Assembly: GCA_944389195.1 (NCBI GenBank)
Contig: CALXLM010000039.1
Coordinates: 1-37,207, forward strand
Length of the DNA: 37,207 bases
Source of the DNA: an uncultured Opitutales bacterium
Lineage (GTDB): Bacteria; Verrucomicrobiota; Verrucomicrobiia; Opitutales; Intestinicryptomonadaceae
Direction of reading: 5' to 3'
The notes below the pieces were generated by a model that worked only from the letters and a program-made list of their open reading frames with translations, had not been told where the DNA came from and made no database searches. Positions within the stretch are counted from its first letter, which is position 1. Every line of letters starts with the position of its first letter. Below are positions 1 to 37,207 of this stretch, piece after piece. A program made the position numbers and the translations under genes.

Positions 1-47
1 GCGGAATCTTATTCGGTTTTTATTTTGTTCGGCCAATTGCAATTTTT

Positions 48-743
48 CTATTGCCCCCACTTGTCTATAAACGAAAAAAACTTTTCCCGCGGCATGTCGA
101 GAACAGGGCTGTACGGATCCAAAAACGAGCATGACGAAGGCGATTCGTACATTCCCGGAAAAGATTTGTCGAAAAACAGGTCGTACCTGTCGTGGTTCTC
201 GGAAAACAGATACGAGTTCGTTTCGTCGGGAATTATCTCGTATATCTTCAGGTTATCTATTACAATTTCGCTGCCTTGGGTCATGTTGATTCGAAAAGTG
301 TATTTCTTTTCGTCTTTCGGAACCTTAAAGCCGTCCCTCGTGGAAAGCTTCAGATTCTTCACCCGCGCGACAGTCTTTACCCCCGAATATTTTGGAGGCG
401 CCCCGCGTTCGTCGGCAAGCATTAAGGAAATCGGATTTCGTTCCGTCAGCTTCTCAACCCTATAATCAAATTTGTAAATGTAAACCGCGCCGTTTTTTAC
501 CGGAAATTTTACGACATTGTTCAGCTTTTTACCCTCGCAAAACAGGCGCAAAGCCTTGTCGCCGCCAACGGACTTGTCGCCGGAAACTATTTCCGCCATC
601 TCCGTATTGATAAACCCGCCCAAAATAGAGGGCGATTCTTTGCCGTTTTCAAAATCGTCCTCTATTATTTTTGTGACATTTGCCGCATAAGCGGCAAATG
701 CACACATCAAATATGTAAAAAGCGCAACTGGTATATTTTTCAC
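48..743 (-). CDS. Small secreted protein of unknown function, coupled to GH30
   Basis: I do not recognise a named family. The 231-residue protein starts with a typical signal peptide (about residues 1-20, ending AYAA) and continues as a beta-rich sequence resembling carbohydrate-binding jelly-roll modules (FENGKE near the start, IVIDNLKIYEI at about 165-175). That resemblance is by eye only. The start is GTG at 743-741, and its bases overlap the TGA stop of the upstream GH30 gene (GTGA, 4-nt overlap). The two are therefore almost certainly translationally coupled and co-secreted. The C-terminal 50 residues (ENHDRYDLFFDKSFPG onward) look like a distinct tail. It may bind or present the polysaccharide that the GH30 enzyme cuts; this is inference from context. 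Confidence 0.75.
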   Translation of the reverse strand: MKNIPVALFTYLMCAFAAYAANVTKIIEDDFENGKESPSILGGFINTEMAEIVSGDKSVGGDKALRLFCEGKKLNNVVKFPVKNGAVYIYKFDYRVEKLTERNPISLMLADERGAPPKYSGVKTVARVKNLKLSTRDGFKVPKDEKKYTFRINMTQGSEIVIDNLKIYEIIPDETNSYLFSENHDRYDLFFDKSFPGMYESPSSCSFLDPYSPVLDMPREKFFSFIDKWGQ

Positions 744-2329
744 AAGTCAAAAACTATAGTGGTAATAGAGCGCGGCGCAATCCTAAACTTGCGTTCGCCT
801 TCATCAACTTGCAGATTTCCCAAATTCATGTTCGCGTCGGTACGGAACGCGCGGGCTTTTGCGCCTTTATATTTATCTGGCAGGGCTATTTTTGCGCCGC
901 TCTTTTCAAACGACGAATTTACAAACACCGCAACAACCCTCTTTCCGTCGGGCGAAATGAACGCCACGCCGGCGACCGTGTCCAAATCAGACGCCCCCGA
1001 AAGATCGACCCTCTTGTACTCGGGCCTGACAAACAGGCTGAAATTCCCCAAAGCCCAAAGAAGCTTATTCGCCCTAGCGACTCCGCCGTTTTCAAGGCGC
1101 CCGTCGTGCGGATACACGCCCGTAAGCGCAAAATCGCCCTTTATTTCCATTCCCTTCCAATACCCCCACGCCATGGCGTTGGCGTTTACAAAGTCGGAGT
1201 ATATTATCCTTGCCATAAGCAGGGCGGATTGTATGTCGGTGCGGTTGTCGCTGTACCAGTCGGGAGTAAAGCCGAACATCTGTTTTGCCCTGTAATGCGG
1301 AAGCAGGCACCATTCGGACTGGTGGTAGCCTATGCCGTATTTTTCGGCCTCTTTGGCCAGGCTCCTATGCGCATCAATCATTTCGCCGTTTTGCAGATGC
1401 GCGTGGTAGCTGTGCCCCACAAAGAATTTAGGCATGTGCTTCAAACCGCCTATGTAGAATTTGCTCTCGGGATCGAAAAACTTTTTGATTATGTAGTTGG
1501 GACGCTCCTCCGCGGGGTCCTTTTCCCATCGGGGGACGGGCTTGTTCGTTGAAGACTCCATATAGTTGAATTTCGGATTCGCCGTCTCTCCGAAACATAT
1601 CAGCGTGTCGAGATTTTTTTCCGAAAGCGCGCGGTCGAGCTCCACTATGAGCTTCTTCATTTCCGAACAATACCACGGAGACCCCTCTTGCCTGTTGCTG
1701 TCCCAATTAACCTGCGGCTCGTTGATCGGGCTGATATAATCGACCTTATATCCCATCTCTCCGAACTTTTTGGCGACAGTCGCCATGTAATCGGCAAATT
1801 TGCCGTAGCAGTCCGGCTTCAGATTCGCCCTATTGTTGTTCTTTTGGCCGTAGCCCTCTCCGTTTATCGTATATTGCACGGGCGGCGTATTCGAAAACAA
1901 AAGCAGTTTTTCGACGCCGTATTCCTTTGCCTTCCTGACAAAATACATTTGCCCGGCGCATTTGCCCCAATCGTAGTTCTGACCGTCCTTGGTTAAAAAG
2001 CTCTCCGCGCGGCGCTGATACGGGACGATGTTTGCGCCGTCCTGTTCGAGGCTCCCCCCACCTATGTTGAAACGCCACATCGAAAGCCCTATGCCCTCGG
2101 GATTGCCGTCGGCGCCTATTTTTTGCGAAAACAGCCATTTGGCTATTTGCCCCTTCTGGCTTTCCTCGAAAAACTGGCCAACAAAATTTCCGCTCCATGC
2201 GTCGGCGGCCGCAAAATTGTCTATTGTCTGGTATTTTTTATCCGTGTCTATTTTTACGTCCAATTCAGCGGCGCATACAAACGCCGCCGACATAAAAAAT
2301 GCTGACGTGCCCAATATTGTTCTTACCAT
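740..2329 (-). CDS. Secreted GH30-family glycoside hydrolase
   Basis: Retaining glycosidase of the GH30 clan-A type, 529 residues, with an N-terminal signal peptide (residues 1-20, cleavage near VCAAE). The (beta/alpha)8 features are visible: SMWRFNIGGG at 83-92, the acid/base region SPINEPQ with E204, and the nucleophile region YHQSEW with E339. After the barrel comes the usual small beta domain ending TTIVFDL. The pattern matches the Glyco_hydr_30_2 group, which includes endo-beta-1,6-galactanase-like enzymes, so beta-1,6-galactan or a related branched glycan is a plausible substrate; xylan- or glucan-active GH30 members are alternatives. A strong Shine-Dalgarno GGAGGAG sits 3 nt before the ATG, and a promoter-like pair lies just upstream. 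It is followed by the overlapping small secreted gene. Confidence 0.87.
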   Translation of the reverse strand: MVRTILGTSAFFMSAAFVCAAELDVKIDTDKKYQTIDNFAAADAWSGNFVGQFFEESQKGQIAKWLFSQKIGADGNPEGIGLSMWRFNIGGGSLEQDGANIVPYQRRAESFLTKDGQNYDWGKCAGQMYFVRKAKEYGVEKLLLFSNTPPVQYTINGEGYGQKNNNRANLKPDCYGKFADYMATVAKKFGEMGYKVDYISPINEPQVNWDSNRQEGSPWYCSEMKKLIVELDRALSEKNLDTLICFGETANPKFNYMESSTNKPVPRWEKDPAEERPNYIIKKFFDPESKFYIGGLKHMPKFFVGHSYHAHLQNGEMIDAHRSLAKEAEKYGIGYHQSEWCLLPHYRAKQMFGFTPDWYSDNRTDIQSALLMARIIYSDFVNANAMAWGYWKGMEIKGDFALTGVYPHDGRLENGGVARANKLLWALGNFSLFVRPEYKRVDLSGASDLDTVAGVAFISPDGKRVVAVFVNSSFEKSGAKIALPDKYKGAKARAFRTDANMNLGNLQVDEGERKFRIAPRSITTIVFDL

Positions 2330-2368
2330 AACTCCTCCGAAATGACGTTATTGATTGAAGACAGAGGC

Positions 2369-2397
2369 AGTTTAAAAACACAGGCTTCCCCTGTCAA
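2369..2397 (-). promoter_or_regulatory. Sigma70-like promoter for GH30 pair
   Basis: On the minus strand, TTGACA (2397-2392) is followed after 17 nt by TAAACT (2374-2369). This is a consensus -35 with a four-of-six -10, about 40 bp before the GH30 start. A short ACAGG/CCTGT inverted repeat lies in the spacer and could act as an operator or as a weak terminator of the upstream ligase gene. Confidence 0.5.
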
Positions 2398-2493
2398 AAA
2401 ATTTCTTTCAGAAAAGTTTATAGACAGTTTAACAACAGCCTGAGGCGCGCGAAATAAATGCGGGAGCGGCGGATTGTAAGAGGATTTCGCAGC

Positions 2494-4155
2494 CTAAAAT
2501 GCGCCCTTACAAATCTTATGTATCTTCCCCAAATCGAGCTTCCCCGTTCCGAGCAGCGGTATGGACTCCACCCTTGTGACATGTTTCGGAATCCACAAAT
2601 TTGGGAGGCCGGCCTCTGTAAGAAGGCGCCGCAGCTGCGGGACGTCAATGTCGACGGCCGAAAGCAGCACGAGGGCCTCGCCTTTTGCGGGGTCTATCCT
2701 TGAACCTATCGCCACGAGCGGCACCTCCGAATCCTGAAGCCCCAAAACGCGCACGATGGCCTCCTCGACCCCGGAATGCGGAACCATCTCTCCGCCTATT
2801 TTGGAAAATCTCGAGAGCCTTCCCTTTATGAAGATAAATCCGTCAGCGTCCAAGACAGCCAAGTCGCCGGTGTTTAGCCAGCCGTCGGAAAGCTTTTTCC
2901 TGTTCTCCTCGGGCTGGTTCAAATAGCCGTTGAAGATGCTCGCGCCTTTAAGCTGAAGCAAACCTACCTCGCCGACCGGAAGGATTTGACCCGTATCCGG
3001 ATCCGAAACCCGCGCCATCATTCCCGGGAATATCTCTCCCACCGAAGCCTCCTTTATCATGCTCGGTTGCGGACAGAATTTCCCGCGTTTCAAATTTGGG
3101 GGAAGGTTCACGCATACGACCGGCGACGCCTCCGTGAGCCCGTACCCTTCAAGATATGCGACTTTCGGAAACTTTGCGTTCCATGCGTCTATAAATCCGT
3201 CCGGAGTTTTTTCCGCTCCGCCTATGACATGTTTCAAATTCGGGAAATCGTCCGGCGTGCCCTTTTTGTAATACGACCTCAAAAAAGTCGGCGTGGATAT
3301 CATTATTGTGGATCCGCCCTTTCTTGCGGCCTCCAAATTGGCCTGAACCTCGAGCGGGCTCTGAACCATAACCTCCCTGACACCGTAAATCATCGTAAAC
3401 CACACCTGTATGGTCTGGCCGAAACTGTGGAAAAGAGGAAGGTTGCCGTGGAGGGTGTCGTTCCCGTCTATTATTCCGATTTCAGACATCTGGCGGGCGT
3501 TGGCCATAAGATTTCTGTGGGTGAGCACCGCCGCCTTCGGCGCGGCCTCAGAACCCGACGTGAATATTATGGAAGCCTCCCTGCCGCCGCCGTCCTTCGG
3601 TATGCCATAAAGCGCGCATATAAGCCAGCCCGGCAGAAGGCGGGCCGCCACAAGATGCGGAAGCACGCCCTTTTTGCCTATCTCCTTCAAGATGTCGCCT
3701 ATGTCGAAAAAATTGTCGGTCCACGGAAAGTCTGGCGAATGCGCCGACACCTTTTCGCGCACCTTGTTCGAGCCTATTATGCATCTTACCCCTGCCCTCG
3801 CCAGACAGGATTTGGCAGAATCCGAACCCGCCGTAAAATTTATGTTTACGCTCGACTTCCCCGCCATCTGAACCGCAAGGTTTACCGCAATTCCCGGAAA
3901 ACACGACGGAAGCGCAATGCCTATGCGTTCGTGGTCTTTGAATTTTTCTGATATATACTTTTTCAGGGCGAGCGCGACCGCCAGAGTGGTCCCGCGGTCG
4001 AGCCTGCGGTTCAAAGAAAAATCGTAAATATATTCCCTCTTTGTGTCGCGCGAAAGCGCGCACGTGGCAGCATACGCCAAATTCACGTTCAGCGATTCAA
4101 GCGAACTGAAATCGTCGTATCCGCTGTCGACGGTCGTTGACTCCCTAATTTTCAT
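2494..4155 (-). CDS. AMP-dependent acyl-ACP/acyl-CoA synthetase, Aas-like
   Basis: ANL-superfamily adenylating enzyme of 553 residues. The phosphate-binding loop is FTSGSEAAPKA at about 198-208, the A5 motif is GYGLTEASP at 337-345, the A7 region is GWLNTGDLAVLDADGF at 425-440, and the C-terminal catalytic lysine is K539 in LGTGKLDLGK. The EAAPKA loop and overall layout resemble the acyl-ACP synthetase half of the bifunctional Aas protein (2-acylglycerophosphoethanolamine acyltransferase/acyl-ACP synthetase), but no acyltransferase or membrane domain is fused. It probably activates fatty acids with ATP for transfer to ACP or CoA at the membrane; the exact acceptor is inference. No clear Shine-Dalgarno precedes the ATG. 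A 153-bp gap separates it from uxuA, so it may or may not belong to that operon. Confidence 0.8.
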   Translation of the reverse strand: MKIRESTTVDSGYDDFSSLESLNVNLAYAATCALSRDTKREYIYDFSLNRRLDRGTTLAVALALKKYISEKFKDHERIGIALPSCFPGIAVNLAVQMAGKSSVNINFTAGSDSAKSCLARAGVRCIIGSNKVREKVSAHSPDFPWTDNFFDIGDILKEIGKKGVLPHLVAARLLPGWLICALYGIPKDGGGREASIIFTSGSEAAPKAAVLTHRNLMANARQMSEIGIIDGNDTLHGNLPLFHSFGQTIQVWFTMIYGVREVMVQSPLEVQANLEAARKGGSTIMISTPTFLRSYYKKGTPDDFPNLKHVIGGAEKTPDGFIDAWNAKFPKVAYLEGYGLTEASPVVCVNLPPNLKRGKFCPQPSMIKEASVGEIFPGMMARVSDPDTGQILPVGEVGLLQLKGASIFNGYLNQPEENRKKLSDGWLNTGDLAVLDADGFIFIKGRLSRFSKIGGEMVPHSGVEEAIVRVLGLQDSEVPLVAIGSRIDPAKGEALVLLSAVDIDVPQLRRLLTEAGLPNLWIPKHVTRVESIPLLGTGKLDLGKIHKICKGAF

Positions 4156-4308
4156 TTAGATTCAAACACTATGCGCACCGGCGGCACAACCGCCGAATGA
4201 CGATTCACTTTTAAAAAAAACCGCGGCGCGTCAACAATAAACCGAAATTGAACGCCAGAATCTTTAATTTAAAGCCCGCGCGCCAAGCCGCCTGCGGTCG
4301 GCAAAAAT

Positions 4309-5493
4309 TTAGGCTCCTTTCGAAATCGCCTCCATTACCCCGCGTATTTCGCAAAGCCCCTTCATGCGCCCTATAAACGAATATCCGGGATTGTCTGTCG
4401 GAGGCTTCGACAAATCGTCGGCCATGTCGCGCCCGTGGTCCGGGCGAAAGACGATTTTTTCGCCGCCGGAAGCCAATATTTTGTCTTGAATTTCCATAAG
4501 GCGCCTTACAACCCTTACCATCGGGACGCGGCCTTCAAGATGCCCCGCCTCGAAAAAGCTTCCGTCGGGCTCCACCTGCGTGCTGCGCAAGTGCGCCACA
4601 CGGATCCTGCCGGCGAGCCTGTCAACCATGGACGCCAAATCGTTGTGCAGCCCCGCGCTGAGCGAACCTGTGCAAAAGCAAACCGTGTTCGACGCCGAAG
4701 GGCAGGCTTCGAACATCTCAAGAAAATCCTCGACTCTCGACGCTATCCTCGGAAGGCCGAGAACCGGGAACGGAGGGTCGTCCGGGTGTATTGCAAGAAT
4801 GGCCCCCGACTCCTCGGCTACGGGAAGCACGTCTTCAAGAAAGAGCTTTAGGTTTTCCTTAAGTTTCTGGGGCGTCACGCCGCCGTAGCGGGCGAGCATT
4901 TTTTTGACGTCCCCGATTTCCAAGCCCATCTTGCACCCGGGAAAGACGTCTATAATCGAGCGCTCAAAAGACTTTTTCCCGTCGCCGTCGAGGGACGAAA
5001 AAAACGCCTCCGCCTTTGCGACGCATTCGGGCGAGCGCTCCTCGGCGGCGCCGCTGCGCTTCAGCACAAATATGTCGAACGCGGCAAACTGCACCGGATC
5101 AAACCGCAGGCAGCGCGAGCCGTCGGGAAGGCGGTAATGCAAATCGGTGCGGATCCAGTCCAAAACCGGCATAAAATTGTATATTATTTTCCTTATGCCG
5201 CATGCGGACAGATTGCGTATGCTTTCCCTGTAGTTTTCTATATGCCTGAGATAGTCGCCGGAGCGCAATTTTATGTCCTCGCTTACCGGAAGCGACTCCA
5301 CGACGTCCCATTCAAGCCCGGCTGCGGCCACTTTGCCCTTGTGCTTTTCTATTTCACCCACGCTCCACAACTCGCCATAGGGAATATGGTGCAGCGAACT
5401 AAAAACGCTCGAGGCCCCGCTCTGCCTTATGAAAGAAAGAGGGACGGGATCGCTGTCGCCGTACCACCTGAAACCTTCCTTTAATTTTTCCAC
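4309..5493 (-). CDS. uxuA: D-mannonate dehydratase UxuA
   Basis: Converts D-mannonate to 2-keto-3-deoxy-D-gluconate plus water (EC 4.2.1.8) in cytosolic hexuronate catabolism. I chose the GTG at 5493-5491 because an AGAAGGAG Shine-Dalgarno lies 7 nt before it. The resulting 394-residue protein begins MEKLKEGFRWYGDSDPVPL, matching the family's N-terminal RWYG-x-x-DPV and length; a longer TTG start at 5520 would run through the Shine-Dalgarno. Recognisable family blocks are LHHIPYGELWS, NFMPVLDWIRTDL, LAIHPDDPP, FCTGSL and FRPDHGR. The last of these includes the metal/substrate histidines and is part of the family's C-terminal signature. It lies 67 bp after the fructuronate-reductase-like SDR, its pathway partner. 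Confidence 0.95.
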   Translation of the reverse strand: MEKLKEGFRWYGDSDPVPLSFIRQSGASSVFSSLHHIPYGELWSVGEIEKHKGKVAAAGLEWDVVESLPVSEDIKLRSGDYLRHIENYRESIRNLSACGIRKIIYNFMPVLDWIRTDLHYRLPDGSRCLRFDPVQFAAFDIFVLKRSGAAEERSPECVAKAEAFFSSLDGDGKKSFERSIIDVFPGCKMGLEIGDVKKMLARYGGVTPQKLKENLKLFLEDVLPVAEESGAILAIHPDDPPFPVLGLPRIASRVEDFLEMFEACPSASNTVCFCTGSLSAGLHNDLASMVDRLAGRIRVAHLRSTQVEPDGSFFEAGHLEGRVPMVRVVRRLMEIQDKILASGGEKIVFRPDHGRDMADDLSKPPTDNPGYSFIGRMKGLCEIRGVMEAISKGA

Positions 5494-5525
5494 AAACAAG
5501 CTCCTTCTACAATTCTGCAATTAAT

Positions 5526-5542
5526 CCGCCGCAAGGCGGCGG
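5526..5542 (-). other. Intercistronic hairpin between SDR and uxuA
   Basis: A perfect 7-bp inverted repeat, CCGCCGC / GCGGCGG with a 3-nt loop, lies in the short gap between the SDR stop and the uxuA ribosome-binding site. No U-run follows on the minus strand, so it is not a typical terminator. An mRNA-stability element or partial attenuator is more likely. Confidence 0.5.
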
Positions 5543-5560
5543 GAAAACAAGTCCTCCGGG

Positions 5561-6376
5561 CTAAACTCCCGAAAAGCACGAAAACCCACCGTCAATCGGC
5601 AACACTATCCCAGTGACGAATGCGGACGCGTCGGAGCAAAGGTAATGTATGGCCCCGAACACCTCTTCCGGTTTCCCGAAACGGCCGAAGGGCGTAGCCC
5701 GCACAATATCGCGGCCGCGGGCGCTCAATGTCCCGTCGGCCTCCAGCAGCAAAGACCTGTTTTGTTCGCTTATGAAAAATCCGGGAGCCACCGCATTTAC
5801 GCGGACGCCCTCGCCGATTTTCTTCGCAAATTCCACCGCGAGCCATTTTGTGAGGTTGTCAACTGCCGCCTTTGCGTTGGAGTATCCGAGAACCCGCGTG
5901 ACGGCCTGCTGGGCCGTCATCGACGAAAAATTGACAATCGACCCGCGCTTTGTATCCTTAAAAACCTCCCCGAACACGGCTATCGGCAAAAGAGTCCCTT
6001 CGGCGTTGAGGCTGAACACGCGTTCCCAAGCCCCGAAATCGAGATCGAAAAAACTTTTTTCCGGAGCAATGACGGCTCCGGGAAGGTTTCCACCCGCGCC
6101 GTTTACGATGCAGTCGATGCCCCCCCACTTTTCGAGAATTTTGCCGCGCGCGGCCTCCAAAGAGGCCCTGTCGAGGACGTCGGCCTTTACCGACATTCCT
6201 TCGTATCCGTTATCCCCGCAAAATTTCTCGGCCTCTGCGAGTTTACCCTCGCTGCGTCCCAAAAACGCCACCCGCGCTCCGCGCGAGGCCAAATATCTTG
6301 CGGCCGCCCCGGCCAAAACCCCCGTGGCGCCCGTCACCGCTATAACTTTGCCTTTTATATCGAATAAATCTTTCAT
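5561..6376 (-). CDS. uxuB: SDR oxidoreductase, probable D-fructuronate reductase
   Basis: Classical short-chain dehydrogenase/reductase of 271 residues. The cofactor motif is TGATGVLAG at about 15-23, the NAGG loop is present (VNGAGGNLPG), the catalytic Ser sits in VNFSSMTAQ, and YSNAKAAVD holds the Tyr-x-x-x-Lys pair. The C-terminal ends ITGIVLPIDGGF-like (here VTGIVLPIDGGF). SDR-type enzymes of this kind (Bacillus UxuB/YjmF) reduce D-fructuronate to D-mannonate, and the adjacent uxuA supports that role. Its ATG overlaps the stop of the upstream transporter by one base (TAATG), so the two are translationally coupled. The symbol rests on context plus resemblance; gluconate 5-dehydrogenase-like activity is the main alternative. 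Confidence 0.82.
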   Translation of the reverse strand: MKDLFDIKGKVIAVTGATGVLAGAAARYLASRGARVAFLGRSEGKLAEAEKFCGDNGYEGMSVKADVLDRASLEAARGKILEKWGGIDCIVNGAGGNLPGAVIAPEKSFFDLDFGAWERVFSLNAEGTLLPIAVFGEVFKDTKRGSIVNFSSMTAQQAVTRVLGYSNAKAAVDNLTKWLAVEFAKKIGEGVRVNAVAPGFFISEQNRSLLLEADGTLSARGRDIVRATPFGRFGKPEEVFGAIHYLCSDASAFVTGIVLPIDGGFSCFSGV

Positions 6377-8103
6377 TATATTTTATTGGACGACTTTAAA
6401 AACCTGTTCGAAACCGCCACAAGCGCCAGAAAAGCGACAAACACGGCGGGGCCTGCATAGCCCAGCTTGTTCCAAAGAACGTAAAGGCTGGCGACGGAGC
6501 TCGCCAACACCGAACAGCACATTAAAACGTTCCAAAGCGCGCGGCGCCAACCCGACGGAGCCTCGTTCCCCAATACCTTTTTGCTGTTCATTATAACGAG
6601 GAAAGCTCCGTACGCTATCGGCAAAAGCACCATCGCTATCACTCCGGCATGTATGACAATCCACATCTTCGCCCCCTTGAAAAATACAGAAGCTACCGCG
6701 CTGATTGCAATGAGCATGGAACCTCCAAGATGCCATTTTGCCGACATTCCCCTGCCGAGTATTTCGGAAAAGCAAAGGCCGCAAATGAGCATATTCATTA
6801 AAACAGCGTTTATGGCCATGCCGAGAACGCCGAGCCCGAAAACGTACCTTGCGATGTCGTCGCCCAAAAGCGGGGCGAGAGTCTCGGACAAATTCGACGC
6901 GTCGCGCTTGACAAGCATTGCCGCCATTTCGCGCTCCTCTGCGGGAAACGCGTTGCGGACGGCGTCCTTCTGCGCCGCCGGAAGGGCGTCGAATTTTTCC
7001 GCGCCCATTTCATGCTTTATGCGAGAATCGAGCAGCGAAATATATGGCGCTACAAGGTTCGGCGCCGGAACCGCAAGACTGCCGCCAACGGCAGCAGGAA
7101 CGAGTTTCCCCGCCTCTATTTTCGAAGTCGCAAGCCCCTCGGCGGGCTTTGCATGGAACTGGCTTGCGGAAGCCACCACAATACACGACGTCGCCAAAAG
7201 AAACGGTATGAACAACCCGGTCGCCAAATCGAAAATGGCAAGCTCGCGGAAATCCTTATTCCACCCCTTTTTAAGCATGGAGTACGGGAAAAGAAATGTC
7301 ATATTGATGCCAACCGCCATGGCGGCCGCCGATATTACGACGTCCCTTTGCTGCAAGACTATCATGTCGCTCCAAAACTTGCGCCCCACGGGCGAAAGCC
7401 GGGAAATATACTCCATAAAATCGGAACTCGGTTCCGACAGCACCGAAAAGTTCGGTATAAAGCCCGCAAAAACGGCCTGCCAGTCGATTTTGCCGTTCCA
7501 CCAAAGGCTTATTATCACCCCGAAAAAGCATATCACAATCGCCGCGACCGAAAGCTTTATGATTTTTTCAAAAAACTTCACGCCCTTTCCGCCGAAGGCG
7601 TACATGGCGACCATGGCGAAGGCAAAGGCGAACAACAGCACCGTTATGAGAATCTCCGCCGAAAGAGAGGGAGCCTCGGTGGAGGCCGAAAAATTTTGGG
7701 TGATGGCGGCAACTCCAAGCGCGAACTGGGGCATGGCAAACACCAGGCACGCCAGCAGCGAACCAAGCGCCCACCCGTATCCAAGAATGGGGCTTATTTG
7801 GGAGTTTATGCTCTGCATGGGCTTGCTGTTTATGGAAAGGGTGACATACGATATCGCAGCAAGCATCACTATTCCCAAAATCATGGCCGCCGGCTGGAGC
7901 CACATGAATCCGAACCCGCCTAATACCCCGAGGTAAAGCGCCGAAGCGAGCGACCCCCCGCCGAGTGTCGTTGCGCTCTGCATCCAGCCGGGCCCGGAAA
8001 ACTTCGCAAACGTTCCCAATGTGGCCAAAACGCCCTTTTTCTTTGCCGCCAATATTTGTTGGCGCTGTGCCTCAAGCTGTGGATTTTGGAGTTGGTCTGA
8101 CAT
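6376..8103 (-). CDS. NRAMP-fold membrane transporter lacking metal-ligand residues
   Basis: 575-residue polytopic membrane protein with about 11-12 hydrophobic segments. The first helix reads GPG-8 residues-GGGS (residues 37-51), which aligns position for position with the NRAMP GPG-8-DPGN motif. The metal-binding Asp and Asn are replaced by Gly48 and Ser51. The sixth-helix region (AMAVGINMTFLFPYSM, about 261-276) has no MPHN motif. A large soluble insertion (about 314-418) lies between two late helices. The gene sits inside a uronate catabolism operon with a one-base overlap to the next gene, where a sugar-acid importer would be expected. I infer a non-metal or altered substrate, possibly a uronate. 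A divergent divalent-cation carrier remains possible. Confidence 0.8.
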   Translation of the reverse strand: MSDQLQNPQLEAQRQQILAAKKKGVLATLGTFAKFSGPGWMQSATTLGGGSLASALYLGVLGGFGFMWLQPAAMILGIVMLAAISYVTLSINSKPMQSINSQISPILGYGWALGSLLACLVFAMPQFALGVAAITQNFSASTEAPSLSAEILITVLLFAFAFAMVAMYAFGGKGVKFFEKIIKLSVAAIVICFFGVIISLWWNGKIDWQAVFAGFIPNFSVLSEPSSDFMEYISRLSPVGRKFWSDMIVLQQRDVVISAAAMAVGINMTFLFPYSMLKKGWNKDFRELAIFDLATGLFIPFLLATSCIVVASASQFHAKPAEGLATSKIEAGKLVPAAVGGSLAVPAPNLVAPYISLLDSRIKHEMGAEKFDALPAAQKDAVRNAFPAEEREMAAMLVKRDASNLSETLAPLLGDDIARYVFGLGVLGMAINAVLMNMLICGLCFSEILGRGMSAKWHLGGSMLIAISAVASVFFKGAKMWIVIHAGVIAMVLLPIAYGAFLVIMNSKKVLGNEAPSGWRRALWNVLMCCSVLASSVASLYVLWNKLGYAGPAVFVAFLALVAVSNRFLKSSNKI

Positions 8104-8165
8104 AATCTTTGTTCCGTTGTTTGTTTTTATGTACGTTTGTTTTCAATTCGCAGTCGGGCGCCGGA

Positions 8166-9251
8166 TTACCGCGCGCGGCCAGATTCCGCCGCTTTTTGGG
8201 CGGCAAGCGCAAGCTCGGCGGCCGCAAACGCATGCGACTGTTTCATCGCCGTTTCGGTTCCGTCCACAACGTCGCGCGCAAAGCGTCCGAAGAACGGGAA
8301 ACCCATGCCGAAACAGTCTATCATTTCCACGCCGTTTTTATCCGCCACATAGAGCGTCTGCGGTGGATTTCCGGGGCGCGAAAAATCAATATACTTGCGT
8401 ATTTCTATGTATCCGCCGGTGCCGAGAATAAAAGTTCTGCCGTCCCCCCATACCGGAAGGCCGTCGGGCGTAAACCAATCGACGCGGCAATATCCGGAAA
8501 CGCCGTTGTCCATAGTCACCGACGCCTCCCCGAAATCCTGAAGCCCGGGGCGGTCGGGATTGTTCATGTTGGCCACGCGCGCATAATTTATAACAGCCGA
8601 GTCGCAACCGGAAAATTCGAGCATCTGCTCAAACTGGTGCGAGCCTATGTCGCACAATATTCCGCCGTACTCTGCGCGGTCGAAGAACCATTCGGGCCGC
8701 GAATCTTTCGAAAGCCTGTGGGGGGCCATTATCAGGATTTGCAGGACGCGCCCGATCCTTCCCCCGCGAACAATCTCCACCGCTTTTTCGGCGGCCTCGT
8801 TGTGGATGCGCTCCGCAAAATACGGCATATATTTCAATCCCGTCTTCGAAACGATTGCGCGGGCCCGCTCGAGCTGCTCAAAAGTGGTCAGCGGCGGCTT
8901 GTCAACAAAGAAGTTTTTGCCAGCATTGAGAACCGCCTCGCCCATGTCGAACCTGCGCGCCGGCACTCCGGCGTTGGCCACAAGCTTTATCGACGGGTCT
9001 TCAAGGATCCTGCCGAGCGAGTCGGCCACCTTCGCGCCGGGAAAGCGCTTCAAAAACTCTTCCACCCTCCGACCGTCTGGATCCCAAACATACTCGCACG
9101 AGGCCCCTGCATTGAGAAGCCCCTGCGTCATTGCGTATATATGCCCGTGGTCGAGGCCGGCGGCGGCGAACTTCAGCTCGCCTTCCCCAACAGACCTCTC
9201 GCCCCCGACGGCGTCTGGAACATAGTCGTATCCGGTTGCGTGTTTCGACAT
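8166..9251 (-). CDS. Gfo/Idh/MocA family oxidoreductase
   Basis: 361-residue cytosolic NAD(P)-dependent dehydrogenase-like protein. The N-terminal Rossmann loop is atypical (AGLDHGHIYAM, 31-41, instead of GxGxxG) and follows a 26-residue leader. The usual EKP is DKPP (117-120). The C-terminal domain has GGILCDIGSHQFEQ (197-210) with the conserved His205. Such enzymes oxidise or epimerise sugars, sugar acids or glycosides; the substrate cannot be read from the sequence. It is the second gene of the uronate operon, 9 nt after another family member, so the two may form a hetero-complex or act in sequence. Confidence 0.87.
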   Translation of the reverse strand: MSKHATGYDYVPDAVGGERSVGEGELKFAAAGLDHGHIYAMTQGLLNAGASCEYVWDPDGRRVEEFLKRFPGAKVADSLGRILEDPSIKLVANAGVPARRFDMGEAVLNAGKNFFVDKPPLTTFEQLERARAIVSKTGLKYMPYFAERIHNEAAEKAVEIVRGGRIGRVLQILIMAPHRLSKDSRPEWFFDRAEYGGILCDIGSHQFEQMLEFSGCDSAVINYARVANMNNPDRPGLQDFGEASVTMDNGVSGYCRVDWFTPDGLPVWGDGRTFILGTGGYIEIRKYIDFSRPGNPPQTLYVADKNGVEMIDCFGMGFPFFGRFARDVVDGTETAMKQSHAFAAAELALAAQKAAESGRAR

Positions 9252-9260
9252 CGCAAGGCC

Positions 9261-10406
9261 CTATTTGAAAGATTTTTTGAAATCGACAATCGCATTCTGC
9301 CTGGGATTGTCCCTGAGCTTCGACGACGCCATCTTCTCCTCGAGAAGCTTTTTATAGAGCGCATGGTCGAGCGGAAAGTTTACGTCGGAATTTGTCCACG
9401 ACGAAAGCAGCATGGCGTTTGCAAGTTCGAGCGAAAGCTCGCCCTGAGAGGCGTCGAAATCGAGCTTCCCCTTTCCGGAAAGCGCCTCGACAAAGTTTTT
9501 TATGACCCCCACATGCTGCTCGCCGCTTCCGAAAAACTCCTCAACGTCCTCCTCCGTTTCGGGCGACCCAAACATGTAAAGGGTGTTTTTTGTGTATTCT
9601 GAAAGCGTCGTCCCCACAAAGCGGACAATCGACAGCTTGCCGCCCTCCGCCACAACGAACGCCTTGTCCCCCGCGATCACGAGCCTATTCGCGCCCGGAT
9701 ACTCGCCCGTAGACGTTGTAAACACCGCGCTTGCCCCGTCCGGCATGTCCATATGGCACACGACCTCGTCCTCTACCTCGATATCGTGGTATTTGCCGTA
9801 CTTGCACCATGCCCGCAGGCTTTTGGGCATTCCGAATATCCACGCCCAAATATCTATGTTGTGTATCGACTGGTTGATAAGCGCGCCGCCGGCCTCACCT
9901 TTCCATGTCCCGCGCCATGTGCTCGAGGCAAAATATATGTCGGGGCGGTACCAGTTCGACATCGTCCACGAAATGCGGTTTATCTTACCGATTTCCCCGG
10001 AATCCACCAGTTCTTTTATGCGCGCGTAAATCGGCGTTGTGCGCTGGTTCAGCATAATGGCGCATGTTTTCCCGCATTTTTTTGCGAAATTCTGAAGCTC
10101 TATCGCGTCGGCGGTGCAAAGGGCTATGGGTTTTTCTACAAGGGTATGGTATCCGGCGGCAAGGCACTTCTTCGCAAAAGGAAGATGCGTAAAAGACGGG
10201 GTGGCCACTATTACGGCGTCGAAGCCTCCGGAGGCAAGCATGCCGTCGAGGTCGCCATAGATTTTAAGCCCGCTATATTTGGGGTCGGTGACGGGGCGCT
10301 GTTCGCAAGCGCAAACTATTTCGGCTTCGGGAATTTTCCCCGCCATGAGATTGTCGACGTGCATAGAACCGATGGGCCCCATTCCTATTACAGCAAATTT
10401 TACCAT
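9261..10406 (-). CDS. Gfo/Idh/MocA family oxidoreductase, first gene of uronate operon
   Basis: 381-residue dehydrogenase of the Gfo/Idh/MocA family. The Rossmann loop is VIGMGPIGSMH (6-16), the nicotinamide-side EKP is at 91-93, and the C-terminal substrate domain contains GGALINQSIHNIDIW (173-187) with His182 and Asp185. No signal peptide is present, so it acts in the cytoplasm. A good ribosome-binding site (AGGGGA, 6-7 nt before ATG) precedes it, and the promoter/operator region lies immediately upstream. As the lead gene of an operon with uxuA and the SDR, it probably oxidises an incoming uronate or uronate glycoside; this is inference. Confidence 0.88.
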   Translation of the reverse strand: MVKFAVIGMGPIGSMHVDNLMAGKIPEAEIVCACEQRPVTDPKYSGLKIYGDLDGMLASGGFDAVIVATPSFTHLPFAKKCLAAGYHTLVEKPIALCTADAIELQNFAKKCGKTCAIMLNQRTTPIYARIKELVDSGEIGKINRISWTMSNWYRPDIYFASSTWRGTWKGEAGGALINQSIHNIDIWAWIFGMPKSLRAWCKYGKYHDIEVEDEVVCHMDMPDGASAVFTTSTGEYPGANRLVIAGDKAFVVAEGGKLSIVRFVGTTLSEYTKNTLYMFGSPETEEDVEEFFGSGEQHVGVIKNFVEALSGKGKLDFDASQGELSLELANAMLLSSWTNSDVNFPLDHALYKKLLEEKMASSKLRDNPRQNAIVDFKKSFK

Positions 10407-10418
10407 ACTCTATTCCCC

Positions 10419-10446
10419 TTTATATATGTTGGCATATAAGTCTCAA
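10419..10446 (-). promoter_or_regulatory. Candidate promoter of uronate operon
   Basis: Minus-strand TTGAGA (10446-10441), 16 nt, TATAAA (10424-10419). The -35 lies inside the palindrome at 10440-10464, so a bound repressor would block it. The predicted start would fall only a few bases before the ATG, which conflicts with use of the AGGGGA ribosome-binding site. An upstream TTGACA (10495-10490) without a clear -10 is the alternative. Confidence 0.35.
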
Positions 10447-10464
10447 CCCTCAAACGATTGAGAC
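10440..10464. promoter_or_regulatory. Palindromic operator candidate
   Basis: GTCTCAA (10440-10446) and TTGAGAC (10458-10464) are a perfect inverted repeat with 11 bp between. Nested inside is CTCAA-ACGA-TTGAG (10449-10462), a palindrome with a central CG like LacI-family operators. It lies between the divergent uronate operon and the PEP-CTERM gene, closest to the former. A sugar-responsive repressor is likely but not encoded in this window. Confidence 0.5.
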
Positions 10465-10661
10465 AAGTTTCCCAGATAGGACCCCACCTGTCAATCTTTT
10501 TTTGGCCGGTATTTTTAGTTTTGGGCATGCGCGGCCGCCGTTATCAATTGTCGCATTTTTATTGGCGCGCCTGCGGACGCACAAATCGGAACTGCAAAAT
10601 TAACGCAGTTAAAGCGGCGTTTTATCTTGCGGTTTTCCCGTTGTTAAAAAATATTTTTTGT

Positions 10662-10693
10662 TTGACATATATACAACCGTTCAAATATATAAT
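10662..10693 (+). promoter_or_regulatory. Promoter of PEP-CTERM gene
   Basis: Consensus TTGACA at 10662-10667 is followed by an AT-rich stretch with TATATA at 10686-10691 (18-nt spacing) or TATAAT at 10688-10693 (20-nt). The ATG is at 10702, so the mRNA would have a leader of only a few bases, and no Shine-Dalgarno is present. Confidence 0.5.
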
Positions 10694-10701
10694 TATACAT
10701 T

Positions 10702-12246
10702 ATGAAAACCTTCTACTATTTTGTATGTCTTTGTGCGTTTTCGTTATCGGCGGGCTACGCCGGCACTGTAGATGTCACACCTACTTCTTCCGACCGCGAA
10801 GCCATTCCCGTGCCCGGCTCCAACACCGACCAGCTTGTTTTGCATTCTGATTCATTCGGCAATTATACGGTAGGAGGGGGAAATACCGCCACCTACCAGA
10901 GCCTAAAAGCGGTCTCGGGCAGCGGCGATAACGAAACTCCCGCAAATGCAAATTTTGCAACTGGCACGCTTGTAATAGATGCGAACGCGCAAAGCGGAAC
11001 CGTGACGGGCATGTCAGCCGAGACGTTTTCGATGAACTATTTTAACCTTATAGTTCAAAATACGGCGGAAGATAATACGGCCACCGTCAATATAGACATA
11101 AACAAATTGAATGTCCTTAGCGAATCGACATTGGTAACACAAACGCAAACTTTTTCCTTTGTAGGGGTAAATGCGGTTTTGAATACTTCCAACGCAACAA
11201 TATCCAATGATTTTGAAGGCCCCCAAGGCGGAAATACCTCCACTCTTTCCGTTGACGCCGATTCAAAACTAACATGGAATGGGAACGGCACGTTTAACAA
11301 ATACGGCAAGTTGGATCTAAAAGGCAGTATGCATTTAAATACCGGAAAAATTACCTTTAACGAAGGCAGCGAACTTCTTGCGGATAGCGGAGCCTCGTTC
11401 CACATGAGCGGCGTAAGTTCGATTGCAGTGGCAGCGGGCGCCACTCTCGATTTCAGCAGAGGAGCCACATTTAAGGCGGACGCCGGTTCTACTTTTCACC
11501 TGTACGGAACGATGGTCTACACAAAAGACATCACTTTTACAAAATTGTACACTTGGGGAACATTCACGCAGACTGCCGGGGGAGTTACATTTACAAGGCC
11601 CACCGAATTTAACGATGGGTCCAATTGGACGGTATTTTCGAGAATATATCTAATGGGAAATAATATGTCCGACTTAACTTTCGCCAACGTCACAATAAAC
11701 GACGGAGCAACTCTTACACTCACGAAGGATCCGGAAAACTATTGGACCCCCGCCGCAGTGGTCTTTCAGGGAAACAACAACCTTGTACTCAATAAGGCAA
11801 ATGCCATAAAAGATTCCGACGGGAACGATGTCGCGCTTGTCACCTATGGCCAAACGACAAACAACAATATGACCATAAATGCCGACCAGTCGTTTACAAA
11901 TATCCATCTTAACTATGCAAATCTCGATATTGTAATGGCAGACGGGGTCAAGCTTACCCTGACTGGAGACGGCAACGGCACAACGCTCGCATTCTCTGGA
12001 GACACGACTTTGAGAATATACAATTTTGCCGAAGATACCATTTACGTCGGCACAAGTTCGAGCACTTCCGATCTCATAGCCCAGCATGTAGAGCTTTACG
12101 ACGCTAACGGACTGCTTCTAAATACGCCTTTTGTGGCTGAAGACGGATATATTTCGGCTGTTCCTGAACCCGCCGAAGTAGCCGCCCTTTTCGGGGCTCT
12201 TGCTCTGGCGTTTGCGGCTGCGCGCCGCAGGCGCGGGATAAAATAG
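10702..12246 (+). CDS. Secreted beta-rich protein with PEP-CTERM sorting signal
   Basis: 514 residues with a signal peptide (1-20, ending SAGYA) and a long Thr/Asn/Gly-rich body of short beta-strand repeats, resembling autotransporter-like beta-helix passenger domains. The C-terminus (487-514) is a complete PEP-CTERM signal: VPEP, a hydrophobic segment of about 16 residues, then RRRR near the end. PEP-CTERM proteins are processed by an exosortase and go to the envelope or exopolysaccharide; no exosortase gene is in this window. No enzymatic motif is visible. The gene is monocistronic, with its own promoter-like sequence and a strong terminator after the stop. Function is unknown, probably a surface or matrix protein. 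Confidence 0.88.
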   Translation: MKTFYYFVCLCAFSLSAGYAGTVDVTPTSSDREAIPVPGSNTDQLVLHSDSFGNYTVGGGNTATYQSLKAVSGSGDNETPANANFATGTLVIDANAQSGTVTGMSAETFSMNYFNLIVQNTAEDNTATVNIDINKLNVLSESTLVTQTQTFSFVGVNAVLNTSNATISNDFEGPQGGNTSTLSVDADSKLTWNGNGTFNKYGKLDLKGSMHLNTGKITFNEGSELLADSGASFHMSGVSSIAVAAGATLDFSRGATFKADAGSTFHLYGTMVYTKDITFTKLYTWGTFTQTAGGVTFTRPTEFNDGSNWTVFSRIYLMGNNMSDLTFANVTINDGATLTLTKDPENYWTPAAVVFQGNNNLVLNKANAIKDSDGNDVALVTYGQTTNNNMTINADQSFTNIHLNYANLDIVMADGVKLTLTGDGNGTTLAFSGDTTLRIYNFAEDTIYVGTSSSTSDLIAQHVELYDANGLLLNTPFVAEDGYISAVPEPAEVAALFGALALAFAAARRRRGIK

Positions 12247-12276
12247 CCGCCCGCTTTATTCTATTATGGATTTTTT

Positions 12277-12306
12277 AAGGCCGTCCGACAGGAACGGCCT
12301 TTTTTT
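12277..12306 (+). terminator. Intrinsic terminator of PEP-CTERM gene
   Basis: AGGCCGT (12278-12284) pairs perfectly with ACGGCCT (12294-12300), with further partial pairing inside the loop. A run of seven T follows. It lies 30 bp after the stop codon. Confidence 0.88.
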
Positions 12307-12441
12307 ATATGGTACAAAACCTTTCGACGGTCCGAACCGCACAATTTTACGCTTTGAGGCTTTACAACTTAAAAAGAAATATATAGAAAATTTACTTATG
12401 TAGGTTATTTTGTAAACTTTTAACTATGGAAAGGATAATAG

Positions 12442-13848
12442 ATGGGAAAAGGGGCGTTAAAATTTATAATATCATCATGTTTCTTAACACTATCGGCAAC
12501 GGCAACCCTCATGGGAAAAGTTATAACTTATCCGGCGCCGATTACCGAAAAAGCAAATACATCTTATGCCGTATATGCGGACGGAAAACCAGTTGACATA
12601 TACAAATCGCTGTCGCCGCAATTTGAGGGGGGAGAATATTATTTCGCCATTTTCGATTTTGACGGAAAAGTCGAAATAAAGGTGGAATCGGAAAAGCCTC
12701 TCGACAAAGCCGAAATTTTTCCGGCGAGAACAAACGTAGTTTCACGGTCGGACAATTCAATAACCCTTACCGCCGACAAAGCTCCGTTTTGCGCCGTAAT
12801 ACTGCGGGACGAGCGCAACATGCCGCTGGTGATATTTGGAAACCCGATAGAAACCGACGTTCCCAATCCAAACGCAAAAGATGTGGTGTATTTCGGCCCC
12901 GGCGTCCACGTTCTTCCGGAAATAAGACTTACCGACAACCAGACCCTTTACATTGCGGGCGGAGCCGTTGTCAAATCGAGAGTGTACGCGCAGGGCAAAA
13001 ATATAACCGTCCGCGGCCGCGGAATCATAAGCGGAGACCTGTACGAGCGCAAATCCCTTCCGAAAGGCTATCATTTTATCGATTTTAAAAAGTGCCAAAA
13101 CGCCGTAATCCGCGACATCGTGTTAAAAGACCCGCCGTCATGGACGCTTGTGACTTTCAATACCGACGGCTTTAAAATCGACAACCTTAAAATTTGCGCC
13201 TCAAGAATGTTAAACGACGACGCCATAGACCTATGCAATACGTCAAACGTAGAAATAAAAAACACGTTTGCGCGCGCGCAGGACGACATAATCGCAATCA
13301 AGGGAATGTATGGAGACATGCCGTGCGAGAATATCGAAATAGAAGATTGCATATTTTGGACCGACATCGCCAACATATTCAGAATCGGATATGAATGCAC
13401 TACTCCGAGAATGGCCAACATCAGGGTCAAGAATGTTGAGATACCGTATTACGCCGTAAACTACAGGGGGCCGGAGGAATATTGGGCGAAAGGCATAATT
13501 TGGTTTCAGGCCACGAACAACATGCCCATGCACAACATAGATTTTGAAAATATTACAGTGCGCTCCAACGGAAACGACATGTGCATGCTGCTGGCAAACC
13601 CCAGAAAAGTAACCAGGCATGCTGACACCAATCCCGGACGGGTCTTTGACTGCTCTCTAAAAAATATAAAAGTTTACGGCAAAAAGGGCAAATTTAAGGG
13701 GCTTTTGTATTTTTGCGGATACGATGAAAATTCCCATGTAAAAAATATAAAGCTCGAAAATATTACCTATTTCGGCGAAAAGATAGATTCGTCATACAGG
13801 CATTTCAAGGACGAGAAAAAATTTACGAGCGAAATATCGGTAAAATAA
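12442..13848 (+). CDS. Secreted GH28-like beta-helix glycosidase (polygalacturonase-like)
   Basis: 468 residues with a signal peptide (about 1-24), a small N-terminal beta domain (25-140) and a right-handed beta-helix. N258-D-D260 and Q280-D281-D282 (QDDIIAIKG) reproduce the GH28 NTD and DD motifs with the exact 21/22-residue spacing of fungal polygalacturonases. The third motif, normally GHG, is replaced by FRIGYE (313-318), and no clear RIK motif follows, so the site is altered. Pectin or rhamnogalacturonan fragments are likely substrates. GH49/GH87-type beta-helix enzymes also carry an N-terminal beta domain and are the alternatives. The ribosome-binding site AAGGA lies 7 nt before ATG. 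It would supply galacturonate-type products, though the uxuA branch upstream is the glucuronate/fructuronate one. Confidence 0.75.
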   Translation: MGKGALKFIISSCFLTLSATATLMGKVITYPAPITEKANTSYAVYADGKPVDIYKSLSPQFEGGEYYFAIFDFDGKVEIKVESEKPLDKAEIFPARTNVVSRSDNSITLTADKAPFCAVILRDERNMPLVIFGNPIETDVPNPNAKDVVYFGPGVHVLPEIRLTDNQTLYIAGGAVVKSRVYAQGKNITVRGRGIISGDLYERKSLPKGYHFIDFKKCQNAVIRDIVLKDPPSWTLVTFNTDGFKIDNLKICASRMLNDDAIDLCNTSNVEIKNTFARAQDDIIAIKGMYGDMPCENIEIEDCIFWTDIANIFRIGYECTTPRMANIRVKNVEIPYYAVNYRGPEEYWAKGIIWFQATNNMPMHNIDFENITVRSNGNDMCMLLANPRKVTRHADTNPGRVFDCSLKNIKVYGKKGKFKGLLYFCGYDENSHVKNIKLENITYFGEKIDSSYRHFKDEKKFTSEISVK

Positions 13849-14166
13849 TCCGCATACGGACATGCTGCGCGGCATTTATCCCGCCCGCGCGGGCGCCGGA
13901 AGGACAAAAGGAAACGGCGGCCGCAAAAGCCGGCATGATATTTGCCGTACGATTGCCTATTTTTCGGAATCCGCATGCCTTGTATGCTTTCAAACCGGCG
14001 AGCGCGCGTGAACGCGCGATAGGCAGTTCCCCAATTTGAAAGCCCGACTCGCGCTTGCAAAAAAACGTAGCATGGAGGTACGCCATGCAATCCGCACAAA
14101 CGCGCGCCCGCCCGAGCCGAATTATCATTGCATAATGTCCGCTTCCATGCGCGGCTTTTCTTTAAT

Positions 14167-14199
14167 CCGGCAAACGCATAGCGGCCTTGCGTTTGCCGG
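14167..14199. repeat. Perfect 12-bp inverted repeat
   Basis: CCGGCAAACGCA (14167-14178) and TGCGTTTGCCGG (14188-14199) are exact reverse complements around a 9-nt loop. No T-run follows. It is the strongest single hairpin of the gene-free block and lies 70 bp before the terminator. Confidence 0.75.
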
Positions 14200-14256
14200 G
14201 CGGGCGCAATGCAAAATCTCAAGCAATACGGCATGCGCAAAATTCCGCGCTCTTGC

Positions 14257-14296
14257 AAAAAAAAAGAACGTCCTCTTTCGAGGACGCCTTTTATTT
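14257..14296. terminator. Bidirectional intrinsic terminator
   Basis: CGTCCTC (14269-14275), loop TTTC, GAGGACG (14280-14286). On the plus strand it is followed by CCTTTTATTT. On the minus strand it is followed by TTC and then nine T (14265-14257), a very strong U-tract. The minus-strand strength implies a transcript arriving from the rpsB side, although no annotated minus-strand gene lies there. Confidence 0.8.
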
Positions 14297-14495
14297 AACC
14301 TACTCTACTACTCTACCCAATTAGAACACAGCTTTGCAGCCATGCCTACCGGAAAAACATCATACGGCCTTTTTTATAAAAATCGGCTCATATGCCTCCC
14401 GTGTTGTGTATATATTTTAACACTTCTTGCACCAGTTTGTACAGTTTTTTAAATAGATATGTTCGCATAAAACGGTATTATTTTTAGAACATATA
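14265..14495 (-). ncRNA. Candidate small minus-strand transcript
   Basis: TTGACA (14530-14525), 17 nt, TATGTA (14507-14502) forms a promoter-like pair on the minus strand. The strong minus-strand terminator at about 14265 would end a transcript of roughly 230 nt. Inside is GGGAGG (14400-14395) close to a five-codon frame MSRFL (14391-14374), then two other tiny frames (MMFFR; an 11-codon frame starting MAAKLCSN), none convincing as a protein. It could be a regulatory RNA or a leader-peptide-like transcript. The -10 is weak, and I cannot assign it to a known RNA family. Confidence 0.3.
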
Positions 14496-14866
14496 TACAA
14501 GTACATATCTTAGGGTTAATATATTGTCAATCAATGAAATATTATAAAAAAATAACACCTCATATATTGCTCAAAAATTGACATACCCAAAAAAAAAACG
14601 CTTTAGGACGGCAAAAAAATCAAAAAAAATTTATCTCGTTTTGCAAAAGAATCCCGTTCTTTAAAACCGCAATCCGCAATCCCTAAACCGCAAGTTGAAA
14701 TCCGTTCATAACGACGCAGGTGCCGCAGGTGCCGATAAATTTTAACATAAAAATCGAAAATTTTGCTTGCGCGCAACTTATGTTTCATATTTTATTCCGC
14801 CCTTTCAGACAATCGCACGGTGCGGTTGCCGTCAACATTAACCCTAAAAGTTAGAAATATCCAAGG

Positions 14867-14880
14867 TTTGCCAAGGCAAA
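14867..14880 (+). promoter_or_regulatory. rpsB leader hairpin
   Basis: TTTGCC (14867-14872) and GGCAAA (14875-14880) form a tight hairpin immediately before the GGAG ribosome-binding site (14884-14887) of rpsB. It could take part in S2 autoregulation; position is the only evidence. Confidence 0.35.
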
Positions 14881-14898
14881 TACGGAGCTATAAAAAAT

Positions 14899-15699
14899 AT
14901 GAATATAACAGTAAAAGACCTTCTCGATGCGGGCGTGCATTTCGGGCATCAAACCCGCCGCTGGAATCCCAAATCGAAGCCCTACGTTTACGACCACCGT
15001 TCCGGAGTGTCGATAATCGACCTCGAAAAAACCTACGCGCAGCTTGAAAAGGCGGCCGCTTTTGTCGAAGAAACCGTGGCCTCCAACAAGGACATAATGT
15101 TTATCGGGACAAAGCGCCAAGCCCAGGAAATTCTCCGCGAAGCCGCAGCCATGTGCAACATGCCCTTCTGCGTGAACCGCTGGCTCGGTGGAACGCTTAC
15201 GAATTTCGAAACGATACAGACAAGCCTTAAAAAGTACAAAAAATTCCTCGACATGGAGTCGTCGGGAGCGCTCGACAAGCTTTACGCCAAGGAAGCCGCA
15301 GCTATACGCCGCGAGATGGACAGAATGAGCCGCAATTTCGAGGGCATAAAAGAAATCACCAAGCTTCCCGGAGCGGTGTTTATCGTTGACATAAAGAACG
15401 AGGAAATAGCAGTTTCGGAATGCCGCAAACTCGGCATACCCGTTGTGGCCATTGTCGACACCAATTCCGACCCGACTCTTGTGGATTATCCGATACCCGC
15501 AAACGACGACGCCGTTAAAAGCATAAGGCTCATAACCGAAATCGTCGTCGAGGCGGTTCAAAACGGCTTAAGCCGCCGCACGGTGCAGGTGAAGAATCCT
15601 CAAATAGTATCCAAAAAGGACGATGTCGAAGCCGCCCCCGAAGCGGAAGTTTCCTTTAAGGAAATCGACGTTGAAAAAATAGAAGAACCCCAAGAATAA
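14899..15699 (+). CDS. rpsB: 30S ribosomal protein S2
   Basis: 266 residues with all S2 landmarks: MNITVKDLLDAGVHFGHQTRRWNPK at the N-terminus (described here by its key GVHFGH and RRWNPK segments), FIGTKRQAQ at about 73-81, NRWLGGTLTNF at 98-108, the coiled-coil region with KLPGAVFIVD, and GIPVVAIVDTNSDP followed by IPANDDA near 200. S2 sits on the back of the small subunit and is needed for S1 binding and initiation. The C-terminus carries an acidic tail (EAAPEAEVSFKEIDVEKIEE). A GGAG ribosome-binding site is 11 nt upstream. It forms the usual operon with tsf, 19 nt downstream. Confidence 0.98.
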   Translation: MNITVKDLLDAGVHFGHQTRRWNPKSKPYVYDHRSGVSIIDLEKTYAQLEKAAAFVEETVASNKDIMFIGTKRQAQEILREAAAMCNMPFCVNRWLGGTLTNFETIQTSLKKYKKFLDMESSGALDKLYAKEAAAIRREMDRMSRNFEGIKEITKLPGAVFIVDIKNEEIAVSECRKLGIPVVAIVDTNSDPTLVDYPIPANDDAVKSIRLITEIVVEAVQNGLSRRTVQVKNPQIVSKKDDVEAAPEAEVSFKEIDVEKIEEPQE

Positions 15700-15718
15700 C
15701 CATAATTTATAATTCGAC

Positions 15719-16309
15719 ATGGAAATCACAGCTAAAATGGTAAGCGACTTGCGCGCTATTACGGGCGCGGGTCTGATGGACTGCAAAAAAGCCCTTGCCG
15801 AAGCGCAGGGAAACGAGGAAAACGCTATCGAAATCCTCAGGAAAAAAGGCGTGGCCACGGCGGCGAAAAAAGCCGGAAGGACCGCCTCGCAGGGTCTTGT
15901 TGCCTCCTACATACACTCAAACAACAAAGTGGGCGTCCTCATAGAGGTCGCGTGCGAGTCCGACTTCGTCGCAAAAAACGAGGATTTTAAAACCTTTGTG
16001 CGCGACCTTTGCATGCATATCGCGGCGGCCGCTCCGATCTGCATAAAGCGCGAAGAGGTTCCCGCAGATTTGGTTGAGAAGGAGCGCGAAATAGCCTTGG
16101 CCCAGCTTGCCGAAGATAAAAAACCTGAAGCCATAAAGCAAAAAATCGTAGATGGCAAGATAGACAAGTTCATAGCGGGCGTTTGCCTGCTCGAGCAGCC
16201 GTTCGTCAAGGACGACAAATTCACCGTCGGCGATATTATCACGCAAAAAATCGCAACCATCGGCGAAAAAATCGAAGTAAAGCGTTTTGCCCGCTACCAG
16301 ATAGGATAA
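15719..16309 (+). CDS. tsf: Elongation factor Ts, short form
   Basis: Nucleotide-exchange factor for EF-Tu. The UBA-like N-terminal domain reads KMVSDLRAITGAGLMDCKKA (about 6-25). The TDFV-type contact motif appears as SDFVAKNEDF (about 79-88), and the core ends with IGEKIEVKRFARYQIG. At 196 residues it is much shorter than the 283-residue E. coli protein and similar to the short Thermus-type form, lacking most of the second core repeat/dimerisation region. It is complete, not truncated: it has the normal C-terminal strand, a stop and a terminator. No Shine-Dalgarno is visible in the 19-nt gap after rpsB, so translation may depend on coupling. Confidence 0.97.
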   Translation: MEITAKMVSDLRAITGAGLMDCKKALAEAQGNEENAIEILRKKGVATAAKKAGRTASQGLVASYIHSNNKVGVLIEVACESDFVAKNEDFKTFVRDLCMHIAAAAPICIKREEVPADLVEKEREIALAQLAEDKKPEAIKQKIVDGKIDKFIAGVCLLEQPFVKDDKFTVGDIITQKIATIGEKIEVKRFARYQIG

Positions 16310-16323
16310 GCTTCAATAAATCC

Positions 16324-16358
16324 AAAAAGCGGCATTCTGAACGGAATGCCGCTTTTTT
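16324..16358 (+). terminator. Intrinsic terminator of rpsB-tsf
   Basis: GCGGCATTC pairs with GAATGCCGC around a 6-nt loop, flanked by A5 on the left and T6 on the right, 15 bp after the tsf stop. The flanking A and T runs extend the pairing and make it potentially bidirectional. Confidence 0.92.
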
Positions 16359-16733
16359 AATATAGGAGACCGCCGGATTTGCGGTTGCCGCCGCCAGCCG
16401 GAAACGCAAAACCACTATGTCCGGCTTTACCCAGCGCCAAAGACGAGCCGCAAAAAAATCCGCAATACCCAAGACGCATGCGGACGCGCGGGCCCGCAAC
16501 GACACGGCAAACCGCCGCCTGCCTGCGCTGCGCCGGATTAATTTGCGCACCCGCAAGGCCGCCTTACGCAAATTGGGGCGCAAGTGCCGCGCCGTTTGGT
16601 TTTGCGGCTTCTTTTCCGCGCCCACCTGTTTTTTCGCTTTCTTTTCCGCGGGCGGGCCGCAGCCGGCTAAGACTAATTTTTTCTTGTGAATGCGTGCGGG
16701 AATATAATATCCTGTCAAAAAACACACGCAGAT
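16359..16733. other. GC-rich gene-free stretch before beta-helix gene
   Basis: About 375 bp with no gene I can support. It contains the inverted repeat AATTTGCG (16540-16547) / CGCAAATT (16567-16574) with a 19-nt loop and other G+C-rich short palindromes, similar in texture to the hairpin block at 13861-14200. A TATAAT (16703-16708), 26 bp before the downstream ATG, is a likely -10 element without a good -35. Open frames across it on both strands are rich in Arg/Ala/Pro and look like composition artefacts. Confidence 0.6.
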
Positions 16734-17888
16734 ATGCCGAAAAAAACACCTTTTCTCTTTTTTATCCTGTTTGCGCTCGCATGCTTCGGAAAAGAAAGCC
16801 AACCAAACCGCACAAGCGCGGGTTCACAAAATTCCCCAAATGCTGAATGTGTATTTAACGTGCGCGATTTCGGGGCTCTCGGCGACGGCAAAACTTCGGA
16901 CACAAAAGCCATACAGCGGGCAATAGACGCTGCCGCAAAAGTGAACGGAACGGTTTATTTTCCGGACGGAAACTATCCGTGCGCCTCGCTTAAAGGATAC
17001 CCAAATATAAAATTAAAGGGAGACCCGAAGTGGGGCTATTCAATATCGCATGGGGCGAATCTTATACTAAACGACTACGCCGCCGAATGCCTTATCGACA
17101 TTACCGACGCAAAAAACATTCATTTGTCCGGCTTGAACATGAACGCTAAGCGCGATCCAAATTCGAAGACGCACTGCATAATGTTCGACAAAAAAGACAA
17201 GCCGCGCAATAGGGACACCGACACAATAACGATAGAGGACTGCAAAATCCGCGGATTTTCCGGCCACGGCGTCTATTTAAACAAAGTCTTCGTGCTGATT
17301 ATGCGCCGCTGCATGGTCAATAAAAACCTCGGAGACGGCGTTCGTTCAAACGGGTGCGACTTTTATATAATAGACAACGTGTTCGGCGGAAACGGCGGGA
17401 ACGGTTTCGGCGGGCGCATATCTTCGGGAATGTTTACCCATAACAGGGTAGAATGGAACGAAGCGTACGGCTTGTATCTCGGCAAGGGCGGCAATTATTG
17501 GAGCATAACCGGCAACCAGTTCGACCATAACGGCGGGGCGGGAATACGCATCGACAACGTGTGGTCGATTGCGGTGTCGGGCAACACGTTTCGGAGAAAC
17601 GGGAGAAACTCCGCCGGGCTTTTTGAAGGCGAAAACTCGGCAAACATGGTATTGTCGTCAAACGGCGCGGCAGTCACCGGAAACGCCTTTATGGCCGGGC
17701 ACACCGACGGAAAAAAAGACTATTACACTCCGCGCTACGGAATATACATGTGCGATTCGAAAAACTGCGCTGTGACGTCGAACACGATGAACCACGGCTA
17801 CACAGAATCGGCGGTCAAATATTCCGGGGAAAATCCCGGCTGCATAGTTAAAGACAACCCGTCCTCAAAACACCCGCAAAACTATTAA
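16734..17888 (+). CDS. Secreted right-handed beta-helix protein (pectate-lyase-3-like)
   Basis: 384 residues from the ATG at 16734, chosen because it places a signal peptide (MPKKTPFLFFILFALAC) at the very start; an upstream ATG at 16686 would lie before the -10 element. ALAC could also be a weak lipobox. The segment FNVRDFGALGDGKTSDTKAI (about 41-60) is the classic entry of the Pectate_lyase_3/end-sialidase-like beta-helix fold. It is followed by GTVYFPDGNY and many helix turns (ITIEDCKIRG, FYIIDNVFGGNGG, WSITGNQFDHNGG). No catalytic motif can be assigned. It probably binds or cleaves a polysaccharide outside the cytoplasm. The GDPD-like gene follows after 11 nt, suggesting one transcript. 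Confidence 0.78.
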   Translation: MPKKTPFLFFILFALACFGKESQPNRTSAGSQNSPNAECVFNVRDFGALGDGKTSDTKAIQRAIDAAAKVNGTVYFPDGNYPCASLKGYPNIKLKGDPKWGYSISHGANLILNDYAAECLIDITDAKNIHLSGLNMNAKRDPNSKTHCIMFDKKDKPRNRDTDTITIEDCKIRGFSGHGVYLNKVFVLIMRRCMVNKNLGDGVRSNGCDFYIIDNVFGGNGGNGFGGRISSGMFTHNRVEWNEAYGLYLGKGGNYWSITGNQFDHNGGAGIRIDNVWSIAVSGNTFRRNGRNSAGLFEGENSANMVLSSNGAAVTGNAFMAGHTDGKKDYYTPRYGIYMCDSKNCAVTSNTMNHGYTESAVKYSGENPGCIVKDNPSSKHPQNY

Positions 17889-17899
17889 TAAAAAACTAA

Positions 17900-18715
17900 A
17901 TGAAAGGAATAAACGGAATACTAATATCGCTGTCGCTGTCGACGGCGGCAGGAGCACTCGACATGCAGAACGTAGCCCACCGGGGCCTGCACTACGACTT
18001 TCCTGAAAACACAGTTGAAGCTATAAAAGCGGCATATGATTCTGGCGCGACATGGGTCGAAACCGACTTCCACTCCACAAAATCCGGTTTGGTTGTCTGC
18101 ATCCACTGCGAGCGGGTTCTAAAGGAGCTGTCGGGCGCGGAAAAGAAAATATCCGAGCTTACCGCCGACGATTTGCAAAAAATAGATTTGGGGAAATCGG
18201 GCAAATTCGACAGGCCGTACAGGATTCCCCTCATGGCGGACGTTTTGAAGCTCGTCCCCAAGCGAGGCGTGCTGCAAGCGGAAATAAAGGGGTATTCCGC
18301 CACATACGCCGAGGATTTCAGAAACGGGGTCCGCTCTGCCGGGCTCTCGCCGTCAAACATATTGGTCTCCTCTTTCGACATGAAAGCCATCAAAGATTTC
18401 AAGGCAAAATGTCCGGAGTTTGACACAATGTGGCTGGTGCCGGCGTCTAAATACGATCTCGATTCTCTAATTTCTCAGGCGAAAAAGCTGGGCGTAAAAT
18501 ATATCGCCGTCGGCGGCAGGGGCTTTAAAGGCCTCGACACATCGTTTGCCGACGGGATACGCGCCGCCGGATTCAAATTCCGCGTTTGGGGGGTAAACGA
18601 CTTTGATTCCCTAAAAAAAGCCGCCGAACTCGGCGCCACGGGCTTTACCACAAACCGATACACTGAAATGTTTAAACTTGCCGAGCCCTTAAAGGGCGTA
18701 AAAATTCTCCGCTAA
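17900..18715 (+). CDS. Exported glycerophosphodiester phosphodiesterase-like protein
   Basis: 271 residues with a short signal peptide (1-20, ending AAGAL). GDPD landmarks are AHRG (26-29), ENT (36-38), the metal-binding pair E54 and D56 in VETDFH, and His69. His69 is followed by Cys (IHC) where HD is usual. Later blocks are LQAEIKG, ILVSSFD and FRVWGVNDFD, the last matching the family's W-V/T-V-N motif. It would hydrolyse glycerophosphodiesters to glycerol-3-phosphate and an alcohol in the periplasm, which could feed phosphate or glycerol salvage. A related GDPD-fold lyase is possible. No Shine-Dalgarno is visible before the ATG. Confidence 0.85.
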   Translation: MKGINGILISLSLSTAAGALDMQNVAHRGLHYDFPENTVEAIKAAYDSGATWVETDFHSTKSGLVVCIHCERVLKELSGAEKKISELTADDLQKIDLGKSGKFDRPYRIPLMADVLKLVPKRGVLQAEIKGYSATYAEDFRNGVRSAGLSPSNILVSSFDMKAIKDFKAKCPEFDTMWLVPASKYDLDSLISQAKKLGVKYIAVGGRGFKGLDTSFADGIRAAGFKFRVWGVNDFDSLKKAAELGATGFTTNRYTEMFKLAEPLKGVKILR

Positions 18716-19075
18716 CCGGAGGCGCATTCCCCGCGTTGCAGGCCCGCAAAGCCTAACGAATTTCGAAATATTGCCTATGCAATATCATCGTCCGATTTTT
18801 AGCGCGCAATAACAATTCCTTAAAAACCTCCTCCCTTTTATTGAAACGTTCGGCAATGCGGCTTAAAGCATGCGCTTTTTGTTCAGACCGTCTTTTATAC
18901 TGCGGATAAACGCCGCTGCGCCTTATCTTGAAGCAATAAAAGACACCTTTTCATTTTACTTATCTTGCCGACGAGCGCCTGAACCCGCAAATCCTTAAAA
19001 CTTGTATCAAAAGCTCATACTAAACGCCGCTCCGTCTGCGTCCTGCCCCCGCGTGCGCGGCAACCCGCAAATAAA
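18716..19075. other. Convergent intergenic stretch
   Basis: No gene seen between the GDPD-like gene and the facing lipoprotein gene. It contains an inverted repeat ATATTGC/GCAATAT (18768-18785, 4-nt loop), a weak AAAGC-ATGC-GCTTTTT hairpin near 18865-18880 that could end the GDPD transcript, and an 11-bp direct repeat TAAACGCCGCT at 18907 and 19021. Confidence 0.5.
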
Positions 19076-19099
19076 AAACCGCGTCCGAAAACGCGGTTT
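19076..19099 (-). terminator. Terminator of small lipoprotein gene
   Basis: AAACCGCGT (19076-19084) and ACGCGGTTT (19091-19099) form a perfect 9-bp stem with a 6-nt loop. Read on the minus strand it ends in a T-run (TTTTTTATTT), 17 bp after the lipoprotein stop. Confidence 0.88.
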
Positions 19100-19115
19100 A
19101 ATCGGCGGGAAAAGA

Positions 19116-19517
19116 TTATCTTAAATACTTGCGCACACTCGCCATTACGTTGTCCACATAGCGTTTGGGAACATATGCCTTATTTCCATCGACCATCGAA
19201 CCCTTTGTATCGACAGTTATGGCGTTTTTCTCGACGGTAAACGAGGCGACGGCCTTCTGGCGGAGCTTTTCAATCTTTGCCTTTATCGGATTTCCCGAAC
19301 TTTCTATTGTCCACCCCCTATCCTGCAACGCCATAATGGTTTTTGCGTGCAGGGAGTCTTTGGAGGCGTCAAAGCCGGTATATTTGAGAGTATAATCCCC
19401 TCTTGCGGCCATCGCGTAGTTGTCTTCGTCTATAACCAAAGCGCAGCCGGAAGAAAACAGCAGCGCAAGAGCGGCAATCATTGCAAGCGATATATTTTTT
19501 TTCATAACGGTATTCAT
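19116..19517 (-). CDS. Small predicted lipoprotein of unknown function
   Basis: 133 residues. A lipoprotein signal peptide (MKKNISLAMIAALALLFSSGC) ends at a cysteine at residue 25; the signal core could equally start at the internal Met5 (19505), and neither start has a Shine-Dalgarno. The mature part of about 109 residues is alpha/beta with YTLKYTGFDASKDSLHAKTI and a Lys-rich middle. It resembles small envelope lipoproteins of unknown role that carry a single compact domain, but I do not recognise the family. It is monocistronic, with its own terminator. Confidence 0.8.
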   Translation of the reverse strand: MNTVMKKNISLAMIAALALLFSSGCALVIDEDNYAMAARGDYTLKYTGFDASKDSLHAKTIMALQDRGWTIESSGNPIKAKIEKLRQKAVASFTVEKNAITVDTKGSMVDGNKAYVPKRYVDNVMASVRKYLR

Positions 19518-19593
19518 TTTATTGCGGGTACATTAAGAAAATCCCCGCCGATTGTCAAATACCGAATGTCCGTTTTTAATGAAGCGCGCAAAT

Positions 19594-19634
19594 AAAAGAG
19601 GCGCGCCGCGAACGCTGTGCCGGCGCGCCTCTTT
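19594..19634 (-). terminator. Terminator of nifJ
   Basis: AAAGAGGCGCGCCG (19595-19608) and CGGCGCGCCTCTTT (19621-19634) are perfect 14-bp complements with a 12-nt loop, located 17 bp after the nifJ stop. On the minus strand the T-run follows (TTTTATTT). Confidence 0.92.
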
Positions 19635-19651
19635 GCTTGATAAAAACAGGC

Positions 19652-22600
19652 CTATTTTCTGTCGGCAAGATACTTATACTTCTGCCAGCGGAAGTTTACG
19701 AACTCCTGAGCCTCGGCGTCGAGCAGAGCAGCCCTTTCGGGATTCTGCATCTGAAGCATCTTAAACCTGTTTTCGACCTTCATATATTCGGATACGGGAA
19801 TTTTCGGATCCTTCGAATCGAGCTTGAACGGATTTTCCCCCGCGGCAATTTTGCGCGGGTCGTATCTGTAAAGCGGCCAATAACCAGATTCCACCGCCGC
19901 CTTCTGCTGCGCCGGACCGTTTATAAGGTTGTATCCGTGCGAAATGCAGTGGCTGTACGCGATAACCAGCGAAGTTCCCTCGTAGCTGTTGGCTTCGATA
20001 AGCGCCTTTATGGCCTGGGCGTCGTTTGCGCCTATTGCAATTTGGGCTACATAAACGTTTCCATAATCGACCGCGAGCATTCCGAGATCCTTCTTCGGCG
20101 TGGATTTGCCCTGCGAAGCAAATTTTGCGACAGCCCCGAGCGGAGTCGATTTGCTCATTTGTCCGCCCGTGTTCGAATATACCTCGGTGTCCATCACCAT
20201 TATGTTGACATTTTTGCCGCTCGCCAAAATGTGGTCCAAGCCGCCGTATCCGATATCGTAGGCCCAGCCGTCTCCGCCGAGAATCCACACCGATTTCTTC
20301 ACGAGGTCGTCGGCCAAAACGAGAAGCGATTTCGCCTCCGCCGCGGATTCTCCCGAAAGTTTTTGCTTTAGGGCGTCCACCCTCTCGCGCTGCGCGGCTA
20401 TGCCAGCCTCAGAGCTTTGGTCTGCCTCCAATATTCCCTTTACGAGATCGTCACCCAAAATCGGGGCGAATTTCTTTACGAGTTCCTTTGCCATCTCCTC
20501 CTTTTTGTCGATGGAAATGCGGAAGCCGTATCCGAACTCGGCGTTGTCCTCAAAAAGCGAATTAGCCCAAGCCGGTCCCCTGCCGTCCTGATTTACGCAG
20601 TAAGGCGTGGTCGGAAGATTGCCGCCGTAAATCGACGAGCAACCCGTGGCGTTTGCTATGAACAGCCTGTCGCCGAAAAGCTGCGTCAGAGTCTTGACAT
20701 ACGGAGTTTCACCGCAGCCCGCGCACGAACCCGAAAATTCGAACAGCGGCTGGCGGAACTGCACGTCCTTGACGGTTTCGCCGAGCTTGAGCCTGTCCGG
20801 ATTCGGAATGGAGAGGAAAAATTCGAAATTTTTCTTTTCCCTTTCGCGTATCGGCTCCTGCGCGACCATCATGAGCGCTTTCACGCCCTCCTCTGTTCTG
20901 CTCTTTCCGGGGCATACCGTGGCGCAGAGCCCGCAACCCGTGCAGTCCTCCGGGGCAACCTGTATCGTAAACGAGCAATCCGGATTCTTCGGCGAACGGA
21001 ACGCCGTCTTTTTGAAATCCGCGGGGGCGTTCTCCAAAACCGAATTCGGATAAAATTTGGCGCGTATCGCCGCGTGCGGGCATATTGTTGCGCACTTTGT
21101 GCACTGTATGCACAAGTCCGGATTCCACTGCGGAATCTCTATGGCTATGTTGCGCTTTTCCCACTGCGTTGTGGCGCTCGGCCATGTGCCGTCAACAGGC
21201 ATTGCCGACACCGGCAGCTTGTCGCCCTCGTCGCTCATCATGACAGCCGTCACGCGTTTGACGAAATCTGGCGCCTTGTCGGAAACGGCCGGCGGGAAAC
21301 CAAACTCGGCGGTCGGCTCGGAGGGAACCTCCACAAGCTGTAAATTCTCGACCGACGCGTCAACGGCGGCAAAGTTTTTCTGCACAACCTGCGGTCCTTT
21401 TTTGCCGTAAGTCTTTTCGATTGCCGCTTTGATTTTTGCAATGGCTTCGTCTTTCGGAAGAACTCCCGAAATTGCGAAATAGCAGGTTTGCATAATCGTG
21501 TTGATGCGCCCGCCCATTCCCATCGATTTTGCGACGTGATAGGCGTCTATAACATAGAATTTCAGCTTCTTGTCGATTATAGTCTGCTGCACCTCGCGGT
21601 TGAGGTGGCTCCATACGGTCTTTGCGTCGTAGATGGAGTTCAACAGGAAAACGGCGCCTTCGGCGGCGCAGTCCAACACTCTGTATTTCTCCATGAACGA
21701 GAACTGGTGGCAACCGACGAACTGCGCATGGCGCACAAGGTACGGAGCCCTGATGGGGTTCGGTCCGAAACGCTGGTGCGAAACCGTTATGCCGCCGCTC
21801 TTCTTCGAATCGTAAACGAAATAAGCCTGCGCAAAGTTCGGAGTCCCGTTTCCGATAATCTTTATCGTGTTCTTGTTGGCTCCAACCGTGCCGTCAGAGC
21901 CCAATCCGTAAAATACGGCGCTCAAAACGCTCGGATCGTCCAGCTTGAAAGATTCGTCGTAGGATATTGAATTGTTTGTGACGTCGTCTATGATGCCGAC
22001 AGAAAAATGGTTTTTCGGAGATTCCGCAGACATGTTGTCGAACACTCCCTTGGCCATCGCCGGAGTATAGTCCTTTGAGCCGAGGGCGTACCTGCCGCCT
22101 ATAATAAGCGGATCGAACGAACGCGGAAGCAGCCCGGTGTTTCTTGCTTCGGCTATAGACGCGGAAACCTCCTGGTAGAGTGGCTCGCCCATCGCGCCGA
22201 GCTCTTTTGTCCTGTCGAGAACCGTTATTACTTTCGCAGTCTTCGGAAGCGCGGCGGCAAACATCTTCACGCTGAACGGACGGTACATTCTCACGCTCAA
22301 GACTCCCGTCTTTTCCCCGTTTTTATTGAGATATGCGCAGACTTCGTCGGTGGTTTCCGCGCCGCTGCCCATTATTACCACGATTCTTTCGGCGTCGGGA
22401 GCCCCGAAGTACTGGTAGGGAGCGTAATTTCTACCCGTAAGTTTGCCGAATTTCTCCATCTGGGCGGCAACTATATCGGCGCATTTTGCATAATACGGAT
22501 TGCGCGCCTCCCAGCTTTGAAAATAAACGTCGGGGTTTTGCGCCGTGCCGCGAATGAAGGGATTGTCGTTTCTGAGAGCCCTCCGGCGGAATTCGAGTAT

Positions 22601-23200
22601 CTTTTCGTCGGAAATCATCTCCCTTATGGTTTCGTCGGAAATCGGCTCGTATGTGTTGACCTCGTGCGAAGTGCGGAAACCATCGAAGAAATGGAGGAAC
22701 GGAACGCGCGCCTCGAGAGTCGAAGCGTGTGCGATAAGCGCCATGTCGTGGGCCTCCTGAACGCTGTTGGAGCAAAGCATTGCAAAACCCGTCTGGCGGC
22801 ACGCCATTACGTCGGTCTGGTCTCCGAAAATCGACAGCCCGTGGTGGGCGAGGGCGCGCGCCGAAACATGCATTACAAAGCTCGTGAGCTCCCCGGCTAT
22901 TTTATACATGTTCGGAATCATCAGCAAAAGCCCCTGCGAAGCAGTAAAGGTAGTCATCAGGGTTCCGGTCTGCAGCGCGCCGTGCACGGCTCCGGCCACG
23001 CCGCCCTCGCTTTGCAGCTGGGTAATCGACGGCGTCACGCCCCAAACGTTTTTCTTTCCCTTAACCGCCCATTCCTCGCAAGACTCCGCCATCGGAGACG
23101 ACGGAGTTATCGGGTAAATCGCGATTGTTTCGCTTACGCGGAAAGCCACGGATGCAACCGCTTCGTTTCCGTCTGTAATTACGCTGTTTTTCTTCTTCAT
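19652..23200 (-). CDS. nifJ: Pyruvate:ferredoxin (flavodoxin) oxidoreductase
   Basis: Single-chain PFOR of 1182 residues, the usual length. It oxidises pyruvate with CoA to acetyl-CoA, CO2 and reduced ferredoxin in anaerobic metabolism. Domain I begins DGNEAVASVAFRVSE with the YPITPSSPMAE substrate loop (29-39). The CoA/domain II part spans about 260-400. The two 4Fe-4S clusters of the ferredoxin-like domain use C697/C700/C703/C707 and C753/C756/C759/C763. The third-cluster cysteines include C826 and C829 (SCAGCGETPY). The thiamine-diphosphate site is GDGWAYDIG (976-984) with DTEVYSNTGGQ (1004-1014). The gene is alone, with its own promoter-like sequence, hairpin-bearing leader and terminator. 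No Shine-Dalgarno is seen before the ATG. Confidence 0.98.
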   Translation of the reverse strand: MKKKNSVITDGNEAVASVAFRVSETIAIYPITPSSPMAESCEEWAVKGKKNVWGVTPSITQLQSEGGVAGAVHGALQTGTLMTTFTASQGLLLMIPNMYKIAGELTSFVMHVSARALAHHGLSIFGDQTDVMACRQTGFAMLCSNSVQEAHDMALIAHASTLEARVPFLHFFDGFRTSHEVNTYEPISDETIREMISDEKILEFRRRALRNDNPFIRGTAQNPDVYFQSWEARNPYYAKCADIVAAQMEKFGKLTGRNYAPYQYFGAPDAERIVVIMGSGAETTDEVCAYLNKNGEKTGVLSVRMYRPFSVKMFAAALPKTAKVITVLDRTKELGAMGEPLYQEVSASIAEARNTGLLPRSFDPLIIGGRYALGSKDYTPAMAKGVFDNMSAESPKNHFSVGIIDDVTNNSISYDESFKLDDPSVLSAVFYGLGSDGTVGANKNTIKIIGNGTPNFAQAYFVYDSKKSGGITVSHQRFGPNPIRAPYLVRHAQFVGCHQFSFMEKYRVLDCAAEGAVFLLNSIYDAKTVWSHLNREVQQTIIDKKLKFYVIDAYHVAKSMGMGGRINTIMQTCYFAISGVLPKDEAIAKIKAAIEKTYGKKGPQVVQKNFAAVDASVENLQLVEVPSEPTAEFGFPPAVSDKAPDFVKRVTAVMMSDEGDKLPVSAMPVDGTWPSATTQWEKRNIAIEIPQWNPDLCIQCTKCATICPHAAIRAKFYPNSVLENAPADFKKTAFRSPKNPDCSFTIQVAPEDCTGCGLCATVCPGKSRTEEGVKALMMVAQEPIREREKKNFEFFLSIPNPDRLKLGETVKDVQFRQPLFEFSGSCAGCGETPYVKTLTQLFGDRLFIANATGCSSIYGGNLPTTPYCVNQDGRGPAWANSLFEDNAEFGYGFRISIDKKEEMAKELVKKFAPILGDDLVKGILEADQSSEAGIAAQRERVDALKQKLSGESAAEAKSLLVLADDLVKKSVWILGGDGWAYDIGYGGLDHILASGKNVNIMVMDTEVYSNTGGQMSKSTPLGAVAKFASQGKSTPKKDLGMLAVDYGNVYVAQIAIGANDAQAIKALIEANSYEGTSLVIAYSHCISHGYNLINGPAQQKAAVESGYWPLYRYDPRKIAAGENPFKLDSKDPKIPVSEYMKVENRFKMLQMQNPERAALLDAEAQEFVNFRWQKYKYLADRK

Positions 23201-23283
23201 AGTATTTTATTATTTATAAAATGCATTAAAATCCCGCAACGCATGTTGCCGGACAAGCTCCCGGCAATGAAAAAATTGCCGTA

Positions 23284-23313
23284 AATTTATTTCCCAAAAT
23301 TTGCTTTCGTCAA
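23284..23313 (-). promoter_or_regulatory. Promoter of nifJ
   Basis: Minus-strand TTGACG (23313-23308), 18-nt spacer, TAAATT (23289-23284): five of six matches at -35 and four of six at -10. The predicted start leaves a leader of about 75 nt containing the 23246-23267 hairpin. Confidence 0.5.
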
Positions 23314-23655
23314 TACAATTCGAGCAAAAAACAAACAAAAAAATGCTTATTTTGGCGCTTTTGGCATAAAAAACGCGCCCTATTCTCAATCGTATGAGGC
23401 AGCCGCGCGCGCAGGCGGCATGCACGGCTATGCCGAAAGCCATTGGCGGACGCAATTTTCGCCGCTTCCCCCCGGATAATTGTTTCCGGCAAAACGCGCG
23501 TTCACAAGCGTGCCATTTTCTTCGGCAATAAATCCGGATAAAATAGCCCAAAGCGCCTTATCAAACGCTTGGCAGCCGCCGCTCCCATTGTTCAAAACCG
23601 AAATATTTGCCCTTTAAACCCCGAGCAATAACCGGACAATAATATTCTTGACTGA

Positions 23656-23677
23656 AAACGCTTCAAAAATAGCGTTT
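23656..23677. promoter_or_regulatory. Inverted repeat, possible operator
   Basis: AAACGCT (23656-23662) and AGCGTTT (23671-23677) are exact complements with 8 bp between, directly after a TTGACT -35-like hexamer and 64 bp before the Tat-exported oxidoreductase. The position suggests repressor binding. Confidence 0.35.
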
Positions 23678-23740
23678 AAAAAAGCAAACGCATTCGCAGA
23701 ATTTAAAGGCAATGCGGCGGGTGTGTTTGTCAAAACGACT

Positions 23741-25078
23741 ATGAAAAGAAGAAAATTTTTATTCAATGTGGGAATGGCCGCCTCCGCGCCGTTTTTCGTA
23801 TCAAACGGGCTGTTCGCTAACGGATCTCCCAACGAAAAAATCAACGTAGGGCTAATCGGCTTGGGCAAGATGATGAACGGCCACATATACGGCTTGCTCG
23901 GAGACAAGTCCGTACGCATTACAAATATATGCGATATAGAAGACGAGCGCATATCCTTCAACAAGGAGCGCATTGAAAATTCGTATAAGAATTCTGGGGA
24001 ATCGGTTGCCGTAAAGACCCACAAAGACTTCAGAAACCTCATAGCCGACAAATCGGTGGACGCCGTTCTCATAGCGACGCCCGATCATTGGCATACAATA
24101 ACGTCCGTATTGGCCGCGCGTGCCGGAAAGCATGTTTATTGCGAAAAGCCCCTTACATTTTCCATTCAGGAGGGGCAGCAGATCATAAATGCGGTAAAGG
24201 CAAACGGCGTCGTTTTCCAGACTGGATCGCAGCAGAGGAGCGAAGCGTCGTTCCGCGAAGCCGTAAGGCTGGCGCGAAGCGGCATGCTCGGGCAAATCAA
24301 GCAGGTATGGTGCAACATAGGGAGAAAGTTTCCCGTAGTTTACAACTGGCCTGCCGAAGACCTTCCCAAAGGTGTCGATTGGGATATGTGGATAGGCCCT
24401 GCGCCGATGCGCTCGTTCTCGAGCCACCTTCTTCCGAAACTTTTGAGCGGCAAAAACAAATACGACCACATCTGGGGCGAGTGGAGATGGCACTACGACT
24501 ACGGAAACGGCATGCAGGCCGACTGGGGCGCGCACCACTTCGACATAGCGCAGTGGGGGCTTAACATGGACGGCAAGGGCCCCAAATACATACACGTTTA
24601 CGAGGACCAAAACAAAAACATAAAAAGCGACACCAGAAACATTTGCTACGAATACGCCGACGGCGTCATGGTTTACTACGGACAGCCTGAAATCCTAAGA
24701 AAAAAAGGTTATCCGGGCGGTTTAGCCATGGTGACGTTTGTCGGAACCGAAGGCGTGGCGACGGCATCGCGCGGAAACATATTCTGGGCCGACAAACCGA
24801 GCCTAAGATCGGGAAAGATAGCTCCGACAAAAACCTCGACATACGTCAGCGAAGGCCACAAAGACAACTTTTTCAACGCCATACGCACCGGCCGCCCGAC
24901 GATATGCCCGGCAGAAGTCGGGGTGTCGAGCTGCAACATGTGCATAATCGGAAACATAGCCTACAAACTTGGGCGCAGGCTCGAGTGGGACTGGAAAAAA
25001 TGCGAATTTGTGGGCGACTCAGAAGCCAACAGGTATCTGTGGCGCCAAAACCGCGGAGAATGGGCAAACGCAATATAA
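23741..25078 (+). CDS. Tat-exported Gfo/Idh/MocA oxidoreductase
   Basis: 445 residues from the ATG at 23741, chosen because it begins with a twin-arginine signal (MKRRKFLFNVGMAASAPFF); upstream in-frame ATG extensions add an unrelated stretch. The Rossmann loop NVGLIGLGKMMNGH is at 35-48, EKP at 135-137, and the substrate domain contains DWGAHHFDIAQWGL. Export after folding implies that a tightly bound NAD(P) cofactor is carried to the periplasm, as in other Tat-dependent family members that act on glycosides. The substrate is unknown. It lies 15 nt before the ThuA/HEAT/F5-8 gene, so the two are probably one operon. No clear Shine-Dalgarno. Confidence 0.9.
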   Translation: MKRRKFLFNVGMAASAPFFVSNGLFANGSPNEKINVGLIGLGKMMNGHIYGLLGDKSVRITNICDIEDERISFNKERIENSYKNSGESVAVKTHKDFRNLIADKSVDAVLIATPDHWHTITSVLAARAGKHVYCEKPLTFSIQEGQQIINAVKANGVVFQTGSQQRSEASFREAVRLARSGMLGQIKQVWCNIGRKFPVVYNWPAEDLPKGVDWDMWIGPAPMRSFSSHLLPKLLSGKNKYDHIWGEWRWHYDYGNGMQADWGAHHFDIAQWGLNMDGKGPKYIHVYEDQNKNIKSDTRNICYEYADGVMVYYGQPEILRKKGYPGGLAMVTFVGTEGVATASRGNIFWADKPSLRSGKIAPTKTSTYVSEGHKDNFFNAIRTGRPTICPAEVGVSSCNMCIIGNIAYKLGRRLEWDWKKCEFVGDSEANRYLWRQNRGEWANAI

Positions 25079-25093
25079 ATTAAAAAATTTCTT

Positions 25094-27895
25094 ATGAAAA
25101 GATTTACGGCAATCATATCGGCTGCGGCGATGGCGGCGGCGCTTTTTGCGCAGTCCGACGACATGAAATTCAATCCGAAACAAATGGAGGCGCTGGCGGC
25201 GGCATGCCCGAAAGCGCCGGCGGTATCCCCGAAAAAAGAGCGCAAAATTCTGATTTTCTCTCGGACTTGCGGATTCAGGCACAAAGGCGGCATACCCGCC
25301 GCAAAAGAAGCTTTCAAAAACATGGGCGAGAAGCTCGGTGTGTGGAAAGTCGAGATATCCGACGACCTCTCGAACCTTGAACCTGAAAAGCTCGCCGGTT
25401 TCGACTGCCTGGTGTTAAACAACACAACCGCTATGTGTTTCGGCGAGCCGCTCCAAAAGATGAGCTCCATGCCGGAATCGGAAAGAGCCAAGATAAGGGC
25501 GCGCTCCGACAGAATCTGCAAGAATATCATTGAATACGTCAAAAACGGCGGGGGCCTTCTGGCGATTCACGCGGCGGTGGACTCATACAACTACGACGCC
25601 TTCCGCAACCGCGAGTTTACCGACATGCTCGGCGGGGAGTTTACAGCCCATCCGTGGTATCTTTCGAACGCGCCCGTCACAATGGTTATCGATGACCCCG
25701 AATCGCCTGTAATAAAGGATATATGGGATATGGACGCCTTCAAGGTGCAGGAGGAGGTTTACATGCTCGGATCCTCGTACGACCGCAAAAAATGCCGCGT
25801 CCTCGTGCGCCTCGATCCGTCGCGCAGCCCGTTTACAACTGCCGCCCGCGAGGCTAACTACAAGCTGCGCCCGGACGGAGACTTGGCAACTGCCTACATA
25901 AAGTCATTCGGAAAGGGAAGAATAGCCTACACGACTTTCGGGCACAGCGACAACAATTACTACAACCCGAAGTTTCAGGAGCTCTATATGAGGCTCGGGC
26001 AATTCTGCTGCGGAGACCTTGCCGCCGACACGTCGTCCATACCGTTCACGGGGAAGTCGGTGGTCGTCCCGATGGATCCGAAGCCGGCTCTTGAAAAGAT
26101 TAGAAAGCTTTCCGATCTGAAGCCCGGCGAGCCGCGCGACGAGGAAATTAACGGTGTTTTGTTTGCGGTTTTCGCCAACAATATGGACGCGAAGTTCCGC
26201 GCCAAGCTTGAAAAGTTCGCCCTGTCGGAGATTGAAGCAGGCAAGGGAACGGCCGACTACCGCGCGTTCTTGGCGGAGCTTATATGGGCCACGGGCGTTT
26301 CGTCTGACGGCAATGCGCAAAGGCTTAAAAAGCTCGCCTCCGACAAGGGCCTCGACGAATCCGTGCGCGGAAAGGTGTCGAACGCCCTCGACCACTTCAA
26401 CAGGGATTTGCCTTTTTACGTTAAGGAAAAGAAATTGTCAGTGGGGGGCAAACTCCCGGCGGACGGCGCGAAACTCGGCAGGCTCATAAACTATCTGGCA
26501 AAAAATCCGGACGTAAAAATTCCGGAATATCTGACGTTTGAAGCCCTCGACGACAGCGGCAAGGCCCGCCTTGCATATGCGCTAATCGAACGCGGGGAAA
26601 GCGCGGCGGAGGCTCTCAAATTCGAGCCGAAATCGGAGGCGTTCGCTGTGGCGTACGCGGCGGCGCTGGCGCGCGACGGCAAAGCCGGAGACTTGAAAAC
26701 TCTTCTAAAGGCGGCGGACTGCATATCCCCGAAAATGCGCCCGGTTGCGGTGGGCTATTTGGTTTCGGCGAAATTCAAGGGGCTGGAAAAAGAAATACTG
26801 AATCTCATACCCGAGGCAAAAACCCCGGCGCAATCGGCGCTGATAGTTGATTCCCTCGCAAAATTCGACTTGTCCAACCTTGTCTCCGAAATTTTCACGG
26901 GATTCGAGGGCATGCCCGACGATATGAAACTTTCAACCCTCAAGACGGCGGAATCGATAGCAAACCTCGGTGCGTTCATGGAAGTCGCAAAGCGGCTCCC
27001 TGAGCTTGACGGGAAGCTCGCAAAGGCGGCTATAAGAACGCTCCTAAAATGCGCCACATCGTCGTACGACAAAAAAATGTTTGCCGCCATACTCGAAATT
27101 TACCCAAAATGCAAAAAGTCCGTAAAGGAAAACCTTGTGCGCTTTGCCGCCTTCGATTCGTCGCCGGAAGCCATAGAATTCGTCAAGAAGGCGTTTAGCG
27201 AAGGTTTCCGCGAAAACGCTGTGAAAGCCTTCGGAGAATGGCGCAACCATGCGGCGTTCGGCCCCCTCATGGCGATTGCGAAATCGGCAAGAGACGAACG
27301 CGCAAGGATTTTCGCCCAACAGTCCATCGCAAAAGTGGCCTCAATTTGCGGTATCGACGCTCCGACTCTGGCGTATATGCTAAGGAACTCGGTGAGGGAC
27401 GAAGAAAGGGCGTCGGTAGTAGAATCGGCCGTCAAATTTCCTTCCCTTGAAAACGCCGACGTCTTCGAAAAAGCCGGCAAGCGCGCCGAAGCCTCAAAAA
27501 TCCGCGACGCAATCAAAAACGCAAAGCCCCTGTACTTGTCGAATTGCAACCAAAACAGCTTCTACTTGGCGCTCGACGGCGACATAAACACCCGCTATAC
27601 GTCGGGTTCGCCCATCAAAGCCGGCGACTGGATCGCTTTCGACTTCGGCTATTCAAAAAGGATTTCCGAAATATCGTTCAACCTCGGCTCATCGAAGAAC
27701 GACTTTCCCGACGAATTTTCGATATCTGCCGGGGCGTCGGAAGCCGCCGCCGTGAAAATTCCGTTTAAAGTGGAACGCGCCGACGGGAAAGTCTCCGTAA
27801 AATTCGACCCCGCCGTCAACGCGAGGTACATAAAAATTACGGCCTTAAAGGGAAAATCGTTCTACTGGTCGGTCCACGAGCTCGAAATAAAGTAA
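25094..27895 (+). CDS. Exported ThuA - HEAT-like - F5/8 type C fusion protein
   Basis: 933 residues with a signal peptide (1-20). Residues about 50-315 form a ThuA-like (class-I glutamine-amidotransferase fold) domain with ILIFSRTCGFRHK, GGGLLAIHAAVDSY, GGEFTAHPW and GRIAYTTFGHSDNN. Residues about 330-800 are helical Ala/Lys-rich repeats of HEAT/ARM type. Residues about 807-933 match an F5/8 type C (discoidin, CBM32-like) domain with ALDGDINTRYTSG, DWIAFDFG and RYIKITALKG. ThuA proteins are linked to disaccharide use, often next to Gfo/Idh proteins, as here. The architecture suggests a large periplasmic or surface protein that binds a glycan with the C-terminal domain and acts on it through the ThuA domain. 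The reaction is unknown. Confidence 0.87.
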   Translation: MKRFTAIISAAAMAAALFAQSDDMKFNPKQMEALAAACPKAPAVSPKKERKILIFSRTCGFRHKGGIPAAKEAFKNMGEKLGVWKVEISDDLSNLEPEKLAGFDCLVLNNTTAMCFGEPLQKMSSMPESERAKIRARSDRICKNIIEYVKNGGGLLAIHAAVDSYNYDAFRNREFTDMLGGEFTAHPWYLSNAPVTMVIDDPESPVIKDIWDMDAFKVQEEVYMLGSSYDRKKCRVLVRLDPSRSPFTTAAREANYKLRPDGDLATAYIKSFGKGRIAYTTFGHSDNNYYNPKFQELYMRLGQFCCGDLAADTSSIPFTGKSVVVPMDPKPALEKIRKLSDLKPGEPRDEEINGVLFAVFANNMDAKFRAKLEKFALSEIEAGKGTADYRAFLAELIWATGVSSDGNAQRLKKLASDKGLDESVRGKVSNALDHFNRDLPFYVKEKKLSVGGKLPADGAKLGRLINYLAKNPDVKIPEYLTFEALDDSGKARLAYALIERGESAAEALKFEPKSEAFAVAYAAALARDGKAGDLKTLLKAADCISPKMRPVAVGYLVSAKFKGLEKEILNLIPEAKTPAQSALIVDSLAKFDLSNLVSEIFTGFEGMPDDMKLSTLKTAESIANLGAFMEVAKRLPELDGKLAKAAIRTLLKCATSSYDKKMFAAILEIYPKCKKSVKENLVRFAAFDSSPEAIEFVKKAFSEGFRENAVKAFGEWRNHAAFGPLMAIAKSARDERARIFAQQSIAKVASICGIDAPTLAYMLRNSVRDEERASVVESAVKFPSLENADVFEKAGKRAEASKIRDAIKNAKPLYLSNCNQNSFYLALDGDINTRYTSGSPIKAGDWIAFDFGYSKRISEISFNLGSSKNDFPDEFSISAGASEAAAVKIPFKVERADGKVSVKFDPAVNARYIKITALKGKSFYWSVHELEIK

Positions 27896-28098
27896 GCCGA
27901 AACCCGAATGTGGTAAAAAACGCCGCAGCCATTGTCCCTTCCGGGGGCAAAACGCCGAAAAGGAGTTTTTTCGAATCCGTAATGGCCGCAAAAACGCGGC
28001 TGAAAGAACCGCATGTGCGAATCCGCAAAGGAGGCCGTCTAAATGTGGACGCCACCGGTTTAAAGCGCGGAGGAACCCTCCTCGACGCAAACCCGCTC
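27896..28098. other. Convergent gap between ThuA gene and phoB
   Basis: Contains small hairpins: GCCGC/GCGGC near 27985-28000 and GGAGG-AAC-CCTCC at 28069-28081. The second lies 18 bp after the phoB stop but has only a TTTAAA run on the minus strand, so it is at best a weak terminator. A plus-strand open frame entering phoB antisense is not credible as a gene. Confidence 0.45.
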
Positions 28099-28773
28099 TT
28101 ATCTTGCCATGCGGTATCCGATTCCCCTTACTGTCTCTATCAGGCCGGACTTCGCGCCGAGCTTTTTCCTGAGGCTTACTATCGCCACGTCAACGGCCCT
28201 GTCGGTGACGGGATAGCCTTCGCCGTGCAGGTTCCTGATGATTGCGTCGCGCGTAAAAACCCTTCCGGGATTTCTAAGGAACATTTCCAGAATTGAAAAT
28301 TCGTTTGCGGTAAGGTCGATATTTTTTTTGTCGGAACGCACTTCGTGAAATTCGCGGTCGAGCTCTATGCCGTTGCGCGACACCGAAGGGGATTCCTGAA
28401 GCTCCCTAAGCTGGACTTTTATCCTGGCCAAAAGAACGCGGGGGCTGAACGGTTTTGTAATATAGTCGTTTGCGCCGAATTCGAGGCCACTTACTATGTC
28501 GGACTCCTCCCCGCGGGCGGTAAGCATTATTATAGGGACCTGCCTGAAAGATTTTTCAGCGCGGTATATTTTGCAAAAGTCGAGGCCGTCCATGCCTGTA
28601 AGCATGAGGTCGAGAAGTATCAGGTCGAAAGACTCGCCGCGCCTTAAAAGGTTGAGGGCGGCTTCGCCGGAATCGACGCGCGTACATTTGTATCCGCCCT
28701 TTGAAACGTTAAACTCTATCAGTTCGCCGATGCTGTCTTCGTCCTCTACGATGAGTATTTTCTTTTCAGTCAT
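28099..28773 (-). CDS. phoB: Phosphate-regulon response regulator PhoB
   Basis: OmpR/PhoB-type response regulator, 224 residues from the ATG at 28773. A longer start would add 29 residues with no homology and extend deep into phoR. The receiver domain has the acidic pair in VEDED (9-13), phospho-acceptor D55 in LLDLMLTG, T85 and K107 in ITKPFS. The C-terminal winged helix (about 130-224) includes LTANEFSILEMFLRNPGRVF, DRAVDVAIVSLRKKLG and VRGIGYRM. It overlaps the phoR stop by 8 nt, so the pair is coupled. Its likely target is the 11-bp-phased repeat array at 30601-30640 in front of the porin/pst operon and its own operon. Confidence 0.95.
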   Translation of the reverse strand: MTEKKILIVEDEDSIGELIEFNVSKGGYKCTRVDSGEAALNLLRRGESFDLILLDLMLTGMDGLDFCKIYRAEKSFRQVPIIMLTARGEESDIVSGLEFGANDYITKPFSPRVLLARIKVQLRELQESPSVSRNGIELDREFHEVRSDKKNIDLTANEFSILEMFLRNPGRVFTRDAIIRNLHGEGYPVTDRAVDVAIVSLRKKLGAKSGLIETVRGIGYRMAR

Positions 28774-30535
28774 AACGCTGTCCCAACACGATTGAAAATT
28801 CTGTTCCCTTTCCGACTGCGCTGCGCACAAACACGTCTCCGCCGTGCAATGCTGCCACATGCTTGACTATCGCCAGCCCGAGCCCCGTTCCGCCCTGCGC
28901 CCTCGAACGCCCCTTATCGACGCGATAAAAGCGTTCGAACAGGCGCGGAAGATTTTCCGGGGCTATTCCCGGCCCCGTGTCGGAAACACTTACGACGATA
29001 CGTCCGGCGGCGTCCCTCTTTGCGCTTATTGCAACCGCAACGCCGTCCCCGCCGTATTTGACCGCATTCCCGATGAGATTGCTCACAGCTATCTGTAGCA
29101 GCTTAAAGTCCGCTTTTATTTTCAGGTCTCCCGGGCACTCCACGCTTATGGAGCCGTTTCTCCGGCGGGCCTCCGATTCGTGGATGGAGACAGCCTCGTC
29201 TATCGCAGCCCGCAGGGGGAAAGTCTCCAAATTTTCGGTTCCGAATTTTTTTGTAAACTCTATTTTTGAAAGCAGCAGCATATCGTTGACGAGAGTGTCC
29301 ATGCGGTCCGCCTCCTTTTGAATTATCGACACGAAACGCTTGGACTCTTCGGGATTGGAATATTCGAGAGTTTCGGCCGCCATTTTTATGGCGGTAATGG
29401 GAGTCTTAAGCTCGTGCGAGACCCCGGCGACGAATTCGCGGCGCAGCGACTCGTTCATTTTGGAGGCCGAAACGTCGCGCATGACGAACAGCGCGCGCGG
29501 GTTTGAAGACGAATACGGCAGCATGGAGCCTACGAGCGCATAGACTTTATTGGGCGATATTTCTATATCCCTGCGCAGCTCTCCGGCCGCGGAAAAAACC
29601 TCTTCGGCGGCGGAAACCAAAGCGCTGTTGCGGAAGGCCTCGGCAACTTTTAATTTTTCGCCCGGATTTTCCAACCCGAAAAGTTCGGCGCAGGCTTTAT
29701 TGTATTTTTTCAAAAATCCGTCACGTGTGCATATGAATACGCAGTCCGCCATATGCTCGAAGATTTCGTCGAGTTCGCAGTTGCGCTTGTGGAGGGACTC
29801 AATGCGATTCTTCAAGTTTTCCGCCATGGCCGACACGCTTTCGCCCAATCCCCTTATTTCGGAGATTCCGCTGTCGGGAACCGGAGCGTCAAAATTGCCC
29901 TTTGCGCATTCCGATGCCGCCGCTGACAGGCGCTTGAGCGGCGCGGAAATTTTCCGCGCCAACATGAACGAAAAGGCGGCCGCCAACAAAACGGCGCCGG
30001 CGGACAAAGCCAATATCTCCGCCGAAAAAATCCTTTCCGCCGCGACAAGGTCGCGCATTGCAACCGACTGCCGCACGCAATACCGGTAGAGCCCCGACGC
30101 CTTTCCCCCGGCGGGCGCGGCTATGTAAAGCATTTTCGCGTCCAATGTATTCGAATAGCGGACGATAAAGTTCGTCTCGCCGGAAAGCGCCCTTTTTATT
30201 TCGGCGCGGTTGAGGTGGTTCGACATCGAGTCTTTTTCCGCCCGGGAGTCTGCAACTATTGCGCCGTCAACTCCCACTATCGTAGTGCGAACCCCGGAAT
30301 ACTCGTCGTAGCGGCGGCATATTTCCGCGAGCGTTTCCGGGGAGACGTTTTCGTTCAAAGCCTCGGCGACCATGCGCGCCGAATCGGAAAGAAGGCGCTC
30401 AACATTCTTCCTGTAGTCACCCTCCATCATGGAGTACATCGCTACAGCAAACGCCGCGATTATCGCGGCCCCGACTGCGGAAGACGACGCGAATATTAAA
30501 ACAAAAACACTCTTGGGAGATTTTAAGCACAACAT
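28766..30535 (-). CDS. phoR: Phosphate-regulon sensor histidine kinase PhoR
   Basis: 589 residues from the ATG at 30535; a longer frame to 30790 would cross the Pho-box region and lacks homology. Order: TM1 (about 11-36), periplasmic sensor (37-165), TM2 (about 172-193), HAMP (194-245), PAS (about 255-355), HisKA with H374 in FVAGVSHELKTP, and HATPase_c with N490 (NLIGNAVKYG), DTGPGI (519-524) and GGTGLGL (548-554). The periplasmic domain between two helices is larger than in E. coli PhoR and more like the extracytoplasmic-sensor versions of Gram-positive and PVC bacteria. It phosphorylates PhoB when phosphate is scarce; input from Pst/PhoU is expected. Confidence 0.93.
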   Translation of the reverse strand: MLCLKSPKSVFVLIFASSSAVGAAIIAAFAVAMYSMMEGDYRKNVERLLSDSARMVAEALNENVSPETLAEICRRYDEYSGVRTTIVGVDGAIVADSRAEKDSMSNHLNRAEIKRALSGETNFIVRYSNTLDAKMLYIAAPAGGKASGLYRYCVRQSVAMRDLVAAERIFSAEILALSAGAVLLAAAFSFMLARKISAPLKRLSAAASECAKGNFDAPVPDSGISEIRGLGESVSAMAENLKNRIESLHKRNCELDEIFEHMADCVFICTRDGFLKKYNKACAELFGLENPGEKLKVAEAFRNSALVSAAEEVFSAAGELRRDIEISPNKVYALVGSMLPYSSSNPRALFVMRDVSASKMNESLRREFVAGVSHELKTPITAIKMAAETLEYSNPEESKRFVSIIQKEADRMDTLVNDMLLLSKIEFTKKFGTENLETFPLRAAIDEAVSIHESEARRRNGSISVECPGDLKIKADFKLLQIAVSNLIGNAVKYGGDGVAVAISAKRDAAGRIVVSVSDTGPGIAPENLPRLFERFYRVDKGRSRAQGGTGLGLAIVKHVAALHGGDVFVRSAVGKGTEFSIVLGQRYD

Positions 30536-30600
30536 GGCGGTTTTGTATTCTTCGGCAACTTTGGAGCGCTTTAAGCGCGGCGTCAACGAAGTTTTAAGCG

Positions 30601-30656
30601 CTAACAAACTTCTAACAATATGCCCATGAAACCCTAACAAAATTGGGCGATATTTT
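30601..30656 (+). promoter_or_regulatory. Pho box and -10 of porin-pst operon
   Basis: CTAACAA occurs at 30601-30607, 30612-30618 and 30634-30640, spaced 11 and 22 bp, so all lie on one face of the helix. TATTTT (30651-30656) follows the last copy after exactly 10 bp. PhoB/PhoP proteins bind 11-bp direct repeats that replace the -35 and end about 10 bp before the -10. The repeat word resembles the TTAACA of Bacillus PhoP boxes more than the E. coli CTGTCAT. The predicted transcript has a leader of about 110 nt before the porin. The same array lies about 65 bp upstream of phoR and could autoregulate it. Confidence 0.7.
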
Positions 30657-30771
30657 AACGGACAACAAACGGAAAACTTGCCGCCCAAAAACAAAAGCTT
30701 AACGCAAGAATGCGAATATGCGCGTATCGAATGGCAAAAGGGCCTTTCGAAAAAAGAGAATAAAAAACAAT

Positions 30772-32028
30772 ATGAACTACAAAATTGCATCTATAGCCTC
30801 ATCAATGCTTATTGCCGCGGCGGCAATTCTGAACGCGCAAGACAAAGAAACTCTGGATTTGCTCGTGAGCAAGGGTGTCATAACTAAGGAGGAGGCTTCC
30901 TCCATAGCGAAAGACTCCGTTTCGATATCCCCAAAGGAAAAGACGACAAAATCCATAAAACTCATAGGGCGCGTCCAAACGCAATACGAATTCATCGGCG
31001 TTGACGAAACCATAAATGGAACCGAAACCTCCCTGGTGTCGAAAAACGACTTTATTATGAGAAGAATGTTTCTCGGCATGGACGCCGATCTCGGCTCCGG
31101 CTGGTCGGCGCTCGTCATAGCCGACTTTGCGCGATCGTCCGACAATTATCTCGAATACGCCTACATCTCCAAAAAGGTCGAACTCGACTCCCTCGTGGGG
31201 CGCGCCGATTTCGGATACAAAAAAATAACTTTTGGCGTCGAGGAGTACATGTCCGCTTCCAAACTTCTGACTGTGGAGCGCTCCCTGGCGACGCGCTACT
31301 TCACCGAAGGCAACAACGGCAGGCGCCTGGGAATCGGAGGGCGCCATACGGGCGTGTACTGGAGCGGCAAGGTGCCTCAGCTCGAGGGCCTCGAATACGG
31401 CGCTTCAATAACGAACTCGTACAATAACAGCCCAGCAGCCATACCGGACGGCGCGGACAACGCGCTCATGTACGGAGCCAACGTCTCCTATTCAAAAAAA
31501 ATCGGCAGCCTCTCAGTCCAAGCCGGAGCGAACTTTGCGTACACAAACGGAATGAACGTCGCCGGAACCGCAGGCGAGAAACATGCCGATGTCATGGGCG
31601 TAAACCCGTATGTCAAACTGTCGTATTTGGGATTCAGCCTATGGAGCGATTTCCTTTGGGCGCAAGTTTCCGGCGGCAAAAACGGATTTGACCGGAGAGC
31701 CGTTCCGATGGGCGTAAACGTCGCCGCCGAATACAAATTCGACATTGGCGAATTCGGTAAAATCGGGCCTGCGGCGAGATGGTCGTGGATAGACACCGAC
31801 GGAAGGGGAATAAAAATGGGAGACGGCGTCAGGAACGCAAACTCGGGAGCCGTTTACGACGCCGGACAAAGCGTATATGTGGGCATAAACTGGTACATAA
31901 TCGGGAACGACCTGAAGTTTCAGCTCGGGTACGAATGGGCGCAGCTAAACGGGTCCGTCAACGGCGGAAACGTAGCCCAGCATTCGGAAGCAAACGCGGT
32001 GAGAGCTCAAATGCAGGTGCTATTTTAA
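30772..32028 (+). CDS. Phosphate-selective porin O/P family outer-membrane protein
   Basis: 418 residues from the ATG at 30772, where a signal peptide (MNYKIASIASSMLIAAAAIL, cut near NAQ) begins; the upstream in-frame ATG adds only charged residues. After a short helical N-terminal segment (DKETLDLLVSKGVITKEEA) comes a 16-strand-type beta-barrel sequence with alternating aromatic/polar residues (KLIGRVQTQYEF, SGWSALVIADFARS, LATRYFTEGNNGRRLGI) ending VLF with the terminal Phe of outer-membrane proteins. This fits the Porin_O_P family, whose members take up phosphate or polyphosphate. Placement under the Pho box and 36 nt before pstS supports that role. Confidence 0.9.
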   Translation: MNYKIASIASSMLIAAAAILNAQDKETLDLLVSKGVITKEEASSIAKDSVSISPKEKTTKSIKLIGRVQTQYEFIGVDETINGTETSLVSKNDFIMRRMFLGMDADLGSGWSALVIADFARSSDNYLEYAYISKKVELDSLVGRADFGYKKITFGVEEYMSASKLLTVERSLATRYFTEGNNGRRLGIGGRHTGVYWSGKVPQLEGLEYGASITNSYNNSPAAIPDGADNALMYGANVSYSKKIGSLSVQAGANFAYTNGMNVAGTAGEKHADVMGVNPYVKLSYLGFSLWSDFLWAQVSGGKNGFDRRAVPMGVNVAAEYKFDIGEFGKIGPAARWSWIDTDGRGIKMGDGVRNANSGAVYDAGQSVYVGINWYIIGNDLKFQLGYEWAQLNGSVNGGNVAQHSEANAVRAQMQVLF

Positions 32029-32064
32029 GGAGAAAATTAAAATTTAAATTCAAAAGGAAACGAT

Positions 32065-32898
32065 ATGAAAAAAGATATTGCAAATGTTTTAAAATCAGGT
32101 TTTGCCGCCGCGCTGGCGTTTTGCGCCGCCGCGGTATCGGCCGAAACGAAAATCGTCATAGACGGTTCCACTACCGTGGGGCCGATAGCGAAGGCTTTCG
32201 CCGATTTCTACAAAGAAACCCACCCGGAAGTCAATATAACCATCAGCGAGTCAGGAAGCGGAAACGGCGTAAAAAGCCTCATGAACGGGGCGTGCGACAT
32301 AGCAAACCTTTCAAGGTTCATGAAGCCTGCCGAATTTAAAAGCTGCGTGGACAAGAAAATTCTCCCCGTGGCGCATGTTGTGGCGTTCGACGGCCTGGCA
32401 GTGGTTGTAAATCCGGACAATCCCGTAAAGTCGCTTAGCATGCGGCAAATTGCGGATATTTATACCGGCAAAATCACAAACTGGAAAGAAGTCGGCGGCA
32501 AAGACGCCAAAATCGTAGTTGTCTCCCGAGATACCAACAGCGGCACCTACGAAACTTTCAACGAACTTGTTCTTAAGAAGCTTCCCGTCTCTAAAAGCGC
32601 GGAATATGTCGGTTCGAACGGACAGGCGAAAATGAGGGTCGCGGCTACAAAAAACGCGATAGCGTACCTCGGGCTCGGCTTTGCCGACGATTCAGTAAAG
32701 CCGCTTTCGGTTGACGGAATTCTCCCGAATGCCAAAAGCGTGTCCAGCGGAAAGTACCCGATAGCGCGCCCGCTTTTCATGTTTACCGACGGATATCCCA
32801 AGATGGGCGGAGACGTTTACAACTTCGTCACTCTCCACCTCACTAAAGAGGGGCGCGAAATAGTTTCCGACCTCGGATATATCCCGGTTTGCGAATAG
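32065..32898 (+). CDS. pstS: Phosphate ABC transporter, periplasmic phosphate-binding protein
   Basis: 277 residues with a signal peptide (1-26, ending AVSAE). Phosphate-ligand regions of the PstS fold are visible: IDGSTTVGPI (about 32-41), ISESGSGNGVKSL with the SGSG loop (about 60-72), and SRDTNSGTYETF (about 154-165), which supplies the R/D/S ligands. The C-terminus (FVTLHLTKEGREIVSDLGYIPV) closes the second lobe. It is of the shorter PstS type, without the long C-terminal extension of E. coli PstS. It binds phosphate in the periplasm and delivers it to PstCA. AAGGA precedes the ATG. Confidence 0.95.
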   Translation: MKKDIANVLKSGFAAALAFCAAAVSAETKIVIDGSTTVGPIAKAFADFYKETHPEVNITISESGSGNGVKSLMNGACDIANLSRFMKPAEFKSCVDKKILPVAHVVAFDGLAVVVNPDNPVKSLSMRQIADIYTGKITNWKEVGGKDAKIVVVSRDTNSGTYETFNELVLKKLPVSKSAEYVGSNGQAKMRVAATKNAIAYLGLGFADDSVKPLSVDGILPNAKSVSSGKYPIARPLFMFTDGYPKMGGDVYNFVTLHLTKEGREIVSDLGYIPVCE

Positions 32899-32926
32899 AC
32901 TGCGCACACCACTTGAACAGCGCGCC

Positions 32927-34060
32927 ATGTCGAAAAACGCTAAAAATCTGATAATGGACACCCGCCGCCGCGCGGTTGGCGGCATTGCCGAATCTGCCGG
33001 GAAAGCCGTCCTGTTTTGCATAACGGCGATACCGACGGTGGCGGTGGTGTTTATAATATTCTTTATAGCAAAAGAGGCTTTGCCGTTTTTCGGCGACATT
33101 TCGCACTTGAAAGAATTTTTTACGAGTGCGGATTGGAGGCCGTCTGCGGATCCGAATCCGCATTTCGGAGCGCTGTCCATTTTCTACGGGACCGCGATGG
33201 TTACGGCGGGCTCGTGCGCCGTTGCTGTTCCGCTCGGAATTCTGACCGCCGTTTGCCTCAACGAAATTGTGGGAAGCAAAACGGCGGGATTTTTTAAACC
33301 GCTGGTAGAATTGCTCGCAGCCGTGCCGTCGGTGGCCTACGGTTTTTTTGCCATAATTGTATTTGCGCCGCTCCTCCAAAACCACGGCGGCGCTATTTTG
33401 TCGGCGCTCCTGTTTGCCGCGGGCGTGCCCGTCGCGGCGATAGCGGCCCTGCCCGTTGCCGATTTTGTCTCCGCGCGCTTTACAAAAAACGCGCGCCTTA
33501 GAAAAATCTCCGGCTTCCTATTTTCGGCGGTTTGCGCGGCCTCAGTAGGCTGCGGCGCGCTTTCTCTTTCGTCCATGGAAATATCGAGCGGAACAAACGC
33601 CCTCAACGCTTCGATAATATTGGCGATTATGGCGCTGCCCACGATAGTAAGCATATCGCAAGACGCCCTGGCGTCGGTCGGGCGCGACATGCGGGAAGGT
33701 TCCCTCGCGCTCGGAGCAACGCGCTTTGAAACGATTTTCAAGGTCGTCCTGCCGTGCGCCAAAAGCGGAATAGCGGTCGCCGTAATATTGGGCCTGATGA
33801 GGGTCGTTGGCGAAACCATGGTAGTGTGGATGGCGAGCGGAAATTCGCTTAAAATCCCCGAGCCCTTCTACAATTTTTTCGAGCCAGTGCGAACCCTCAC
33901 CGCAACCATAGCCGGCGAGATGGGCGAAGCCGACCAAAGCACAGGTTCCGCGCGGTACCATGTGCTGTTCGCAATGAGCTTCTGCCTGCTTGCGGGCGGG
34001 CTCGCATTAAATGCGGCAAGCCAATGGGTGGGTTCCGGATTTAAATTCAGAAAAAAATGA
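32927..34060 (+). CDS. pstC: Phosphate ABC transporter permease PstC
   Basis: 377 residues, longer than the 319 of E. coli PstC, with about six or more hydrophobic helices. The first helix (about 28-48) is followed by the periplasmic stretch DISHLKEFFTSADWRPS typical of PstC. The core includes ILTAVCLNEIVG, PLVELLAAVPSVAYGFF and the EAA-type loop VGRDMREGSLALGATRFETI (about 246-265), ending in the VVGETMVVWMASGN segment. An insertion of about 50 residues (around 175-220), partly hydrophobic, lies between core helices. Its stop overlaps the pstA start (ATGA), giving coupled production of the two permease subunits. Confidence 0.95.
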   Translation: MSKNAKNLIMDTRRRAVGGIAESAGKAVLFCITAIPTVAVVFIIFFIAKEALPFFGDISHLKEFFTSADWRPSADPNPHFGALSIFYGTAMVTAGSCAVAVPLGILTAVCLNEIVGSKTAGFFKPLVELLAAVPSVAYGFFAIIVFAPLLQNHGGAILSALLFAAGVPVAAIAALPVADFVSARFTKNARLRKISGFLFSAVCAASVGCGALSLSSMEISSGTNALNASIILAIMALPTIVSISQDALASVGRDMREGSLALGATRFETIFKVVLPCAKSGIAVAVILGLMRVVGETMVVWMASGNSLKIPEPFYNFFEPVRTLTATIAGEMGEADQSTGSARYHVLFAMSFCLLAGGLALNAASQWVGSGFKFRKK

Positions 34061-35772
34061 ATAATACTTCAACGCGGAAAATTTTAGACGCGTCCTTCAC
34101 GGCCTTGGCGTATTCCTCGCTTGCCGCTGTGGCCGCCGCTTTGGCGCTGTTCCTGTTTCCCATATTCTTTAACGGCGCCGGGGCGTTTATATTCAGGGCG
34201 ACAGTCGAACATGAAAAATTCCTCCATGAAAACCTCGACGCCGACCTGTCTGAATCCGAAAAAAAGGCGATATCGGAAAGCGACGCCGCGCGAGCTCCGC
34301 TGTACAAAATGATGCGCGAATACGAATCCCCTCCAAACGCGGAAAAGCTGCGTGATAGGCTCGCGAAATCCTACAAAGAGTCGGTGGAAGCCATAGGCGG
34401 GGCTTCCGTGGAAATACTTGGCGCTCTCGACAAAAAAGCTCCGGAAAGAGCCGAATCCATAAGAAACATATCAAAAAAACTTTGGGAACCATACCTGTCA
34501 ACCGTAAGAGAGTCCGTCCAAGAATCCGCAAAAAACGGAACTTCGATTGCGCTTTCGGGCATTCTTGCCGAAAACGAGGCGGAACTTGCGGCGACGGCCC
34601 GCGCGGAACTGGCGCTTCTCGGCAAAACAAAGCGCCTGAGTTTTCGCCAAAAAAGCCTCGTGCGCAGAATCGTTACGGAACTGCCGTCCTCGGAAATATC
34701 GGCCGCCCTCGAGACTCTCGAATCGAGAAACCGCGCCTACGCTTCGTTCCGCGACGGAATCGCCCAGCTTTTGGGACCGAGAAACAAGCAGGAAAAGGAA
34801 GCCGCCAAACTTATGCGCCAAAAATACGGCCAGACGAGAATGGACACCGCCCGAAAAGTGCTCGAAAACTCCGTATTGAAAATAACCGTAAAAGAGCGCG
34901 ACAAGTCGGGGGCGGAGTTTATGCGCCGCGTTTCCGTATCTGAATACTTCCACGGCACGCCAGTCGAAAAGATGGCGGAGTACGTCGGCAAAAACGCCGA
35001 CGCCATGCTGCGCCCGCATATCGCGGCATATCCCGGATTCCTTTTCGACGATCCGTACGACTCCAGCATATTCGGGGGAATTTGGCCCATGGTGTTGGGA
35101 ACATTCTATCTCACGTTCGGCTCCATGCTAATGGCCGCTCCGCTCGGAGTCGCCGCCGCCGTCTATTTTTCCGAATACGCACGCGGCGGAAAGCTCACGC
35201 ATGTCCTCGACACGTGCGTCGGGACCCTCGCGGGGGTTCCGTCCATCGTATTCGGGTTGTTCGGGCTGGCCTTCCTGATAAACACCGTCAGAATTTCCGA
35301 AAGCAAGAGCGTATTGGCGGGTTCGGTGACACTCGCCCTCTTGGTGCTGCCCACAATCATAAGAAGCTGCGAAGAGGCCCTGAAAGCCGTGCCGAACTCC
35401 TACCGCGAGGCCGCATTCGCCCTCGGAGCAGGGAAATGGCGCTCGATACGCACCGTCATTCTTCCCGCGGCGCTGCCGTCGATGCTGACGGGCATAATAA
35501 TATCCATGGGGCGCGCCGCCGGGGAGACGGCTCCCATAATTTTCACGGCGGCGACAAGCACCGGAGCCGCGCTGGCCATCTGCGACGTTTTCACCCAGCC
35601 CACACCCGCCCTACCGTGGAACATTTACAATCTCTGCACCGAACACGAAATGGCAGAGCGCGTTTCGCACGTGCAGTACGGAATGGTGATGACCCTCATT
35701 CTCATAGTGCTCGCCCTCAACGGTGCGGCCATATGGTTGCGCGCCAGACTGCGCAAAAAAATGAAATTCTAA
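34057..35772 (+). CDS. pstA: Phosphate ABC transporter permease PstA with large extra domain
   Basis: 571 residues, nearly twice the E. coli length. TM1 is at about 14-40. Residues about 50-335 form a hydrophilic, mostly helical, Lys/Glu/Ala-rich region presumably in the periplasm. Permease helices resume at [20 protein letters not shown] (about 341-360). Core motifs are normal: [15 protein letters not shown], then the EAA loop [20 protein letters not shown] (about 446-465) and the [10 protein letters not shown] segment. Pseudomonas-type PstA proteins also carry an N-terminal domain (DUF3333) before the permease core, so there is precedent, but I cannot tell whether this one is related. Four nt separate it from pstB. 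Confidence 0.94.
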
Positions 35773-35776
35773 CAAA

Positions 35777-36574
35777 ATGGAAGACGAAAAACAGAAGCGA
35801 TACGGTGCAAAAACCGGGGAAGACACTGCTATCTCCGCCCGGAACTTCTCGGTTTATTACGGAAATTTTCACGCCGTGAAAAACGTCAACATGGATTTTG
35901 TCCGCGGCAAAGTGACGGCCATAATCGGGCCGAGCGGCTGCGGCAAAAGCACCTTTTTGCGATGCATAAACAGAATGAACGACCTCGTGGACGGATGCCG
36001 GACGGAAGGGTCGCTCCAACTCGACGGCATAGACATATACCATAAAAGAATGGACGTCGCCGAACTCCGGAGAAGGATAGGAATGGTGTTTCAGCGCCCC
36101 AATCCGTTCCCGAAAAGCATATACGAAAACGTCGCATACGGCCCCCGGCTAAAGGGCGGACTTTCAAAAGACGAACTCGACGCCATCGTGGAAACATCGC
36201 TGAAACGCGCCGCCCTATGGGACGAAGTAAAAGACAGGCTCGCCTCGAGCGCGCTCGGAATGTCTGGCGGGCAGCAGCAAAGGTTGTGCATAGCAAGAGC
36301 CCTTGCGATAAAACCAGAAGTCCTGCTCATGGACGAGCCGTGCAGCGCGCTTGACCCAAAATCGACTTCCCGCATAGAGGACCTCATGGGAGAGCTTTCG
36401 GGGGAGTACACAATAGCGGTGGTCACCCACAATATGCAGCAGGCCGCCAGGGTGTCGGACTTTACCGCGTTTTTTTACGAGGGCAACCTTGTCGAATACG
36501 GCGCCACCGACAAGCTTTTCACGAATCCGGCGCACAAAGCCACAAACGATTACATAACGGGAAGGTTCGGTTGA
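35777..36574 (+). CDS. pstB: Phosphate ABC transporter ATP-binding protein
   Basis: 265 residues with a full ABC set: Walker [10 protein letters not shown] (51-59), Q-loop Q106 in [11 protein letters not shown], signature MSGGQQQR (162-169), Walker B LLMDEP (183-188) and switch H218 in [21 protein letters not shown] and EPCSALDP are PstB-specific. It powers phosphate import through PstCA. It starts 4 nt after pstA and ends 1 nt before the phoU start. A slightly longer N-terminus (20 residues before the first strand) is unremarkable. Confidence 0.97.
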
Positions 36575-36575
36575 T

Positions 36576-37207
36576 ATGAACAGCCACTTGATACGAGATT
36601 TGGAAAATCTAAAGCAGCGCGTCCTAAAAGTCGCAATAGCTGTCGAGGAAAACGTGCGAAGGAGCGCGGGGGCGCTGCGCGAACTCTCCGAGCGGGCGGC
36701 AGAAGAAGTTGTGGAAAAAGACATAGCCATAGACAAAATGGAAGTCGATACCGAGGAGGAATGTCTGAAAATACTCGCCCTCCACCAACCTGTGGCAAGC
36801 GACCTTAGGTTTGTAGTGACGGTTTTAAAAATTAACAACGAACTTGAACATATCGGTGACATGGCGGCAAACATAGCAAAGCGGGTAGCCTTCATAAAAT
36901 CGCAGCCGAAAATCGAGGCGCCGTTCAATCTTGAAAAAACCGCCTCCCATGCGGTCGCCATGTTAAAAAACAGCATCGACGCCTTTATCAAGGGAGACGA
37001 GTTCCTTGCCTTAAACGTTTGCGAAAGCGACGAAATTATCGACGACGAGAACCGGAAATGCTATGTTTCCGTCGAGCGCGCCTTAAAGGGGTATCCGGAA
37101 ACCGCCATGGCGCAAATAAACTACCTTCTCGTTTCAAAAAGCTTTGAACGCATAGCAGACCTTTGCACAAACATCGCAGAGGACGTAATATACATGAAAC
37201 ACAGCCT
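36576..37207 (+). CDS. phoU: Phosphate transport regulator PhoU (cut by window end)
   Basis: Starts at ATG 36576, one base after the pstB stop, and runs open to the window end (210 codons, no stop). The sequence (MNSHLIRDLENLKQRVLK, the repeat EVDTEEECLKILALHQPVA, then DLRFVVTVLKINNELEHIGD) shows the two three-helix-bundle repeats of PhoU with the metal-binding E/D-x-x-x-D signature ELEHIGDMAANIA; the second repeat is SFERIADLCTNIAEDV. PhoU links the Pst transporter to PhoR and keeps the regulon off when phosphate is plentiful. Only a few C-terminal residues should be missing. Confidence 0.95.
   Translation, partial: MNSHLIRDLENLKQRVLKVAIAVEENVRRSAGALRELSERAAEEVVEKDIAIDKMEVDTEEECLKILALHQPVASDLRFVVTVLKINNELEHIGDMAANIAKRVAFIKSQPKIEAPFNLEKTASHAVAMLKNSIDAFIKGDEFLALNVCESDEIIDDENRKCYVSVERALKGYPETAMAQINYLLVSKSFERIADLCTNIAEDVIYMKHS

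Follow-up and report, generated by a model that had tools for sequence, protein, structure and literature searches.

An NRAMP-fold protein of a verrucomicrobial uronate operon, with a conserved glycine-rich site in place of the metal ligands, is a probable sugar-acid importer

The GGGS protein described here is a 575-residue NRAMP-fold membrane protein in which a conserved glycine-rich site stands where NRAMPs have their metal ligands. Its gene comes from an uncultured Opitutales bacterium, on a contig of 37,207 nucleotides (CALXLM010000039.1, assembly GCA_944389195.1), the whole of which is referred to below as the window. The standard teaching is that NRAMPs import metals, and the GGGS protein is labelled accordingly in databases. 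Since the metal ligands are lost and the gene lies among, and is apparently co-regulated with, genes for glucuronate breakdown, the protein is probably an importer of sugar acids, not of metals. The specific reading that we favour, with moderate confidence, is a LeuT/NRAMP-fold secondary transporter that supplies the Ashwell pathway by importing D-glucuronate or a closely related uronate derivative. The wider proposition, that a whole clade of NRAMP-fold proteins in the Verrucomicrobiota left metals behind for the transport of sugar acids, equipped with a glycine-rich anion site and a periplasmic cap, we consider evenly balanced. The features concerned are collected in Table 1.

Table 1. Features of the GGGS-protein operon in the window
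Feature	Position	Strand	Basis
uxuA, mannonate dehydratase, probable GTG start near 5493	4309..5520	-	NCBIfam PRK03906/TIGR00695 above cut-off
SDR, D-mannonate oxidoreductase (fructuronate reductase-like)	5561..6376	-	NCBIfam PRK08277, 335 bits against cut-off 281; TAATG overlap
NRAMP-related GGGS-clade membrane protein, 575 aa	6376..8103	-	Pfam Nramp PF01566; fold searches
TM7-TM8 loop insertion, residues 314-404, near-invariant R400, probably periplasmic	6892..7164	-	Length comparison
TM6 unwound region, residues 262-270, MAVGINMTF; canonical AxxMPH	7294..7320	-	Multiple alignment, register +/- about 2; conservation
TM5-TM6 loop, residues 215-252, conserved P225, W244, Q252	7348..7461	-	Length comparison
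TM1 site, residues 37-51, GPGWMQSATTLGGGS; canonical GPG-8-DPGN	7951..7995	-	Gap-free profile alignment to 9f6p/9f6n; kept in 49 clade members
GFO/IDH/MocA oxidoreductase 2, kept beside GGGS-protein gene in genus	8166..9251	-	Pfam
GFO/IDH/MocA oxidoreductase 1, first gene of operon	9261..10406	-	Pfam
Palindrome CTCAAACGATTGAG, candidate LacI-family operator, 43 bp before operon	10449..10462	.	One of two exact genome copies; kept in relatives

Fold, central site and enlarged loops of the GGGS protein

The Pfam Nramp model scores 54.2 bits against the GGGS protein (cut-off 29.8) and matches 17 of 19 aligned relatives at E <= 0.01; no NCBIfam model matched the protein, and it is the only PF01566 protein in the window's genome. 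For an AlphaFold2 model built from 14 sequences (pLDDT 66.6, pTM 0.66), the best matches were all NRAMP structures both in Foldseek, where a YcsG model (9a52) ranked first, and in VIA, where the best 16 rows had Z of 30-33 and AdiC came next at 28.9. Structure prediction, proposed as a check in the initial annotation, thus recovered the NRAMP fold but not a readable central site, where the model is weak: TM1 has a pLDDT below 50, which makes it too poor for reading the cavity.

A profile of 19 relatives aligns without gaps to TM1 of human NRAMP1 and NRAMP2 (9f6p/9f6n), with GGGS opposite DPGN, and TM1 is likewise gap-free against canonical Verrucomicrobiota NRAMPs in a multiple alignment, so the original reading of this helix as GPG-8-GGGS holds. 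The placement of TM6 by hhalign was rejected, having set MPHN against the loop that precedes the helix. Hence we relied on a joint multiple alignment of the GGGS protein with canonical proteins and NRAMP-related subgroups of the same order (GAGD/GGGD, GSGE, GTGE and GTGS), in which the TM6 register is uncertain by two residues. TM6 reads AVGINMTFLFPYSML there and, as first reported, contains no MPHN. The TM1 Asp and Asn, the TM6 Met and His, the TM3 Glu and the TM10 Gln are all replaced: TM1 has GxxS where canonical proteins have DxxN; TM6 has M/TxxG with Asn opposite the His, or VxxN in a register moved by two, in place of A/CxxM with His; and L129 occupies the position of the TM3 acid (E134 in DraNramp). 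M268 falls near the TM6 ligand position but off the aligned place, within a register uncertain by about two residues, and the TM1/TM6 core contains no acidic residue in the multiple alignment.

GGGS is kept in all 49 clade members compared, all from Verrucomicrobiota, except for one with GGGT, so the survey of homologues proposed in the initial annotation finds the motif conserved. Residues at least 95% conserved over these 49 are G48-G50, S51, V264-G265-I266-N267-M268-T269, K183, R286, D292 and R400. The joint conservation of GGGS and its TM6 partner indicates a site that is maintained and different, and decay of a metal transporter was rejected on the same ground. A branch with 100% support splits the clade from the canonical DPGN proteins in a maximum-likelihood tree. 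Matches at E <= 1e-30 occur in 34 of 387 sampled genomes of the phylum; one scan of genome contigs placed relatives in Verrucomicrobiota only, and a plasmid search and an IMG/VR scan returned none. Early in TM5, K183 (window 7555-7557) is a fully invariant lysine in the clade. In ApcT a TM5 lysine stands in for sodium, and by analogy K183 is possibly comparable. Two other NRAMP-related proteins (L162, L164), of about 800 residues, nearly twice the usual length, carry GTGS in TM1 and TxxA in TM6.

The loop between TM7 and TM8 has 91 residues in the GGGS protein against 13-17 in all other NRAMP subgroups examined, a net insertion of about 75 residues. The soluble insertion reported after residue 314 is therefore present, but smaller than the 105 residues (314-418) given for it. 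A second enlarged loop, absent from that earlier account, joins TM5 and TM6 (38 residues against 11-29 in other NRAMPs). Given the usual NRAMP topology, both loops are probably periplasmic.

Uronate genes and a shared palindrome

The operon is transcribed from the minus strand in the order GFO/IDH/MocA 1, GFO/IDH/MocA 2, GGGS protein, SDR and uxuA, the last confirming the gene call first made downstream of the SDR. The TAATG overlap previously noted between the GGGS-protein gene and the SDR exists in the window, but among the relatives examined it recurs exactly only in the closest one, the others leaving anything from a few to some tens of bases between the two genes. The GGGS protein is the one multi-TM protein recognised in the operon. 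Nearby are a GH28 gene (12442-13848), a pectate-lyase-like beta-helix gene (16686-17888) and a GH30-family gene (740-2329), the products of which are likely uronate-releasing enzymes.

An absence of recurring linkage to carbohydrate genes had been set beforehand as refuting a move to organic acids, but such linkage was found, with uxaC, SDR, uxuA, KDG kinase and KDPG aldolase genes recurring in five families. A genome-wide search located uxaC within 10 kb of the GGGS-protein gene in 19 of 57 genomes from these families (f1, f11, f29, f59 and f85), where random placement would give about 0.3, and the linkage label changes seven times on the GGGS-protein tree. Across 50 neighbourhoods UxaC occurs in 17, UxuA in 13, an SDR in at least 20 and GFO/IDH in at least 28, the simple gene caller having overlooked some of the last two. 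Also recurrent are genes for PfkB kinase, KDPG aldolase, gluconokinase-like, LarA-like and LacI proteins, and many linked loci lack uxuA. In counts that ignore phylogeny, UxaC is present in 57 of 58 carriers of the GGGS protein and 33 of 63 non-carriers, or, among genomes of at least 2 Mb, in 50 of 51 and 31 of 48. The sole member of the genus without the GGGS protein (G010) also lacks UxaC. About two-thirds of clade members lie away from uxaC and several have GFO, sulfatase and 3-keto-disaccharide hydrolase genes as neighbours; the clade may thus not share one substrate.

In the window's genome, uxaC lies on another contig, next to a KDG-kinase-like PfkB gene and a divergently oriented lacI. 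Comparison of its promoter with that of the window operon yielded a palindrome, CTCAAWCGWTTGAG, with two exact copies in the genome: one at window 10449 and the other (G000:C6:8047) between uxaC and lacI, 13 bp before uxaC. Allowing up to one mismatch gives six sites against one for a reversed control, and none in G010, the genome with neither the GGGS protein nor UxaC. Among relatives in which the two loci are likewise split, four (G008, G004, G009 and G012) have the exact palindrome at both, and a fifth (G003) has an operon site with one mismatch only. Where uxaC and the GGGS-protein gene are joined, one exact site precedes uxaC or the joint operon, with one mismatch in G018. Judged from these shared sites, the GGGS-protein operon is apparently co-regulated with the uxaC locus. 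The LacI-type regulon may be wider, as some relatives have exact copies ahead of other genes too, namely sucCD-like genes in three (L310, L314 and L318) and further GFO genes. A one-mismatch copy, CTCAATCGTATGAG, occurs at window 23385-23398, some 250 bp ahead of a GFO/IDH gene (23648-25078) that is followed by a ThuA-domain gene (25094-27895), and this locus may be a further member.

Other uxaC loci have other transporters. A sodium:solute symporter (SSS) gene precedes the second uxaC of the window's genome, and an extra uxaC in G004 adjoins an MFS protein, whose best NCBIfam match, to a D-galactonate transporter subfamily, is below cut-off; the palindrome is absent from both places. No consistent replacement transporter was seen at uxaC loci in genomes without the GGGS protein. 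With no other multi-TM protein in the operon, and SSS or MFS proteins at other uxaC loci, the simplest reading is that each of these uronate operons brings its own importer, and that the GGGS protein is the importer of this one.

Proposed function and its alternatives

In the proposed mechanism, the broken TM1 helix (GGGS) and TM6 (VGxNMT) would present a carboxylated sugar with backbone amides and small side chains, a model analogous to amino-acid carriers of the same superfamily, which bind carboxylates. Recruitment of the anion could be helped by R400 together with the two enlarged loops, which are probably periplasmic. Imported glucuronate would then pass to UxaC, encoded on the other contig, and on through the SDR, UxuA, KDG kinase and aldolase. 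The initial suggestion of an NRAMP branch moved to organic-acid transport is supported by the conserved non-metal site, the linkage in five families, the operator common with uxaC and the SSS and MFS proteins found elsewhere.

The main rival to uronate import is Mn supply to the Mn-dependent UxuA, the GGGS protein still importing a divalent metal (Mn/Fe) on demand for the UxuA and UxaC of its regulon. UxuA-type dehydratases do require Mn or Fe, the window's genome has no canonical NRAMP, and M268 stands, according to the register chosen, one to three residues from the ligand position. That genome encodes two FeoB and one MgtE, which weighs against a metal role, but no ZnuA/MntC-type binding protein was found there and hence no other Mn route was recognised; NRAMP-related YcsG, moreover, is reported to raise cell Mn (PMC10448178). 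Against this, uxuA is missing from many of the linked loci, the TM1/TM6 core has no acidic residue, and the TM10 Gln and TM3 Glu positions are lost as well. The lack of an acidic ligand carries weight because the TM1 Asp is described as conserved throughout the SLC11 proteins, and because even EleNRMT, which transports Mg, is severely impaired when this Asp is mutated (PMC8806188). We regard metal import as quite unlikely.

It is unlikely that the cargo is another sugar derivative, such as a uronide in oxidised or unsaturated form or a 3-keto sugar produced by the GFO/IDH enzymes, instead of free hexuronate. Two GFO/IDH genes do lie upstream of the GGGS-protein gene in most of the genus, and around distant clade members there are clustered genes for GFO proteins, 3-keto-disaccharide hydrolase and sugar-isomerase-like TIM-barrel proteins; the recurring partners in the window's family, however, are those of the plain glucuronate route (UxaC, SDR, UxuA, KDG-kinase-like PfkB and KDPG aldolase), and one locus (L294) has uxaC followed by two GFO/IDH-type genes resembling those of the window in the absence of the GGGS protein. 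That the protein is a sensor or degenerate, and no transporter at all, is highly improbable: every known ligand is lost, and the NRAMP-like domain of plant EIN2, for which we know of no demonstrated transport, offers an example, but the new site is strongly conserved across the phylum, Pfam finds no added signalling domain, and no second multi-TM protein was seen in the operon.

Relation to known systems and significance

The GGGS protein shares with canonical SLC11/NRAMP proteins (MntH and DMT1; DxxN, A/CxxM) the Pfam family, the fold, the GPG start of TM1 and a gap-free TM1, but lacks all tested metal ligands and the TM3 acid, and has the two enlarged loops. The NRMT Mg transporters (EleNRMT, DxxG-TxxA) have the same fold (Z 32.5) and have also lost the TM1 Asn and TM6 Met; the TM1 Asp needed in EleNRMT is nevertheless Gly here, and GxxS stands in place of the DxxG of the DxxG-TxxA/T pattern. 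Among hexuronate transporters (ExuT of the MFS, SSS, TRAP), the place beside uxaC and the inferred role are common ground, co-regulation with uronate catabolism being judged from the shared sites, whereas the MFS and TRAP folds are unrelated and SSS shares only the LeuT core.

NRAMP-related proteins without DPGN and MPH motifs, including 'G-motif' groups, have been described and are mostly uncharacterised (PMC12873925). As an NRAMP relative with no metal motif and a glycine-rich TM1, which we take the name to denote, the GGGS protein fits that description. Corynebacterium glutamicum needs PxpT, an NRAMP-family homologue of YcsG from the published 'G-motif 3', in order to use 5-oxoproline (PMC13274462), so an organic-acid role in the family has precedent; YcsG/MntG itself has been argued to be a Mn importer (PMC10448178). 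Like the GGGS protein, PxpT/YcsG is NRAMP-related and belongs to an organic-acid operon, but the pathway differs and the structural likeness is a fold match to 9a52 only. A figure legend on the alginate loci of Alteromonas 76-1 names an 'Nramp' gene (PMC6431674), and in the titles, abstracts and passages of literature searched we found no report that ties an NRAMP to uronate, hexuronate or glucuronate in this way. New here are the uronate linkage across the clade, the operator shared with uxaC and the two enlarged loops.

A uronate locus, a shared operator and a conserved non-metal site together furnish a concrete substrate hypothesis for one uncharacterised NRAMP-related group, and a warning against inferring metal transport from PF01566. 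Taken with PxpT, they suggest that organic anions are a recurrent substrate of the NRAMP fold. If true, import by the GGGS protein would fill the missing uptake step in the use of pectin and glucuronoxylan by gut Verrucomicrobiota.
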